Positions 1 to 64,000 of a stretch of 64,000 nt of DNA are shown piece after piece; positions within the stretch are counted from its first letter, which is position 1, and every line of letters begins with the position of its first letter. The DNA is from Ectopseudomonas mendocina. GTDB lineage: Bacteria; Pseudomonadota; Gammaproteobacteria; Pseudomonadales; Pseudomonadaceae. The stretch covers positions 1-64,000 of the forward strand of contig NZ_VRYE01000037.1 of NCBI RefSeq assembly GCF_008041835.1, read 5' to 3'. The translations under genes and the position numbers were made by a program. The notes below the pieces were generated by a model. It had not been told where the DNA came from and did not search any database. It was given only the letters and a program-made list of their open reading frames with translations.

Positions 1-354
1 GCCGGCTCGGCTTTTCCCTATGGCTTCATCGTTTGCGCTGGCAGCACCTGCGCTGTGCTGGTGAGTCTTGGCATAGCTGCCATCAATGAACACCCACTCC
101 ATGTCGGGCTCCGCCACCAGCATCTTGAAGACCTTGAACCATTTGCCGGCAGCAGACCATGCGTTGAAGCGTTTGTAGACCTTATTCCAGTTACCAAACG
201 CCTTGGGCAGGTCTCTCCAGGGACATCCCGTGCGCATGCGGTACAGCATGCCCTCCACGGTCATTCGTAGATCACGCTTGTTGTAGATGGCCTTGTGCAG
301 GAGAATTTCCCGCAGCTTCGACCAATGCTCGTCGTTGAGTAGTAATTGGGGCAT
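1..354 (-). CDS. IS5-family transposase, N-terminal part, cut by window edge
   Basis: An open frame runs from an ATG at 354 down to base 1 without a stop, so only the first 118 residues are seen. It begins MPQLLLNDEHW and contains CPWRDLPKAFGNW and then FIDGSYAKTHQHS. These match the N-terminal domain and first catalytic Asp (FIDGS) of IS5-type DDE transposases that cut and paste an insertion sequence. The remaining catalytic Asp and Glu would lie left of the window. Many IS5 relatives split the transposase over two frames with programmed frameshifting; that cannot be judged here. The family call is sound; the exact IS name is not known. Confidence 0.85.
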   Translation of the reverse strand, partial: MPQLLLNDEHWSKLREILLHKAIYNKRDLRMTVEGMLYRMRTGCPWRDLPKAFGNWNKVYKRFNAWSAAGKWFKVFKMLVAEPDMEWVFIDGSYAKTHQHSAGAASANDEAIGKSRAG

Positions 355-358
355 TGCA

Positions 359-400
359 AGCTCGTATCGATGTCGGGTTAGAGCTTCAACGATACGAGCT
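359..400. repeat. 11-bp perfect inverted repeat just upstream of the transposase
   Basis: AGCTCGTATCG at 359-369 is repeated in inverted form at 390-400 with a 20-base spacer, immediately upstream of the transposase ATG. It may be part of the IS end, a transposase-binding site or a hairpin limiting its expression. I could not define the terminal inverted repeat or target duplication because the other IS end is outside the window. Confidence 0.6.
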
Positions 401-741
401 GGCTCTTATAGATCAATTGGTTGGCGCGAAACGGCAACAGACCCTAGCGTCGCGCACACAGGTGCCTTTCATCGCGTTCCAGCCCGTTATTAACCAGGCA
501 GCACCATACGCAGGCACTTTTCTTAAGGAACCTGACGGCCGTACTGAACAACGCCATGCAGCCAGTGCTGCCCGTATTGCCGGTAACCACCCGCAATATG
601 TGCAGCCGCTGCTCAACAGAGCATTGCCAGGGGCATCGCCCTTCTGAAACAGGCTGAAGCAAAACCGGATAGCCATTGCGTGGTTATAAAGTCGCACCCT
701 GGGCTATAAAGCCCGCCCTTTTGACAATAAGGAAGCGCGCC
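401..741. other. Gene-free stretch between IS end and transporter
   Basis: About 340 bases with no open frame that I recognise on either strand. The short open frames here have no ribosome site or recognisable motif. The insertion-sequence boundary probably lies in this stretch or at its left edge. The ribosome site of the transporter gene (AAGGAA, 729-734) is at its right end. Confidence 0.5.
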
Positions 742-2199
742 ATGGCCGTTACCACCCATGAATCCACGGCTGCTGCCAAAGCCGCCTGGATTGGCCTGAT
801 CTTGGGCCCCTTGCTACTGCTCGCCTGCCTGGTTACCGAACCACCAGCGGGGCTTTCCGAGACAGCCTGGGCCACCATTGGCCTGGCCTTGCTGATGGCA
901 ACCTGGTGGTCGACCGAGGCCATCCCGATTCCGGCCACCTCGCTGTTGCCAATCCTGTTGATCCCGGCGCTGGGCATCGACAGCCTCAACGCCGCGACCG
1001 CGCCCTATGCCAATCCGACCATCTACCTGTTCCTCGGTGGCTTCATCCTGGGCCTGGCCATGGAGCGCTGGAACCTGCACAAGCGCATCGCCTTGATGAC
1101 GCTGCTGGCCATGGGCAGCAAGCCGAGCAGGCAGATCGCCGGTTTCATGATGGCCACTGCCTTTCTCAGCATGTGGGTGAGCAATACCGCCACCACCATC
1201 ATGATGCTGCCCATCGGCCTGTCGGTGATCGCCATGCTCACCGGTGAAAATAAAACCAGCGAGACCGACCGCGAGCGCTTCGCCACCGCCCTGCTGCTGG
1301 CGATTGCCTATGCAGCAAGCCTGGGGGGGATCGCCACTTTGATCGGCACGCCGCCCAATGCACTACTGGCCGCCTTCCTGGCCGACAACTACGACGTACA
1401 GATCGGTTTTGGTCAGTGGATGCTGCTGGGTGTACCGGTATCCGCGATGATGCTGATCTTTACCTGGTGGTGGCTGACCCGTGGCGGCTTCAACCTCAGC
1501 GGGCATGACAGCACTCAACTGATCCGCAGCGAGCTGGCCGAGCTGGGCCCGCTGAGCCGGGGTGAGAAGCTGGTGGCACTGGTGTTCGTGGTCACGGCAC
1601 TGGCCTGGATATTCCAGCCGCTGATCGCCGACTGGGTATCGGGTGTGAACGACACCAGCATCGCCATCGCCGCTGCACTGGCGCTGTTCATCATCCCGGT
1701 AGACACCAAGAAACGTGTATTCCTGATGAACTGGGAAAGCGCCGGCAAACTGCCATGGGGTGCATTGCTGCTGTTCGGTGGCGGCTTGTCGCTGGCCGGC
1801 GTGATCCGCAGCTCCGGCCTGGCCGAGTGGATTGCACAGAGTCTCGGCGCATTGGGTGCCCTGCCCGTGATCGCGATAATCGGCGTGGTGGTGCTGGTGA
1901 TCATCTTCCTCACTGAAATCACCTCCAACACGGCGACTGCCGCCGCCTTCCTGCCGCTGCTGGGTGCGCTGGCCGTGGCTCAGGGGATGCCGGCCGAGCT
2001 GCTGGCGATTCCGGCCGCCATCGCCGCCAGCTGCGCCTTCATGATGCCGGTGGCGACACCACCGAACGCCATCGTGTTCGGTACCGGGCATATGAAGATT
2101 CAGTCGATGATCAAGGCCGGCTTCGCCCTCAACCTGTTCGGCGTGGTGGTCGTCACGCTGGCCTGCTACCTGCTGGTGGGTTTGATCTGGGCGCATTGA
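742..2199 (+). CDS. DASS/SLC13-family sodium:carboxylate (anion) symporter
   Basis: Inner-membrane transporter of 485 residues, expected to import di- or tricarboxylates with Na+. The frame is hydrophobic throughout and shows the two SNT motifs of the family (SNTATT near residue 147 and SNTATA near 395), which form the sodium and carboxylate sites, and the GTPPN (about 202) and ATPPNA (about 438) segments. An upstream in-frame ATG at 676 exists, but the ATG at 742 has AAGGAA eight bases before it and places MAVTTHES at the N-terminus, so I use it. It has no operon partner; an IS5 element lies upstream and tandem repeats downstream. The substrate cannot be deduced from sequence. Confidence 0.88.
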   Translation: MAVTTHESTAAAKAAWIGLILGPLLLLACLVTEPPAGLSETAWATIGLALLMATWWSTEAIPIPATSLLPILLIPALGIDSLNAATAPYANPTIYLFLGGFILGLAMERWNLHKRIALMTLLAMGSKPSRQIAGFMMATAFLSMWVSNTATTIMMLPIGLSVIAMLTGENKTSETDRERFATALLLAIAYAASLGGIATLIGTPPNALLAAFLADNYDVQIGFGQWMLLGVPVSAMMLIFTWWWLTRGGFNLSGHDSTQLIRSELAELGPLSRGEKLVALVFVVTALAWIFQPLIADWVSGVNDTSIAIAAALALFIIPVDTKKRVFLMNWESAGKLPWGALLLFGGGLSLAGVIRSSGLAEWIAQSLGALGALPVIAIIGVVVLVIIFLTEITSNTATAAAFLPLLGALAVAQGMPAELLAIPAAIAASCAFMMPVATPPNAIVFGTGHMKIQSMIKAGFALNLFGVVVVTLACYLLVGLIWAH

Positions 2200-2252
2200 G
2201 CCCGGAGCGAAGCTATCCGTTAGTCAAGCGTCAATGCGCCGCCCGTACAAGG

Positions 2253-2705
2253 GCGGCGCTGCACCGCGAATAGAGAGCGCCACAGCGACAAAGCTTCGCC
2301 CCGGGGCGCGGCTCCTACACAGAAACCCGGAACCCCCTACCCATAGGAGCGGCGCTGCACCGCGAATAGAGAGCGCCGCAGCGACAAAGCTTCGCCCCGG
2401 GGCTGGGCTCCTACACAGAAACCCGGCCCCCCCCTACCCGTAGGAGCGGCGCTGCACCGCGAATCGAGAGAATGCCACAGCGACAAAGCTTCGCCCCGGG
2501 GCGGGGCTCCTATACAGAAACCCGGAATACCCCCTACCCGTAGGAGCGGCGCCCCGCCGCGAATCGAGAGCGCGCCACAGCGACAAAGCTTCGCCCCGGG
2601 GCGGGGCTCCTACACAGAAACCCGCCCCCCTACCTGTAGGAGCGGCGCCCCGCCGCGAATCGAGAGCGCGCCGCAACGGCAAAGCTTCGCCACGGGGCAG
2701 GATTT
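2253..2705. repeat. About five tandem REP-like units of ~97 bp
   Basis: Units start near 2253 (partial), 2344, 2441, 2541 and 2637, spacings 97, 100 and 96 bases. Each begins TAGGAGCGGCGC, continues with a CGCGAATMGAGAG segment and the block GCGACAAAGCTTCGCC, and ends with GGGGCTCCTA plus an AAACCCG/CCCCTACC linker. TAGGAGC and GCTCCTA at the unit ends are inverted, so each unit can fold. The last unit decays after 2700. No gene is supported from here to 2849. The array follows the transporter stop directly and may act as a transcription or mRNA-end block. Confidence 0.85.
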
Positions 2706-2849
2706 CGACATGGATGCGGCACAGGAGCCACGCCGCGCGGCGAATCAAGCACGGCGCAAAGCCAAAACCTTCGCGCCGAAGTGCCTACGAAAGACGACCC
2801 GAGAAGTCTTATCTGAAATGCGGCGGGTTGCTCCCGCCCTATCCCGCGA

Positions 2850-3176
2850 TCAGCGATTCTGATAGTGGCGGAACAGCCCCGGAGGAATGCCGGAGCTGTC
2901 GGTATCCCGCCACGGCCCGCCGGCCTGTGGCGACCAGCTCCAGCCGCCATCCCAACGATAGAAGACGCGCTCGCGATAATAGAGATGGCGCCGACCTTCG
3001 ATCAGATACACGCCAAGCGCCGGGTTCCAGTGGCTGTTCACCCCTGGCGGCGGCGCGTAGCGCGGATGTGAGGGCTGCTGCACCGGTGGCAGATCACCGA
3101 CCGGTGCAGCCGGCTGCTGCAATACGCAGCCACTCAGGCCAAGGCCAAGCAGGCAAGTCAGTGCCAGGCGCCTCAC
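2850..3176 (-). CDS. Small lipoprotein at the end of the ccm operon
   Basis: A 108-residue protein with a lipoprotein signal: [17 protein letters not shown], lipobox LSGC with the acylated Cys at 17, followed by a Pro-rich stretch and an aromatic-rich C-terminal half ([18 protein letters not shown], then [11 protein letters not shown]). It is probably exported and anchored in a membrane. The start is GTG at 3174-3176, overlapping the stop of ccmI (GTGA), so it is translationally coupled to the cytochrome c maturation genes. Its biochemical role is unknown to me; operon position suggests, but does not prove, a link to envelope heme proteins. Confidence 0.75.
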
Positions 3177-4384
3177 TGGGCCTGCCCGTCGCGGCTGTCG
3201 ATCAGTAGCGTCTGTACGTCAGTGGCCGTGTTGGCTACAGGACCGCTCTGGCCGATCCACTCACCCTGAGTGGCATTGCCGGCGCGCGATATACGCGCCA
3301 CCAGTTGCACCTGATCGAATTGGGAGATTTTCAGCTGTGGCATCATCGCGTCCACATCCGACAGGCTGACTTGCGCCGGCAGGTCGGAAACCTTCAGGCG
3401 CTTGACCGCCAACGGCATCGGCGGGCCACTGAGGGAACGGGCAAAGATGAACACAGCATCGTCCGGCTGCACGTTCTGCTGCACCTCGGGCGCCAGCGAT
3501 ACGCTGACCTGCAGTGCCTGAACCTTGGCGTCCGGCTCGGCTGCAGCGCTAGGCTGCTCGCCCTCAGCCATCTGCTGGCGGGCACGTTCGATACCACCGG
3601 CGATGGCCGCGCGGGACGGGTCCTGCTCCGGCAACACGGCGACCAGACGCTCCCAGTAGCGCACGGCATCGGCATAGCGCTGGCTTTCGTAGGCAGCGAT
3701 ACCCAGCAGACCGAGACTGGTGACCTCTTCCGGATCAGCCTGCAACGCTTCGTCGGTAAGCGCCTGCAGTCGCTCGTTCCACTGTTTGCCTTCGGCGAAA
3801 TACAGCGCCTGCGCCCATTGACCGAGCAGCTCCGGCGCACGTCCGGCGACGTCCACGGCACGCCCGAAGGCCTTGGCAGCATCTGCGGCACGCTCCTGCG
3901 CCATGTAGGTACGACCGAGGAAATACCAGGCCTCGGCGGAGTCCGGCTGCTGCTGCACGGTCTGCTCCAGGCGCGCAGTCATCTCCTCGATGCTCTGCGG
4001 CTGCGCAGCGGCCAGTTGGCGCGCCTGCACAACGTCATCGGCAGCGCCCCAGTGCAGGTACAGAGCCACGCCAAGTACCGGCACCAGCAGCGCCGAAATC
4101 AGCGGAATCTTGCCGCCAAGTACGCTGCTGCGACGCTGCACACCTTCAGTGTCATCCAGTAGTTCGCGCGCAGCCTCGGCGCGGCCGGCCTCCATCTGTG
4201 CATCGTCAAGCACGCCAGCCTGGCGCTGGGCTTCGAGCTCCTGCAGACGCTCCTGATAGAGCGTGACATTCAAAGCGGTACGGTCTTCTTCAGCCTGCAG
4301 CTTGCGAATGCGCAGCACGGGAATCAGTAGAAACGCCAGGGCAGTCAGCAACAGCAGCCCGGCGGGCAACCAGAAATCGATCAT
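3173..4384 (-). CDS. ccmI: CcmI, apocytochrome c chaperone of System I heme lyase
   Basis: 403 residues. Two N-terminal membrane helices (about 6-24 and 94-112) flank a cytoplasmic coiled region ([19 protein letters not shown]), followed by a large periplasmic part with TPR-like repeats ([20 protein letters not shown]) and a C-terminal domain. In System I the CcmI TPR region holds apocytochrome c and hands it to CcmF/CcmH for heme attachment. ATG at 4384 overlaps the ccmH stop by four bases. Also called cycH in Pseudomonas. Length and order in the operon are as expected. Confidence 0.93.
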
Positions 4385-4869
4385 CGGTCTTTGTTGTCCT
4401 GAGAGTTTTGCTCGAGCAATGCGGCGAGGCGCGTATGCTCATCAAGGGAGAGGCCTGCGGCTGAACCGTCCTTGTTCTGGCTGCGGCGGCGAATGAGGAT
4501 CACGCCAAGCACGCCGAAGCCGATTACCAACATGCCGGCCGGGCCGTACCAGAGCAGCAGCGTGCGGCTGGTCAGCGGTGGTTTGTAGAGGACGAAATCA
4601 CCATAGCGGGAAACCAGGAAATCGATGATCTCGTCGTTGCTCTTGCCCTCTTCGAGCATGCGGAAGATCTCATTGCGCAGGTCCGTGGCGATCGGTGCAT
4701 CGGAGTCGGCGATGTTCTGATTCTGGCACTTCGGGCAGCGTAACTCTTCGATCAGGCTGCGATAGCGCTGACGCTCGGCCTCGTTGGCGAACTCGAAGGT
4801 ATCGATGGCGGCATGGGCGCTGGCCAACAGCCCTAGCGCCAAACCGGCAGAAATCAACAAACGCTTCAT
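4381..4869 (-). CDS. ccmH: CcmH, thiol-oxidoreductase of cytochrome c maturation
   Basis: 162 residues with a cleavable signal ([20 protein letters not shown]), the family motif [14 protein letters not shown] holding redox Cys 45 and 48, and one membrane helix near 103-126 followed by an Arg-rich cytoplasmic tail. CcmH reduces the CXXCH thiols of apocytochrome c in the periplasm and works with CcmG and CcmF. This is the short form without a fused CcmI domain; CcmI is the separate next gene, overlapping by four bases. Confidence 0.95.
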
Positions 4870-5405
4870 GGCTGGGCCTCGTCAACCAATTGCTGGTAGA
4901 TCGGCGCCAGCGTCTCGCGCCAGACCCGCTCATCGATGGTGCCGACGAACTTGTGGCGAATGATGCCCTTGGCATCGACGAAGAAGGTTTCCGGCGCGCC
5001 GTATACCCCCAAGTCCAACCCCAGGCTGCCCTTGGCATCCTCGATATTGAGCTGATAGGGATTGTGCAGATCGCGCAGCCATTGCTGCGCCGGCTCGCGC
5101 TGATCCTTGTAGTTGACCCCATGGATCACCACGCCGGCCTCGGCCAGCTTGTTCAGCACCGGATGCTCGTGTCGGCAAGCCGGGCACCAGGTCGCCCAGA
5201 CATTGACCAGCGCCGGCTTACCCTTGATGTCGGCCTCGCTGAGCGTGCGCTCGGGATCGTCCAGCGACGGCAGGCTGAAAGCCGGGAACGGCTTGCCGAT
5301 CAGCGCCGAAGGCAGTTCGGACGGATCGAGGAACAGGCCGCGATAGAGAAATACGGCAATCGCCAGAAAAGCCAGCAGCGGCAACAGCAGCAGCAAACGT
5401 CTCAT
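4866..5405 (-). CDS. ccmG: CcmG/DsbE, thioredoxin-like periplasmic reductant
   Basis: 179 residues. An N-terminal membrane anchor (RLLLLLPLLAFLAIAVFLY) is followed by a thioredoxin fold with WATWCPACRHEHP, active-site Cys 74 and 77, and the typical GVNYKD segment. It passes reducing power to CcmH and apocytochrome c. Start and stop overlap its neighbours ccmF and ccmH by four bases, showing tight coupling within the operon. Confidence 0.95.
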   Translation of the reverse strand: MRRLLLLLPLLAFLAIAVFLYRGLFLDPSELPSALIGKPFPAFSLPSLDDPERTLSEADIKGKPALVNVWATWCPACRHEHPVLNKLAEAGVVIHGVNYKDQREPAQQWLRDLHNPYQLNIEDAKGSLGLDLGVYGAPETFFVDAKGIIRHKFVGTIDERVWRETLAPIYQQLVDEAQP

Positions 5406-7375
5406 GCACTGGCCTCCTGCATACCCAGGGCTTCCCGCACGCGGGTACGCACCTTGATCCGGTAGCGCTTGTCAGCGGCAGCCAGGAAGCCGCCCAGCGC
5501 CATCAGCAAACCACCCAGCCAGATCCAGCGGACGAAGGGCTTGATGTGGATGCGCACGGCCCAGGCACCCTGCTCCAGCGGCTCACCCAGGGCGACGAAC
5601 AGATCGCGGGTGAAGCCGGCATCGATACCGGCTTCGGTCATGGTGGTCTGTTGCACGGTGTACAGGCGCTTCTCCGGGTGCAGCACCTTGATCTGCCGCT
5701 CACCGGCGAACACGCGCACCGTGCCCTTGTCCGACGTGAAGTTGGGACCTTCGTGGTGCACCGCACCGTCGAACTGGAAACGATAGCCACCCAGCTCAAC
5801 GGAGTCGCCCGGCGCCATGCGCAGATCGCGCTCGTAGCTGCCCAGGCTGGTCAGCACCACACCGACGGCGCAGACGGCAAAACCCAGGTGGGCGATCTGC
5901 ATGCCCCAGTAACTGCGGCCCAAGCCCGGCAGCCCCTTGAGCAGGCCCTTGTGCCGGGTCTTGTCGAGAATGTCGCGCGCGCCCGCCAGGATCACCCAGA
6001 AGGCCAGCAGGCACACCGCAAGCACAGCCCAGTGGAAATCGCCATGCAGGAAGGTCGCGATCACCGCCAGCACCACGCTGGCCACCAGCACCGGTGCCAG
6101 CATGCCGGCCAGCCATTTCACCGGCGTATCCTTCCAGCGCACCAGTACGCCAACGCTGATGACCGCCATCAGCAGTGCCATCAAAGGCAGGAACAGCGCG
6201 TTGAAATAAGGCGGGCCAACTGACAGCTTGGCGCCGGTCAGCGCATCGAGCACCAGCGGGTAGAGCGTGCCGAGCAGGATCATCGCGGCCGACACCACCA
6301 GCACGATGTTGTTGACCAACAGCAGCGTCTCACGCGACCACAAGCCAAAGCCGACCTGGCTCTTGACCACCGGCGCGCGCACGGCGAACAACGCTAGGGA
6401 ACCGCCCACCACCACCAGCAGGAAGGCGAGGATGAACACGCCGCGTTCCGGGTCGGTGGCGAAGGCATGCACCGAGGTGAGCACGCCCGAGCGAACCAGG
6501 AAGGTGCCGAGCAGGCTGAGGGAGAAGGCGGCGATGGCCAGCAACACCGTCCAGCTCTTGAACACGCCACGCTTCTCGGTGACTGCCAGCGAGTGAATCA
6601 GCGCAGTACCCACCAGCCAGGGCATGAAGGAGGCGTTCTCTACCGGATCCCAGAACCACCAGCCGCCCCAGCCCAGCTCGTAGTAAGCCCACCAGGAACC
6701 CAGGGCGATACCGATACCGAGGAAAGCCCAGGCAACGGTAGTCCAGGGCCGCGACCAGCGCGCCCAGGCAGCATCGAGCTTGCCGCCGAGCAATGCGGCG
6801 ATGGCGAAGGCAAAGGCCACCGAGAAACCGACGTAGCCCATATACAGCATCGGCGGATGGACGATCAGACCGAAATCCTGCAGCAGCGGGTTGAGATCGC
6901 GGCCGTCAGCTGGCGCATTCGGCAGCAGGCGCTCGAAGGGGTTGGAGGTGATGATCATAAACAGCAAAAAACCAATGCTGATCATGCCCATCACTGCCAG
7001 TACGCGGGCCAGCATCTCCTCCGGCAGGTGGCGCGAGAAGATCGCCACGGCGAAGGTCCAGCCAGCCATAATCAGCGCCCACAGCAGCAGAGAGCCTTCG
7101 TGCGCGCCCCATACCGCGCTGAACTTGTAGTACCAGGGCAGTGCCGTATTGGAGTTGTTGGCCACGTAGGCGACGGAGAAATCGTCGACCATGAAGGCGT
7201 AGGTCAGGCAGATGAAGGAAAACAACAGAAAGGCGAACTGACCCCAGGCAGCCGGCTGCGCCAGGCTCATCCATTGGTGGTCACCGCGCCAGGCACCGAT
7301 CAGCGGCAGCGTCGCCTGTACCAGGCACAGGCACAGCGCCAGAATCATCGCCAGATGGCCGAGCTCGGGAATCAT
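5402..7375 (-). CDS. ccmF: CcmF, heme lyase core subunit
   Basis: 657-residue polytopic membrane protein. It holds the tryptophan-rich WWD domain ([20 protein letters not shown]) that presents heme in the periplasm, and many membrane helices along its length; the family's conserved His ligands for heme are expected in the loops. CcmF takes heme from holo-CcmE and attaches it to the apocytochrome CXXCH motif with CcmH and CcmI. Full length for the family and overlapping both neighbours by four bases. Confidence 0.95.
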
Positions 7376-7860
7376 TGTGCGCTCTCCTGCTGATAGCCTT
7401 GTTTGGCGGCCTTGGCCTCGTTGTGCTTCTGCATCATTCCGCTCTTTTCCAGCGCCTGCATGACTTCAGGCGGCATGTAGTTCTCGTCGTGCTTGGCCAG
7501 TACCTCGTCAGCCACCAACACGCCCTCAGCATTGACCCGGCCCAGAGCGACGATGCCCTGCCCCTCACGGAACAGATCCGGCAGGATGCCGCTGTAGCGA
7601 ATGGTCACGCCATGGGCGCCATCGGTGACGACGAAGTCGACTTCCAGTGTATCGGGGGAGCGCTTAACCGAGCCCTCTTCGACCAGACCACCGGCACGAA
7701 TGCGCGTGCCCTCGGGCGCATCGCCATTGGCGATCTGACTCGGGGTGTAGAACAGGTTGATGTTCTCCTGCAGCGCGGTCAGCGCCAGCGCCACGGCGAT
7801 GCTGACGCCACAGAGGATGGCCAGAACGATGTACAGGCGTTTCTTGCGAACCGGATTCAC
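7372..7860 (-). CDS. ccmE: CcmE, periplasmic heme chaperone
   Basis: 162 residues with an N-terminal anchor helix (about 9-29) and an OB-fold periplasmic domain. The covalent heme-binding His is H124 in [14 protein letters not shown]. CcmE receives heme at the CcmABCD complex and carries it to CcmF. The start is GTG (7858-7860), overlapping the ccmD stop as GTGA; no ATG offers a better start. Confidence 0.95.
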
Positions 7861-8033
7861 TTTGACTTCTCCCGGCGCAAACGACGCGCCTCGTCTTGCA
7901 GGTAACGGCGGCGCGCCAGGATTGGCAGCACCACATTCAACGCCAGGATCGCCAGGCTGACGCCGTAGGCACTCCAGACGAATACACCATGAGTGCCCAT
8001 GGCGAGAAACTCGGAGAACGACGCGAAACTCAT
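7857..8033 (-). CDS. ccmD: CcmD, small membrane subunit of the heme-release complex
   Basis: 58 residues starting [16 protein letters not shown], one membrane helix ([20 protein letters not shown]) and a basic cytoplasmic tail, the usual CcmD layout. CcmD holds CcmC and the CcmAB transporter together and is needed to release holo-CcmE. I prefer the ATG at 8031-8033, which overlaps the ccmC stop, over an in-frame start 14 codons upstream that would lie inside ccmC. Confidence 0.9.
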
Positions 8034-8785
8034 GCCTTGCCCTCCACCAATGTCTGCACTTCGGCTTTCACCCAACTGCTGCGCGCTTCACGCTTGAGCA
8101 CTTCAAGACGCATGCGATAGAGCAGCACGGCGCCGAAGAAGCAGTAGAAACCCAGCACGGCCAGCAGCAGCGGCAGCCACATCTCCATCGGCATGGCCGG
8201 TTTTTCGGTGATCTTGAAAGTGGCGGTCTGGTGCAGTGAGTTCCACCATTCCACCGAGTACTTGATGATCGGGATATTGACCACGCCGACGATGGCCAGC
8301 ACGGCGCAGGCCTTGGCGGCACTGTCGCGATTGCTGATGGCGTTACCCAGGGCAATCACGCCGAAATACAGGAACAGCAGGATCAGCATCGAGGTCAGGC
8401 GCGCGTCCCACACCCAGTAGGTACCCCAGGTCGGTTTGCCCCAGATGGCCCCCGTGAGCAATGCGATGGCGGTCATCCAGGCGCCAATGGGCGCAGCCTG
8501 CTGCAGGGCGACATCGGCCAGCTTCATCTTCCACACCAGCCCGACCAGGCCGGCGATCGCCAGCGTCACATAGATCGACTGGGCCAGGAAAGCCGCCGGA
8601 ACATGAATGTAGATGATGCGAAAGCTATTGCCCTGCTGGTAGTCCGGTGGTGCGAAAGCCAGGCCCCAGACCAGACCGGCAACGATCAGCAACACGGCAG
8701 CGACACTGAGCCAGGGCAGCCAGCGGCCGCTCATCTCATAGAACCACTTGGGCGAACCCCACTTGTGAAACCACGTCCAGTTCAT
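8030..8785 (-). CDS. ccmC: CcmC, heme handling/delivery protein
   Basis: 251 residues, six expected membrane helices, with the WWD-type periplasmic segment [13 protein letters not shown] and conserved flanking His residues ([10 protein letters not shown]). It loads heme onto CcmE. It is preceded by a 93-base gap containing a REP hairpin, so ccmC is the one gene of the operon not overlapping its upstream neighbour (ccmB). Confidence 0.95.
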
Positions 8786-8807
8786 TCAGATCGCTCATCA
8801 TCTACAG

Positions 8808-8864
8808 GTAGCCCGGCGGCAATCCGGGAGGCTATCGACAGCTCCCGGATTGCCTCCGGGCTAC
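8808..8864. repeat. REP hairpin between ccmB and ccmC
   Basis: GTAGCCCGGCGGCAATCCGG at 8808-8827 and on to 8830 is mirrored at 8842-8864 with one mismatch: 23-base arms around an 11-base loop. The same GTAGCCCGGAT..ATCCGGG family occurs at 54957-55024. It sits within the ccm operon and lacks a T-run, so it may stabilise or process mRNA rather than terminate transcription. Confidence 0.85.
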
Positions 8865-8878
8865 ATCACGGTTCGTTC

Positions 8879-9550
8879 TTATTCGCCGACACTGATGGTC
8901 AGACCGGCGGCAATCGCAAAAGGTGTCAGGGTCACCGCCAGGGCAGTGAGGCTGGCCAGCCACAACAGGTGGCCGCTCGCCGGCAATCCTTGCAAAGCCG
9001 CCTGCAACGCCCCGCTGCCAAGAATCAGCACCGGGATGTACAGCGGCAGGATCAACAGCGCCAGCAGCAGACCGCCGCGCTTCAGACCCACGGTAAGCGC
9101 CGCGCCTACCGCACCGAGCAGGCTCAGCACCGGGGTGCCGAGCAGCAGGGAAATCAGCAGTACCGGCAGGCAACGCCCGGGCAGACCGAGCATCAGCGCC
9201 AGCACGGGCGCCAGCAAAACCAGCGCCAGACCGCTGAAAAGCCAGTGTGCCAGCACCTTGGCCAAGACCAGAAGAGGCAGGGGGTGCGACGAAAGGACCC
9301 ACTGTTCGAGCGAGCCATCCTCGAAATCACTGCGGAAAAGCCCGTCCAGCGAGAGCAGCACGGCCAAAAGGGCTGCGACCCAGACCAGGCCGGGGGAAAG
9401 GGTTTGCAACAATTGCGTCTGCGGCCCTACCGCCAGCGGGAACAGCGCAATGACGATGGCGAAGAACACCAGCGGGTTGGCCAGATCGGACGGGCGGCGA
9501 GCGAGCAGACGCATTTCGCGCGACAGCAGCTGAGTGAAGACGTTACTCAT
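8879..9550 (-). CDS. ccmB: CcmB, membrane subunit of the CcmAB ABC exporter
   Basis: 223 residues, highly hydrophobic, with the family features [13 protein letters not shown] near residue 75 and six expected helices. With CcmA it forms the ABC unit whose ATP hydrolysis releases holo-CcmE from CcmCD. ATG at 9550 overlaps the ccmA stop by four bases. Confidence 0.95.
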
Positions 9551-10191
9551 GCGGCGTGTTGCCCCAGATCCAGATCGCGGTAGGTAACCGGCTTGTGCTG
9601 CAGGCTGTGGTGCGTGGTCAGCACCACGACGCCGCCGCGCTCACAATGAGCGGCCAGGTGCGCTTCGAGTTGTGCCACGCCGCTCTTGTCCAGCGCGGTG
9701 AAGGGCTCATCGAGCACCCACAAGGGCGGCGTGTCTTCCAGATACAGGCGCGCCAGGGCTACCCGACGCTGTTGGCCGGCGGACAGAGTGTGACAGGGAA
9801 CGTCTTCGAAACCACGCAGGCCGACCGCCTCCAGCGCCTGCCAGATCGCCTCGCGGCTCGCCGGACGGTGCAAGGCGCAGAGCCAGGCCAGGTTCTCTTC
9901 GGCGCTCAGCAGGCCCTTGATGCCGGCAGCATGGCCGATCCACAACAGGTTACGTGCCAGCTCGCTGCGTTGCTCGTTCAGCGCCTGCCCCTGCAACAGA
10001 ATATCGCCGGAAGTCGGCTGGCGCAGTCCGGCAATCAGGCGTAACAGACTGGTCTTGCCGCTGCCGTTGGGGCCGCTGATCTGCAGCATGTCACCGGGTT
10101 GCAGGGCGAAATGCAGCTGCTCGAAGAGCATGCGCCAGTCCCGCTCACAGCTGAGCGCCACGGCTTCGAGAAGGGGTACGGGACGGGTCAT
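9547..10191 (-). CDS. ccmA: CcmA, ATPase of the cytochrome c maturation ABC unit
   Basis: 214-residue ABC ATPase: Walker A GPNGSGKT at 40-47, signature [14 protein letters not shown], Walker [13 protein letters not shown], and a switch His in LTTHHSL. It is the first gene of the ccm operon, divergent from the FliK-like gene across 204 bases. Full length. Confidence 0.96.
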
Positions 10192-10273
10192 CGATACCTG
10201 GCAGGGTTAAAGTCGACGGTGCTCCGGCCGCTATACTGAAGCGGGCCGGAAGTGCGCTACGCAACGGGCCGGC

Positions 10274-10279
10274 ATTATA
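10274..10279 (-). promoter_or_regulatory. Possible -10 element for the ccm operon
   Basis: On the minus strand TATAAT occurs about 83 bases upstream of ccmA. No good -35 hexamer stands at 16-18 bases from it, so this is a weak single-element call for a sigma-70 promoter in the ccmA/FliK-like divergent gap. Confidence 0.3.
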
Positions 10280-10395
10280 CATGGCGCATCACTGTCCCCG
10301 CAGTCAGCATTTTCGACAGGGTGTTAATCTGTGTCAGGTAAAACGACCATAGAGCCTGCTGGCATAGCGGTACGCCACAAGATACCCGAGAGCCC

Positions 10396-11925
10396 ATGAG
10401 CGAAATCAGCAGCCCACGCCCGCTTCCCCCCTCTGCACCGGTGCTTCGCAACCCCGCGAACGCAGCGGATCTGGCCGTGCGACTGCTGCAACCGCTGGAG
10501 GGCATGCTGGCCGCTGGGGAGAGCGCCAAGGCCGAAGTCGTGGCGATTCGCGAGCAGGCGCAAAGCTTCCAGTTGCTGCTGAAACTGACGCTGGCAGGCG
10601 GCAAGCAAACCACGCTGCCGGCCGAAAGCGCCAGGCCGCTGGCTCAGGGCAGCGCGCTGGTGGTCACTGCGCTGTCCGATACACGCCTGGCCCTGCAGGC
10701 TAGCGGCGACAAGCCGCTGACCAGCCTCGATCTGCAGCAGTTACCGCCCGGCACCCTGATCCAGGGCAAGGTCATCAGCCGCGACGCCTTGCCGCCGCAA
10801 GGCGCGCAGACGCTCTATCGCCTGGTTGTGAACCTGCTCAATACACCACTGGCCGGCAGTAAACTGGCGCTCGACAGCCCCATGGCGTTGCCACTCGGCA
10901 GCCTGCTCAGCGCGCAGGTTCAAGGCAGCCAGAGTCTTGCCTTTCTGCCGCTCAGTGGCCGCCTCGATCAACTGGTGTTGGGTCAGCAGCTTGCCGCACA
11001 ACAGAACCGCCAGGCTTCGCTGGAAGGTTTGTTCAAGGGCCTGCAGAACCTGAGTGGCGGCGATGAGGCGCTACGGGGCAGCATCGACAAACTGCTCGGC
11101 GCCCTCCCCGACAGTACCCAGCTGAGCACAGCCAAGGGTCTGGCGCAGGCCCTGGAGAGCAGCGGTGTGCTGCTCGAAGCCAAGCTGCTGCAGGGCCAGA
11201 CCAGCGCACTGGCGCAGGACCTGAAAGCCAATCTGCTGCGCCTGATCGCGCAGCTACTGCCGCAACTACCTGGCGCAGCCGGCACACTCGCCGGCCTGCA
11301 AAACGCCATCAACCAGAACCTGCCCGCGATGGCGCGACAGATGCTCGGCATCAGCAGCAACGGCTCAGCGCGACAACAGGCGCTTAACTTCCCCCTGCCC
11401 TCGCGCCTGCTGCAGAACATGGAGGATGGCGAAGCCGATCTGGAGATGTTGCTGAAACTTGCCGCTGCGGCCATTTCACGCCTGCAGACCCACCAACTGT
11501 CGAGCCTGGCGCAAACCCAGGTCGATGCCAACGGCAATCTGCTGACCACCTGGCAACTGGAGCTGCCCATGCGCCATCAGCAGGACATCATTCCATTACA
11601 GATCAAACTGCAGCGTGAAGACCGCGAGGGCAACGTCGAGAAGAACGAACCCAAGGAGCCCGTCTGGCGTATCGATCTGGCTTTCGATCTCCCCCACCTG
11701 GGCCCATTGCAAGTGCGCGCTCAACTGCTACGCGGCAGCCTGTCCAGCGAACTCTGGGCCGAACGTGCAGAAACCACCACCCTGATCAATGCCGAGCTCG
11801 GTCACCTGCGTGAACGCCTGCTGGCCGCCGGCCTGGAAGTCGCTGAGCTGACCTGTCGCCAGGGTATGCCGCCGCAGGGCCCGAAGACCTCGCTGGAACA
11901 ACGCTGGGTGGCTGAAACCGCATGA
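10396..11925 (+). CDS. FliK-like hook-length-control domain protein
   Basis: 509 residues, Gln/Leu/Ala-rich in its first 350 residues and ending with a FliK C-terminal-type domain (QLELPMRHQQDIIPLQIKLQ, then GPLQVRAQLLRGSLSSELWA). It corresponds to the gene next to ccmA in P. aeruginosa (PA1473-like, from memory). It is a second FliK-type protein beside the canonical fliK at 32637-33863. It overlaps the next gene, which resembles the FlhB C-terminal domain, by four bases. FliK and FlhB-C interact in the substrate-specificity switch, so the pair may tune export; this is inference. Confidence 0.8.
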   Translation: MSEISSPRPLPPSAPVLRNPANAADLAVRLLQPLEGMLAAGESAKAEVVAIREQAQSFQLLLKLTLAGGKQTTLPAESARPLAQGSALVVTALSDTRLALQASGDKPLTSLDLQQLPPGTLIQGKVISRDALPPQGAQTLYRLVVNLLNTPLAGSKLALDSPMALPLGSLLSAQVQGSQSLAFLPLSGRLDQLVLGQQLAAQQNRQASLEGLFKGLQNLSGGDEALRGSIDKLLGALPDSTQLSTAKGLAQALESSGVLLEAKLLQGQTSALAQDLKANLLRLIAQLLPQLPGAAGTLAGLQNAINQNLPAMARQMLGISSNGSARQQALNFPLPSRLLQNMEDGEADLEMLLKLAAAAISRLQTHQLSSLAQTQVDANGNLLTTWQLELPMRHQQDIIPLQIKLQREDREGNVEKNEPKEPVWRIDLAFDLPHLGPLQVRAQLLRGSLSSELWAERAETTTLINAELGHLRERLLAAGLEVAELTCRQGMPPQGPKTSLEQRWVAETA

Positions 11926-12263
11926 GCCGCAAGCCACAGCCCGAACCGCGCCAGGCCATTGCCCTGAATTACGATGGACAAAGTGCGCCGGTACTCAGCG
12001 CCAAGGGCGACGACGAACTGGCCGAGGCCATTCTCGCCATCGCCCGCGAGTACGAGGTGCCAATCTACGAGAATGCCGAGCTGGTGCGCCTGCTGGCACG
12101 CCTGGAGCTGGGCGACGCGATTCCCGAGACGCTGTATCGCTGCATCGCCGAAATCATCGCCTTCGCCTGGTACCTGCAGGGCAAAGCACCACCAGGCTTC
12201 GAGACGGACACGGAGCGTGACGTCAGCCCTACACTGCGCCAGCTCGAGGGGCCGTCGAACTGA
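11922..12263 (+). CDS. FlhB C-terminal-domain-like protein (FlhX type)
   Basis: 113 residues that line up with the cytoplasmic C-terminal domain of FlhB (YDGQSAPVLSAKGDDELA here, YDPEKGGAPLLLAKGGDFLA in FlhB at 26634-27770). It has no membrane part and lacks the NPTH self-cleavage site, so it resembles the FlhB-CC fragment made after cleavage. In other bacteria such FlhX proteins can partly replace that fragment. ATGA overlap with the FliK-like gene indicates co-translation. Confidence 0.85.
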   Translation: MSRKPQPEPRQAIALNYDGQSAPVLSAKGDDELAEAILAIAREYEVPIYENAELVRLLARLELGDAIPETLYRCIAEIIAFAWYLQGKAPPGFETDTERDVSPTLRQLEGPSN

Positions 12264-12359
12264 GTGACGATAAGATTACCTCAGCCGCGCACAGTCGAAA
12301 GCCAGTCTGGGTGGGTGCCGGCGCGGGGAAAAGCCTGAGGGAGCGGCGCCATACGGGCT

Positions 12360-12782
12360 CTATTGCGCCTGGCCGGCCTTGGGCTTGTGCAGGCGACTGA
12401 TCAGCTCGGCCTCGGCCTTGCTCAACCCACAGGACTGGGTCAGATCTTCGACGCTGGCGCCCATGCCCACCAGGCGTGCGGCCTGCGTGAAGGACAGGCT
12501 ACTGGGGTCGCGCTGCTCGATCTGACTGACCTTGTCCGGCAGCGGCGCCACCACACGCCGCAACTCGTGCAACTCTTCGCCCATACGAATGCTGCCGGTC
12601 AGGTAGGCATCCAGCCGTTTACCCAGCTCCTTGATCCGAGCATCGCGCACGGCATCACGCTTGGCCTGCTCAGCCAGCAGGCGCTGCTGGTTGCGCTGCA
12701 GGCCATGGCAGACGATGCCCAATGCCACGCAGAGCAGCGCCACGAAGGCAAGGGCCGCAGCCAGCATGGCAAACTCGGACAT
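12360..12782 (-). CDS. DUF2802 protein at the end of the chemotaxis operon
   Basis: 140 residues: an N-terminal membrane helix (MLAAALAFVALLCVALGIV), a predicted coiled coil (RNQQRLLAEQAKRDAVRDAR), and a C-terminal helical DUF2802 region (VEDLTQSCGLSKAEAELISR). It follows cheW by three bases. In Pseudomonas this conserved gene closes the parC-parP-cheW block; its function is not established to my knowledge. The membrane anchor next to polar chemotaxis genes suggests a role at the pole. Confidence 0.85.
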   Translation of the reverse strand: MSEFAMLAAALAFVALLCVALGIVCHGLQRNQQRLLAEQAKRDAVRDARIKELGKRLDAYLTGSIRMGEELHELRRVVAPLPDKVSQIEQRDPSSLSFTQAARLVGMGASVEDLTQSCGLSKAEAELISRLHKPKAGQAQ

Positions 12783-12785
12783 GGC

Positions 12786-13265
12786 TCAGATGCTCTCCAG
12801 CTCCGACCACTCTTCTTCGGACATCATTTTGTCCAGTTCGACCAGAATCAGCAGCTCGCCGTTCTTGTTGCAGACGCCCTGGATGAACTTGGCCGACTCA
12901 TCGTTACCGACGTTCGGTGCCGTCTCGATCTCGGACTGACGCAGGTAAACCACTTCGGCCACGCTATCGACCAGAATGCCGACCACCTGCTTGTCCGCCT
13001 CGATGATGACGATACGGGTGTTGTCGGTCACCGGCGCCGAACCCAGACCGAAACGCTGGCGGGTATCGATCACGGTGACCACGTTGCCGCGCAGGTTGAT
13101 GATACCCAGCACGTAGCTCGGCGCGCCCGGCACAGGGGCAATCTCGGTATAGCGCAGGACTTCCTGAACCTGCATCACGTTGATGCCGTAGGTCTCGTTG
13201 TCCAGGCGAAAGGTCACCCACTGCAGAATCGGATCTTCGGCGCCTTGTGCAGAACTTTTCTTCAT
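12786..13265 (-). CDS. cheW: CheW, chemotaxis coupling protein
   Basis: 159 residues with the CheW SH3-like fold signatures YGINVMQVQEVLRY, GIINLRGNVVTVIDTR and GILVDSVAEVV. It links chemoreceptors to CheA. I use the ATG at 13265 (MKKSSAQG) with AGGGGA just upstream; a longer frame starts 21 codons earlier but has no ribosome site and a non-family N-terminus. Confidence 0.95.
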   Translation of the reverse strand: MKKSSAQGAEDPILQWVTFRLDNETYGINVMQVQEVLRYTEIAPVPGAPSYVLGIINLRGNVVTVIDTRQRFGLGSAPVTDNTRIVIIEADKQVVGILVDSVAEVVYLRQSEIETAPNVGNDESAKFIQGVCNKNGELLILVELDKMMSEEEWSELESI

Positions 13266-13361
13266 GTCCCCTAGCCTCATCAAAAACCGCTCAGCGCGGC
13301 ATGTGCGGGTCGACCCGCTTTTCATCAACTATAGAGCCCGTAGGCACGAACCCACCAATTC

Positions 13362-14186
13362 TCAATGCACTTTTCCGCCATTCAGGCGTTTCGCCGCGCC
13401 GCTGGCGATCAGTTCGGCCAGCGCTGCCACATCGAGCAAGGCACACATATGCTCGATCACCGTACCGGCCAGCCAGGGTCGCTGGCTGCGCTGGCTGCGC
13501 CACTTGACCTCGTCCGGATCCAGACGAATCGAGCGGCTGACCTGATGCACCGCCAGCCCCCACTCGTAGCCCTGCACCGAAATCACGTATTGCAGCCCTT
13601 CACGGAAGTCATCACGGTAACGATCCGGCATCACCCAACGCGCCGTATCCAGCACCTTCAGGTTACCGGACTGGCTGGGCAGAATACCGAGAAACCACTC
13701 CGGCTGACCGAACAGCGGCGTCAACTCCTGGCCTTCGAGCGGGTAGATCGAGCCCAGGCAAATCAGCGGCACGGCCAGCGTCAGTCCCGCTACATCGAAC
13801 AGCAGACACTCGAAGGGTTCCTCAGCCCAGGCCGGACGACCACCAGCCTGCAAGGCAGCCGGTTGCGGGGCCTGCCCGGCAAGGGTGGCGACCGCTGGCG
13901 GCGAGTCTTCGATGGCCGGCGCCAATACGGGCGCAGGCAACTCTACCGGCACGGTGGCGACCTCAACCGGAGGCTCGACCACCGCTGCACGCATAACGGG
14001 CGCAACAGCAGGCGCTATCGCCTCGACCAGCCGAGCATCGCGCACCTGCTCCTCGAGCACCGCAGCTTCGAACTCATCGAGGCTGACAGACATCTCCAGT
14101 TCGGCAGCAGCCTCCTGCAGCAGGCCATCGAGATAGGACTGCAGAGCCAGCTGTGAACGTGTGGCAGTGGCGAGATCACGACTCAT
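13362..14186 (-). CDS. parP: ParP, CheW-domain partner of ParC
   Basis: 274 residues: an N-terminal helical part (about 1-55), a Pro/Ala/Val-rich linker (about 60-130) and a C-terminal CheW-like domain (LTLAVPLICLGSIYP, LPSQSGNLKVLDTARW). In polar flagellates ParP binds ParC and CheA and keeps arrays at the pole. The start MSRDLATATRS at 14186 fits the family; a longer frame to 14261 has a non-conserved N-terminus. The gene sits between parC and cheW, the usual order. Confidence 0.88.
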   Translation of the reverse strand: MSRDLATATRSQLALQSYLDGLLQEAAAELEMSVSLDEFEAAVLEEQVRDARLVEAIAPAVAPVMRAAVVEPPVEVATVPVELPAPVLAPAIEDSPPAVATLAGQAPQPAALQAGGRPAWAEEPFECLLFDVAGLTLAVPLICLGSIYPLEGQELTPLFGQPEWFLGILPSQSGNLKVLDTARWVMPDRYRDDFREGLQYVISVQGYEWGLAVHQVSRSIRLDPDEVKWRSQRSQRPWLAGTVIEHMCALLDVAALAELIASGAAKRLNGGKVH

Positions 14187-14272
14187 GACGGAAACCCGGG
14201 ATAAGAGCTTGACAGCATATCGGCCGCAGCATGCCCAGACTTGAGACGAGCCAGTCGACATAGACGCTCATC

Positions 14273-15061
14273 TCAGGCCACCTGCGCTGCATTCTGTTGG
14301 CTGAGCAGATGCTTGAGCAGTGCCCGATAGGCGATCACGCCACGGCTGCCCGCATCGAACTGCGAAGGCGTGCGCCCTGCCCGGCTGGCATCACGCAAGC
14401 GCGTATCCACCGGAATGTAGGCCGGCCACAGATGATCGGGATAAGTATTGCGCAGCACCCGCAGGGTGCTCATGGAGGCCTGGGTTCGCCGGTCGAACAG
14501 CGTCGGCACGATGGTATAGGGCAAGGCCTGCTTACGCGATCGGTTGATCATCGCCAGTGTCGTGATCATTCGCTCCAGGCCTTTGACCGCAAGAAACTCG
14601 GTCTGCACCGGAATCACCAGTTGCTGGCTGGCGGCCAGGGCGTTGACCATCAGCACGCCAAGCAATGGCGGGCTGTCGATGATGGCGTGATCGAAATCCT
14701 CCCACAGCTGCGCCAGGCTCTTGGCGATCACCAGACCGAGACCACTCTGCCCCGGCGACTGGCGCTCCAGGGTAGCCAGCGCGGTGCTCGATGGCAGCAG
14801 CGAGATATTCTCGTGACTGGTGCTGTGCAACAGCTGCTTGGACAGGCCTTGCGGCACGTTGCCCTGGTGCAGGAACAGGTCGAAGCAACTGTGCTCCAGC
14901 GTGTCGGGATCATGGCCGAAATAACTGGTCATCGACCCATGCGGATCGAGATCGACCACGACTACACGCTTGCCGGCATCGGCCAACAGGCCTGCCAGGG
15001 CAATGGAGGTGGTGGTCTTGCCGACCCCTCCCTTCTGATTGGCTACTGCCCAGACTTTCAT
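14273..15061 (-). CDS. parC: ParC, ParA-like ATPase positioning chemotaxis arrays
   Basis: 262-residue ParA/MinD-type ATPase with deviant Walker A NQKGGVGKTTT near 8-18 and the switch segment VVVDLDPHGSMTSYFG. Its close link to parP, cheW and motCD separates it from chromosome-partition ParA. It forms a polar cue that recruits ParP and chemotaxis proteins so that daughter cells inherit an array. FleN, at 22158, is a second member of this ATPase family in the window. Confidence 0.9.
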   Translation of the reverse strand: MKVWAVANQKGGVGKTTTSIALAGLLADAGKRVVVVDLDPHGSMTSYFGHDPDTLEHSCFDLFLHQGNVPQGLSKQLLHSTSHENISLLPSSTALATLERQSPGQSGLGLVIAKSLAQLWEDFDHAIIDSPPLLGVLMVNALAASQQLVIPVQTEFLAVKGLERMITTLAMINRSRKQALPYTIVPTLFDRRTQASMSTLRVLRNTYPDHLWPAYIPVDTRLRDASRAGRTPSQFDAGSRGVIAYRALLKHLLSQQNAAQVA

Positions 15062-15143
15062 GTTCTCTTATCCTCCCGGCAAGAGGCGCTCAGGCCGAGA
15101 ATGGCGTCACTGCCACAGAGCAAGCGACTGGAATTTGACGGCT

Positions 15144-15953
15144 TCACGACTGTGGAACTCCCGACGCAGACGGCGGTGCAGGTTGCGTGCCAGCCCCGTT
15201 TTGCTGAGTCGCGGCAGATCCATCACTGCGGCGCGTTTCAAGGTTGCGTGAAATCACCAGCACGACTCGGCGATTCCGCGCCCGGCCCTCGGCCGTGGCG
15301 TTGTCGGCTACCGGCTGGAACTCACCATAGCCGACAACGGCAAGACGCGAAGGGTCGACACCCTCCATCGCCAGCATGCGTACGATGCTCGCCGCCCGCG
15401 CAGCCGACAACTCCCAGTTGGTTGGATATTGAGCCGTCTGAATCGGCAGGTTGTCAGTGAAGCCCTCGACCTTAACCGGGTTTTGATAAGGCGCCAGAAT
15501 CTTGGCCACCTTTTCGATGATATCGAACGCCTGGTTGTTCGGAATGGCATCACCGCTGGGAAACAGCAAGCTGGAACTGAGTTCGATCTCGATCCACATC
15601 TCGTTGCCGCGCACGGTCAGCTGATCGGCCTGGATCAACTCACCAAAGGCCTCACGCACGCCGGAGGCAATACTCTGCAGGGTCGAGTCCGAACTGGGAT
15701 CGTCCATGGCGCTATCATCAGGCTGGCTGGTACGCGGCCGCTCCTCACCAACCGGAATTGGCTTGATCGAACGATCCGGCTGGTTGAACACGCCCGTCAG
15801 CGAATCGGAAAGAACCTTGTACTTGCCTTCATTGATCGAGGAAATCGAGTACATCACCACGAAGAAGGCGAACAACAGGGTGATGAAGTCAGCGTAGGAC
15901 ACCAGCCAACGCTCGTGATTCTCGTGCTCTTCATGATGCCGCCTGCGTGCCAT
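15144..15953 (-). CDS. motD: MotD, peptidoglycan-anchored stator subunit (MotB type)
   Basis: 269 residues. One membrane helix carries the proton-channel Asp 22 (YADFITLLFAFFVVMYS), then a plug/linker and an OmpA-like peptidoglycan-binding domain (VKVEGFTDNLPI, NWELSAARAASIVRM, VVGYGEFQP). With MotC it forms the second stator, which in P. aeruginosa supports swarming and is distinct from MotAB. It is separated from motC by 12 bases. Confidence 0.95.
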   Translation of the reverse strand: MARRRHHEEHENHERWLVSYADFITLLFAFFVVMYSISSINEGKYKVLSDSLTGVFNQPDRSIKPIPVGEERPRTSQPDDSAMDDPSSDSTLQSIASGVREAFGELIQADQLTVRGNEMWIEIELSSSLLFPSGDAIPNNQAFDIIEKVAKILAPYQNPVKVEGFTDNLPIQTAQYPTNWELSAARAASIVRMLAMEGVDPSRLAVVGYGEFQPVADNATAEGRARNRRVVLVISRNLETRRSDGSAATQQNGAGTQPAPPSASGVPQS

Positions 15954-15965
15954 GCCATCCCTCCA

Positions 15966-16706
15966 TCAGTCCATGAAGCCTTGCAGCTTCAGTTCGATGG
16001 AGCGTGGATTCTCTCCCTCGGCAATGGACAGGATGCCTTCGAGCAGCATCTCACGGTAGCGCGACTGACGCATGGCAATGGCCTTGAGCTTGTTGCCCGC
16101 AGGCAACAGCAGCAGGTTGGCGAACCCCACACCATAAATGGTGGCAACGAACGCCACGGCAATGCCACTGCCGAGCATGCTCGGGTCGGCCAGATTGCCC
16201 ATCACATGAATCAACCCCATTACCGCACCAATGATGCCGATGGTCGGCGCGTAGCCGCCCATGCTTTCGAATACCTTGGCAGCCTGGATATCACGCGCTT
16301 CCTGGGTATAGAGGTCGACTTCGAGAATGCTGCGAATGGATTCCGGCTCGGCGCCGTCGACCAGCAACTGCAGCCCCTTGCGCGCATAGGGATCAGGCTC
16401 GGCATCGGCGACCGCTTCAAGCCCCAGCAGGCCTTCCTTGCGCGCCACCATGCTCCAGCCAACCACACGATTGATACCACCAGGCAGATCGATACGCGGC
16501 GGAAAGAAAATCCAGCGCAGGATCCCCATGGCCCGTTTGAATACCTGCACGGGCGCCTGCAGAAACGCTGCACCCAAGGTACCACCGATGACGATCAGCG
16601 CGGCCGGGCCATTGAGCAAGGCACCAGCATGCCCACCCTCAAGATAATTGCCGCCCAGAATGGCAACGAACGCCAGGATGACGCCAATAAGGCTCAGTAC
16701 ATCCAT
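15966..16706 (-). CDS. motC: MotC, stator subunit (MotA type)
   Basis: 246 residues with four expected helices, the MotA/TolQ/ExbB proton-channel signature (GYAPTIGIIGAVMGLIHVMG) and a charged cytoplasmic loop (MVARKEGLLGLEAVADAEPD) that should contact FliG. It is encoded between cheB and motD. Placement inside the che cluster and absence of a nearby motAB identify it as MotC rather than MotA. Confidence 0.95.
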   Translation of the reverse strand: MDVLSLIGVILAFVAILGGNYLEGGHAGALLNGPAALIVIGGTLGAAFLQAPVQVFKRAMGILRWIFFPPRIDLPGGINRVVGWSMVARKEGLLGLEAVADAEPDPYARKGLQLLVDGAEPESIRSILEVDLYTQEARDIQAAKVFESMGGYAPTIGIIGAVMGLIHVMGNLADPSMLGSGIAVAFVATIYGVGFANLLLLPAGNKLKAIAMRQSRYREMLLEGILSIAEGENPRSIELKLQGFMD

Positions 16707-16731
16707 GCGCAGGTTTCCGCATCAACACTGT

Positions 16732-17868
16732 TCACTGGCAGGCCTCGGTCAGATGCCGGCCAATGTCATCGAGGCTGTAGACGGCATCGGTCAGATTGGC
16801 CTTGACCACCGCCATGGGCATGCCATAGATCACGCAACTGGCCTCATCCTGCGCCCATACCTGGCTCCCGCCCTGCTTGAGCAGACGCGCACCCTCGCGG
16901 CCATCGGCGCCCATACCGGTGAGTACCACGGCCAGTACCTTGTCACCATAGGACTTGGCTGCCGAGCCAAAGGTGATATCGACACTGGGTTTGTAGTTGA
17001 GACGCTCGTCACCCGGGAGGATTTTCACCGCACCGCGCGCATCGACCATCATCTGCTTGCCGCCAGGTGCCAGCAGCGCCAGACCAGGGCGCAGAATATC
17101 GCCGTCCTCGGCTTCCTTGACCTGAATGCGGCACAGCTTGTCCAGTCGCTCAGCGAAAGCCTTGGTGAACGCGGCCGGCATATGCTGGATGAGTACGATG
17201 GGCGCTGGGAAATTCGCCGGTAGCTGGGTCAGCACACGCTGCAGAGCCACCGGGCCACCGGTCGAGGTGCCGATGGCAACCAGCTTGTAAGCCTTGCGCT
17301 TGGGCGCGGATGACGTAGGCGCGGCGCCACCGGCCGATGCTGCCGGACGCGCAGGAACAGCGGGAGCCGGTGCAGCAGGTCGTGTCGAGACAGCAGGACG
17401 GCTAATCGGCGCCGCATTCGGGCTGGCCGCAGTCGGCGCCGGCGCCACTGCAGCCGAGCTGAAACGACGGTTGCTGCGTGCGATGCTGTGCACCTTCTCG
17501 CAGAGCATCTGCTTGACCTTCTCGGGGTTGCGCGAGATGTCTTCGAAGTTCTTCGGCAGGAAATCCACCGCGCCGGCATCTAGGGCATCGAGCGTGACAC
17601 GAGCCCCTTCATGAGTCAGCGAGGAGAACATCAGTACCGGCGTCGGGCAGCGCTGCATGATGTTTCGCACAGCGGTGATACCGTCCATCATCGGCATCTC
17701 GTAATCCATGGTGATCACGTCGGGCTTGAGTGCCAACGCCTGATCGATGGCTTCCCGCCCGTTGGTAGCCGTGCCCACGACCTGAATGCTGGGGTCAGCA
17801 GACAGGATTTCCGAGACACGCCGGCGGAAGAAGCCGGAGTCGTCCACCACCAGAACCTTAACAGCCAT
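16732..17868 (-). CDS. cheB: CheB, receptor methylesterase/deamidase
   Basis: 378 residues: an N-terminal receiver domain with phosphoacceptor Asp 55 ([13 protein letters not shown]), an Ala/Pro-rich linker (about 140-190), and a CheB esterase domain with the catalytic Ser ([13 protein letters not shown]), His ([13 protein letters not shown]) and Asp ([12 protein letters not shown]). Start at 17868 has AGGAG seven bases upstream; an ATG nine codons further up lacks one. It lies between cheA and motC. No cheR is in the window. Confidence 0.95.
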
Positions 17869-17913
17869 ACACACTCCTAGACGGCGCGAAGCCATGGCCC
17901 GCGCCGCGAAACA

Positions 17914-20121
17914 TCAGAAACGTCGAGCGTAGCGCTTGAGCATGCTCGGTACGTCGAGAATCAATGCGATGCGTCCGTCACCAGTGATCGTGGCGCCAGA
18001 CATCCCGGGCGTGCCTTGCAGCATCTTGCCCAGTGGCTTGATTACCACTTCTTCCTGACCGACCAATTGATCGACGACAAAGCCGATGCGATGGCTGCCC
18101 ACGGTGAGGATCACCACATGGCCTTCGCGCTGTTCCTCCTGGAAAGCCTGCGGCACCAGCCAACGCTTGAGATAGAACAGGGGCAGCGCTTTGTCGCGCA
18201 CGATCACCACCTCCTGACCGTCGACCACATTGGTGCGCGACAGATCGAGGTGGAAAATCTCGTTGACGTTGACCAGCGGGAAGGCAAAAGCCTGATTCTC
18301 CAACATCACCATCAGGGTCGGCATGATCGCCAGGGTCAGCGGCACCTTGATGATGATCTTCGAGCCCTGGCCCTTCTGCGAGAAAACGTTGACCGTGCCG
18401 TTGAGCTGGGAAATCTTGGTCTTCACCACATCCATGCCGACACCACGGCCGGATACGTCGGAGATCTCGGTCTTGGTCGAGAAGCCCGGGGCGAAGATCA
18501 GGTTGTAGCATTCGAACTCGTTCAGGCGATCAGCCGCATCCTTGTCCAGCAGGCCCTTCTCCACGGCCTTGGCGCGCAGCACGTCGGCGTCCATCCCCTT
18601 ACCGTCATCGGTGATCGACAACAGGATGTGGTCGCCTTCCTGCTCGGCAGACAGCACCACACGCCCTGCACGGGACTTGCCAGCCTTCTCGCGCTCTTCC
18701 GGGGTTTCCACACCATGGTCGACGGCGTTGCGCACCAAGTGCACCAGCGGATCAGCCAGCGCCTCGACCAGGTTCTTGTCGAGGTCGGTTTCCTCGCCCA
18801 CCAGCTCGAGGTTGATTTCCTTCTTCAGATTGCGCGCCAGATCGCGTACCAGGCGCGGGAAGCGGCCGAACACCTTCTTGATCGGCTGCATGCGGGTCTT
18901 CATCACCGAGGTCTGCAGATCGGCCGTGACTACATCGAGGTTCGACACGGCCTTGGCCATGGCCTCGTCGCCGCTGTTGAGCCCAAGGCGAACCAGGCGG
19001 TTACGCACCAGCACCAGCTCACCAACCATGTTCATGATCTCGTCGAGCCGTGCGGTGTCGACCCGTACGGTGGTTTCCGCTTCGCTGGCAGGGGCCTTCT
19101 CAGCCGCAGCAGGGGCACGCGGTGCGGCAGGTTCAGCCTTGGCCGCAGCAGGCTTGGCTGCTGGTGCAGCGGCCTTGGGCGCGGCGGTCGGTTTCTGAGC
19201 AACTACAGGGGCCGACTCGCTTGGCGGCACGAACTTGCCCTTGCCGTGCAACTGATCGAGCAAGGACTCGAACTCGTCGTCGGTAATATCGTCACTTGCC
19301 GGGGCCGGAGCAGCGGCAACTGCAGCGACCGGAGCGGCCGCTTCAGCCGCGCCGGAAAACTGGCCCTTGCCATGCAACTGGTCGAGCAAGGCCTCGAACT
19401 CATCGTCGGTGATGTCATCGCCGGACGGTGCGGCAGCCGGTGCCGAGGCAACGGCTGCGCTGGCAGGCGTCTCGACAGTGCCGGAGAACTGGCCCTTGCC
19501 ATGCAACTGATCGAGCAACGACTCGAACTCGTCATCGGTGATCTCGTCGCTGGCGGCGCTCTCTGCACTCGGAGCGGCGGCTGGCGCGTCACCCAGCGCA
19601 TCGAGCAGTTGCTCGAATTCACTGTCGGTGATGTCTCCGGAAGCAACGGACGGAGCGACCGCCTGGGGTTCTGGCTCCGGCTTGGGTTCGGGCTCTGCCT
19701 GCTGCACTGGCGCAGGGGCCGCCTCGCCACCGCCCGGCTCTGCCAGACGCGACAGGGCTGCCAGAAGCTCAGGCGACGCGGGCGTCGGCTCACGCCGCTC
19801 ACGCACTTCGCCGAACATACCATTGACTGCATCAAGAGCCTCGAGCACCACATCCATCAGCTCCGAATCGACGCGACGCTCACCCTTGCGCAGGATGTCG
19901 AAGACGTTTTCGGCGATATGGCAGCACTCCACCAGCTCGTTGAGCTGGAGGAAGCCCGCTCCGCCCTTGACGGTATGGAAACCGCGAAAGATGGCGTTGA
20001 GCAGGCTCATGTCATCCGGTCGGCTTTCCAGCTCGACTAACTGTTCGGACAACTGTTCGAGAATCTCGCCGGCCTCTACCAGGAAATCCTGGAGGATCTC
20101 TTCATCGGCGCCGAAGCTCAT
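17914..20121 (-). CDS. cheA: CheA, chemotaxis histidine kinase
   Basis: 735 residues. HPt domain with phospho-His 49 (FRGFHTVKGGAGFL); a long acidic/Ala-Pro linker (about 110-345); dimerisation helices (VDTARLDEIMNMVGELVLVR); HATPase (LVHLVRNAVDHGVE, GRGVGMDVVKTKI); C-terminal CheW-like domain. In the linker, four copies of an acidic motif of the form DITDDEFExLLDQLHGKG occur near residues 163-177, 193-214, 235-256 and 278-297, where a CheY-binding P2 domain would be. It phosphorylates CheY and CheB on receptor signals. Confidence 0.95.
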   Translation of the reverse strand: MSFGADEEILQDFLVEAGEILEQLSEQLVELESRPDDMSLLNAIFRGFHTVKGGAGFLQLNELVECCHIAENVFDILRKGERRVDSELMDVVLEALDAVNGMFGEVRERREPTPASPELLAALSRLAEPGGGEAAPAPVQQAEPEPKPEPEPQAVAPSVASGDITDSEFEQLLDALGDAPAAAPSAESAASDEITDDEFESLLDQLHGKGQFSGTVETPASAAVASAPAAAPSGDDITDDEFEALLDQLHGKGQFSGAAEAAAPVAAVAAAPAPASDDITDDEFESLLDQLHGKGKFVPPSESAPVVAQKPTAAPKAAAPAAKPAAAKAEPAAPRAPAAAEKAPASEAETTVRVDTARLDEIMNMVGELVLVRNRLVRLGLNSGDEAMAKAVSNLDVVTADLQTSVMKTRMQPIKKVFGRFPRLVRDLARNLKKEINLELVGEETDLDKNLVEALADPLVHLVRNAVDHGVETPEEREKAGKSRAGRVVLSAEQEGDHILLSITDDGKGMDADVLRAKAVEKGLLDKDAADRLNEFECYNLIFAPGFSTKTEISDVSGRGVGMDVVKTKISQLNGTVNVFSQKGQGSKIIIKVPLTLAIMPTLMVMLENQAFAFPLVNVNEIFHLDLSRTNVVDGQEVVIVRDKALPLFYLKRWLVPQAFQEEQREGHVVILTVGSHRIGFVVDQLVGQEEVVIKPLGKMLQGTPGMSGATITGDGRIALILDVPSMLKRYARRF

Positions 20122-20133
20122 ATTGTGTGCTCC

Positions 20134-20922
20134 TTAAAAACCCAGGCTGGACAGCAGGTCATCGACATCGTCCTGACTGCAGGCGACGTCATCACGCTTA
20201 TCGGCATGAATCTGCGGACCTTCACACCGAGATGGCTCTTTTGATTTTTCCCGTTCGGCACGCAGCGCTTCGTGATCATGCTGAATACCGGCAAAACGAT
20301 CGACCTGGCTGGCCATGAGCATCAGCTTGAGCAGGTTGCTTTCGACTTCGGTCACCAGTTGCGTGACGCGCTTGATCACCTGGCCGGTGAGGTCCTGGTA
20401 GTCCTGCGCCAGCAGAATGTCGTTGAGGTGCGCAGAGAGCTTGGCACCGTCGCGCTCGCTACGGGCGAGGAACAGCTCGATGCGTTTGGCCAGCTCACGA
20501 AAACCGTCGGCACTGATTTCACGACGCATGAAACGGCCCCACTCGACGCTGAGGCTTTGCGCTTCATCGCTCAGGTCGTTGACCAGCGGGGCGCTCTGCT
20601 CGACCAGATCCATGGTGCGGTTGGCAGCCTTTTCGGTCATGGTTACGACGTAGTTCAGGCGTTCGGTAGCGTCGGCGATCTGCGACAGTTCCTGGGCATG
20701 CGGCATGCGCGGATCGAGCTGAAAGTTGACGATAGCGTTATGCAACTCACGGGTCAGCTTGCCAACTTCGTGATATAGCCCGCGGTCGCGGACCTTGTTG
20801 AGCTCGTTGATCAGTTGCACCGCGGCGCCGAAGTTACCTCGTTCGAGGCTATCGACCAGATCGCGGGCATTGTTTTTCAGAGTCGACTCAAGGTCACCCA
20901 GCGTGGAGTCATCGTGTTCCAT
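20134..20922 (-). CDS. cheZ: CheZ, CheY-P phosphatase
   Basis: 262 residues, mainly helical, with the catalytic segment ILLAQDYQDLTGQVIKR (the acid/Gln pair that dephosphorylates CheY-P) and the C-terminal CheY-binding peptide QDDVDDLLSSLGF at the very end. It follows cheY by 19 bases and precedes cheA, the standard Pseudomonas order. Confidence 0.95.
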   Translation of the reverse strand: MEHDDSTLGDLESTLKNNARDLVDSLERGNFGAAVQLINELNKVRDRGLYHEVGKLTRELHNAIVNFQLDPRMPHAQELSQIADATERLNYVVTMTEKAANRTMDLVEQSAPLVNDLSDEAQSLSVEWGRFMRREISADGFRELAKRIELFLARSERDGAKLSAHLNDILLAQDYQDLTGQVIKRVTQLVTEVESNLLKLMLMASQVDRFAGIQHDHEALRAEREKSKEPSRCEGPQIHADKRDDVACSQDDVDDLLSSLGF

Positions 20923-20941
20923 AGCACCCTCGCGGCTGGCA

Positions 20942-21316
20942 TCAGCCGTTGACCCGCTCGAAGATCTTCTCGATCTTTTCCTTCAGCACCTGGGCGGTGA
21001 AGGGTTTGACCACGTAGCCATTAACGCCGGCCTGGGCCGCCTCGATGATCTGATCGCGCTTGGCTTCGGCAGTTACCATCAGCACGGGCAGGTGCTTGAG
21101 ACGCTCATCGGCGCGCACGGCACGCAGCAGGTCGATGCCAGTCATGCCGGGCATGTTCCAGTCGGTCACCAGAAAGTCGAAGCTGCCGCTTTGCAGCATC
21201 GGCAGCGCCGAGGTGCCGTCATCGGCTTCCGCGGTGTTGGTGAAACCCAAGTCCCGCAAGAGGTTCTTGATGATCCGTCGCATCGTCGAAAAATCGTCAA
21301 CGATGAGGATTTTCAT
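20942..21316 (-). CDS. cheY: CheY, flagellar switch response regulator
   Basis: 124-residue single-domain receiver with acidic pair D7/D8, phosphoacceptor D52 ([10 protein letters not shown]) and the conserved Lys in VVKPF. CheY-P binds FliM to change rotation. I take the ATG before KILIVDDF, as in the family, although the best ribosome site (GGAGG at about 21336) lies 16 bases upstream and would better suit a TTG start five codons earlier (LDKN-MKIL). Confidence 0.95.
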
Positions 21317-21352
21317 GTTCTTGTCCAAGTCGACCTCCGTACAGTCCCAAAC

Positions 21353-21379
21353 GTATTGCGCGTGCAACTACGTTCTTTA
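21353..21379 (-). promoter_or_regulatory. Weak candidate FliA promoter for cheYZ
   Basis: On the minus strand TAAA (21376-21379) stands 15 bases before CGCAATAC (21353-21360); the FliA consensus is TAAA-N15-GCCGATAA, so spacing is right but the -10 match is poor. cheYZ is FliA-dependent in P. aeruginosa, which is the main reason to note it. Confidence 0.3.
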
Positions 21380-21414
21380 ATCGTGAAAACCGCTAATGCC
21401 TGAGAGCGTTGCTT

Positions 21415-22161
21415 TCAGCCTGTACGCCATTCACTCAGTCGCGAGCGCAAACGCGCCGCACACTGACTATGTAGCTGACTGACGCGCGACTCGCTAACCC
21501 CCAGCACTTCACCGATTTCCTTCAAGTTCAGTTCTTCATCGTAATACAGCGCCAGCACCAGACGTTCACGCTCAGGCAGACCGGCGATGGCATCGGCCAA
21601 GGCCGCCTGGAAGCGTTCGTCTTCGAGGTCCCGCGAAGGTTCGAGGTGGGTATGCCCGGCGTCTTCGTGCAAACCGCCGTGTTCGCCGTCCTGCAGCAGG
21701 TCGTCGAAACTGAACAGGCGGCTGCCCAAAGTGTCACCAAGGATGCCGTAGTAATCCTCCAGACTCAATTGGAGTTCGGCCGCAACTTCGTGATCTTTAG
21801 CGTCGCGCCCGGTTCTCGCTTCAACGGTGCGAATCGCATCGCTGACCATGCGACTGTTGCGATGCACCGAACGCGGCGCCCAATCGCCCTTGCGCACCTC
21901 GTCAAGCATGGAGCCGCGAATACGGATACCGGCGAAGGTCTCGAAACTGGCACCCTTGCTGGAGTCGTATTTGCGTGAGGCTTCGAGCAGGCCGATCATG
22001 CCGGCCTGGATGAGATCATCGACCTGCACGCTGGCCGGCAGGCGCGCCAGCAGGTGGTAGGCGATACGCTTGACCAGCGGTGCATAACGCTCGATCAGCT
22101 GGTGCTGGGAGTCCTGCGCCTGAGCCTTGTTGTACATGCGAAGTCCAGAAGCTGCTGTCAT
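21415..22161 (-). CDS. fliA: FliA, flagellar sigma factor sigma-28
   Basis: 248 residues with sigma region 2 (YAPLVKRIAYHLLARLP, DDLIQAGMIGLLEASRKYD), the FliA-specific GIRIRGSMLDEVRKGDW segment and a region 4 helix-turn-helix (EIGEVLGVSESRVSQLHSQ). It directs late flagellar genes such as fliC and chemotaxis genes and is normally held by FlgM, which is not in this window. Its ATG overlaps the fleN stop. Confidence 0.96.
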   Translation of the reverse strand: MTAASGLRMYNKAQAQDSQHQLIERYAPLVKRIAYHLLARLPASVQVDDLIQAGMIGLLEASRKYDSSKGASFETFAGIRIRGSMLDEVRKGDWAPRSVHRNSRMVSDAIRTVEARTGRDAKDHEVAAELQLSLEDYYGILGDTLGSRLFSFDDLLQDGEHGGLHEDAGHTHLEPSRDLEDERFQAALADAIAGLPERERLVLALYYDEELNLKEIGEVLGVSESRVSQLHSQCAARLRSRLSEWRTG

Positions 22162-22988
22162 ACGCCCGAGTCTGCAGTCGGTTGCTGCACCAGACGCTCG
22201 ACGAAAAACTCCAGATGGCCACGGGGATTGGCCGGCAACGGCCAGGTGTCAACCTTCTGAGCGATCGCCTTGAACGCCAGGGCGCACTTGGAGCGAGGGA
22301 AGGCTTCATAGACGGCGCGCTGTTTCTGCACGGCTTTACGCACACACTCATCGTAGGGCACGGCACCGACGTACTGCAGGGCGACATCGAGGAAGCGATC
22401 CGTCACCTTGGTCAGCTTAGCAAAGAGATTGCGCCCTTCCTGCGGGCTGTGCGCCATGTTGGCCAGAACACGGAAGCGGCTGATGCCGTGATCACGATTG
22501 AGCAGCTTGATCAACGCATAGGCATCGGTGATCGAAGTGGGCTCGTCGCAGACCACCACGAGAATTTCCTGCGCGGCACGGACGAAGCTGACCACGGCAT
22601 CACCGATGCCGGCTGCGGTGTCGATCACCAGCACGTCGAGGTTCTCGCTGATGTCGCTGAAGGCCTGGATCAGCCCGGCATGCTGCATCGGCGTGAGGCT
22701 GACCATGCTCTGCGTGCCGGAGGCAGCCGGCACGATACGGATACCGCCCGGTCCCTGCAGGAGGACGTCGCGCAGGTCACACTCACCGGCAATCACATCG
22801 GCCAGGGTGCGTTTGGGGGTCAGGCCCAGCAATACATCGACATTGGCCAGGCCCAGGTCGGCGTCCATCAACATCACCCGACGACCAAGATCAGCCAGGG
22901 CCATGGACAGATTGACCGATACGTTGGTCTTGCCGACACCGCCCTTGCCGCCGGTCACTGCGATCACCTGTACGGGATGCATACCCAT
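22158..22988 (-). CDS. fleN: FleN (FlhG), flagellar number regulator
   Basis: 276-residue MinD/ParA-type ATPase with deviant Walker A GGKGGVGKTNVS near 14-25 and the switch segment MLMDADLGLANVDVLLG. In Pseudomonas FleN binds FleQ and limits its activity so that the cell keeps a single polar flagellum. It lies between flhF and fliA. Confidence 0.95.
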   Translation of the reverse strand: MGMHPVQVIAVTGGKGGVGKTNVSVNLSMALADLGRRVMLMDADLGLANVDVLLGLTPKRTLADVIAGECDLRDVLLQGPGGIRIVPAASGTQSMVSLTPMQHAGLIQAFSDISENLDVLVIDTAAGIGDAVVSFVRAAQEILVVVCDEPTSITDAYALIKLLNRDHGISRFRVLANMAHSPQEGRNLFAKLTKVTDRFLDVALQYVGAVPYDECVRKAVQKQRAVYEAFPRSKCALAFKAIAQKVDTWPLPANPRGHLEFFVERLVQQPTADSGV

Positions 22989-23078
22989 GTTCTCTTTACA
23001 CCTTGTCTAACTTCGACGTGGCCCTCGGGCCGTTCACTCCCACGCGCCTGCGCGAGAGGGTGCAACACTGTCGCTATT

Positions 23079-24389
23079 TCAGCCGGCGAGCTGCGCCGGG
23101 TTGTGGTAGAGACCGGCGAACATCTGCGCCATGGCCTCTTCACTCGGCTCCTCGGCAGCCTGCAGCCCCACGGCACGGCTGACCAGCTGATGGCTACGCG
23201 GCACGTGCAGATCGTCCGGAATCCGCGGCCCGTCCGTCACATAGGCTACCGGCAGTTGCTGGCCTATAGCCAGACCTAAAACCTCACCCAGGCTTGCGGC
23301 CTCGTCCAGTTTCGTCAGTATGCAGCCTGCAAGACCGCAGCGCTTGTAACTATGGTAGGCCGCTTTGAGCACTTGACTCTGACTGGTTGCAGCCAGAACC
23401 AGATAATTCTTCGCCCTGATGCGCGGCGCGGCCAGGCTTTCCAGCTGCAGGCGCAGCGCCGGATCACTGCCGGGCAGGCCGGCAGTATCGACCAGCACCA
23501 CACGCTTCTTGCTCAGGGGCGCCATTGCCTGCAGCAAAGACTGACCGGGGTCGATCTGGGTCACCGACACGCCCAGAATGCGCCCCAGGGTCTTGAGCTG
23601 CTCATGTGCGCCGATGCGAAAGCTGTCCATGCTCACCAGAGCGACCTGTTGCGCGCCGTACTTAAGCACGTAGCGTGCGGCTAGTTTGGCCAGTGTCGTG
23701 GTCTTGCCCATGCCGGCCGGGCCGACCAGTGCAATGACCCCGCCCTCCTCCAGCGGCTCCACCTTGGGTGTCTTGATCGCGTGTGCCAGGTGCGCCAGCA
23801 GCATGCGCCAGGCCTGGCGCGGCTCGGCCACACCGGCTACCTTGCTCAGCAGCGCCTGCGATAGCTCGGCAGACAGCCCCATACGCTGCAGGCGACGCCA
23901 CAGATTGGCTTGTTGCGGGCGGCGGTTCTGCAGTTGCCCCCAGGCGATCGACCCCAGTTGCACCTCAATCAGCTCACGCAGGCCATTGAGCTCGAAGCGC
24001 ATAGCATCCAGCGCACGTGGATCGACCGCCGGCGTAGCAGGCGCTGCGGCCTCGACCGGGCGCTGCGGCTTGACCGGAGTCGCCGGCAGCTCGGGTGCCA
24101 GTAGCGATTCATTGGCGAACAATTGACGATCCTTGCCAGCATCCTGCTCGGCACGCGTGCTCAGCTCCGCCTGGGCGCTGGCGATGCGCGCCTGGGTCTT
24201 GCGCAGCTCGGCTTCCAGCGCCGGGTTCGGACGCACGGGTGCCGGCACCTGATAATCCAGCGCAGCAGTCAGCTCGACACCACCGGCGACACGGCGATTG
24301 CCGATGATCGCGGCATCAGCGCCCAGTTCGTCACGCACCAGTTTCATGGCGGTCCGCATATCGACAGCGAAGAAGCGTTTGACCTGCAT
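23079..24389 (-). CDS. flhF: FlhF, SRP-type GTPase placing the flagellum at the pole
   Basis: 436 residues: the N-terminal FlhF motif MQVKRFFAVDMRTAM, a variable basic/Ala-Pro middle (about 70-170), and the NG GTPase domain with G1 LVGPAGMGKTTTLAKL, DTAGLPGSD (G3) and TKLDEA (G4). It marks the pole for flagellar assembly. Twelve bases separate it from flhA; a 90-base gap without a clear promoter separates it from fleN. Confidence 0.95.
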   Translation of the reverse strand: MQVKRFFAVDMRTAMKLVRDELGADAAIIGNRRVAGGVELTAALDYQVPAPVRPNPALEAELRKTQARIASAQAELSTRAEQDAGKDRQLFANESLLAPELPATPVKPQRPVEAAAPATPAVDPRALDAMRFELNGLRELIEVQLGSIAWGQLQNRRPQQANLWRRLQRMGLSAELSQALLSKVAGVAEPRQAWRMLLAHLAHAIKTPKVEPLEEGGVIALVGPAGMGKTTTLAKLAARYVLKYGAQQVALVSMDSFRIGAHEQLKTLGRILGVSVTQIDPGQSLLQAMAPLSKKRVVLVDTAGLPGSDPALRLQLESLAAPRIRAKNYLVLAATSQSQVLKAAYHSYKRCGLAGCILTKLDEAASLGEVLGLAIGQQLPVAYVTDGPRIPDDLHVPRSHQLVSRAVGLQAAEEPSEEAMAQMFAGLYHNPAQLAG

Positions 24390-24400
24390 GACCCTTTACC

Positions 24401-26530
24401 TCAGTTCTGGCCAACCGTAGCGACTATGGTGACCTGCTTGTTGTCCGGAATTTCCTGGTAGGCCAGCACGTGCATGCTGGGTACCGCCAGCCGCGCGAAG
24501 CGCGACAACATCGCCCGGATCGGTCCGGCCACCAGTAAAATCACCGGCTTGCCGAGCATTTCCTGGCGCTGCGCCGCTTCCACCAGGGAACGCTGCAGCT
24601 TCTCGGCCATGCCCGGTTCGAGGAGGATGCCATCCTCGCTGCCCTGACCGGCCTTCTGCAGGCTGTTTAGCAAGATCTGTTCCAACCTTGGCTCCAGGGT
24701 GATCACAGGCAACTCCGGCTCTAGTCCCACGATGCCTTGCACGATGGCGCGGCCCAGCGACACGCGCACCGCGGCGACCATCGCGGCGGGATCTTGACTC
24801 TTCGGCGCGACGCTGGCGATGGCCTCGGCGATGGTGCGCATGTCGCGCACCGGCACCTGCTCCTGCAGCAGCGCCTGCAACACCTTGAGCAGCGTCGACA
24901 GCGATACCAGGCCCGGCACCAACTCTTCGGCCAGCTTCGGCGAACTCTTGGCCAGCAACTGCATCAGCTGCTGCACTTCCTCGTGCCCCAGCAGCTCGTG
25001 GGCATGCTTGTGCAGGATCTGATTGAGGTGAGTGGCGACCACGGTACTGGCATCGACCACGGTATAGCCCAGCGACTGCGCCTGATCGCGCTGAGTGGGG
25101 TCGATCCACACGGCCTCCAGACCGAACGCCGGATCCTTGGCGGCAATACCATTGAGCGGACCGAACACCTGACCGGGGTTGATCGCCAACTCGCGATCCG
25201 GATATACCTCGGCCTCGGCCACGCTGACACCCATCAGCGTCAGGCGATAAGCGTTGGGCGCCAGGTCGAGGTTGTCGCGGATATGCACCGAGGGCATGAG
25301 AAAACCCATTTCCTGCGACAGCTTCTTGCGCACCCCCTTGATCCGCGCAAGCAGCTGCCCCCCCTGGTTGCGGTCTACCAGAGGAATCAGGCGGTAGCCT
25401 ACCTCCAGGCCGACCATGTCCACCGGAGTGACATCGTCCCAGCCCAGTTCCTTGACCTCCTGAGCCTTCTGCGCCGGCAGCAGCTCCTGCTGGCGCTGCA
25501 CCTCCTTGACCTCTTCTTCCTTGACCTTGCGATTCTTGTGCGCGATCCAGTAGGCGCCACCGGCCGCCACCAGACCAAGGCTGATGAAGGAAAAGTGCGG
25601 CATACCCGGCACCAGCCCCATGGCGATGAGGATCGCCGCCGCCACCGCCAGCGCCCGCGGTGACGCGAACATCTGCCGATTGACCTGCGCGCCCATGTCT
25701 TCGGAGCTGGAAACACGGGTCACCATCACCGCCGCGGCAGTGGACAGCAGCAGCGAAGGAATCTGCGCAACCAGGCCATCACCGATGGTCAGCAGGGTGT
25801 AGACCTTACCGGCGTCGGCGAAGGCCAGGCTGTGCTGCAACACGCCGATGGCGATACCACCAATGAGGTTGATGAACAGGATCAGCAGGCCAGCGATGGC
25901 ATCGCCACGGACGAACTTGCTGGCACCGTCCATCGAACCGTAGAAGTCTGCCTCTTGCGCCACCTCGCTGCGGCGTTTCTTGGCCTCGTTCTGATCGATC
26001 AGGCCGGCATTGAGGTCGGCATCGATGGCCATCTGCTTGCCAGGCATGGCATCGAGGGTGAAGCGCGCGCTCACTTCGGAAATCCGTCCGGCACCCTTGG
26101 TGACCACCACGAAGTTGATGATCATGAGGATGGCGAACACCACGATACCGACCACGTAGTTGCCGCCGATCACCACCTCACCGAATGCCTGGATCACCTG
26201 ACCAGCCGCGCCATGCCCTTCGTGACCATTGAGCAGCACCACACGGGTCGAAGCCACGTTAAGCGCCAGACGCAGCAGCGTGGCGGCCAGCAGGATGGTG
26301 GGGAATACAGCGAAATCCAGCGGCCGCAGCGCGTAGATACTGACCAGCAACACAACGATGGACAGCGCGATACTGAAGGTGAACAGGGTATCGAGCAGAA
26401 ACGGCGGCACCGGCAACATAACCATGCCGAGCATGACCAGCAGCAGCAGGGGGATACCCAGGTTGCCGTGGCGCAAACCTGCAAGGTTGCTGCGTACGTC
26501 ACCGATTAGCTGTGCGCGATCTACTGCCAC
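24401..26530 (-). CDS. flhA: FlhA, flagellar type III export gate
   Basis: About 709 residues: eight N-terminal membrane helices (LGIPLLLLVMLGMVMLPVPP onward), the conserved FHIPEP-type loop region (GAGRISEVSARFTLDAMPGK), and a large cytoplasmic export domain that forms the nonameric ring receiving substrates. I choose the GTG at 26528-26530 (MAVDRAQLIGDVRSN), which best matches the family N-terminus; an ATG at 26548 would add six residues. A sigma-54 site lies 58-73 bases upstream. Confidence 0.95.
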   Translation of the reverse strand: MAVDRAQLIGDVRSNLAGLRHGNLGIPLLLLVMLGMVMLPVPPFLLDTLFTFSIALSIVVLLVSIYALRPLDFAVFPTILLAATLLRLALNVASTRVVLLNGHEGHGAAGQVIQAFGEVVIGGNYVVGIVVFAILMIINFVVVTKGAGRISEVSARFTLDAMPGKQMAIDADLNAGLIDQNEAKKRRSEVAQEADFYGSMDGASKFVRGDAIAGLLILFINLIGGIAIGVLQHSLAFADAGKVYTLLTIGDGLVAQIPSLLLSTAAAVMVTRVSSSEDMGAQVNRQMFASPRALAVAAAILIAMGLVPGMPHFSFISLGLVAAGGAYWIAHKNRKVKEEEVKEVQRQQELLPAQKAQEVKELGWDDVTPVDMVGLEVGYRLIPLVDRNQGGQLLARIKGVRKKLSQEMGFLMPSVHIRDNLDLAPNAYRLTLMGVSVAEAEVYPDRELAINPGQVFGPLNGIAAKDPAFGLEAVWIDPTQRDQAQSLGYTVVDASTVVATHLNQILHKHAHELLGHEEVQQLMQLLAKSSPKLAEELVPGLVSLSTLLKVLQALLQEQVPVRDMRTIAEAIASVAPKSQDPAAMVAAVRVSLGRAIVQGIVGLEPELPVITLEPRLEQILLNSLQKAGQGSEDGILLEPGMAEKLQRSLVEAAQRQEMLGKPVILLVAGPIRAMLSRFARLAVPSMHVLAYQEIPDNKQVTIVATVGQN

Positions 26531-26587
26531 GTCCCTACCCCAAACCATTCAATCTTTTGACGCGAAAGTGCGTCCTGAAGGGGTAAT

Positions 26588-26603
26588 GGCAAGAAGCGTT
26601 CCA
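26588..26603 (-). promoter_or_regulatory. Sigma-54 promoter for flhA
   Basis: Minus-strand TGGAACGCTTCTTGCC matches TGGCACG-N4-TTGCW with two mismatches and exact spacing. Transcription would start near 26577 and read flhA-flhF-fleN-fliA. flhA is RpoN/FleQ-dependent in P. aeruginosa. Confidence 0.75.
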
Positions 26604-26633
26604 TAAATGACAGGGCAGCGCCCAAGACGCACG

Positions 26634-27770
26634 TTACGAATCACGACGCAGATCCGGCGGGATGGGCAAATCCGGTAACGGGCCGGGGCGCTTGCCCTTG
26701 CCGGCCTGGTACTGACGCAGCTGATAGACGTAGGCCAGCACCTGCGCCACCGCCAGATAGAGACCGGCGGGGATTTCCTGATCGAGCTCGGTAGAGTAGT
26801 AAACGGCCCGCGCCAGCCCCGGTGATTCCAACACCATCACCTTGTGCTCCTGGGCGATCTCACGAATCTTCAGCGCCAGGAAGTCGCCGCCCTTGGCCAG
26901 CAACAGCGGCGCCCCTCCCTTCTCCGGGTCGTACTTGAGCGCCACGGCAAAGTGTGTCGGGTTGGTAATCACCACATCGGCCTGCGGTACGGCCTGCATC
27001 ATGCGGCGTTCAGCCATTTCACGCTGCAACTGACGAATGCGTCCCTTGACCTCGGGTTTGCCCTCGGTGTCCTTGTACTCGTCGCGCACCTCCTGCTTGG
27101 TCATCTTCAGCTTCTGCTTGTGACTCCACAGCTGGAATGGCGCATCCACGGCGGCGATCAGGATCAGGCCACAGGACAGCCAAAAAGCGCTCCAGCCGAC
27201 CACCTTCAGACTGTGCAGGATGGCAGGCTCGATGGGCTCATTGGCGATGGCCAGCAGATCGTCCTGATCCACCGAAAGTACCACCAGCGCCACGGCGAGG
27301 ATGACCAGGAACTTGGCCAACGCTTTGAGCAACTCGACCAGCGCCTGAACCGAAAACATGCGTTTGAGCCCCGCCAGCGGATTCATCCGGCTGGCCTTGG
27401 GCTGCAGTGCTTCCGTGGAAAATAGCCAGCCGCCCAAAGCGATAGGGCCGACGATGGAGGCGATCAGCAAGGCGATCAAGAATGGCTGCATCGCCAGCAG
27501 GGCTTCCTTGCCGGAAGCCAGCAGGTAAAGCGCCATGCTGCGCTCGCTCATCAACACCTCACGCGGCAGGCTGAAATTGCCGCGCATGATGTCCATCAGC
27601 ACATTGCCCATGTAGGCGCCGAAGATGATCAGGGCCACGGTGCCGGTGAGGGTGACCGCCAGGGTGTTGAGCTCCTTGGAGCGAGCGATCTGACCTTTCT
27701 TGCGCGACTCTTCAAGTCGCTTGCCTGTGGGTTCCTCGCTTTTGTCGGCACCGCTCTCGCTTTCGGCCAT
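26634..27770 (-). CDS. flhB: FlhB, export gate and substrate-specificity switch
   Basis: 378 residues: a cytoplasmic N-terminus (GADKSEEPTGKRLEESRKKG), four membrane helices, and a cytoplasmic domain with the self-cleavage motif NPTH at about residues 270-273 (ITNPTHFAVALKYDP). Cleavage and FliK contact switch export from rod/hook to filament proteins. It follows fliR by two bases. Compare the stand-alone FlhB-C-like gene at 11922. Confidence 0.96.
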   Translation of the reverse strand: MAESESGADKSEEPTGKRLEESRKKGQIARSKELNTLAVTLTGTVALIIFGAYMGNVLMDIMRGNFSLPREVLMSERSMALYLLASGKEALLAMQPFLIALLIASIVGPIALGGWLFSTEALQPKASRMNPLAGLKRMFSVQALVELLKALAKFLVILAVALVVLSVDQDDLLAIANEPIEPAILHSLKVVGWSAFWLSCGLILIAAVDAPFQLWSHKQKLKMTKQEVRDEYKDTEGKPEVKGRIRQLQREMAERRMMQAVPQADVVITNPTHFAVALKYDPEKGGAPLLLAKGGDFLALKIREIAQEHKVMVLESPGLARAVYYSTELDQEIPAGLYLAVAQVLAYVYQLRQYQAGKGKRPGPLPDLPIPPDLRRDS

Positions 27771-27772
27771 GG

Positions 27773-28549
27773 CTACCTCACCAGAGCGAATTCACCCAGC
27801 TGCTGCAAAGCTTCGCTGGCCAGCGCCTGGAACAGGCTGCCGAAATCGGAAAGGCTTATCCAGTAGATCACCAGGCCCAGAGCCAGCGTCAACGGGAAAC
27901 CGATGGAAAAGATATTGAGCTGTGGCGCTGCACGCGTCATCACGCCAAATGCCAGGTTGATCACCAGCAACGCCGTCACTGCCGGCAAGGTCAACAGCAG
28001 GCCCGCGCCGATCACCCAACTCAGCTTGCCCGCCAGCGTCCAGTAATGGTTGACCATGAAGCCCTGGCCGTAAGGCAAGGTGACGAAACTCTCCGCCAGA
28101 ATCTCCAACGCCACCAGATGACCGTTGATCGCCAGAAACAGCAGGGTCACCAGCATCAGCATGAACTGGCCAAGCACCGGCACCGACACGCCATTGGCCG
28201 GGTCCGCCATAGAGGCGAAGCCCAGGCCCATCTGCATGGCGATAATCTGCCCGGCCACGGCAAACAGGTGGAAGAACAACTGCAGGATGAAACCGAACAT
28301 GGCGCCGATCAGCACCTGTTCAAGTATCAGCAACAGGCTGCGCAAGTTCAGCGCATCGACCTGCGGCATCGGCGGCAATACCGGCACCAGCACGATGGTG
28401 ATGGCCAGCGCCAGATACAGACGCACACGGGTCGGTACCAGTTGGGTGCCGATGATCGGCATGACCATCAACATCGCGGCGATGCGAAACAACGGCAGCA
28501 GAAACTGGCCCACCCAGCTGCTGATCTGCTCGTTGCTCAACTCCAGCAT
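27773..28549 (-). CDS. fliR: FliR, flagellar export channel component
   Basis: 258-residue hydrophobic protein of the FliPQR core channel, beginning MLELSNEQISSWVGQFLLP, with an internal loop MQMGLGFASMADPANG typical of the family. Its ribosome site GAGG stands seven bases before the ATG. Unlike in relatives, where fliQ and fliR nearly touch, a 143-base inverted-repeat element separates it from fliQ. Confidence 0.95.
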   Translation of the reverse strand: MLELSNEQISSWVGQFLLPLFRIAAMLMVMPIIGTQLVPTRVRLYLALAITIVLVPVLPPMPQVDALNLRSLLLILEQVLIGAMFGFILQLFFHLFAVAGQIIAMQMGLGFASMADPANGVSVPVLGQFMLMLVTLLFLAINGHLVALEILAESFVTLPYGQGFMVNHYWTLAGKLSWVIGAGLLLTLPAVTALLVINLAFGVMTRAAPQLNIFSIGFPLTLALGLVIYWISLSDFGSLFQALASEALQQLGEFALVR

Positions 28550-28560
28550 CGCCGCGCCTC

Positions 28561-28703
28561 AGAGCTCATGAAGAAAACGTCGCGAGCGAAGGCAGGTCGC
28601 GTTTCGCCTGCGCGCAGCAAGCGGAGTGTATTGAAATACATGAGCATTGCGAGCACAGCCGAAGCGCGAGATGCCGAGCGCAGTAGATTTATTCATGAGC
28701 TCT
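28561..28703. mobile_element. 143-bp MITE-like element between fliQ and fliR
   Basis: AGAGCTCATGAA at 28561-28572 is perfectly inverted at 28692-28703. CTCAG occurs at both borders (28558-28562 and 28702-28706), possibly a target duplication overlapping the ends. The interior is palindromic in character and contains AAGCGGAGTGTA..TACATGAGCATT at 28619-28647, a core shared with the element at 32340. It codes for nothing recognisable. Its right end overlaps the fliQ stop codon. Confidence 0.75.
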
Positions 28704-28972
28704 CAGCCGATCAGGTAGGGAATGTTCTGGATCAGCGTCTGGGTGTACTCCATCAGCTGACTGACCAGCCAGGGGCCGGCCCAGATCAGGGTAACCAGCA
28801 TCACGATCAGGCGCGGCAGGAAGCTCAAGGTCTGTTCGTTGATTTGCGTGGCCGCCTGGAACATGGCCACGATCAACCCCACCACCAGACTCGGCACCAC
28901 GGCCAGACCGACGATCAGCACGATCAGCCAGAGCGCTTCACGAAACAGATCAACCGCAACCTCGGGAGTCAT
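28703..28972 (-). CDS. fliQ: FliQ, flagellar export channel component
   Basis: 89 residues with two membrane helices (about 16-38 and 51-73), starting MTPEVAVDLFREALW. FliQ subunits line the FliPR channel in the membrane. I use the second of two adjacent ATGs, with GAGG six bases before; fliP ends 11 bases upstream. The stop codon overlaps the end of the inserted palindromic element, so the original C-terminus may have been trimmed or kept by chance; it ends IPYLIG, which looks complete. Confidence 0.93.
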   Translation of the reverse strand: MTPEVAVDLFREALWLIVLIVGLAVVPSLVVGLIVAMFQAATQINEQTLSFLPRLIVMLVTLIWAGPWLVSQLMEYTQTLIQNIPYLIG

Positions 28973-28983
28973 CATGAGCCTCG

Positions 28984-29769
28984 CTATAAGGTGCCGAAAC
29001 TGGCGGCCAGTGTGCCCATGATCAGCGCCCAACCATCGACCAGGACGAACAGCATGATCTTGAACGGCAAAGAGATGATCAGTGGCGAGAGCATCATCAT
29101 GCCCATCGCCATGAGGATACTGGCGACCACCATGTCGATGATCAAAAACGGGATGAAGATCATGAAGCCGATCTGGAACGCGGTCTTCAGCTCGGAGGTG
29201 ACGAAGGCCGGCACCAGAATGGTCAGCGGCACGTCCTCCACGCTGGCCAGGTCGGTGCGTTTGGACAGCCGCACGAACAGGGCCAGGTCGCTCTCACGGG
29301 TCTGCGCCAGCATGAAGTCGCGAATCGGCACCTCTGCCCGGCTCAGCGCTTCTTGAGCGATGATTTCCTCGTTCAGGTAGGGCTGCAGGGCATCGGTGTT
29401 AATCCGGTCGAAGATCGGCGCCATGATGAACATCGTCAGAAACAGCGCCAAGCCAACGAGAATCTGGTTCGAGGGGGTCTGCTGCAGGCCCAGGGCCTGA
29501 CGCAGAATGGAAAAGACGATGATGATGCGGGTGAAGCTGGTCATCAGCATGACGAACGCCGGGATGAAACTCAGCGCCGTCATGATCAGCAAAATCTGCA
29601 GGCTGACCGAATATTCCTGCTGCCCCTCGGCATCCGTCGACAGGGTAATGGCCGGGATCGACAATGGGTTGCTGCCCTGCTGAATCAGCGAACTGGCACC
29701 CGGCGGATCTTCGGCGAACGCCAGTGAAGCAACCAGGCTCAGCAGCACTACCAGCAACAAACGCAACAT
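28984..29769 (-). CDS. fliP: FliP, flagellar export channel component
   Basis: 261 residues with a cleavable signal ([19 protein letters not shown]), as usual for FliP, four helices, and the family segments [19 protein letters not shown] and [20 protein letters not shown]. It forms the FliP5-FliR core. The start overlaps the fliO stop by one base. Confidence 0.96.
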
Positions 29770-30200
29770 CAGGATTTGTCCTTCTGATCCTTGCCCAGCA
29801 GCTCCATCAGGCGCTGGGCGAACTCCGGCGTAGCGGGCTCGGCATCGGCCAGGTGCACGGGCTCCTTGAGCACATGCAGAGGTGCGATACGCCCGGCAGA
29901 CAATCCCAGCAGAATCTGCTCGTTGCCCACCTGCACCAGCACCAGGCGATCACGCGGCCCCAGCGGTTGCGTGGCCAACAGCTTGATCACCTGCCCGCTG
30001 CGTGGCGCCAGTTGCTGCACGCGGCGCAACAGCCAGGCCAGAACGAAGATCAAGCCGATGACCAGCAGCAATCCCAGCAGCAACTGCCCCAACTGGCCGG
30101 CCACATCGCTGCCGGCCATGGGCGTGGCGGCCTTGTCCGCAGGCTCTGCTGCCAGCGCAAACCCGGGCAGCGCAAGCAACAATGCTAAGAGTCGGGCCAT
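29769..30200 (-). CDS. fliO: FliO, export-gate assembly factor
   Basis: 143 residues: N-terminal signal/anchor ([14 protein letters not shown]), a second hydrophobic segment ([20 protein letters not shown]) and a small cytoplasmic domain ([19 protein letters not shown]). FliO helps FliP rings assemble. It lies between fliN (two bases) and fliP. Confidence 0.93.
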
Positions 30201-30202
30201 GA

Positions 30203-30676
30203 TCAGCGCAGCTTCTTGATACGTTCGCTGGGGCTGATCACGTCCGTCAGACGGATGCCGAACTTCTCGTTGACCACCACCACCTCGCCGTGAGCGATCA
30301 GGGTGCCGTTGACCAGCACATCGAGCGGTTCACCAGCCAGGCGATCCAACTCGATCACCGAGCCCTGGTTGAGCTGCAGCAGGTTGCGGATGGTGATATC
30401 GGTGTTGCCGACCTCCATGGAAATGGACACCGGAATGTCGAGAATCACATCCAGGTTCGGCCCATCGAGATTGGCCGGCAGGTTGCTTGGCGGCGCACTG
30501 CCGAACTCTTCCATCGGCGCACGCGGAGCGGCCGGTGCCGCAGGCGCAGGAGTCTCCTGCGCAGCCAGCATCGCATCGATGTCGTCCTGCCCGGCATCGC
30601 CCGCCTCGGCCAGCGCGGCCGCCCACTCATCGGCCAGGGCCTGTTCTTCTGGGGAGGTATTTTCTTCGTCTGCCAT
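30203..30676 (-). CDS. fliN: FliN, C-ring switch protein
   Basis: 157 residues. The N-terminal half is acidic and Ala/Pro-rich (to about 65); the C-terminal SpoA domain carries ILDIPVSISMEVGNTDI and NGTLIAHGEVVVVNEKFG. It forms the base of the C-ring and docks the FliH/FliI ATPase complex. It is 70 bases downstream of fliM. Confidence 0.96.
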   Translation of the reverse strand: MADEENTSPEEQALADEWAAALAEAGDAGQDDIDAMLAAQETPAPAAPAAPRAPMEEFGSAPPSNLPANLDGPNLDVILDIPVSISMEVGNTDITIRNLLQLNQGSVIELDRLAGEPLDVLVNGTLIAHGEVVVVNEKFGIRLTDVISPSERIKKLR

Positions 30677-30746
30677 CGTTTTTCCTCGCCTGGCTTCAGC
30701 TATTCGCTCACATCGGGCCTAGCGGCCCTGAAGCATGACCAGCACT

Positions 30747-31718
30747 TCAGCGCTGGCGTTCGATTGGTTCCAGCACCTGCAGGGCCAGATTGCCCTTGTG
30801 CGCCCCCAGCTTGACCTTGAAGGTCGGCACACCGTTGGCGCGCATGACCACGTTCTCCGGCAGTTCCACCGGAATCACATCGCCCGGCTGCATGTGCAGG
30901 ATGTCGCGCAACTTCAACTGGCGGCGCGCGACCGTGGCCGCGAGCGGCACGCTGACATCGAGGATGTCCTCACGCAGCGCCTTGATCCAGCGCTCGTCCT
31001 GATCGTCGACATCGGACTGAAAGCCGGCATCGAGCATCTCGCGGATCGGTTCGATCATCGAGTACGGCATGGTGATATGCAGGTCGCCGCCACCGCCGTC
31101 CAACTCGATATGGAAGGTGGACACCACCACCACTTCACTGGGGCTGACGATATTGGCCAGCGCCGGGTTGACCTCGGAGTTGACGTACTCGAAGTTGATG
31201 TCCATCACCGCGTGCCAGGCCTCACGCAGGTCGACGAAGGCCTGATCGAGCACCATGCGCACCACGCGCAGCTCGGTGGGCGTGAACTCACGGCCTTCGA
31301 TCTTGGCATGACGCCCGTCGCCACCGAAGAAGTTGTCCACCAGCTTGAACACCAGCTTGGCGTCGAGGATGAACAGGCCAGTGCCGCGCAACGGCTTCAT
31401 CTTCACCAGGTTGAGGCTGGTGGGCACATACAGCGAATGCACGTACTCGCCGAACTTCATCACCTGCACACCACCAACCGCGACATCGGCCGAGCGGCGC
31501 AACAGGTTGAACATGCTGACACGGGTATAACGAGCGAAACGCTCGTTGATCATCTCCAGGGTCGGCATGCGTCCGCGGACGATGCGATCCTGACTGGTCA
31601 GGTCATACTGCTTGACGCTCCCGGGCTCCTCGGCGTCCTCGGTCTCGACCAGGCCGTCATCGACGCCATGCAACAGCGCATCGATCTCGTCCTGGGAAAG
31701 CAGGTCTTGCACGGCCAT
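30747..31718 (-). CDS. fliM: FliM, C-ring switch protein binding CheY-P
   Basis: 323 residues. The N-terminal CheY-binding peptide LLSQDEIDALLHGV is present, followed by the middle domain (RFARYTRVSMFNLLRRS) and the C-terminal SpoA domain. It transmits CheY-P binding to FliG and rotation direction. It is 12 bases downstream of fliL. Confidence 0.97.
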   Translation of the reverse strand: MAVQDLLSQDEIDALLHGVDDGLVETEDAEEPGSVKQYDLTSQDRIVRGRMPTLEMINERFARYTRVSMFNLLRRSADVAVGGVQVMKFGEYVHSLYVPTSLNLVKMKPLRGTGLFILDAKLVFKLVDNFFGGDGRHAKIEGREFTPTELRVVRMVLDQAFVDLREAWHAVMDINFEYVNSEVNPALANIVSPSEVVVVSTFHIELDGGGGDLHITMPYSMIEPIREMLDAGFQSDVDDQDERWIKALREDILDVSVPLAATVARRQLKLRDILHMQPGDVIPVELPENVVMRANGVPTFKVKLGAHKGNLALQVLEPIERQR

Positions 31719-31730
31719 CTTCGGCTCCCG

Positions 31731-32252
31731 CTACTGCAACACGAAATTGGTGAACAGCACCTGCTCGACCACGGTGCTGCCGGTTTCCTTCTGCGCCAGC
31801 TCCTGCACGCTGGCCAGCGCCTGCTGCAAGAGCATTTCCTTGCCCAGCGGCGTTTGCAGCACGGCGAAGTCCTGCCCTGAGAGCAGCATCACCAGGCGAT
31901 TACGCAGTACCGGCATGTGTACCTTGAGCTTCTCCATCCCTGCGGCATCGCGACTCATCAGGGCCATGCTCACCTGCAGGTAGCGGGTGCGATTCTGATA
32001 ATTGAAATTGACCACGAAGGCCGGCATCAAGTCCTGATAAATAGCTGGCTGTCGTACCGAAGCCGCTGGCGCGGCCGCTTCTGCCGGCTTGGCCTCCTCG
32101 CTCTTGTCACCCTTGCTGAGGATGAACCAGGTACCGCCCAAGGAAAGACCGACGGCCAGCAGCAACCCCAACACGATGAGGATGATCAGTTTGAGCTTGC
32201 TCTTGCCGGCGGGTTGCCCATCGCCAGCCGATGCCGCTTCTTTCTTAGCCAT
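31731..32252 (-). CDS. fliL: FliL, stator-associated flagellar protein
   Basis: 173 residues: a short cytoplasmic N-terminus, one membrane helix (LIILIVLGLLLAVGLSLGGT) and a periplasmic stomatin-like domain (RTRYLQVSMALMSRD). FliL rings surround stators and raise torque. First gene of fliLMNOPQR-flhB, with a sigma-54 promoter 50-65 bases upstream and a MITE directly beyond it. Confidence 0.94.
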   Translation of the reverse strand: MAKKEAASAGDGQPAGKSKLKLIILIVLGLLLAVGLSLGGTWFILSKGDKSEEAKPAEAAAPAASVRQPAIYQDLMPAFVVNFNYQNRTRYLQVSMALMSRDAAGMEKLKVHMPVLRNRLVMLLSGQDFAVLQTPLGKEMLLQQALASVQELAQKETGSTVVEQVLFTNFVLQ

Positions 32253-32301
32253 GCCAATAATCCGTCACTATCGGAGTTCATTCCGCATTCAAAGGGTTAG
32301 G

Positions 32302-32317
32302 AGCAAGTGTTATGCCA
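32302..32317 (-). promoter_or_regulatory. Sigma-54 promoter for fliLMNOPQR-flhB
   Basis: Minus-strand TGGCATAACACTTGCT fits TGGCACG-N4-TTGCW with both GG and GC elements and correct spacing. The start would lie near 32291. A MITE begins 22 bases upstream. Confidence 0.75.
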
Positions 32318-32339
32318 GCAGATGAGCTGACTTGTCTAA

Positions 32340-32479
32340 CAGGCTGTTGAAAAACTATCTGCGTTGCCACTGCTGCGTTAAAAACAGGCTCAAAATGCTC
32401 ATTTACAGCTCGTAAACTCCGCTTTTTCGCCTATTTTTGCCTTGCATTGGCTGCCTCGCCTACGTTTTTCAACGGCCTG
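32340..32479. mobile_element. 140-bp MITE with 16-bp inverted ends and CTAA duplication
   Basis: Left end CAGGCTGTTGAAAAAC (32340-32355) and right end GTTTTTCAACGGCCTG (32464-32479) are inverted with one mismatch. CTAA flanks both sides (32336-32339 and 32480-32483), a YTAR-type duplication as made by IS5-group elements. The interior folds on itself around AATGCTCATTTACAGCTCG / CGTAAACTCCGCTT. There is no coding sequence, so it needs a transposase supplied elsewhere. It lies between fliK and fliL, 22 bases upstream of the fliL promoter. Confidence 0.85.
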
Positions 32480-32537
32480 CTAACTCCGGGCTGCGGATTT
32501 AACAGCGCCGCGCCCTTGCTGTCACCCAAAATACATA

Positions 32538-32566
32538 CGCCCGGGCACCTTTCGATGACCCGGGCG
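32538..32566 (-). terminator. Hairpin downstream of fliK, probable terminator
   Basis: CGCCCGGG (32538-32545) pairs with CCCGGGCG (32559-32566) around a 13-base loop, 71 bases after the fliK stop. The following minus-strand bases are TATGTATTTTG, a weak T-run. This and the MITE fill the 384-base fliK-fliL gap, which holds no gene. Confidence 0.55.
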
Positions 32567-32636
32567 AATGCAAGTCTAGCGGAGCAACGCCCATCGTCGG
32601 GCCATGCCGTGTAACGCCATCCGGTGCGCGTGCCAC

Positions 32637-33863
32637 TCAGGCGTAATAGTCAACCAGCCCACGACCGGCAACCAGGCGCTCGCCATGCACCTCCTGCTGA
32701 ACACCCGTGAGCAATTCCTCACTGCCCAGTCGCTCATCGCGTCCAGCCGCACTGCCACGCCCCCCCTCGCCCTGCCCTTGCCAGCCGCGATTGAGCGACT
32801 GATCGGAAACATTGGCGTCAGCCAGGTTCATACCCTGCTGGGCGAACAGCTCACGCAGGCGATGCATCTGACCTTCCAGCGCATCACGCACCCCGGCATT
32901 GGGGCTGGCAAACGTCACCTGGGCCTGATCCTGAGACAGATTCACCCGCACCTCAAGACGCCCAAGATCGGCAGGATCCAGCTGGATCTCGGCCGACTTG
33001 AGGTTCTGACTGGACAGCCACATGACCCGATCCACCATCGCCTCGCCCCAGCCTGCCTGGTGCATGGCCACTGGCTGCCCCGGCACCAGCGGCATGCGCT
33101 GAGCTGCGCCGACCTGATGATTGAGCGCCTGAGTCAGGGCATTGAGCTTGCTGACGAACTGATCCGGGCGATTGGGCTGCACGCTGTCCTTGAGGCTTTC
33201 CAATGCTTCCTTGGTCAGGCTTTCCAGCGGCAGCTCAAGCATCGACTCCTCGCTGCTCTCAGCAAGCGGCTCGCCCTTGCCCATGGCTGCCATGGCGGCG
33301 GCGAAATCCGTACTGGTCGCCACTCGGGTACTTTTGACCGCAGCATCCTGTGGCGCCTGGGCCTTGCCTGCCTCCTCCATCGACTGCTTGAGCAGCGCCA
33401 GTGGGTCGAGCGCATCATTTTCCAGCACAGGCTCACCCTGTTCGGCGGCAGCCGGGGCGGCGCCGCTAATGATCAACGCCGGCACATCCGGCGCCACTTC
33501 GGCTAACGGAGCCTCCTCCAGCGGAGCCTGAATACCCCCCAGCGCCATCGCCAGAAGTGGATCGAGCTCTTCTCCCCCCCCTTCCTGGGCCGGCAAGGAG
33601 TTGCCGGGCGCGGCAACCACAGGCTGCTCGGCGGCAGCCGGGGCAGCCTCGGTTTCTTCCCTGGCGGTATCAGCGCTCTGCTCCGGGCTGGTTTTATCAG
33701 TGCTGCCAGCACCCTCGCCAGGCTTGGCCTGACGCTCCCTTGCATAGACTTCGGCAAAGCTGGAAGCACCGTTATTGCTGGGTTCCGGCGCTTTGGCCGG
33801 CTGCTTCGCTTTACTCTTCACCTCAGGCGTGGCCTGCAGGCGTAAATCGGGCAACGCGGACAT
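32637..33863 (-). CDS. fliK: FliK, hook-length control protein
   Basis: 408 residues, secreted ruler. The N-terminal two thirds are low-complexity, Ala/Glu/Gln-rich; the C-terminal FliK domain (about 275-365) has VMWLSSQNLKSAEIQLDPADL and GRLEVRVNLSQDQAQVTF. It ends with a charged, Gly-rich tail. FliK measures hook length and acts on FlhB to switch export. A sigma-54 site lies in the 68-base gap upstream. A second FliK-like gene is at 10396. Confidence 0.93.
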   Translation of the reverse strand: MSALPDLRLQATPEVKSKAKQPAKAPEPSNNGASSFAEVYARERQAKPGEGAGSTDKTSPEQSADTAREETEAAPAAAEQPVVAAPGNSLPAQEGGGEELDPLLAMALGGIQAPLEEAPLAEVAPDVPALIISGAAPAAAEQGEPVLENDALDPLALLKQSMEEAGKAQAPQDAAVKSTRVATSTDFAAAMAAMGKGEPLAESSEESMLELPLESLTKEALESLKDSVQPNRPDQFVSKLNALTQALNHQVGAAQRMPLVPGQPVAMHQAGWGEAMVDRVMWLSSQNLKSAEIQLDPADLGRLEVRVNLSQDQAQVTFASPNAGVRDALEGQMHRLRELFAQQGMNLADANVSDQSLNRGWQGQGEGGRGSAAGRDERLGSEELLTGVQQEVHGERLVAGRGLVDYYA

Positions 33864-33900
33864 GGACGCTCTCCGTCTGATTGAATCGTGACGGGATCAG

Positions 33901-33916
33901 AGCAAGGGACGGGCCA
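33901..33916 (-). promoter_or_regulatory. Sigma-54 promoter for fliK
   Basis: Minus-strand TGGCCCGTCCCTTGCT matches TGGCACG-N4-TTGCW with one mismatch and exact spacing, 38 bases upstream of the fliK ATG and just after the hptB stop. It would allow fliK to be expressed separately from the phosphorelay genes upstream. Confidence 0.75.
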
Positions 33917-33931
33917 ACTTCGGCAAAGGCC

Positions 33932-34285
33932 TCAGACGCGATAGCGCTGACGCTCGGATTTGAACAGGATGCGGACGATGGCGAACTCACGTTCGATCTG
34001 CTCGATCAGGGCCGGAGCCAGTTCCAGCGCCTCGCGCCGACCTGCATCCTCCAGCTCCTTGCACAGGCCGGCCAACAATACCGCACCCATGTTGCTGCAA
34101 CTGCCCTTGAAGCTGTGCGCAGCCAGGCGCAGCTCCTGTGCGTTACCCTCGTCCAGCGCCTGATGCAGCAGGCGCAAACGCTCTTCGGAATCGGCAACGA
34201 AGGTATCGAGCAGAATCGGATATTCGTCTTCCATGACATCCTGCAGGGATGCCAGGACAGCATCGTCGAGATGGATATCGGACAC
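33932..34285 (-). CDS. hptB: HptB-type histidine phosphotransfer protein
   Basis: 117-residue HPt domain with phospho-His 57 in AAHSFKGSCSNMGA. In P. aeruginosa HptB passes phosphate from hybrid kinases to HsbR, which acts on HsbA to link swarming, FlgM and biofilm control. The same trio is encoded here. GTG start at 34283-34285 with GGGAG eight bases upstream; no better ATG. Confidence 0.88.
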   Translation of the reverse strand: MSDIHLDDAVLASLQDVMEDEYPILLDTFVADSEERLRLLHQALDEGNAQELRLAAHSFKGSCSNMGAVLLAGLCKELEDAGRREALELAPALIEQIEREFAIVRILFKSERQRYRV

Positions 34286-34315
34286 CGGGTCACTCCCTGA
34301 ACATCAAGAGGCCGA

Positions 34316-36004
34316 TTATGCCTCAGTGAGCCAGCAAAACTCCACGCGAACGCCACGGCCGTCGGGGTAAAGCTCGAGGCCATCGCTGAGCTCACGCACC
34401 AGTGCCAGCCCTCGCCCACACAGAGCATCGTCGGCCGCACTGGGGAGGCCTGCCGGGTCGAAACCTGGCCCGCTATCCTCCACCTGTACGATCAGGCGGC
34501 CGCCCTGCTTCTGCGGCAGCATCTGCAGGTGAAAGCGCACATAACCCTCATCCAGTGAGGCCAGGCGCAGACGCCGCTCCCGGTAGTACTCGGCAAAGCC
34601 CCTGGCATCGCGCTTGAGCGAGGAATCCAGGTTCATCACCCCATGCTCCAGGGCATTGGAATAGAGCTCGGCCAGCACGGTATACAGCTCGCCGCCACGC
34701 GGGCGCAGCGCCCTGACATCGAGCAGCAGCTGCAACAGAAACGGCAGCGGATTGAAGTGACGCAGACTCAGCGCACGAAACTCAAAGCTGGCTGACCAGT
34801 CCATCACACTGACCTGCCCACTGTCGGCAAAGGCCAGCGGGCGGGGACGTTCCTCATCGTCGGCAAGCCCGACCTGAACCATGGTGACGTCGTCTTGCTG
34901 CTCGCCTCGAAAGGCCAGTAGTGCCTGCTGGATCTCATCGAACAGTACCTGCGGCTGCCGATTGGCTTGCAGCAACTCGAGCAGGCGCGCCTCACCGAAC
35001 AACTGACCATGCCGGTCGCTGGCCTCGAGTACGCCGTCGCTGAGCAGAAAGATGCGATCCCCCGGCGCCAGTGGATAGACCTCGCAACGATCACTGAAGG
35101 CTGCCTGCTCGAGAATCCCCAATGGCAGATGACGGGACACCAGCGGCTGCTGTGGGCGGCCATCGGCATGCAGCAGGTAGCCATCGGGCAGCCCGCCGTT
35201 CCACACCTCGAGCAAACCGCGCTTGCTGCTGATATTGAGCAAGGTGGCGCAGCAGAAAACCCCCACCGGCAGGATACGCTTGAGCTTGGCATTGATCTCG
35301 CGGAGGATCTCAGCCAGCGCATGCCCCTTGGCGGTCATGCCATAAAACACCTCGGCCAGCGGCATCGCGCCAATAGCCGCCGGCAAACCATGACCGGTGA
35401 AGTCCCCCAGCATCACATGCATACCACCGGACGGCTTGTAGGCCGCCAGTAGCAGGTCGCCATTGAACAGGGCGTAGGGCGACTGCATGTAACTGATGTT
35501 CGGTGCATCCAGGCAGCCGGAATGCGCCACCTTGTCGAATACGGCCTTGGCAACGCGCTGCTCACGCAGCAGATGCTCGTTGTGCCGGGCGATCAGGTCG
35601 CGCTGTTGCAGTACGGTGTCATGCAGGCGGCGCAAACGATCCATTGCACCGATCTTCGCCTCGAGTATCACCCGGTTGTAGGGCTTGGCGAGAAAGTCGT
35701 CGCCACCGGCCTCAAGACAACGCACCAGCGCCTCGCCCTCGGTCAACGACGTGAGGAAGATGATCGGCACCAGCGCTTCACCAGCCTTCTGCTTGATGCG
35801 CCGGGCGGCCTCGAAACCATCCATCACCGGCATCAACGCATCCATCAACACCAGTTGTGGACGCGCCTGCTCGAACAGCGCGACGGCTTCCAGGCCATTG
35901 CTGGCGGTGAGCACACGATGCCCCTGGCGACTGACGATGGTCGACAGCAGCATGCGATCGGCCGCATTGTCCTCGGCGATCAGCACCGCAAGACGGTCAG
36001 CCAT
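34316..36004 (-). CDS. hsbR: HsbR-type response regulator with PP2C and kinase domains
   Basis: 562 residues: receiver (phosphoacceptor Asp 55 in LVLMDALMPVMDG), linker helix, PP2C/SpoIIE phosphatase (about 185-385; MLGDFTGHGLPAAIG, LLSDGVLEASD, GEQQDDVTMV), then an HATPase/anti-sigma kinase domain (about 430-560; VLAELYSNALEHGV, VEDSGPGFDP, CGRGLALVRELSDG). This is the HsbR layout, which phosphorylates or dephosphorylates the STAS protein HsbA encoded two bases upstream. The call rests on domain order and the HsbA/HptB neighbours. Confidence 0.9.
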   Translation of the reverse strand: MADRLAVLIAEDNAADRMLLSTIVSRQGHRVLTASNGLEAVALFEQARPQLVLMDALMPVMDGFEAARRIKQKAGEALVPIIFLTSLTEGEALVRCLEAGGDDFLAKPYNRVILEAKIGAMDRLRRLHDTVLQQRDLIARHNEHLLREQRVAKAVFDKVAHSGCLDAPNISYMQSPYALFNGDLLLAAYKPSGGMHVMLGDFTGHGLPAAIGAMPLAEVFYGMTAKGHALAEILREINAKLKRILPVGVFCCATLLNISSKRGLLEVWNGGLPDGYLLHADGRPQQPLVSRHLPLGILEQAAFSDRCEVYPLAPGDRIFLLSDGVLEASDRHGQLFGEARLLELLQANRQPQVLFDEIQQALLAFRGEQQDDVTMVQVGLADDEERPRPLAFADSGQVSVMDWSASFEFRALSLRHFNPLPFLLQLLLDVRALRPRGGELYTVLAELYSNALEHGVMNLDSSLKRDARGFAEYYRERRLRLASLDEGYVRFHLQMLPQKQGGRLIVQVEDSGPGFDPAGLPSAADDALCGRGLALVRELSDGLELYPDGRGVRVEFCWLTEA

Positions 36005-36006
36005 CC

Positions 36007-36312
36007 TCAGCTGATCTGGAACAGCTGCTCGAAGTTGGAGATCGCCAGGATCTTGCGCACGTCACTGCTGCAGTTGAGCAGGCTGATCTGCGCCGAGTCG
36101 CCGCCGGCGTGGTCACGCAGCAAGAGCAACATGCCCAACGCCGAACTGTCGAGGTAACTGGTCTCGCTCAAGTCGACCTGATAACGCCTGGGCGTCACGC
36201 TGACGCGCTCGTAGGCGTCACGAAAGGCCTGATGCGAGGCGAAGTCGAAGCGCCCGCGAATCACGATGGTCAGCTCTTGTCCGTCCGCCGACGGCTGCGA
36301 AGTGATGGCCAT
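36007..36312 (-). CDS. hsbA: HsbA-type STAS anti-anti-sigma factor
   Basis: 101-residue STAS domain with the phosphorylatable Ser 56 in SYLDSSALGMLLLLRD. In P. aeruginosa unphosphorylated HsbA binds FlgM and favours motility, and its phosphorylated form promotes biofilm through a diguanylate cyclase (known from that species, not shown here). Ribosome site AAAGGAG precedes the ATG by six bases. It lies 93 bases downstream of fliJ. Confidence 0.9.
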   Translation of the reverse strand: MAITSQPSADGQELTIVIRGRFDFASHQAFRDAYERVSVTPRRYQVDLSETSYLDSSALGMLLLLRDHAGGDSAQISLLNCSSDVRKILAISNFEQLFQIS

Positions 36313-36405
36313 GTCTACTCCTTTGTCGAGACGTTGCCAGATGGGCGGCGATTCACATCTGAAGGTGTAGCATCTGGCAGACGGCGAAACAACTGCTATT
36401 GCCGC

Positions 36406-36855
36406 TCAGTTGCGTTCGCTCAGGCGTTGCGCCAGTTCGTCGAGCAGTTTTTGCTCGCGCTTGTCCTCGGCCATACGGGCTTCATCCAGGTAACGCTGCA
36501 CCAGCTTGCGCAGCCCTTCGAGACGCGCATAACGCTGCTGCCACAGCGCCCGTACCTTCTCCAGGTTGGCGCGGTGCCATTCCAGGCTCTGCTGCTGCTG
36601 ACCGACCGCCGTTTCCAGTTGCGACAGAAAGCGCTGGTAGTTCATCAACCACTGGCCGGAGACCCCCTTGCTGCCTTCAGTGATCCACTGCTGCTGGTAG
36701 TCGCCGCGAAAGCGCTCCAGCTCACCCAGCTTGGCCTCGGCCTGCCCCACCAGCCCCTGGCAATGGCCAAGCTGCCGCGCAGCCTCACGCTCGGCCTTTT
36801 CCGCCATGTCGATGACAGGCTGCAGGCGCTTGGCGCGACTCAGGCTCAGGCTCAT
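36406..36855 (-). CDS. fliJ: FliJ, export ATPase stalk protein
   Basis: 149 residues, almost entirely a predicted antiparallel coiled coil (LSRAKRLQPVIDMAEKAERE, QQQQSLEWHRANLEKVRALW). FliJ sits in the FliI hexamer and contacts FlhA. Last flagellar gene of fliEFGHIJ; 70 bases after fliI. Confidence 0.93.
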   Translation of the reverse strand: MSLSLSRAKRLQPVIDMAEKAEREAARQLGHCQGLVGQAEAKLGELERFRGDYQQQWITEGSKGVSGQWLMNYQRFLSQLETAVGQQQQSLEWHRANLEKVRALWQQRYARLEGLRKLVQRYLDEARMAEDKREQKLLDELAQRLSERN

Positions 36856-36925
36856 ATGCCTCTCCTAGACCGGGGGCCGCCCGAGCCGTCACCCTGGCAG
36901 GTAGAACCTGCCACACGACCTGCAC

Positions 36926-38272
36926 TCACTGCCCCAGCACCCCAGCCAGTTGATCACGGCTTTGCGTCATACCCACGCTTTCGTCCAGCCCCTGGCGCAG
37001 ATATTGAGCCATGACCGGCTGACGGGCGATGGCCTGATCGGTATCCGCATCACCGCCCGGCACGTAGGCACCCACGCTGATCAGATCGCGGCTCTGCTGA
37101 TAGCGTGACCACAGCTGCTTGAAGCGCTGTGCCTGCTTGAGCTGCTCCGGCGGCACGACCTGCGGCATGACCCGGCTGATCGAGGCCTCGATGTCGATCG
37201 CCGGATAGTGCCCCTCTTCCGCCAAACGGCGGGACAGGACGAAGTGTCCGTCGAGCACACCACGGGCAGCATCGGCGACGGGGTCCTGCTGATCATCACC
37301 CTCACTCAGCACCGTGTAGAACGCGGTGATCGAACCACCGCCGGCTTCGGCATTGCCGGCACGCTCGACCAGCTTGGGCAGCTTGGCAAAGACCGAAGGC
37401 GGATACCCCTTGGTTGCAGGCGGCTCACCAATGGCCAGGGCGATTTCGCGCTGGGCCTGGGCGTAACGGGTCAGCGAATCCATCAGCAGCAGGACGTTCT
37501 TGCCCTTGTCGCGGAAATACTCGGCGATGCGCGTGCAGTACTGCGCCGCGCGCAGGCGCATCAGCGGCGCATCGTCGGCCGGTGATGCCACCACCACCGA
37601 ACGCTTGATGCCCTCCTCGCCGAGAATCTCGTCGATGAACTCCTTGACCTCGCGACCCCGTTCACCGATCAGGCCGACGACGATGATCTCGGCCTCGGTG
37701 AAGCGCGTCATCATGCCCAACAGCACCGATTTGCCCACACCGGTACCGGCGAACAGACCCAGTCGCTGGCCACGCCCGACGGTCAGCAGTCCATTGATGC
37801 AGCGGATGCCGACATCCAGCGGCTCACTGATGGGATGGCGCTTGAGCGGATTGATGGTCGGGCCATCCAGCGGCACCCAGTCCTCGGCCTTCATTCCGCC
37901 CTTGCCATCCAGCGCCCGCCCGGCGCCATCGAGCACCCGGCCAAGCATGGACATGCCCATCGGCAGACGCCCAGTATCCGGCAGCGGCACCACGCGCGCC
38001 CCCGGTGCGATACCGGCGAGACTGCCTACCGGCATCAGGTAGATCTTGCCACCGGAGAAGCCCATTACTTCGGCCTCGACCTGAACCGGGTGGTAACTGT
38101 CGTCGTTGATCACCAGGCAACGGCTGCCAACGGCCGCACGCAGGCCTTCGGCCTCCAGGGTGAGGCCAACCATGCGTAACAGACGGCCTTCGAGTATCGG
38201 TTGGCCGGGCAGGCTGATTGCGTCGCAGTAGCCCTCCAGACGCCGGGCGAAGCTCACCCGCTCAAGGCGCAT
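36926..38272 (-). CDS. fliI: FliI, flagellar export ATPase
   Basis: 448 residues, F1-ATPase beta-like. Walker A is [14 protein letters not shown], with [14 protein letters not shown] and Walker [17 protein letters not shown] following. Start [11 protein letters not shown] at 38272 matches the family and overlaps fliH by 11 bases; the open frame extends 68 codons further upstream, but that part only reads fliH in another frame. Confidence 0.96.
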
Positions 38273-39062
38273 CGCCGCTGTCCAGATCCAGGTTGATGTC
38301 CGCTTCCGGCAATTGCGTGCTCTGTGTGCGCTGCTGCTCGAACAGTTGCTTGAGCGCCTGCGCCATGCGCGTTTCGACACTGGCGTCGATCTGGCTGTGT
38401 TCTGACTCGATACGGCAACCGCCGGGCAGCAGGCTGTCATCCTCGAGGATGCGCCAGCTTTCCTCGTGACGCTCACGCAAGGCCTTGATCGTGTCGAAAT
38501 CCTGCGGATTGACCTGAATGCGCACGTTCTGCGCGCCCATTGGCAGCAGTTTGAGCGCCTCGCGCAGGACCTGGCGAATCTGGCTGGAATCGCTGTTCAG
38601 CTCGCGCTGGATCACCTCGCGCACCATATGGCTGACCAGGCGCACCATGGCCACTTCCATCTGCTGGTCCTGCTCGGCAATCGGATCGAGCAACTGCATC
38701 ATGAGTTTTTCCAGGCTGCCGACCTTGACTGCCAGAGCGGCATCGGCCTCCTGCCTGGCCTTGATCTGGCCGGCATGAAAGCCGTCCTTCTCGCCCGTGG
38801 CGAAGCCTTCGTTATAGGCATCCTGGCGAATGGCTTCGAGTTCATCGAGCGTCAGTGGTTTGACATCTTCGAGTGCGACCTCTTCGACCTGTGCGGCGTC
38901 CTGCTGCTCGGATTCAGCTGGAGGCTGCATATGTTCTTCAGCAGCGGCCTCGGCTGCCTCTGGCTCTTCGCCGGGTGCGTCGAAGCTGGGCAGTGCCCAG
39001 CGGTCGAAAATGCCCAGATCCTTGGCACGAATCAGCTCGCTCTCGGGCTCCTTGGCTGCCAT
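38262..39062 (-). CDS. fliH: FliH, regulator/stator of the export ATPase
   Basis: 266 residues: N-terminal [15 protein letters not shown], an acidic Glu/Ala/Gln-rich middle, the family GxxxG-like helix ([20 protein letters not shown]), and a C-terminal domain similar to F-ATPase delta ([20 protein letters not shown]). It binds FliI and the C-ring. Confidence 0.95.
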
Positions 39063-39065
39063 GGC

Positions 39066-40082
39066 TTACACCATCTCCTCGCCACCCTTGCCGCCAAGCA
39101 CGATCTCGCCGGCCTCGGCCATACGGCGGGCAATGGTAAGAATTTCCTTCTGCGCCGCTTCCACATCGCTGACCCGCACCGGCCCCTTGGCCTCCAGGTC
39201 GTCGCGCAGCAGCTCGGCAGCGCGCTTGGACATGTTCTTGAACACCTTGTCCTTGATCGCGTCATCGGCCCCTTTGAGTGCCAGCACCAGCACTTCGGAG
39301 GAGACCTCGCGCATCAGCGCCTGGATGCCACGGTCGTCGACATCGGCCAGGTTGTCGAAGACGAACATCAGGTCTTCGATCTGTGTCGACAGGTCTTCGT
39401 CCACTTCGCGGATGGAGTCCATCAGTTGACCTTCCACCGAGCTGTCGAGGAAGTTCATGATGTCCGCCGCACGCTTGACGCCGCCCATGGCGGCGCGCGT
39501 GGCATTGGCGCTGCCGGAGAACTGTTTCTCGAGAATCTGGTTGAGCTCCTTCAGCGCGGCCGGCTGCACGGTGTTCAGCGACGACACCCGCAGAACGATG
39601 TCCAAGCGTACCTTGTGATCGAAGTGACTGAGCACCTCGGCCGCCTGGTCCGGGTCGAGGTAGGCGACGACGATGGCCTGAATCTGCGGGTGCTCGTAGC
39701 GAATCACATCGGCAACGGCACGCGGCTCCATCCATTTCAGGCTGTCCAGGCCACTGGTGCTGCCGCCCAGCAGGATGCGGTCGATCAGATTACCGGCCTT
39801 GTCCTCACCCAACGCAGAGGTGAGCATCTTGCGGATGTAGGCATCGGAGCCGACACCGAGGCTGGTCTGGTCGCCGACGATCTCGACGAACTCACCCATC
39901 ACCTGCTTGACCTGCTCGCGGTGGATATTGCGCATGCCGGCCATGGCGACGCCGACGCGCTGTACTTCCTTCGGCCCGAGGTGGCGCAGCACCTGCGCGG
40001 CATCGGTCTCGCCCAGCGAGAGCAGGAGAACGGCGGCCTTGTCGACCTTGCTAAGCTTGGTAGCGGTACGATTATCACTCAT
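39066..40082 (-). CDS. fliG: FliG, C-ring rotor protein
   Basis: 338 residues with three FliG domains; the middle EHPQ motif is at YEHPQIQAIVVAYL, and the C-terminal torque helix is LKGADDAIKDKVFKNMSKRA with the charged residues that meet MotA/MotC. Its start overlaps the fliF stop by eight bases. Confidence 0.97.
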   Translation of the reverse strand: MSDNRTATKLSKVDKAAVLLLSLGETDAAQVLRHLGPKEVQRVGVAMAGMRNIHREQVKQVMGEFVEIVGDQTSLGVGSDAYIRKMLTSALGEDKAGNLIDRILLGGSTSGLDSLKWMEPRAVADVIRYEHPQIQAIVVAYLDPDQAAEVLSHFDHKVRLDIVLRVSSLNTVQPAALKELNQILEKQFSGSANATRAAMGGVKRAADIMNFLDSSVEGQLMDSIREVDEDLSTQIEDLMFVFDNLADVDDRGIQALMREVSSEVLVLALKGADDAIKDKVFKNMSKRAAELLRDDLEAKGPVRVSDVEAAQKEILTIARRMAEAGEIVLGGKGGEEMV

Positions 40083-41859
40083 CGGCGTTGATCCACTCTT
40101 TGACGACCTGGGCGACGCGGCCAGGATCTTCCGCCACCAGACTCTTGATGGCGTTCAGCTGTGCATCATACCCCTCACTGGGGCTCGGCAACATGATGCT
40201 CTGCGGCCCGCCAAGGCTGACGCGATCATCGGACAGCCCGCCATCCAGCCCCGCCATCTCGCCCAGTTCCACATCGCCAGCACCGGCCAGCTCCTTGCCT
40301 TTGGCGCCGCCAGTGATGTTGTTGAGCACCGGACGCAGTACACCGAAGACCAGCACCAGGATGAACAGCACGCCGAGCACCTGCTTGACGATGTCCCAGA
40401 ACCAGGGCTGGGTGTAGAACGGAATATCAGGGATCTCCTCGCCCAGCGAGGTGGTGAAGGCCGTATTGATCACGCTGACGCTATCGCCGCGACTGGCATC
40501 GAAGCCCACCGAGTCCTGCACCAGACGGGTAAAGCGCGCCAGGTCATCGGCTGTCCACGGCACCCGGGTGGTTTCACCCGTTGCCGGGTCGATGCGCACC
40601 TGATCATCCACCACGACCGCGACCGACAGGCGGCGCAGACGCCCCTGCTGTTGACGGGTGTAGCTGATGGAGCGATCCAGTTCGAAGTTGCGCGTCGATT
40701 GCTCGCGCTTGTCCGCCGGGTACGGTGCCAGCATCGGCTGGCCAGTCACCGGGTCGGTGATCTGCTGACCATTGGCATCGACCAGCGGCTGCCCCGGCGC
40801 CACCGGACCTGCCGGAGCAGCCGCACCGGCGGCCTGCTGCGGCGCGGCGGCAGGCCCTGGCGGCTGATTGGACAGCGCGCCAGGCACGCCCTGCGGCGGC
40901 AGGCTGCTCTGACGCTGCTCATTGACCTGCTGCTCGCTGCGCAGCGCCGGTTGGTCAGGGTTGAACATCTCCGAAGTGGACTCGACCGAACTGAAATCCA
41001 CATCAGCCGAGACTTCCGCCTTGTAACGGCCGGTACCCAGCACAGGCTGCAAAATGTTGTGCACACGCTGGGTGAACAAGGTTTCCATGCGGCGGGTGTA
41101 GTCGAACTGCTTGCCAGCCATGGTCAGCTCGGACAGCTCCTGCTGATCGGAGAGCAGATTGCCCTTCTGATCCACCACGGTGACCTGGCCTTTGTCCAGC
41201 TCGGGCACGCTGGTCGCCACTAGATTGACGATGGCCATCACCTGGCTGGGCTCCAATGCACGCCCCGGATAGAGTTCGACCAGAACCGAGGCAGACGGCT
41301 TACGTTCGTCACGCACGAACACCGACGCCTTGGGCATGGCCAGGTGTACACGCGCCGCCTTGACGTTATTGAGGCTGGCAACAGTACGCGCCAGTTCGCC
41401 TTCTAAACCACGGCGATAGCGGGTCGCCTCCATGAACTGGCTGGTACCCAGCCCCTGCTCACGGTCGAGAATTTCAAAACCGACACTGTTATCCGTCGGT
41501 GCCACGCCGACAGCGGCCAGACGCAGCCGCGCGCGCGCCAGATCATCAGCTTTGACCAGCAGAGCACCGGAGTTGGGTTCGATGGTGTAATCGATACCGG
41601 ATGCCGTCAGGGTTTCGATCACCTGGGTTGCATCCATGCCGTTGAGGCTGCCATAGAGCGGGCGATAGTCCGGCTGCTGCGACCAGAGCACCACGGCAAA
41701 ACCGATAGCCACGCTGGCAGCCAGACCGACCAACAGGCCGAGCTGACGCAGCACCGACATCTCGGCGAGGTTTTCCAGGAAGCTAAGGCCCAGCAGGGGC
41801 TTCTTCGGCTCGCCTGACTCGGCCTTGGCCGGTACGTTTGCTACTGCTGCTTCAGCCAT
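40075..41859 (-). CDS. fliF: FliF, MS-ring protein
   Basis: 594 residues with two membrane helices (about 40-58 and 465-485), ring-building motifs between them (GLGTSQFMEATRYRRGLEGE), a low-complexity Pro/Ala/Gln-rich periplasmic loop near 315-360 (GPAAAPQQAAGAAAPAGP), and the cytoplasmic FliG-binding tail at the C-terminus. It seeds basal body assembly. Confidence 0.97.
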   Translation of the reverse strand: MAEAAVANVPAKAESGEPKKPLLGLSFLENLAEMSVLRQLGLLVGLAASVAIGFAVVLWSQQPDYRPLYGSLNGMDATQVIETLTASGIDYTIEPNSGALLVKADDLARARLRLAAVGVAPTDNSVGFEILDREQGLGTSQFMEATRYRRGLEGELARTVASLNNVKAARVHLAMPKASVFVRDERKPSASVLVELYPGRALEPSQVMAIVNLVATSVPELDKGQVTVVDQKGNLLSDQQELSELTMAGKQFDYTRRMETLFTQRVHNILQPVLGTGRYKAEVSADVDFSSVESTSEMFNPDQPALRSEQQVNEQRQSSLPPQGVPGALSNQPPGPAAAPQQAAGAAAPAGPVAPGQPLVDANGQQITDPVTGQPMLAPYPADKREQSTRNFELDRSISYTRQQQGRLRRLSVAVVVDDQVRIDPATGETTRVPWTADDLARFTRLVQDSVGFDASRGDSVSVINTAFTTSLGEEIPDIPFYTQPWFWDIVKQVLGVLFILVLVFGVLRPVLNNITGGAKGKELAGAGDVELGEMAGLDGGLSDDRVSLGGPQSIMLPSPSEGYDAQLNAIKSLVAEDPGRVAQVVKEWINADE

Positions 41860-41869
41860 GAATCAATCC

Positions 41870-42199
41870 TCAGACCGGCATCTGCATGATGTCTTGATAA
41901 GCCTGGACCAGCTTGTTACGCACCTGGGTCATGGCCTGGAAGGATACGCTGGCTTTCTGCGAGGCGATCATCACGTCGGTCAAATCGACGCCGCTCTGGC
42001 CCATCTCGAAGGCAGTGGCGAGCTTGTTGGAGGCCTGCTGGGTCTCGTTGACCTTGTTCACCGCCTGGCCGAGCATTTCCGAGAAACTCGGCGCCCCCGG
42101 CGCCGGCTCGCTCGCAACAGGCTTCTGACGCGCCATGGCCTCAGCCTGCATGGAACGCATTTCCAGCATCAAGCGATTGAATTCGACACCCTGGCTCAT
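41870..42199 (-). CDS. fliE: FliE, MS-ring/rod junction protein
   Basis: 109 residues starting [18 protein letters not shown] and ending with the conserved [20 protein letters not shown] segment. It connects the MS ring to the rod and starts the fliEFGHIJ operon. GGAGG lies five bases before this ATG; a longer frame to 42271 would run through the promoter. Confidence 0.96.
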
Positions 42200-42251
42200 C
42201 ACATCCTCCACTGCCCGCTTTTTGACACTAGCGGCGCTATGCAGGGGTATT

Positions 42252-42267
42252 TGCAACAAGGGTGCCA
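42252..42267 (-). promoter_or_regulatory. Sigma-54 promoter for fliEFGHIJ
   Basis: Minus-strand TGGCACCCTTGTTGCA has one mismatch to TGGCACG-N4-TTGCW. The start would fall near 42241, leaving a short leader before fliE. fliE is RpoN/FleR-controlled in P. aeruginosa. Confidence 0.85.
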
Positions 42268-42321
42268 ACAAAGCGGCTTATGGGAATCAGATCGGGAACA
42301 CGCAGATAGATGGGGTAGCCA

Positions 42322-42350
42322 CCGTCATCCCCGCGAAGGCGGGGACCCAG
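42322..42350. repeat. CCCCGCGAAGGCGGGG palindrome at the 3' end of the GIY-YIG gene
   Basis: CCGTCATCCCCGCGAAGGCG and onward folds as TCCCCGC-GAAG-GCGGGGA (42328-42345). It forms the last codons (GSPPSRG) and stop of the GIY-YIG gene, and the same sequence recurs upstream of that gene at 42811-42840. Confidence 0.85.
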
Positions 42351-42654
42351 CAGCAAGAGACGAATCACCAACAATCTCCGACCAGAGATCCTGCCATTGC
42401 GGATTTCGCTCTTCGATCAGGCGCAGCTTCCAAGCACGATTCCATTTCTTGATCGCCTTCTCCCTGGCTATCGCGCCACTCATACTTTCATGCTGCTCGT
42501 ACCACACCAGCAACTTCACGCCATAGCGGAGTGTAAAGCCCTCAACGACCCCCTCTCTATGCTGCCAGACACGCTGCAGCAGATCCGCTGTAACTCCGGT
42601 ATAGAGCGTGCCATTACGCTGACTGGCCATAATGTAAACGGCGGGTTGTTTCAT
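42325..42654 (-). CDS. Small GIY-YIG nuclease-domain protein
   Basis: 109 residues forming one GIY-YIG domain: VYIMASQRNGTLYTGVT supplies the GIY and YIG (here YTG) strands, with catalytic Arg in LQRVWQHR and Glu in AREKAIKKWNRAWK; the family signature EERNPQWQDL follows. No separate DNA-binding domain is present. I use the ATG at 42654 (MKQPAVYIMAS); 17 further upstream codons look unrelated. Repeats lie at both gene ends. The family has been linked to single-stranded DNA cleavage in Neisseria; activity here is inference. Confidence 0.88.
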   Translation of the reverse strand: MKQPAVYIMASQRNGTLYTGVTADLLQRVWQHREGVVEGFTLRYGVKLLVWYEQHESMSGAIAREKAIKKWNRAWKLRLIEERNPQWQDLWSEIVGDSSLAAGSPPSRG

Positions 42655-42768
42655 GCTGCAGTCCTTTGCAGATTGGGCCCTCGATAGGTATGAAGGCCTA
42701 TTCATCGATCGATTTAGGCCCGAACGAAAAAATCGCTCCTACAAGCCAGGACAACCTTAGCACCGCGG

Positions 42769-42840
42769 CTGGATCCCCGCCTTCGCGGGGATGACCTCGG
42801 GTTTTCTATCGCCGTCATCCCCGCGAAGGCGGGGACCCAG
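42769..42840. repeat. Inverted pair of CCCCGCCTTCGCGGGG palindromes upstream of GIY-YIG gene
   Basis: GGATCCCCGCCTTCGCGGGG at 42770-42789 (extending to GATGAC) and GTCATCCCCGCGAAGGCGGG at 42814-42833 are two palindromes facing each other across about 20 bases. The same unit is at 42322-42350. The pair lies between fleR and the GIY-YIG gene and could also stop fleR transcription. Confidence 0.85.
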
Positions 42841-42871
42841 GAAACCCTATCAGCCACCCCGCCCCACCGCA

Positions 42872-42905
42872 CAGCTCAGCTCAGCTCAGCTCAGCTCAGC
42901 TCAGC
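42872..42905. repeat. CAGCT pentanucleotide microsatellite after fleR
   Basis: Nearly seven exact copies of CAGCT (34 bases) end five bases before the fleR stop on the downstream side. It is outside the coding frame but within the fleR 3' transcript; five-base units could slip during replication. Confidence 0.9.
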
Positions 42906-42909
42906 AAAA

Positions 42910-44325
42910 CTAACTGGCGTACAGATACGCCTCGACATCCATCCCGGCATCACGCATCTGCGCCAGCTTGTAGCGCAGGGTGCGCGGGCTGATCCCCAGG
43001 CGTTCGGCGGCCTCCTTGCGGCGACCGCGCTCGGCACGCAGGGTATCGATGATCACCTGAAACTCACGACGGCGAAGGTCCTCGCCCAGCGCGCCGGCAT
43101 CGACCGCACTCGGCGACTCGACCGGCTGCGTCATCGGCGGGGCCATACTCGGCACCACAGCCAGGTGCGGCACGGCGCTCTGCACCGTCTGACCTATGGG
43201 TGCGTGCAGGCACAGATCCTGCGCCTGAATCACCCCGCCCTGCTGCAGAATCAGTGCACGTTGAATGGCGTTGTCCAGCTCACGCACGTTGCCCGGCCAC
43301 TGATGCTGCACCAGGCACTGCGCGGCCGATTCTGACAAGCGCACCGGCGCCTGATTCATTTTTTTGACGTGCTTGGCCAGCAGCCGCTCGGCCAGCGGCA
43401 GAATGTCGGCAGGCCGCTCACGCAGTGGCCGCCAGGCCAAGGGGAAGACCGACAGTCGATAATAGAGGTCCTCGCGGAAGCGTCCTGCGGCAACCTCGCT
43501 AGCCAAGTCACGGTTGCTGGTGGCCAGCACGCGAATATCCAGGTTGATTGGCTTGCGCGCGCCGACCCGTTCCACCTCACGCTCCTGCAACACACGCAAC
43601 AATTTGGCCTGCAGCCCCAGCGGCATTTCGGAAATCTCGTCGAGCAGAATGGTGCCGCCGTCAGCCAGCTCGAACTTGCCCGGCTGAGCGGTGACCGCAC
43701 CGGTGAACGCGCCCTTCTCATGCCCGAACAAAGTCGCCTCAAGCATGTTGTCGGGAATCGCCGCACAGTTGATGGCGATGAAAGGCCCGGAGGCGCGCGG
43801 CGACTGCTGATGGATATAACGCGCCAGCACCTCCTTACCGGTCCCCGACTCACCCGTGATCATCACCGTCGAATCACTCTGCGCCACGCGTGACGCCAGC
43901 TCCAGCAGCTGCACGCTGGCCGGCTCGAGCGCTACCGGACCATCGCAATCCCCCGCCGTCAATTTACCGAGAGCGTGCTTGGCCACCAGCTCCAGCAGCG
44001 TACGCGGCTCGAAGGGCTTGACCAGATAATCAGCGGCGCCCTGGCGAATGGCATCTACCGCCCTCTCTACCGCGCCGAAAGCCGTCATCAGCAATACCGG
44101 CAGTTGCGGATAACGACTACGGATCTGCGCCAGCAGTTGATGACCATCCATACCCGGCATGTTGACGTCGCTGACCACCAGCCCGAACGGCTCTTCGGTC
44201 AACGCGACCAACGCCGCCTCGGCGCAATCGACCGCCCGATAATCATGCCCGCCCAGGCACAGGGTATCGGCCAGGGCTTCGCGCAGCGCGCGGTCGTCTT
44301 CAACCAGCAGGACTTTGGCAGCCAT
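42910..44325 (-). CDS. fleR: FleR, sigma-54 response regulator
   Basis: 471 residues: receiver with Asp 53 (VVSDVNMPGMDG); AAA+ domain with Walker [13 protein letters not shown] and the sigma-54-contacting GAFTGA in [13 protein letters not shown]-terminal Fis-type helix-turn-helix (KEAAERLGISPRTLRYKL). Phosphorylated by FleS, it activates the RpoN promoters of hook and basal body genes. Three bases separate it from fleS. Confidence 0.97.
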   Translation of the reverse strand: MAAKVLLVEDDRALREALADTLCLGGHDYRAVDCAEAALVALTEEPFGLVVSDVNMPGMDGHQLLAQIRSRYPQLPVLLMTAFGAVERAVDAIRQGAADYLVKPFEPRTLLELVAKHALGKLTAGDCDGPVALEPASVQLLELASRVAQSDSTVMITGESGTGKEVLARYIHQQSPRASGPFIAINCAAIPDNMLEATLFGHEKGAFTGAVTAQPGKFELADGGTILLDEISEMPLGLQAKLLRVLQEREVERVGARKPINLDIRVLATSNRDLASEVAAGRFREDLYYRLSVFPLAWRPLRERPADILPLAERLLAKHVKKMNQAPVRLSESAAQCLVQHQWPGNVRELDNAIQRALILQQGGVIQAQDLCLHAPIGQTVQSAVPHLAVVPSMAPPMTQPVESPSAVDAGALGEDLRRREFQVIIDTLRAERGRRKEAAERLGISPRTLRYKLAQMRDAGMDVEAYLYAS

Positions 44326-44328
44326 GGA

Positions 44329-45543
44329 TTACTCCTGATTCGAGTGAGGCGCTGCATCAAGCAGCGGCAAAGAAACGATGGCGCAGGTGCCACGACCTGC
44401 ACGTGATTGCAGCAGCAACTGGCCCTGATGAGCACGCGCCACCGCCTTGACCACCGCCAGGCCCAGGCCGGTGCCGGTGGTCTTGGTGGTGAAGAAGGGC
44501 TCGCCCAGGCGCGCCAGAGTTTCCTGGCTCATACCCGGTCCGTTATCGCTGACGCATAGCCGTAACTGGCCACCGCGGCGATACAGATGAATCTTCAGAC
44601 GCGCATCGCGCCCGGCAGCCTGAATGGCGTTGTCGATCAGATTGAGGACGGTGCCGACCAGCGTGTCGCGGTTGCACAGCAGCTCGCCGTCGCGCACATC
44701 GCACTGCCAGCGCACAGCCATATCGCCCACATGCGCGTCGGCAGCCGCACGCAGCGCATCGAACAGGGCCGACGGCGCCAGACGATCCGGCAATGGCAGC
44801 TCGCCCCGGGCGAAGATCAGCATGTCGCGCACCTGGTTTTCCAACTCGTGCAGCCGCTCCTTCAAGCGCCCGGCGAAGCGCTGCTGCTGTTCGGCCGGCA
44901 GTACCTGTTCATTGAGGTGGCTTGCATAGAGCAACGCAGCGGAAAGCGGTGTACGGATCTGATGGGCCAGGGAAGCGACCATGCGCCCCAGCGCCGATAG
45001 GCGCTCATGGCGAGAGAGCTGATCCTGCAGGCGACGGGTTTCCGTCAGATCCGTAAGTAGTACCAGCTGTCCCGGCTCGCCATGCAGGGATCGGGTGGCG
45101 ATAGATAGACGGCGGCCGTCGCGCATGGAAATTTCGTGGCCATCGTCTTCGCGCGGAGCGAAGTTGCGGGCAATTACCTGACGCCAAAGCATGCCCACCA
45201 GCGGCTGGCCGAGCAGCGCGCGCGCCACGGGGTTGGCTTCACGTACGACACCCTGACCATCGATGACGATCACGCCACCGGGTAGCAGATCCAGCAGGCT
45301 CTGCAGGCGATGGGCCAGACGTTCCTTCTCCGCCAGTTCCTGCATGCGCTGTGCACTGACCAGCGCCAGTTGCCCCTTCAGCTCATTGACCCGCGCCTCA
45401 AGCAGGCTGTAGGACTCGCTGAGCTGATTGGACATCTGATTGAACAGGGCAAAGGCCTGCTCCAGTCCTGCACGGCTGGCTTGTTCGAGCGGTGCGGAGC
45501 CGTTTGGCTCGGCTGACTCGGTAGGACGAAGGTTGGCTTCCAT
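44329..45543 (-). CDS. fleS: FleS, sensor kinase of the flagellar cascade
   Basis: 404 residues without a membrane helix, so cytoplasmic. Coiled N-terminus, PAS domain (LLDLLPGGVIVIDGQGVV), His kinase box ASLAHQIRTPLSAALLYAS, and HATPase boxes (LNLIDNAIQAAG, DNGPGMSQETL, GTGLGLAVVK). It phosphorylates FleR. Confidence 0.95.
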   Translation of the reverse strand: MEANLRPTESAEPNGSAPLEQASRAGLEQAFALFNQMSNQLSESYSLLEARVNELKGQLALVSAQRMQELAEKERLAHRLQSLLDLLPGGVIVIDGQGVVREANPVARALLGQPLVGMLWRQVIARNFAPREDDGHEISMRDGRRLSIATRSLHGEPGQLVLLTDLTETRRLQDQLSRHERLSALGRMVASLAHQIRTPLSAALLYASHLNEQVLPAEQQQRFAGRLKERLHELENQVRDMLIFARGELPLPDRLAPSALFDALRAAADAHVGDMAVRWQCDVRDGELLCNRDTLVGTVLNLIDNAIQAAGRDARLKIHLYRRGGQLRLCVSDNGPGMSQETLARLGEPFFTTKTTGTGLGLAVVKAVARAHQGQLLLQSRAGRGTCAIVSLPLLDAAPHSNQE

Positions 45544-45595
45544 CTGCTTCTCTCGTACGACGTACCGTCAGAAGACGGTCAGATACAAGAGCTTT

Positions 45596-45611
45596 AGCAA
45601 TCCCCGTGCCT
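45596..45611 (-). promoter_or_regulatory. Sigma-54 promoter for fleSR
   Basis: Minus-strand AGGCACGGGGATTGCT matches TGGCACG-N4-TTGCW except for the first base. It is about 52 bases upstream of the fleS ATG and just downstream of the fleQ terminator, as expected for a FleQ/RpoN target. Confidence 0.85.
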
Positions 45612-45640
45612 ACTTTTTTGTTCTTATTTTTCAATAGGTT

Positions 45641-45680
45641 GAAAAAGAGAAGCCGAAGCTTGCGTCAAAGCTCCGGCTTT
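45641..45680 (-). terminator. Rho-independent terminator of fleQ
   Basis: Reading the minus strand, AAGCCGGAGCTT (45668-45679) pairs with AAGCTTCGGCTT (45650-45661) around TGACGC, one mismatch, followed by CTCTTTTTC. It serves fleQ but now lies about 1.1 kb after the fleQ stop because of the tandem array. The array boundary (45673) is inside its first arm. Confidence 0.85.
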
Positions 45681-46832
45681 CTTTGCGGCGTTAGGGATGT
45701 TCTGAAAAAGTTACTTACCGTCACTCCCGCGAAGGCGGGAGCCCAGGAGTTTCGCAGGTTCTGGATTCCCGCCTGCGCGGGAATGACGAGTTTTCCAGAG
45801 TTTCCTTAGCCTGAGGCTGAGGAATCAATCCTCTTCCTGACCATCCTCTTCGCGGCGGCTCATACCGTACTTGCGCATCTTCTCCACCAGGGTGGTACGG
45901 CGAACCGGCTTTCTTTGCGGCGTTACGGATGTTCTGAAAAAGTTACTTACCGTCACTCCCGCGAAGGCGGGAGCCCAGGAGTTTCGAAGGTTCTGGATTC
46001 CCGCCTGCGCGGGAATGACGAGTTTTCCAGAGTTTCCTTAGCCTGAGGCTGAGGAATCAATCCTCGTCCTGACCATCCTCTTCGCGGCGACTCATACCGT
46101 ACTTGCGCATCTTCTCCACCAGGGTGGTACGGCGAACCGGCTTTCTTTGCGGCGTTAGGGATGTTCTGAAAAAGTTACTTACCGTCACTCCCGCGAAGGC
46201 GGGAGCCCAGGAGTTTCGAAGGTTCTGGATTCCCGCCTGCGCGGGAATGACGAGTTTTCCAGAGTTTCCTTAGCCTGAGGCTAAGGAATCAATCCTCTTC
46301 CTGACCATCCTCTTCGCGGCGACTCATACCGTGCTTGCGCATCTTCTCCACCAGGGTGGTACGGCAAACCGGCTTTCTTTGCGGCGTTAGGGATGTTCTG
46401 AAAAAGTTACTTACCGTCACTCCCACGAAGGCGGGAGCCCAGGAGTTTCGCAGGTTCTGGATTCCCGCCTGCGCGGGAATGACGAGTTTTCCAGAGTTTC
46501 CTTAGCCTGAGGCTGAGGAATCAATCCTCTTCCTGACCATCCTCTTCGCGGCGACTCATACCGTACTTGCGCATCTTCTCCACCAGGGTGGTACGGCAAA
46601 CCGGCTTTCTTTGCGGCGTTACGGATGTTCTGAAAAAGTTACTTACCGTCACTCCCGCGAAGGCGGGAGCCCAGGAGTTTCGCAGATTCTGGATTCCCGC
46701 CTGCGCGGGAATGACGAGTTTTCCAGAGTTTCCTTAGCCTGAGGCTGAGGAATCAATCCTCGTCCTGACCATCCTCTTCGCGGCGACTCATGCCGTACTT
46801 GCGCATTTTCTCGACCAGGGTGGTGCGGCGAA
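45673..46832. repeat. Five tandem 232-bp units carrying the fleQ 3' end
   Basis: Units start with CCGGCTTTCTTTGCGGCG at 45673, 45905, 46137, 46369 and 46601, period exactly 232. Each holds a paired palindrome (for unit one 45717-45789, including a perfect ATTCCC-N8-GGGAAT at 45765-45784) and then about 80 bases equal to the fleQ 3' end (last ~26 codons and stop, minus strand). The fifth unit is the real fleQ end. Units A-D differ from fleQ mostly at third codon positions. The 1.2-kb fleS-fleQ gap holds no other gene. Confidence 0.95.
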
Positions 46833-48228
46833 TACGCAGGCGCTCAGCCGCACGCGCCACCACACCGCCCGCATCATCCAGCGCCTGCTGGATAAGGCCC
46901 TGCTCCAGGTTGCCGAGGTAGTCCTTCAGATCCAGCCCCTCCGGCGGCAGCATGGCTGGCGTATCGAGGCCCGGAAGGCCGGCCATGATCGCCGCGCGCT
47001 CTTCCATCTCGTCACGCAGGCTGGCGGCGAGTTGCTCATCCTCGTCATCGACATGACGGAACTTCTTCGGCAATTCGCCCACCCCGATCACACCATAGGG
47101 ATGCATGATCGCCATGCGCTCCACCAGGTTGGCCAGCTCGCGCACGTTGCCCGCCCAGTCGTGACGGCACAGCGACATGATGGCGGCCGAGTTGAAGCGA
47201 ATGGAACCGCGCTTCTCGTGCTCCATGCGCGAAATCAGCTCGTTCATCAGCAGCGGGATGTCTTCGATGCGCTCGCGCAGCGGCGCCATCTCGATGGGGA
47301 AGACGTTGAGGCGGTAGTACAGATCCTCGCGGAAGCTGCCGTCCTCGATCATCTTCTCCAGGTTCTTGTGCGTGGCCGCGATGATGCGCACGTCGGCGGT
47401 CTGCGTCTTGTTACTGCCGACTCGCTCGAAAGTGCGCTCCTGCAACACACGCAGCAGCTTGACCTGCATCGGCAGCGGCATATCACCGATCTCATCGAGA
47501 AACAGCGTACCGCCGTTGGCGAGCTCGAAGCGCCCTGCCCGGCTGGTGATGGCGCCGGTAAAAGCACCCTTCTCATGCCCGAAGAGTTCGCTTTCGAGCA
47601 GCTCGGCCGGAATCGCGCCGCAGTTGACCGGCACGAACGGTGCCTCGCGACGCTTGGAGTGATAATGCAGATTGCGCGCTACAACTTCCTTGCCAGTTCC
47701 GGACTCGCCGAGGATCAGCACGCTGGCCTCGGTATCGGCCACCTGCTGCATCATCTGTCGCACCTGCTGAATGGCGCGACTGGTACCCACCAGGCTACGG
47801 AACAGATTGGGCTCACGCTGCCGACCACGATCACGGGCCTGGTCGTACATTTCACGGTAGACCTGGGCGCGATGCAGCGAGTCGAGCAACTTGTTGTAGC
47901 TCAGCGGGATTTCCAGGCTGGCCAGCACGCGCCTGCGCAGATCCTCCGGCCATTCACCGATGGCGACCTCCCCCACCGTGAGCAAGGGCAGGAACTCATC
48001 CCAGCCCACGATCTGCCTGGTCAGCTCCAATGCGCCGCCCTGGGACTGCACGTCGCCCAGCAAGACACTGAGCACTTCGCGGCCGGGATCCAACTCGGCA
48101 ACCGCGCCACGCCAGTCCTGGCTCGTGCAGGCCAGATGCTCCTCCCCGAGAAAGCTCAGAATGATCGCCAGTTCGTGGCGGCGCGCAGCATTGTCGTCGA
48201 TCAACAGGATTTTGGTTTCACGCCACAT
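46753..48228 (-). CDS. fleQ: FleQ, master activator of flagellar genes
   Basis: 491 residues: an N-terminal FleQ domain (receiver-like but without a phosphoacceptor Asp in [10 protein letters not shown]), AAA+ domain with [12 protein letters not shown] and GAFTGA in [12 protein letters not shown], and Fis-type helix-turn-helix ([18 protein letters not shown]) near the C-terminus. FleQ works with RpoN, is antagonised by FleN and, in P. aeruginosa, binds c-di-GMP. Start [13 protein letters not shown] at 48228 matches the family; a longer frame to 48285 does not. Its final ~26 codons are repeated downstream. Confidence 0.97.
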
Positions 48229-48302
48229 CTTGTGCTTGTCTGACCCGAGAAGTGAGGGAAATTGCACGCCAGTTCTTCGGCGCACACCGGCAACGTGCCA
48301 CT

Positions 48303-48331
48303 AGTAAAGTCAAAAAATTGGACTCAGTCAA
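48303..48331 (-). promoter_or_regulatory. Candidate sigma-70 promoter for fleQ
   Basis: Minus-strand TTGACT (48326-48331) and TTTACT (48303-48308) are 17 bases apart, about 75 bases upstream of fleQ. fleQ is sigma-70/Vfr-controlled in P. aeruginosa, so a non-RpoN promoter is expected. Confidence 0.5.
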
Positions 48332-48425
48332 ATTTATGGCGTGATTTCCTGTGGCGTTCCCGTACTCGCTGCGGTTGCACCCGCCCTACCGATGCAGCAG
48401 GGCAGCTTTTTCTCCCCTCTCCCCA

Positions 48426-48450
48426 GCCCTCTCCCGCAAGCGGGAGAGGG
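48426..48450. repeat. CCCTCTCCCGC palindrome between fliT and fleQ
   Basis: CCCTCTCCCGC-AA-GCGGGAGAGGG forms a tight hairpin just after the fliT stop. It lacks a T-run. Similar GGGAGAGGGGAG runs occur near 54507-54518. It is one of several short repeats dispersed through the window. Confidence 0.7.
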
Positions 48451-48477
48451 GGCAGAAACCTGCGCTAGCCATGACAA

Positions 48478-48771
48478 TCAGCCGAACAACTGATAGACCT
48501 TGGCCCCCTGGCGAGCCTGGTTGATCTGCACCAGCTCATCGCCAAGGCGTTTGCGCTCGGCCGTGCACAGCGTAACCAGCTCGCGGTAGAGCAGCAGCAG
48601 CTCCTGCATGCTGTCGCGCAGGCGCGCCTCATCGCCCCCCTCGTGCATGGCCGCATCGACCGCCTGGCGGCATTGCAGATCCAACTTGCCGATGGCCACC
48701 CAGTCCTGCCTGAGCAGGGCATCGCGCAGTGCGCAGCCGGTTTCTTCCAGACGCTGGACAGACGAACTCAT
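48478..48771 (-). CDS. fliT: FliT-like flagellar chaperone
   Basis: 97 residues, all-helical prediction, with LLLYRELVTLCTAERKRLG; no strong motif, as is usual for FliT. Its place after fliS and size support the call: FliT keeps the cap protein FliD soluble for export. Confidence 0.8.
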   Translation of the reverse strand: MSSSVQRLEETGCALRDALLRQDWVAIGKLDLQCRQAVDAAMHEGGDEARLRDSMQELLLLYRELVTLCTAERKRLGDELVQINQARQGAKVYQLFG

Positions 48772-48801
48772 GATTTTCTCCCGGATTGTCCGGCACGGCC
48801 C

Positions 48802-49179
48802 TCAAGCAATGCCATCCCAGCCTTCTTTCAATTCACGCAGCAATTGCGCCACCTGACGCAGGATCGCCTCATCGTTTTTCAGGTTGGCCTGGGCCAACTG
48901 CCGAATCATGTATTCATAGAGCCCATCGAGGTGCTGCGCCAACTCGCCCCCCTGGCCCTTGTCCAACCCCTCGCGCAGGCCACCGACGATCCCGATCACC
49001 TTGCCGATCAGCAGCCCCTTCTCGGCGACCTGGCCACGGGCAAGCGCGCCCTGGGCCTGCGCCAGGCGATCCAGGGCGCCTTCGAACAACATCTGGATCA
49101 AGCGATGGGGGCTGGCCTCGGCAAGCTGGGACTGGGTACTGACCTGCTGATACTGCCTGAGCGCGGACGCTGCATACAT
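48802..49179 (-). CDS. fliS: FliS, flagellin export chaperone
   Basis: 125 residues starting MYAASALRQYQQVSTQSQ, with the family core ASPHRLIQMLFEGALDRLAQ and a YEYMIRQLAQANLKND helix. FliS binds the FliC C-terminus to stop premature polymerisation. It lies between fliD and fliT. Confidence 0.95.
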   Translation of the reverse strand: MYAASALRQYQQVSTQSQLAEASPHRLIQMLFEGALDRLAQAQGALARGQVAEKGLLIGKVIGIVGGLREGLDKGQGGELAQHLDGLYEYMIRQLAQANLKNDEAILRQVAQLLRELKEGWDGIA

Positions 49180-49287
49180 GACGACTGCTCCTCGATAACC
49201 AAGTCACTGCGTGGATTTGACAGGCTATCGGCCGGCAATCGGGAATCTTTAGGCTGGAAGCCGCACAGCGGCGGCTCTCCCTGACAC

Positions 49288-50697
49288 TCATTTTTTGTTG
49301 GAATTGTTCAGCGCCTCGAGCGTGCTCAGAAGGCTCGCGCTGCTTGCATTCAACTGCGCCACCAGGATATCCATGTTGTTGTACTTGGTGTACAGCGAGG
49401 TGGTCAGCGAATCGATGCGCCGATCCAGCGCCTGCTGCTGCTCGCTCAATTGCGTCATGGTCTTTTGCAGCGACTCGGTGCGACCGGCCAGCAGCCCTCC
49501 GGGTGCCGTGTAAGGCTCGGTGACCGATTTCAGGCGCGGAATCAACCCGTCGTCGCCGACGAAGAACGCCTGAACCTCATCGTAGTGGGTCTCCAGCGCG
49601 CTGCTCAGCTTGGCATCGTCGATCGACAGCGTACCGTCCTTGTTGGTGGTCACGCCCAGTTGCGCCAGAACGCTCAGCTCACCGCTGCCGGTCGAGGGCT
49701 GTACCAGTTCGTTGCGTATCGAACCGAGCAGCGAGCGAACCAGGGCGTCGCCCACCAGCGCGCCGGCATCGGTACTCGTCTCGTCTTCGCTGGTGGTTAC
49801 CCGGGTCAAGGCATTGGTGACGGTGATCAGGTTGTTGTAGGCACTGACGAAAGCCTCGATGGAGGTTTTCAAGCCCTCGGTATTGGGCGCCACGGTCAGG
49901 GTGGTGGTGCCCTCGGCCGTCAGCTTGATGCTCAGGCCGCTCAGCGCCGTGACGGTGTTGGTGGAGCTGCTCAGCTCCAGGCCGTCGATCTTGTAGGAAG
50001 CATTGCTGGCCAGGGTGATGGAGCCAGCCCCGGTGCCCGACTGCTGGGTAAGGTCGTGATTGCCGTCCTCATCGACGTTGATGTTCAGCGCCGCCAGATC
50101 CCCCGTGCCCTTCACATACAGGTCGGTGCCCTCCCCGGTGACCTCCGAGGACAGTACCAGGCGCGCGCCACTGGCATCGGTGATGATGTTGGCGCTGATG
50201 CCCGCAGTGGCGGAAAGCTGGGAGTTGATCGCATCGCGGATTTCCGTCAGCGAAGCCCCCGGCGCGACCTGAACCTCATAGGAGGCGTTGTCGCCGACGT
50301 CGATGGTCAGCGTGCCGCCGGAATCGAAGGTCGTGGAAGCACCGCCCTCCAGGCTGGCACTGGCCACTTTCGACGAACTGGCCAGGCTGATCACCTCCAC
50401 CTTGTAACTGCCGGGAACCGCGCCCGCGCCAGCAGTGGCGCTGGCCACGTCATCGGCGGAGGACTGCACGCCGAGCCCTTCGAAGCTGCTGGAGGAACTC
50501 TCCAGGGCGGTCAGCGAGGCTTCGAACGTCTCGACCGCGCTGGTCAGCGTACCCACGGCCGAGAGGCTGGTTTCCGTCTTGGTCGTCAGCCGGTCGATCT
50601 GCGCCTGCTTGGGCGCCTTTTCCGCATCGGCGATGGCGGTCACCATGCCGTCGATATCCAGCCCTGTACCCAGACCGGAAATAGTGGTGCCTGACAT
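49288..50697 (-). CDS. fliD: FliD, filament cap protein
   Basis: 469 residues. FliD N-terminal domain (TISGLGTGLDIDGMVTAIAD), variable Ser/Thr-rich centre, and C-terminal coiled segment (MTQLSEQQQALDRRIDSLTT). It caps the growing filament and helps fold flagellin. Start at 50697 has GGAGG seven bases upstream; 16 further codons upstream are not conserved and overlap the promoter. Confidence 0.95.
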   Translation of the reverse strand: MSGTTISGLGTGLDIDGMVTAIADAEKAPKQAQIDRLTTKTETSLSAVGTLTSAVETFEASLTALESSSSSFEGLGVQSSADDVASATAGAGAVPGSYKVEVISLASSSKVASASLEGGASTTFDSGGTLTIDVGDNASYEVQVAPGASLTEIRDAINSQLSATAGISANIITDASGARLVLSSEVTGEGTDLYVKGTGDLAALNINVDEDGNHDLTQQSGTGAGSITLASNASYKIDGLELSSSTNTVTALSGLSIKLTAEGTTTLTVAPNTEGLKTSIEAFVSAYNNLITVTNALTRVTTSEDETSTDAGALVGDALVRSLLGSIRNELVQPSTGSGELSVLAQLGVTTNKDGTLSIDDAKLSSALETHYDEVQAFFVGDDGLIPRLKSVTEPYTAPGGLLAGRTESLQKTMTQLSEQQQALDRRIDSLTTSLYTKYNNMDILVAQLNASSASLLSTLEALNNSNKK

Positions 50698-50740
50698 GTC
50701 GACCTCCTCGCAACGAATTATTGACGCCCTGCCACTGCCC

Positions 50741-50756
50741 AGCAATTAACGAGCCA
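50741..50756 (-). promoter_or_regulatory. Sigma-54 promoter for fliDST
   Basis: Minus-strand TGGCTCGTTAATTGCT has one mismatch to TGGCACG-N4-TTGCW, placing the start about 33 bases before fliD. It separates fliDST from the FliA-driven fliC-flaG unit. Confidence 0.8.
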
Positions 50757-50770
50757 GTCACTCAACCTGT

Positions 50771-50795
50771 GTAGCAGCGAATTTATTCGCGAACC
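50771..50795. repeat. REP half-element between flaG and fliD
   Basis: GTAGCAGCGAATTTATTCGC resembles the common Pseudomonas REP GTAGGAGCGAATTTATTCGC with one change, and includes the palindrome GCGAATTTATTCGC. It is a single copy. Confidence 0.55.
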
Positions 50796-50824
50796 CGTTC
50801 ACCGCAGGCTCACGCCTGTGAAAA

Positions 50825-51178
50825 TCACGCCTCTTCGCGAAACAGCTGGCTGCGCATGTCCTCCAGGCGCGCCGCCAGACTCAAGGCCACCTCGGAGGGA
50901 ATCTGCCGAACCACTTCGCCGGAACCGCCATCGACGACCTGCACCACCACCCGGCCGGTGCTGTCGTCGACCTGGAAATTGATGTCGCGGCGAATCGACT
51001 GCATGGCGCTCTGCATGCTCGCCACCGCCGACTCCTGTTGCTCGCGCGGTACGTTCGCCACGGCCTCGGCCGCCTGGGGATTCTCGCCCGACTGCCGTGG
51101 CCGCTCGACGGCCGCCCCGGCTACCTGGCGCGCCGATGGCGTCAGGCTGCCAATTGGCGTAACGCTTGTAATGGTCAT
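50825..51178 (-). CDS. flaG: FlaG, filament-length-related protein
   Basis: 117 residues with a disordered N-terminus and the FlaG domain (INFQVDDSTGRVVVQVVDGG, EVVRQIPSEVALSLAARLED). FlaG proteins affect filament length in other Pseudomonas and Campylobacter. Start MTITSVTPIG at 51178 has AGGTG upstream. It is 69 bases after fliC and likely co-transcribed. Confidence 0.92.
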   Translation of the reverse strand: MTITSVTPIGSLTPSARQVAGAAVERPRQSGENPQAAEAVANVPREQQESAVASMQSAMQSIRRDINFQVDDSTGRVVVQVVDGGSGEVVRQIPSEVALSLAARLEDMRSQLFREEA

Positions 51179-51247
51179 GAGAGCACCTCGCAATGGGCAA
51201 AGGGGGAAGGCTTGCGCACTCCCCCCTCCACCGCCTCAGAGATTGGC

Positions 51248-53296
51248 TTATTGCAGCAGGCTCAGCACCGCGGACGGCAACTGGTTGGCCTGCGCCAGGA
51301 TCGCGGTGGACGCCTGTTGCAGGGTCTGCTGCTTGGCCAGTTCGGCGGTTTCCGCGGCGAAGTCGGCATCCTGGATCCGGCTGCGGGCAGAGGAAGCATT
51401 CTCGGCGATATTCTGCAGGTTGGAAACCGTGCTGTCGAAACGATTCTGCACCGCACCCAGCTTGGCCCGCTCGCTGTCGATCTGCTGCATGGCGCCGTCC
51501 AGTACCTGAATGGCGGTCTGCGAGCCATCGACAGTGGAAATATCCAGGTTACTCACGGTGGTTTCCTGAGTGACTGCAGTGTGGCTACGGGCAGTCAAGT
51601 CCAAACCCAGCGCAGCCAGGCCGGTACCCGAAGCACCATTAGCCACGGTGAAGTCATCCTCAGAAGACAGCGTCAGAGTGCCATCATCGTTCTTGCTAGC
51701 CGTTACACCGGTGCTGGCGGTGTTGATGGTAGTAACAATACTATCCATGTCACTGCCTTTACTCAGTTTGATCTCAGTGCCATTGAGGGTCACGGAGGTA
51801 TCGCTCTGCAGGGTAGCCTCCGTCGTACCGGCGCTCAGCCCCAGAGAGGCCAAGGATCCGCCTGTAGCATCAGCCAATTCAATGGACTCACCGTTTGCCG
51901 AAGTCAGAGTAATACGACCGTTGGTATCAACTGCCCCCGTCACATCACCACCAGTGGCGGTACTGATAGCAGCCAGAATGGTGTCAACATCATCAGTGGC
52001 GCTGAAGGAAACGCTCTCACCGTTCACAGTGAACGCCCCCGCCGAACCAATTACCGAGGTTCCAGTGATAGCGTCAGTACCCGCGACGTAATCGCTGTTG
52101 CTGGTGACAGTACCCAGACCAATGCCACTCAGGTCGTTACCAGTGGTAGTGACATCACCTGCGGTATTGGTCAGTACCAAGCCATCGCCAGCAGTGTTGA
52201 CTGCTGCCGAGTAGCCCGAAATACCTGCATCATTGATCGCTTGAGCCACCGAGGCCAGGTCGGCACCGGTAGTGGCATCTAGAGTAATGGTCTGGCCACC
52301 GACGGTAATATCTTGAGTGCCAGTAGCAGGCACTGCAGCCGAACCGGCGTCATAGGTTGTACCGGCGGCAAAGGTCGTCAAGCCGATATTGGCGAAATCT
52401 GCATCACCGGCGACAACATCACCAGCAGTATTGGTAACAGTAAGGCCGCCAGCACCGTCATCAGCAACAGAATAAGTGCTGCCATCAGCACTCAACTGGG
52501 CATTGAGAGCAGTGACGACGTCTCCAAGGGTTTCAGTGCCAGCCAGAGTAATGGTCGAGCCAGCGAGAGTTATACCGCCAGCTACGGCACCGAACGTACC
52601 GCTAAAGCCAGCCGTACCAGAAGTTGCCGGAACAGCCGCACTACCACCAGAAGCGGCAGTCACAGCAGCAAAGGTGCCGGTTGCATCAGCAGTGCCTGAA
52701 ACGCCGTTCTCGGTTACTGCATTACCAACAACCTTGGCCGACAGGTCGGTAGCGGCGCCAGTGGTCGAAGCATTGCTGTAGGTTCCTTTGAGGTCCTTGG
52801 CCGCAACGCTGCTCAGGCTCAGGTTGATGGTTTCGTTGGAGTTCGCACCGACCTGGAAGCTGGTGGTGCCGAAGGAGCCGTCCAGCAGGTTGCGGCCACC
52901 GAAGGTGGTGGTGTTGGCGATACGGGTCAGTTCGCCGGACAGGGCGTTGAATTCCTGCTGCAGGGAGGCGCGGTCTTCATCGCTGTTCGAGCCGTTGGCC
53001 GACTGCAGGGCCAGTTCGCGCATACGCTGCAGGATGTTGGTGGATTCCTGCATGGCGCCCTCGGCGGTCTGGGCGATGGAGATGCCGTCGTTGGCGTTCT
53101 TCACCGCGACGTTCAGGCCGTTGATCTGGCTGGTCAGGCGGTTGGAGATCTGCAGGCCGGCGGCATCGTCCTTGGCGCTGTTGATCTTCAGGCCGCTGGA
53201 CAGGCGCTGCATGGTGGTGGACAGGGCGTCGGACGCCTTGTTCAGGTTTTTCTGGGTGTTGAGCGATGCAACGTTGGTATTGACGGTAAGAGCCAT
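51248..53296 (-). CDS. fliC: FliC, flagellin with large modular central domain
   Basis: 682 residues. Conserved N-terminal D0/D1 ([20 protein letters not shown]; about 1-165) and C-terminal D1/D0 (last ~90; [20 protein letters not shown], ending VLSLLQ). The central part is a long Gly/Ala/Thr/Ser-rich region with repeated modules such as [20 protein letters not shown] and [20 protein letters not shown], of the flagellin-IN type. Its DNA (about 51600-52780) is visibly less GC-rich than the conserved ends. Longer than P. aeruginosa FliC. GAGGT precedes the ATG; FliA promoter upstream. Confidence 0.96.
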
Positions 53297-53377
53297 GACG
53301 AGAACCTCGTGGTGTGGGCTTGTACGACTCCCGGCCTTGGCAACCGCCCGGGATGGCCTAGAGAGCTTTCACTGGGG

Positions 53378-53404
53378 TTATCGTCTCCTGCGGCCAATCC
53401 TTTA
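53378..53404 (-). promoter_or_regulatory. FliA (sigma-28) promoter for fliC
   Basis: Minus-strand TAAA (53401-53404), 15 bases, GACGATAA (53378-53385): one mismatch to TAAA-N15-GCCGATAA. The leader to fliC would be about 75 bases. Confidence 0.88.
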
Positions 53405-53502
53405 GCGTTTTTTTCGATTTTTTTCCGTGTCAATCCACTGACGCCTTGACAAACATGGAAAGCCTTTTAAAACAACAGCCCACGAAAGAACCACGGATGG
53501 CC

Positions 53503-53586
53503 TTCGTAGGGTGCGCCGTGCGCACCGAAACGCCGGCGCGAGTGTCATCGGTGCGCACGGACCCAGGCGGCCCCGCGACACCTACG
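53503..53586. repeat. GTAGGGTGCGCCGTGCGCACC repeat element
   Basis: GTGCGCCGTGCGCACCG near 53510 faces CGGTGCGCACGG near 53550, bounded by GTAGGGTG and CACCTAC. This is a palindromic intergenic repeat. The whole 401-base fliC-parE gap (53297-53697) holds only the fliC promoter and repeats. Confidence 0.65.
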
Positions 53587-53621
53587 TAGCCGTATCCTGA
53601 CGCTTAGGGATATTCTGAAAT

Positions 53622-53697
53622 AGTCGTCATTCCCGCGAAGGCGGGAACCCAGAAGCTGCGCAGCACCTGGACTCCCGCCTTCGCGGGAGTGACGGTG
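53622..53697. repeat. Paired CCCGCGAAGGCGGG palindromes beside the toxin gene
   Basis: GTCATTCCCGCGAAGGCGGG at 53627-53646 and ACTCCCGCCTTCGCGGGAGT near 53672-53691 face each other. They are the same repeat family as in the fleQ array and at the GIY-YIG gene. The first differs from ATTCCC-N8-GGGAAT by one base. The unit directly abuts the toxin stop. Confidence 0.85.
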
Positions 53698-54009
53698 TCA
53701 GTCTTTGAGCCGGTCGGCCAGTCGTGCCATCAGGTTCATGCGCTCATGGAAAATAGCTACGATCAAGGCAGGCGCTCCCTCACGCAGCAGACAGAATATG
53801 TAGTGATGTTCGCAGCACCCCATCCGTAGAGCCGGAAAAAGCACACTCATGTCTTTGAACGCACCCCGACCATCGGCGAGGCTGGCTATACCCTGTTCCA
53901 GCGTAGCGATGTAGCGGCGTGCCTGCGCATCGCCCCATTGCTTGCGCGTGTAGCGGACGATGCCACGCAGGTCGGATTCTGCCGCCGCAGTGAGAACGTA
54001 GCCGGTCAA
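53698..54009 (-). CDS. ParE/RelE-type toxin
   Basis: 103 residues of the RelE/ParE fold: LTAAAESDLRGIVRYTRKQW at the start, LPALRMG-like central strand, YIFCLLREGAPALIVAIFHE near the end. Such toxins act on gyrase (ParE) or ribosome-bound mRNA (RelE); sequence features here (ESDLRGIVRYTRKQWG) look ParE-like. It overlaps the antitoxin stop by four bases. Confidence 0.85.
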   Translation of the reverse strand: MTGYVLTAAAESDLRGIVRYTRKQWGDAQARRYIATLEQGIASLADGRGAFKDMSVLFPALRMGCCEHHYIFCLLREGAPALIVAIFHERMNLMARLADRLKD

Positions 54010-54257
54010 GCCTGGCCCTCGGCCAGTTCTTCATCAAGAATTTCGCTGATGCTCTTGGTAGACAGATTGCCAGCAAGCCCCTCGTGGATGCGGGTACCGA
54101 GCAGCGCTTGCAACTCGTTCCATGCCTGATTGGCGTCAAGATCACCTGGAAACAGCCTTTCCAGCGCGTATTGTTTGATGGTCTTGCCCTGCAAGGCAGC
54201 CAGCGCTTTCAGGCTTTGGTGCTGTTGGTCTGTCATGTCGATGGTTAGGCGGCTCAT
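54006..54257 (-). CDS. ParD-type antitoxin (ribbon-helix-helix)
   Basis: 83 residues starting MSRLTIDMTDQQHQSLKALA, a ribbon-helix-helix DNA-binding N-terminus, followed by a tail (STKSISEILDEELAEGQA) expected to wrap the toxin. GGAGG precedes this ATG by eight bases. It forms a complete type II module with the downstream toxin. Confidence 0.85.
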   Translation of the reverse strand: MSRLTIDMTDQQHQSLKALAALQGKTIKQYALERLFPGDLDANQAWNELQALLGTRIHEGLAGNLSTKSISEILDEELAEGQA

Positions 54258-54354
54258 GGGATGACCTCCGAAATTACAGGTTCCCACATTTACACGGATG
54301 TGCTGATGAAACAAGCATTGGCTCAGTTCAAGCACTGTGCTCGCCGATACACCC

Positions 54355-54495
54355 TCGGCTCTGGCTCCTGCTTCGCTCTACCTCCTGCATCCATGCAGTC
54401 GTCGGCTCTGGCTCCTGCTTCGCTCTACCTCCTGCATCCATGCAGTCGTCGGCTCTGGCTCCTGCTTCGCTCTACCTCCTGCATCCATGCAGTCG
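54355..54495. repeat. Three exact 47-bp tandem repeats
   Basis: Units start TCGGCTCTGGCTCCTGCTTC at 54355, 54402 and 54449, period 47, and contain the small palindrome GCATCCATGC. No spacer variation, no coding signal. The 360-base gap 54258-54617 holds only this array and an AG-rich stretch. Confidence 0.9.
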
Positions 54496-54617
54496 TCTCC
54501 CATAAATGGGAGAGGGGAGAAAAAGCTTCACCCGATTGCCCTGCGCCAAATCATCTCGGCTTTCTCCACGAGGCCGTTGTATGCCATCGTTAACGCCAGA
54601 GAGATGGAGTAATCGCC

Positions 54618-54836
54618 ATGAACATTCGCCCGATCCGTTCAGACAGCGAGTATAGAGAAGCGCTCAAAGAGGTTTCCGCCCTGTTTGACTGCGAACCGGC
54701 ACCCGGCACCCCGGAAGGCGACGCCTTTGAGGTCATGCTGACCCTGATCGAAGCCTACGAAGCCAAACACTTCCCGGTCGATCTGCCAACCCCGGTTGAA
54801 GCGATCAAGTTCCGTATGGAGCAGTCCGTAGCCTAA
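54618..54836 (+). pseudogene. HigA-type antitoxin lacking the helix-turn-helix
   Basis: 72 residues, MNIRPIRSDSEYREALKEVS through AIKFRMEQSVA. This is the N-terminal half of HigA-type antitoxins, which normally continue directly after RMEQ with a helix-turn-helix; here a stop comes instead. GGAG precedes the ATG. No intact HigB toxin lies next to it; the preceding bases (LHPIALRQIISAF in one frame) may be a decayed toxin start. It could be a remnant or a stand-alone toxin binder. Confidence 0.7.
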
Positions 54837-54851
54837 TGCCGGTCAGTTAAG

Positions 54852-54891
54852 AAAAACGCCGCGATGCCGGTACGGAATCGCGGCGTTTTCT
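54852..54891 (+). terminator. Rho-independent terminator after the HigA fragment
   Basis: AACGCCGCGAT (54855-54865) pairs with ATCGCGGCGTT (54877-54887) around an 11-base loop, followed by TTCTTT. It suggests that the truncated antitoxin gene is, or was, transcribed. Confidence 0.8.
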
Positions 54892-54956
54892 TTACCTGAT
54901 TGGCAACGAGCTTCAGCCGTACTGACCGCGCGCCGGTAGGGCACTGGCGCAACCCT

Positions 54957-55024
54957 GTAGCCCGGATGAAATCCGGGGCGGTCTGGCATGCCGCCCGACC
55001 TTTCCCGGATTTCATCCGGGCTAC
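54957..55024. repeat. REP hairpin GTAGCCCGGATGAAATCCGGG
   Basis: 21-base arms at 54957-54977 and 55004-55024 are perfectly inverted, with a second small inverted repeat (GGCGGT/GCCGCC) in the loop. Same family as the ccmB-ccmC hairpin. Confidence 0.88.
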
Positions 55025-55085
55025 CCGCTTGGCTGAGCATCGTTGCTAATCAGGTTTCTTTATGCCTGAACGAATAGAGCCTCCC

Positions 55086-55140
55086 TGTAGGAGCGAGCGT
55101 CGCGAGCGCAGCTTTTTCGCGAGCAGAGCTCGCTCCTACA
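55086..55140. repeat. REP pair TGTAGGAGCGAGC / GCTCGCTCCTACA
   Basis: TGTAGGAGCGAGC (55086-55098) and GCTCGCTCCTACA (55128-55140) face each other, with inner GCGAG/CTCGC palindromes. It is the same Pseudomonas REP family as the pair inside flgI at 61433-61502. Confidence 0.88.
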
Positions 55141-55174
55141 ATCAGGTCGCCACAGCCGCAATACGGAGGCGGGC

Positions 55175-55282
55175 ATGGATCGGCTGATCAACTGGGCTAT
55201 CGTCCATAGCATCACCAACCGGCACCTCGATGACTTCGACAACTTCGCCAAAAGTATCGCCAGTCTAACCCTGGATCAGTGA
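55175..55282 (+). CDS. Possible 35-residue small protein
   Basis: ATG at 55175 preceded by GGAGG with seven bases spacing; the frame reads MDRLINWAIVHSITNRHLDD and ends SLTLDQ. I do not recognise it. The good ribosome site is the only support; it may be the remnant of a larger lost gene. Apart from this the 556-base gap 54837-55392 contains repeats only. Confidence 0.3.
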   Translation: MDRLINWAIVHSITNRHLDDFDNFAKSIASLTLDQ

Positions 55283-55392
55283 AACAATAGTCCGGGGGGA
55301 TAATGCCGTGCCCCGGATTACGCCTGCGGTTGACCCAAACACCTGCAGGTCGCCCCCGCCCTTCGCTTCCCACGATACGACCGTACGGACAT

Positions 55393-56988
55393 TCACATCT
55401 TGTTGAACAGGCTCAACTGCGAAATCCGCACGAACGATGCCTGCGCCGCCTCCAGCTTGGTCATTTGCAGCGCCAGTTTGGAGATGGCCTCGGCCATGTC
55501 GGTGTCGCGGATCGTGGACTGGCTGCTGGCATTGGCGATCTGCAGGCTTTCGTTCTCGGTGCTGAGGGTGTCGATGACGTTCAGCCGCGCACCGATGGAC
55601 GCCTGGGTGGCCAGCACCTGGTTCATGCCGTTGTCCAGGTTGCTGATGGCCGAGGCCACGGCCTCGGTCAGCGCCAGTTGCGCGGCAGGGTCGCCGGATA
55701 CCGGGGTCTTCAGCGCGGCACTGAGGTTGCCGATGGTCTCGAACACGCTCTGGGTTTCCGCCGACTTGCCCTGCACCACGAAGGTATCGCCCGCCGCCGG
55801 TGCCGCGCTGATCTGCAGCTCCACGCCGGCGAAGCCGATGGTCTCGGGATAGGTACCCGACAATGAGCCGCTGGCAATCGGCGTGCTGCCCGTCAGCACC
55901 GGCTGGGCATAGACCTCGTAATCACTGGCGCTGGTAAAGCGAAGCTGCACGCCGCTGCTGGGAAACTGGGTGGTGTAGGCGGTCGGGTCGACCACGCTGC
56001 CGGAAGTCAGTTGCGCGGTGGAGGTGTTGCTGGCGCTGCGCGTGGTGACGATCTCGGTGTCCGCCACGCCGAAGGTGAAGCTGTAGCCGGTCAGCAGGCT
56101 GTCCAGGTCACCCTGGCCATCGGCCTCCTGCAGGGCCACATCCAGCTCGAAACTGGCGCCGCGAAAGTTGATGGTGGTGCCGTCGATGGCGGTCGGATCG
56201 AATACGCCGCCCGCCGGCGAGGCTTCGCTGGTCACGTCGTTGCCTGAGGCATCGAAGATGCGGAACTCCGTACTGCTGACCAGCTCCAGGGTGTAGGGCT
56301 GGCCGTCGCGGAAGGTCTTGTCGTACTGGGTGGTGTTGCCGACCTGGCCCTGGGAAAGATAGACGCGCTGGCCGTCGGTGTTGGGATCGTTGTCCAGGTT
56401 GGACTGGGTGCGGCTGGCATTGGGCACGTTCTCGAAGATGCTCCAGCCACTGTCGTTGATCGCCATCGTACCCGAGCTGGACACCTGCAGCTCCTGGCTG
56501 GTCTGATCGCCCTGGTAGGTCACCGAGCCATCGGGGTTGAGCACAAACGGCTGCACGTCGGTTTTGGAGCCGGCGAAAATATAGTTGCCGCTGGCATCCT
56601 TGCTGTTCATCACCTCCAAAAGCTGCCCGGTGACCTGATCCAGTTCGCTGGCGATCGAGCTGCGATCCTCGTCGGAGAGCGCGCCATTGCCCGCGTGGAC
56701 GGCCAGTTCACGCGCGTTCTGCAGTACGTTTATCACGGTGTCGAGCAGGGCCACCTGCTGGGTCAGCGAGTTGGTGGCCGTGGTCATGTTGGCGCTGTAC
56801 TGTTCGAGCTGGGCCTGCTGCTGTTCCAGTTGCAACAGGCGCGCGGCGCCGACCGGATCGTCCGCGGGGGTCTGGATGCGCACGCCACTGGAGATCTGCT
56901 GCTGGGTCTTGACGATCTCGGCGTAACCTTTCTGATAGCCGGAGATGCTGGTCTGAAACATCTGCGAGGTGGAGATGCGCGTGCTCAT
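55393..56988 (-). CDS. flgL: FlgL, hook-filament junction protein
   Basis: 531 residues with flagellin-like N-terminus (MSTRISTSQMFQTSISGYQK) and C-terminus (MAEAISKLALQMTKLEAAQA, ending LSLFNKM). The enlarged middle is Thr/Ser/Gly-rich. It links FlgK to the filament. Start at 56988 matches the family; an ATG five codons earlier also exists. Last gene of flgFGHIJKL. Confidence 0.95.
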   Translation of the reverse strand: MSTRISTSQMFQTSISGYQKGYAEIVKTQQQISSGVRIQTPADDPVGAARLLQLEQQQAQLEQYSANMTTATNSLTQQVALLDTVINVLQNARELAVHAGNGALSDEDRSSIASELDQVTGQLLEVMNSKDASGNYIFAGSKTDVQPFVLNPDGSVTYQGDQTSQELQVSSSGTMAINDSGWSIFENVPNASRTQSNLDNDPNTDGQRVYLSQGQVGNTTQYDKTFRDGQPYTLELVSSTEFRIFDASGNDVTSEASPAGGVFDPTAIDGTTINFRGASFELDVALQEADGQGDLDSLLTGYSFTFGVADTEIVTTRSASNTSTAQLTSGSVVDPTAYTTQFPSSGVQLRFTSASDYEVYAQPVLTGSTPIASGSLSGTYPETIGFAGVELQISAAPAAGDTFVVQGKSAETQSVFETIGNLSAALKTPVSGDPAAQLALTEAVASAISNLDNGMNQVLATQASIGARLNVIDTLSTENESLQIANASSQSTIRDTDMAEAISKLALQMTKLEAAQASFVRISQLSLFNKM

Positions 56989-57027
56989 GGGGTCATGCCT
57001 CATACGGGCCGCATCAAGGATGCGGCG

Positions 57028-59049
57028 TCAAAAACTGTTGATCAGGGTATCGAACGTGGTGCGCGCAACTTGAATGATTTGCGCCGCCGCCGTGTAGTAC
57101 TGCTCGAACTTGATCAGGTTGGCCGCCTCTTCGTCCAGGTTGACCCCGGACAGCGACGACTGGCTGCTGGTCGCCTGGGCCAGGATGGCTTCCGTGGCGG
57201 CGGCGTCGAGCTGGGCTTGACTGGTCTTGGCGCCAATGGTTTCGATCAGCGAACTGTAGGAGGTGGTCAGGCTCATGCCGTTGTTGCCATTGACCGCGAC
57301 GGTCTTGGCCGTCTGCAGTTCCAGCACCGCCAGGGCGTTGCGGTTGTCACCGGTGCCGTCGCCGTTGAAGGCGATGGTCAGGCTGTCGCCCGCCGCCGGG
57401 GAACCGGCCAGGGTCATCTCGAAGGCGTATTCGCTGGGCACGCTGGGCGGGTTGGCGGGAACGCTGACCGTCACGACGTTGCTCTGCCCCGGCACGATGC
57501 TGCCGCTGCCGATGCTGTTGCCAGCAACGTCGTACAGGGTGTAGCCCTGGGCGCCGCCGCTGGGCGCGTCGTAGACCAGTTTGATCGGCATGCCGTTTTC
57601 CAGGCTGCTCTGCATGTCGGCAACGGCGGCGGCGTCGTAGATGTCGATCAGGGTGATCAGGCTCGGCTGGCTGACGCTGCCGCTGCCGACGTTGCCGGTG
57701 GTCAGGGTCGCCGCCAGGGGGGCGGCGAAGGCCAGTTGGTTGGAGTCGGTCATGCTCACTTTGATGTCGCCCGCCGCATGGCGGGTCGGCAGGATGGTGA
57801 ACCGGTCTCCGGCCGCCACGCTGCCGCTGTCGAGTGCCAGGGTGAAGCCATCGATCACCGGCGGCGGCGAATCGGTCAGGTCGTAGCTGCCCATGTCCTT
57901 GCCGTCGGACAGGCGCCTGACGCTGTAGCCGGTAGCGCTGGTGAAGGTCACTTCGTAGTCGCTGGTACTGAGCGCGCTGGTGTCGTCGATGTACACGCGC
58001 AGGTTGGCGGAGGTATCGCTGTTGCCGGCTTGCCCCAGGCTTCTCTGCTGCTGCAGGGTCAGCTCATTGATGTCGCTGAACAGCATGGCGCCCAATTGGC
58101 CATTGAGGTCGAGCCCCTGGCCGAGCTGGCTGTTGACCTGGTCGGCGAGCACCAGCGCCAGGCGTCCGAGGTCGTTGAGGGTGGTGTCGAGCACTTCTTC
58201 GCGGTAGCGCAGCAGGCCACCGATCTGTCCTCCCGTGATCGACGAGGTGACGTCTATCGTGAAATGGCCGTTCTGCGTCAGGTACAGGGCATAGCGCGAC
58301 GGGTCGTCGGCGCTCGGCACCGCGCTGAGTTGCGCCGCGCTGCCGCCCACCACCAGCGGCTGGCCATTGCCGATGAACAGGTTGTAGCTGCCATCCTGCT
58401 CGACCACGGTGACCCCGATCAGCTCGGAAAGCTCTCGCACCGCCTCGTCGCGCTGGTCCAGCAGGTCGTTGGGCGAGGCGCCGGAAGCGGAGGCATTGAC
58501 GATGGCCTGGTTGTACTGGGCGACACTGGCCGCCAGGCTGTTGACCTGCTGAACCATGCTCGACAACTGCTGGTTGATGTAGCTGTTCTGCTCCGTCAAC
58601 TGGTTGTAAATCGAGTTGAAGCGCTCACTCAGGGTCTCGGCCTGGGTCAGCAGCAACTGCCGCGACGCCGTATCGGTAGGGCTGGCGGCCGCGGTTTGCA
58701 GGGCGGCGAAGAAGTTCTCCATCACCGCGGTGATGCCGGTGGTGCTGTCGGCCAGCAGCGAGTTGACCTGGTTGATCTGGGTCAGGTAGGTCTGCGCATC
58801 GCTGTCCAGCGCGGTGGCCGTGCGCACCTGGGTGGTCAGGTAGCCGCTGTAGATACGCCGCACGTCGGTGATCGAGGCGCCACTGCCGAGGTAGGTCGCG
58901 CCCAGTTGCTGCGAGTTATTGGAAACCTGCATCGCCTGCTGGCGGGTATAGCCGGGAGTATCGGTATTGGTGATGTTGTTGCCGGTCACGGCCAGCGCGG
59001 TCTGGCTCACGCGTAGCCCGGAAACCCCAATGGCAAGAAGGTCAGGCAT
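57028..59049 (-). CDS. flgK: FlgK, hook-associated protein 1
   Basis: 673 residues: N-terminal rod-type motif (ALAVTGNNITNTDTPGYTRQ), a long variable centre, and the C-terminal SGVNLDEEAANLIKFEQYYT helix. It forms the first hook-filament junction layer. It follows flgJ by eight bases. Confidence 0.96.
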   Translation of the reverse strand: MPDLLAIGVSGLRVSQTALAVTGNNITNTDTPGYTRQQAMQVSNNSQQLGATYLGSGASITDVRRIYSGYLTTQVRTATALDSDAQTYLTQINQVNSLLADSTTGITAVMENFFAALQTAAASPTDTASRQLLLTQAETLSERFNSIYNQLTEQNSYINQQLSSMVQQVNSLAASVAQYNQAIVNASASGASPNDLLDQRDEAVRELSELIGVTVVEQDGSYNLFIGNGQPLVVGGSAAQLSAVPSADDPSRYALYLTQNGHFTIDVTSSITGGQIGGLLRYREEVLDTTLNDLGRLALVLADQVNSQLGQGLDLNGQLGAMLFSDINELTLQQQRSLGQAGNSDTSANLRVYIDDTSALSTSDYEVTFTSATGYSVRRLSDGKDMGSYDLTDSPPPVIDGFTLALDSGSVAAGDRFTILPTRHAAGDIKVSMTDSNQLAFAAPLAATLTTGNVGSGSVSQPSLITLIDIYDAAAVADMQSSLENGMPIKLVYDAPSGGAQGYTLYDVAGNSIGSGSIVPGQSNVVTVSVPANPPSVPSEYAFEMTLAGSPAAGDSLTIAFNGDGTGDNRNALAVLELQTAKTVAVNGNNGMSLTTSYSSLIETIGAKTSQAQLDAAATEAILAQATSSQSSLSGVNLDEEAANLIKFEQYYTAAAQIIQVARTTFDTLINSF

Positions 59050-59057
59050 GCATCACC

Positions 59058-60239
59058 TCAAAGCGTCCTTGTGCCGGTGCTATCCGACCGGGCAATGGTT
59101 TGGTAGGTCGCATCAATTTTGCGAGCGATCTGGTTGATTTTGCGCGCGTACTGCGGGTCGGTGGCATAGCCGGCAGATTGCAGGTTGTTGACGAACTGCT
59201 CAGCGTTGCCACTGGATGCCAGGGCTTCCTTGTAACGGGCGTTGCCCTGCAGAAAATCCACCAGATCATGGAAGCTCTGTTTGTACGAGTCGTAGGCCCG
59301 GAAGTTGGCCGGCTCACGGACCATTTCGCCCCCGCGGTATTCGCTGGTGATCGCGCGCGCCGAGTCCCCTTGCCACTGCCCGTGGGTCTTGATGCCAAAC
59401 AGGTTGTGGCTGCTGCCACCATCGCCACGCCGCAGGATCGACTTGCCCCAGCCGGTTTCCAGGGCCGCCTGGGCCACCAGGTAACGCGGCTCGACACCAA
59501 TGCGCTCGGCGGCCTCGCGGGCCAAGGGCAGCATGGTCTCGACAAACTCCTCCGCGGAGGCGAATGCCGGCGTGCCTTTGGCCAGCGGCGGCTGCTGACG
59601 TGCCGGCTGGACCGAGGTGTCCAGCGCTTCAGTGGGCTTGGCGGCCGTGGCCTTGGCCGGCAACCAGTCGCTCCCGCTGGGGGGTTGCGCCCCGGTAGTC
59701 GGGACAATGCCCGCCAACAGGCGATCTTCCAGGCGCGGCGGCAGGGACAGCCGGCGCTGGTTGAGCAATGCGGCCTGGGACACCGGAGTGGTAGCGCTGT
59801 CGGAGTGACGATCCAGGCGGTTGTGCTCGGCCGCGGCCGGCGCGGCAAGGCTGTTCTCAGGCTGCTCCACGCTATGGCCGAATGGGCTGCGGCGCGGCGC
59901 CTCACCGCGCAATCCGCTCATCTGCCGCACCAGCACATCGGACAAACCAATACCGCCGCCCTCACGGGAGAGGTGGATGGCCAATTGCTGGTCGTGCATT
60001 TCTTGATAATGGCGCGTGGTATCGCTGTCGAACAGGCTGTCCTTGGCGATCGACTCGTTGGACGAGCGCATGGATTTGAAAATCTGGTTGATGAACAGCG
60101 CTTCAAACTCTTGGGCAACCTTACGGATATTGCCTTCGCTGTCGCGCTGCTCTCCGGTTTTCATGCCGGCTAGGCGATTCAGGTCGGTATAGGCGGCAGA
60201 ATCGCTGGTTTTGCGTGCGCCTGCTGACAATGTATTCAT
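59058..60239 (-). CDS. flgJ: FlgJ, rod cap and peptidoglycan hydrolase
   Basis: 393 residues: rod-cap domain (about 15-115; EFEALFINQIFKSMRSSNES), linker, and a C-terminal glucosaminidase domain (AQAALETGWGKSILRRGDGG, with the catalytic Glu in ALETGW) that opens the murein for the rod. Dual-domain form, as in other gamma-proteobacteria. Confidence 0.95.
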   Translation of the reverse strand: MNTLSAGARKTSDSAAYTDLNRLAGMKTGEQRDSEGNIRKVAQEFEALFINQIFKSMRSSNESIAKDSLFDSDTTRHYQEMHDQQLAIHLSREGGGIGLSDVLVRQMSGLRGEAPRRSPFGHSVEQPENSLAAPAAAEHNRLDRHSDSATTPVSQAALLNQRRLSLPPRLEDRLLAGIVPTTGAQPPSGSDWLPAKATAAKPTEALDTSVQPARQQPPLAKGTPAFASAEEFVETMLPLAREAAERIGVEPRYLVAQAALETGWGKSILRRGDGGSSHNLFGIKTHGQWQGDSARAITSEYRGGEMVREPANFRAYDSYKQSFHDLVDFLQGNARYKEALASSGNAEQFVNNLQSAGYATDPQYARKINQIARKIDATYQTIARSDSTGTRTL

Positions 60240-60246
60240 GGCTACC

Positions 60247-61557
60247 TCAAATCACTATCAGGTCGGCTTGCAAGGCGCCTGCTTGTTTGAGCGCCTCGAG
60301 GATGGCCATCAGGTCGGAAGGCGCGGCGCCCACCTGATTAACCGCGCGAACAATCTCATCAAGGGTGGTGCCAGGGCCGAATTTGAACATGGGCTTGGCC
60401 TCCTCATCGGCATTCACCCGCGAGCGCGGCACCACCGCGGTATCGCCACCGGCCAGGGCGTTGGGCTGACTGACGATAGGGTCTTCGGTAATGGTCACGG
60501 TCAGGCTGCCATGGGTCACCGCAGCCGGCTGCACCTTGACGTTCTGGCCGATAACGATGGTCCCGGTGCGCGAGTTGATGATGACCTTGGCCACGGCCTG
60601 GCCGGGATTGACTTCGATGTTTTCCAGAATCGACAGGTAATCGACGCGCTGGTTGGGATCGAGCGGCGCGCTGACGCGGATCGAGCCGCCGTCGATGGCC
60701 TGGGCCACGCCCGGGCCGAGCAGGTCGTTGATCTGGTCGACGATGTTCTTCGCCGTGGTGAAGTCCGGACGATTGAGGTTCAGCGTCAGGTAGTTGCCCT
60801 GGTCGAAACCGCTCGGCACCGGACGCTCCACCGTGGCGCCACCGGGGATACGCCCGGCGGACGGCACGTTGACGGTGATCCGCGAGCCGTCGGCGCCGCC
60901 GGCGTCGAAGCCGCCGACCACCAGGTTGCCCTGGGCGATGGCGTAGACGTTGCCGTCGATGCCCTTGAGCGGCGTCATCAGCAGGCTGCCGCCGCGCAGG
61001 CTCTTGGCATTGCCGATGGAGGAGATGGTGATGTCGATGGTCTGCCCCGGCTTGGCGAACGGCGGCAGGTCGGCATGCACCGACACCGCGGCGATGTTCT
61101 TCAGTTGCACGTTGCCGCCCGTCGGCACCTTGATGCCGAACTGCGCCAGCATGTTGTTGAAGGTCTGTACGGTGAACGGGGTCTGGGTGGTCTGGTCGCC
61201 GCTGCCGTTGAGGCCGACCACCAGGCCGTAGCCGATCAACTGGTTGCTGCGCACCCCTTGAATGGACGCCAGATCCTTGAGCCGTTCGGCCTGGGCCTGC
61301 TGGCTGATCAGCAGGCAGGCGAGCATGATCGCCAGCAGCAGCCAGTCGTTGGCACCACGGCGGCGCTGGCCGCGATAGGCGCAGGCGAACTGCTGACGGC
61401 AGGAGGCCGACTGCGAATGCACAGGTGTCCGTTGTAGGAGCGAGCTCTGCTCGCGAACCCGCAATTCGGTAAAAGCTTCGCGAGCAGAGCTCGCTCCCAC
61501 AGGCGATCTGGCGGGTTGCACCCGCCCTACGGCGACAGAGGTCATCCAGGTTTTCAT
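60247..61557 (-). CDS. flgI: FlgI, P-ring protein with REP-derived N-terminal extension
   Basis: The mature P-ring protein begins at [13 protein letters not shown] and is normal in length (about 346 residues). Upstream, the hydrophobic signal [19 protein letters not shown] is preceded in frame by some 70 extra residues encoded partly by REP DNA (61433-61502 and 61511-61530). I use the ATG at 61557, seven bases after GAGGA; an ATG at 61563 is too close to that site. A GTG at 61422, after the REPs, would give a shorter leader. Which start is used is uncertain. It follows flgH directly. Confidence 0.85.
61433..61530. repeat. REP elements inside the flgI 5' coding region
   Basis: TGTAGGAGCGAGCTCTGCTC (61433-61452, on to GCGAA) faces GCTTCGCGAGCAGAGCTCGC (61475-61494, on to TCCCACA), followed by GCGGGTTGCACCCGCCCTAC (61511-61530). 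Both are dispersed repeats seen elsewhere in the window. They interrupt the start of flgI but keep its frame open. Confidence 0.88.
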
Positions 61558-61567
61558 GTTCATGTCC

Positions 61568-62257
61568 TCAGAACGGCCACAGCGGGCTGAGGAAGAATCG
61601 GCTCAGCCAACCTGGCTGGCTGGCGTCGGCGAAGGAACCGGTTCCCGAGTAGGTCAACCTGGCGTCGGCGACCCGAGTGGATGAAACGGTGTTGTCGCTG
61701 GCGATGTCGTCGGCCCTGATCAGCCCGGCAATCCGCACCATTTCATTGCCGGTATTGAGCGTCAGCCACTTCTCGCCACGCACCACCAGCACGCCGTTGG
61801 GCAGCACTTCGGCCACGGTCACGGTGACCGAGCCGGTGAGGCTGTTGCTCTGCGCCGCGCTGGCATCGCCGGCGCTGTCCCGCGAACCGTTGAACTGGGT
61901 TCCCAGATCCATCCGGTTTCGCGTCAGCGGGTTGGTGGCCGACACCCCTCCACCGAACAACGAGGTCAGCCCGATATTGGCGGAACTGTCCTTGCTGATG
62001 TCGGAGCGGGCCGCCTTGCTCGCCTGGGTGCGCTCCTCCAGGGTGATGGTGATGATGTCGCCGACGCGAAAAGCCTTTCGATCGTCATACAGATTGCTCT
62101 CGAAACCGGCCTGGTAGATCGCGCCACTGGTCGCGTTGGCCGGCAGCGGCGTACGCGGCAACACGGGTGCATAATAGGGATCGTCCGCCTTGGGCGCAGG
62201 CGCCACGCACCCCCCCAGCAGCAGACAAACCGACGTCAACACAATCAGACCTTTCAT
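61568..62257 (-). CDS. flgH: FlgH, L-ring lipoprotein
   Basis: 229 residues with lipobox LLLGGC (Cys 17), [19 protein letters not shown] and [20 protein letters not shown], typical of FlgH. It forms the outer-membrane L ring. The open frame continues far upstream, but the ATG at 62257 with GAGGTG before it starts the lipoprotein signal; flgG lies 50 bases upstream. Confidence 0.95.
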
Positions 62258-62307
62258 CGCACACCTCACATCCAACACTCTGCCCGCCCTAGCGATCCCG
62301 ATCAGAC

Positions 62308-63093
62308 TCAAAGCGTCTGCGTGATGAACTGCAACATGGAATCGGCCGTGGAAATGACCTTCGAGTTCATTTCGTAGGCGCGCTGTGTCGTGATCATGTT
62401 GACCATTTCCTCGACGACACTGACGTTGGAGTTTTCCAGGGTATTTTGCAAAACGGTGCCCAGGCCATTGAGGCCCGGCGTTCCCACTTGCGGAGCGCCA
62501 CTGGAAGCGGTCTCCAGAAACAGGTTGTTGCCAATCGCCTGCAGGCCGGCCGGATTGATGAAATCGGCGGTCTGCAGGTTGCCGATGATCTGCACCGCGG
62601 CGCTGTTGGCGGTGGTCACGGACACCGTGCCATCCTCCCCGACGGTGAAGGTCTGGGTTTCGGCGGGCACGACGATGGCCGGCTCCAGGGCGAAGCCGTT
62701 CGACGTGACGATCTGGCCGTCGGAATCGAGGTGATACGTGCCGTCGCGCGAATAGCCGATGGTGCCATCGGGCAGCAGAATCTGGAAAAAACCGCGCCCG
62801 TTGATCGCCATGTCCAGTGGCTGGTCGGTGGTCTGCAGGCTGCCCGTGGTGAAGTTCTTCTGGGTACCGACGATCCGTACCCCCGTACCCAGTTGCAGGC
62901 CGGACGGCAGCTCGCTGTCCTGGGTCGATTGAGCGCCTGGCTGACGGCGGATCTGGTACAGCAGATCCTGGAACTCGGCCCGGTCGCGCTTGAAGCCGGT
63001 GGTCGAAACGTTGGCCAGGTTGTTGGATATCACCGACAGATTCATGTCCTGGGCGGACAAACCGGTCTTGCTGACCCAAAGCGCTGGAAGCAT
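62308..63093 (-). CDS. flgG: FlgG, distal rod protein
   Basis: 261 residues: N-terminal [20 protein letters not shown], rod-specific [20 protein letters not shown], and C-terminal [20 protein letters not shown]. Assembles the distal rod through the P and L rings. Confidence 0.97.
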
Positions 63094-63126
63094 GTCTATC
63101 TCCTCGCCCTGCGCGGGCGCTACTCG

Positions 63127-63867
63127 TTAGCTGATCTGCATGACACGGGCCATGGACTCGGAGCCCTCCTTGGCCGTGTTCATCATCTTGACGTGCAGTT
63201 CGAATTGTCTGGACAGGGCGAGAATGGCCGTCATCTCTCCGACGGCGCTCACGTTGCTGCTCTCCAGGAAGCCAGAATGCAGGCGTACGTTGGCATCCGC
63301 TTCGAGCAACTGGCCGTCTCTCATATGGATGAGGCCGTCGCGCCCCTTGCGCATCTGCGCGGTATCGGGGTTGACCAGCTTGATGCGGTCGACCTCGGCC
63401 AGGACATTCGGCGCTTCGCCCAGGGCGCGAATGCTGATCGTGCCGTCCTGACCGATCTCGACTTTCTCCTCGGGCGGCACGGCGATGGGCCCGGCATTGC
63501 CCATGACCGGCAACCCATTGCCGGTGCGCAGCATGCCTAGGGCATCGATCGACAGGCTGGCGGTGCGTACATAAGCCTCGGAGCCATCCGGGGCCTGCAC
63601 GGCAATCCAGCCATCACCCTCTATCGAAACATCCATATCCCGCCCGGTTTCCTGCAGTACGCCGGGCGTGAAATCCGTAGCGGGCCGCTCGGACATGGCG
63701 TAGACCCGCGCCGGATAGCTGTCACCGAAAACCGGCATGGCCCGCGCCTGTTCCAGATCGGCGCGAAACCCGCTGGTGGAAATGTTCGCCAGATTATTGG
63801 CATGCGCCTTTTGCGCATAGGTGTTCTGGCTCGCGCCCGACATGGCGACATAAAGCAATTTGTCCAC
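63127..63867 (-). CDS. flgF: FlgF, proximal rod protein
   Basis: 246 residues. The start is GTG at 63865-63867 ([15 protein letters not shown]), with GGAGG five bases before; an upstream ATG at 63906 would fall in the promoter region. Rod motifs [20 protein letters not shown] and [20 protein letters not shown] are present. First gene of flgFGHIJKL. Confidence 0.94.
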
Positions 63868-63906
63868 TTCGACCTCCGCCGTGAAAACGACTCTCGGACA
63901 GATCAA

Positions 63907-63922
63907 AGCAAGGCACGTGCCA
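63907..63922 (-). promoter_or_regulatory. Sigma-54 promoter for flgFGHIJKL
   Basis: Minus-strand TGGCACGTGCCTTGCT is a perfect TGGCACG-N4-TTGCW match. The start would be near 63896, about 29 bases before the flgF GTG. Confidence 0.92.
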
Positions 63923-63949
63923 GGCTAATAATTTTAAGTAAGTTATTGT

Positions 63950-63985
63950 TTTTAAAAAACAAAAAAGCCCTCCATCACGGAAGGC
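63950..63985 (-). terminator. Rho-independent terminator of the operon upstream of flgF
   Basis: On the minus strand GCCTTCC (63978-63984) pairs with GGAGGGC (63966-63972) around GTGAT, followed by TTTTTTGTTTTTT. It should end transcription arriving from beyond the window (probably flgE or flgBCDE) before the flgF promoter. Confidence 0.85.
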
Positions 63986-64000
63986 CCTTTTGACGGCGGC

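Follow-up and report, generated by a model that had tools for sequence, protein, structure and literature searches.

The window analysed here is a stretch of 64,000 nt of Ectopseudomonas mendocina DNA (contig NZ_VRYE01000037.1) from a genome of 4.79 Mb in 248 contigs, G000 in our analysis. Its minus strand carries, in the fleR-fliE interval, a small GIY-YIG nuclease gene with palindromes on both sides; matches to the same palindrome pattern are also found beside fleQ and parDE. The features are as follows.

42323-42350, plus strand: CGTC palindrome on the 3' side of the gene, CGTC pointing outward and CCAG towards the gene
42325-42654, minus strand: GIY-YIG nuclease gene, 109 aa, Ssn-like subfamily, its last seven or eight codons and the stop lying within the palindrome
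42769-42796, minus strand: CGTC-type palindrome on the 5' side of the gene, head GGTC, CCAG towards the gene
42813-42840, plus strand: third palindrome, tag to tag with the copy at 42769-42796
45691-46740, no strand: fleQ-side array of five 232-bp units, each combining duplicated local DNA with a TIR-bearing unit in which two palindromes face each other with their CCAG ends
53604-53695, no strand: parDE-side copy of the palindrome-pair unit, with one of the two inverted ends recognisable

The open reading frame occupies 42325-42705 of the minus strand, and a start at the ATG at 42654 gives the 109-aa product. The protein belongs to the GIY-YIG superfamily (PF01541 in Pfam, 54.3 bits against a cut-off of 22.6, E=1.7e-14); domain searches and the AlphaFold2 model revealed no other domain in it, and PADLOC, PHROGs and NCBIfam assigned it to no family. 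The catalytic role of Tyr, Tyr, Arg, Glu and Asn in this fold is established, and the conserved catalytic residues are in place: Y7, Y18, R28, E65 and N84 are invariant in an alignment of 26 proteins. The domain is modelled confidently by AlphaFold2 (mean pLDDT 89.6), with values below 50 for residues 99-105. The top fold matches of the model are UPF0213, Slx1 and UvrC domains, the nearest solved fold being YhbQ/UPF0213 (PDB 1zg2 and 1ywl; Foldseek E 6.5e-4, phmmer 0.028); the Pseudomonas copies of YhbQ/UPF0213 proteins are 28-36% identical to the window protein. The closest named homologues of the gene come from Pseudomonas sp. ZH-FAD and P. oleovorans. In one homologue (L017, G194:C1:147641-147928) the sequence GTLSVG replaces GTLYIG, so that the second motif tyrosine is gone; this gene, in a genome with 62 palindromes, is possibly a recently inactivated nuclease.

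An earlier note, written from the sequence alone, had the gene ending inside a palindrome and an inverted pair of the same palindrome upstream. Both observations hold: the TGA stop (42325-42327) forms part of the palindrome's own TGAC end, and the upstream pair lies at 42769-42796(-) and 42813-42840(+). In 12 of 80 homologues, too, the stop codon falls inside a detected palindrome. The palindrome at the gene end reads CGTC ATCCCCGC GAAG GCGGGGAC CCAG, and no T-run follows the hairpin at the stop. Allowing up to three mismatches, we observed 15 matches to CGTCATNCCCGCGNNNGCGGGNANCCAG in the window, with 0.00 expected from shuffles: 42323-42350(+) and the upstream pair, ten matches within 45719-46716, and 53625-53652(+)/53667-53694(-). 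The palindrome is repeated genome-wide, with 40 copies at the same threshold in the window's genome versus 0 for the reversed pattern; given the mean density in this genome, the chance of finding at least one within 500 bp of the gene is ∼0.011.

The window palindromes share with the CGTC-1 family of REPs the CGTC tag, an 8-bp stem with A/T first pairs, a 4-nt loop and the CCA tail (PMC3733652); of the three copies beside the gene, two begin the stem with A opposite C, and the remaining one has GGTC. The earlier note's likening of the repeat to Neisseria dRS3 agrees with these features, and the same paper assigns dRS3 to CGTC-1. Its authors describe CGTC REPs from five phyla that have no association with transposase genes and apparently no dedicated transposase (Di Nocera et al. 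2013, PMC3733652), and leave it open what makes or moves these repeats. The window palindromes differ in that a nuclease gene adjoins them.

Two details of the upstream region may be mentioned. As judged by eye, Pseudomonas sp. P818 and P. guguanensis have the spacer between the tag-to-tag palindromes (42796-42813) in the opposite orientation to that of the window, which is what hairpin-mediated inversion would produce, and a short tandem run of CTCAG pentamers occupies 42879-42905, near the third palindrome.

Most palindromes of G000 have another setting. They occur as pairs with facing CCAG ends, ∼14 nt apart, within a ∼110-bp unit bounded by the inverted ends TTAGGGATGTTCTGAAAAAG...CTATTTCAGAGTTTCCTTA, and an IS-like end of this kind, if not both, lies near 33 of the 42 palindromes classified; in at least three copies, TTA was seen by eye at both ends of the unit (TIR TTAGGGATGTTCTGAAAAAG). 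No such ends accompany the three palindromes at the gene. Thus, the repeat reported earlier beside parDE and in the fleQ array is indeed there as a pattern match (two and ten matches, respectively) while belonging to a separate, MITE-like unit, and the reading of these copies as a sign of spreading by the nuclease is not supported: the ∼110-bp unit has inverted repeats of its own, is arranged in tandem at fleQ and is absent at the gene. For the same reason G000 copy number is no measure of nuclease activity. The perfect ATTCCC-N8-GGGAAT ascribed to every array unit is present in one palindrome of each; its partner reads ACTCCC...GGGAGC. The duplicated DNA in the array units derives from the fleQ end, and the number of units varies, with one in P. 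oleovorans DSM 1045 and none in Pseudomonas sp. P818. We also considered the pairs with a 14-nt spacer as REPIN-like derivatives of the gene-bearing cassette and rejected this idea, since their own surrounding inverted repeats mark a separate unit.

At sampled sites of Pseudomonas genomes lacking the gene, TIR-type ends were seen at 3/7 (G177), 5/7 (G078), 2/6 (G012), 0/6 (G093) and 0/4 (G166) sites. Of the 38 sites sampled in G027, G194 and G054, 34 had none, and among the sampled sites of G027 (8/14) and G054 (11/18) tag-inward pairs were the commonest arrangement. A TIR-like match at G000:C180:73796-73815, with no listed palindrome alongside, could lead to an autonomous element.

The association of gene and palindrome was assessed at 80 loci (genome contigs) fetched with a protein profile blind to repeats, the best 80 of at least 549 relatives; the detector required GTC, an 8-bp stem, a loop of 3-26 nt and CCA, and the reversed sequence served as a control. 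A palindrome was found within 500 bp of the gene at all 80 loci, at 59 of them on both sides, versus 4/80 in the control, and palindrome density was 2.25 per kb near the gene versus 0.13 farther out (17-fold). A second set of best-scoring relatives from a Pseudomonadota sample (30 loci fetched minus the window's own) gave 27/29, with misses at L170 and L173 and 2/29 in the reversed control; L156 of this set and L047 are one record, and two loci of the genus set recur in the same way (L015 as L043, L018 as L067). Orientation was biased too: the nearest upstream palindrome was on the plus strand in 50 of 61 cases and the nearest downstream one on the minus strand in 46 of 64. An earlier version of the detector (loop 3-6) had found palindromes at 75/80 loci, and a stricter 7-pair version missed 10/80 and 8/29 because it rejected a mismatched first pair. 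Judging by record title, Elusimicrobia, Planctomycetota, Nitrospirota, Myxococcota, Deltaproteobacteria and Ignavibacteria are represented among the 80 loci, many of these by MAGs.

Other GIY-YIG genes behave differently. Loci of YhbQ-like genes had palindromes in 0/8 cases, taken from eight palindrome-bearing Pseudomonas genomes that carry the gene; a wider control gave 0/23, a weak result since 22 of the 23 come from genomes without any match to the pattern. Within the window's genome there are four GIY-YIG matches, and only the gene at 42325-42654 has palindromes within its ∼3.2-kb locus.

Comparison of whole genomes pointed the same way. Close homologues (118-241 bits, the next score being 33) were found in 8 of 199 Pseudomonas genomes. 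All eight carried the repeat (13-187 copies) and had palindromes close to the gene, which in G120 were confined to the upstream side; of the 191 genomes without the gene, 5 had the repeat (4-28 copies); kinship among the genomes means that p=2e-11 overstates their independence. Among 397 Pseudomonadota genomes the gene (E up to 1e-20) was found in 110 and the CGTC-1 pattern in 110: both in 63, gene only in 47, pattern only in 47 and neither in 240, so that the pattern occurs in 63/110 genomes with the gene versus 47/287 without it (p=4e-15). Two of the checks proposed in the earlier note, on orthologue flanks and on repeat counts with and without the gene, therefore came out in favor of the pairing. 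Two observations count against reading gene and palindromes as a functional pair that is mobile: 47 of 287 genomes without the gene have the pattern, some of them in 188, 72, 52, 49 and 41 copies, and 47 of the 110 gene-bearing genomes have no CGTC-1 pattern. Other stems were detected in some of the latter; we therefore rejected genome-wide presence or absence of CGTC-1 as the whole test.

These other stems adjoin the gene and keep the same head and tail; in several genomes without CGTC-1 they include GTCATCCCGGA...TCCGGGACCCAG, GTCATTGCGGGCTTGACCCGTAATCCAG and a 55-nt GTCATTCTAGGG...CCCTAGAATCCAT. Protein and palindrome have diverged together: over 128 loci the distances between proteins and between palindromes are correlated (Mantel r=0.58), a value reached by 0 of 2000 permutations. 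Paralogues within one genome follow the same rule. Two or more paralogues with palindromes on both sides were available from 11 genomes (25 of 73 loci). Here the left-right palindrome distance within a locus averaged 0.088 versus 0.19 when right sides were dealt out within the genome, and 1 of 5000 permutations was as low; paralogue loci tend to have matching left and right palindromes that differ from those of sister paralogues. An example is G533, which has six paralogues, four of them with their own palindrome type on both sides and two with none detected. Including these two, 25 of the 73 paralogue loci have no palindrome in the expected orientation, which again counts against the cassette being mobile.

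Multiple copies of the cassette, all but one in each genome partial or internally deleted, were found in two genomes. G407, which belongs to the same phylum as the window's genome and to another class, has an intact cassette (L281) and five partial or internally deleted copies (L289, L293, L297, L301/L305 at one place, and L304), with 81-92% identity per segment. In all six the first 12 nt from CGTC are identical, while in the 10 nt before CGTC agreement is 0.48 versus 0.39 for shuffled flanks, a pyrimidine-rich bias being common to the outer flanks. Among the five copies, BLAST places the left end at CGTC in one and 11-22 nt further left in the other four, and the latter count against a sharp boundary. 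On the right, L304 ends within 2 nt of the inverted head, and L293 (the other of the two) ends ∼30 nt beyond it, which likewise counts against sharpness; the two copies miss different internal parts. No target duplication was seen by eye. Thus, G407 has what is expected of a transposable element, namely multiple copies with common ends and different flanks; the window's genome, with one gene copy, does not.

G587 has an intact cassette and, dispersed over six contigs, six further copies with one and the same internal deletion (query position ∼66 joined to ∼249). These copies have a further ∼55 bp in common beyond the left palindrome, out to CTGTCTCTTGTGCACA, which we take to resemble an IS4/Tn5-type end, so a larger unit may have spread them. 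We therefore rejected them as a proof of nuclease-driven movement. Together with the IS-like repeats next to 33 of 42 G000 palindromes, this extension suggests that other transposases are probably behind some of the spread.

Presence and absence among close relatives can be followed at one locus. In Azospirillum lipoferum 4B, sufB and sufC are 617 nt apart and have the cassette between them. The gap measures 91, 87 and 129 nt in A. ramasamyi, A. oryzae and Azospirillum sp. B510, respectively, whose matched flanks are 95.6-96.6% identical, and it holds neither the gene nor a detected palindrome. At fleR-fliE the gene is absent from G177, G012 and G078, where fliE is 93-94% identical; the intergenic DNA has diverged, so boundaries of this empty site are not placeable. 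A single gene copy occupies the same fleR-fliE place in G000, G064, G063 (L043) and four more named Pseudomonas. The cassette is thus gained and lost between relatives, and, judging from these comparisons, it appears to be mobile. In the window's lineage it looks settled between fleR and fliE, with few palindromes of its own type elsewhere.

Two known systems offer themselves for comparison. The Neisseria protein Ssn is reportedly a GIY-YIG nuclease that cuts single-stranded DNA at dRS3-type sites (NTS/dRS3) and affects transformation, and its homologues are said to have sequences of their own; the family is defined by site-specific cleavage of single-stranded DNA only. Like the proteins considered here, it is a stand-alone GIY-YIG protein of ∼95 aa. 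The Neisseria gonorrhoeae homologue L068, which presumably is the Ssn protein of that study, is 68% identical to the window protein and has dRS3-type repeats around it. The gene and palindromes of the window are probably a further case of this Ssn-plus-repeat pairing, with Ssn as reported; the cassette architecture, the deletion derivatives and the link to the CGTC class of REPs come from the present analysis, and no paper joining CGTC REPs to a GIY-YIG protein was among the literature matches listed, which do not include the Ssn paper.

The second system is RAYT/REP/REPIN with its GTAG REPs, which the earlier note had invoked. Here too a small enzyme gene is flanked by its associated palindromes and accompanied by dispersed non-coding dimers, as in the REPtron, although in G000 most of the dispersed copies bear TIRs. 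The likeness is upheld by the flanked orthologues, by the greater frequency of the repeat in genomes with the gene, by co-divergence and by cassette copies with sharp ends or internal deletions in two genomes. The enzymes differ: a RAYT is an HUH tyrosine transposase, our protein has a GIY-YIG domain only, its tag is CGTC rather than GTAG, and its activity is predicted. The gene is therefore not a RAYT, and it may work in a like manner. A RAYT and a GIY-YIG gene are listed separately in PMC9465073.

We propose, with a probability of about 0.6, that the gene belongs together functionally with its CGTC hairpins and that the two form a mobile unit, similar to RAYT/REP, in which a GIY-YIG nuclease takes the place of the HUH transposase. 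The proposal builds on the observed pairing and how widely it occurs, on the joint divergence of protein and palindrome, on unit ends that are sharp in one genome, on copies with internal deletions dispersed in two, and on presence or absence at one locus; recognition of the hairpin, its cutting and single-strand transposition are predicted steps. The unit would have the order CGTC-hairpin, gene, inverted hairpin, GACG, in the manner of a REPtron. Where DNA becomes single-stranded during replication, repair or DNA uptake, the hairpin would fold, and an Ssn-type nuclease would recognise it in the single strand and cut at the CGTC-tagged end. Repair or annealing would then occasionally copy the hairpin-bounded segment elsewhere, and deletion derivatives and solo hairpins might be spread in trans. 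Because a hydrolytic nuclease acts without a covalent intermediate, host repair would have to do the joining, the weakest step of the proposal; the occasional pasting of a hairpin-bounded strand would explain why the ends are sharp and no target duplication is evident.

Homing is the main rival: a free-standing endonuclease would colonise pre-existing CGTC hairpins whose movement has another cause. Homing endonucleases classically have the GIY-YIG fold among their types, the gene sits between inverted hairpins as though inserted into a hairpin pair, most classified palindromes of G000 lie in the gene-less TIR-bearing unit, and recognition of a lineage-specific hairpin would likewise yield co-divergence. 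Still, palindromes and gene recur together in G407 with the shared sequence starting at the palindrome, G587 has multiple copies of deletion derivatives that lack the gene, no hairpin is present at any of the three empty sites in Azospirillum, and the repeat is absent from 186 of the 191 Pseudomonas genomes without the gene; we thus regard homing as unlikely. We judge it quite unlikely that the nuclease is instead domesticated, the repeats serving as marks, for instance in cutting incoming single strands or tuning transformation, with mobility old or absent. The constant fleR-fliE position of a single copy in G000, G064, G063 and the four named Pseudomonas would suit such a function, as would the effect that Ssn reportedly has on transformation and the fact that no match was found among 50,697 phage records or in 31 plasmid records (30 of them of at least 300 kb, several chromosome-sized). 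Multi-copy cassettes with deletion derivatives fit a mobile element better, however, and the gene varies in presence among close Azospirillum and is absent from 191 of 199 Pseudomonas genomes. A role in DNA uptake by the host would agree with transposition and with homing alike.

There is little to recommend the possibility that the palindromes are passengers spread only via classical TIR/DDE elements, the link to the nuclease being secondary. The TIR unit with its TTA ends, the presence of the fleQ unit in P. oleovorans and its absence from Pseudomonas sp. P818 agree with it, as does the fact that all CGTC-1 dimers of H. neapolitanus are reported to lie also within a longer palindrome (PMC3733652). 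Against it, no TIR of this kind is carried by the gene's own palindromes or by 34 of the 38 sites sampled in G027, G194 and G054, and the G407 cassette copies start at the palindrome itself, which makes this explanation very improbable. That GC-rich terminator hairpins happen to stand beside a small gene deserves hardly any credence: the hairpins are indeed close to the stop codon, but the reversed control (4/80), the 17-fold enrichment near the gene, the YhbQ-like loci of the same genomes (0/8), the sequence-specific head and tail and the missing T-run all speak against coincidence.

A wider claim may also be considered, to which we give somewhat less than an even chance: hairpin-ended cassettes of the form CGTC...GACG, with a ∼95-aa GIY-YIG single-strand nuclease and lineage-specific cognate hairpins, would be a large overlooked class of transposable elements, distributed over Pseudomonadota and six other phyla (by record titles), and the source of deletion derivatives and of the CGTC REP superfamily, including dRS3 and perhaps rhizobial intergenic mosaics. 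The GIY-YIG gene may be the missing enzyme for this large family of orphan repeats. REP-type repeats would then have a second origin, in a hydrolytic nuclease as opposed to an HUH transposase, and with a nuclease gene and its own hairpin type in each lineage, the origin of CGTC REPs becomes a question that is testable in vitro. Should the nuclease also move the unit, transposition would proceed by a hairpin and a hydrolytic single-strand nuclease, as in no known transposase class. The four paralogues of G533 that each lie between their own hairpin type are ready-made specificity variants for single-strand DNA tools.

A separate observation concerns the Sinorhizobium meliloti replicon pSymB, where a homologue (L398) lies between palindromes with a CTCA head. 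The 1701-base region around it has at least 1231 matching places in 201 records of Rhizobium, Sinorhizobium and relatives; our guess is that these repeats are the RIME elements of Rhizobium.
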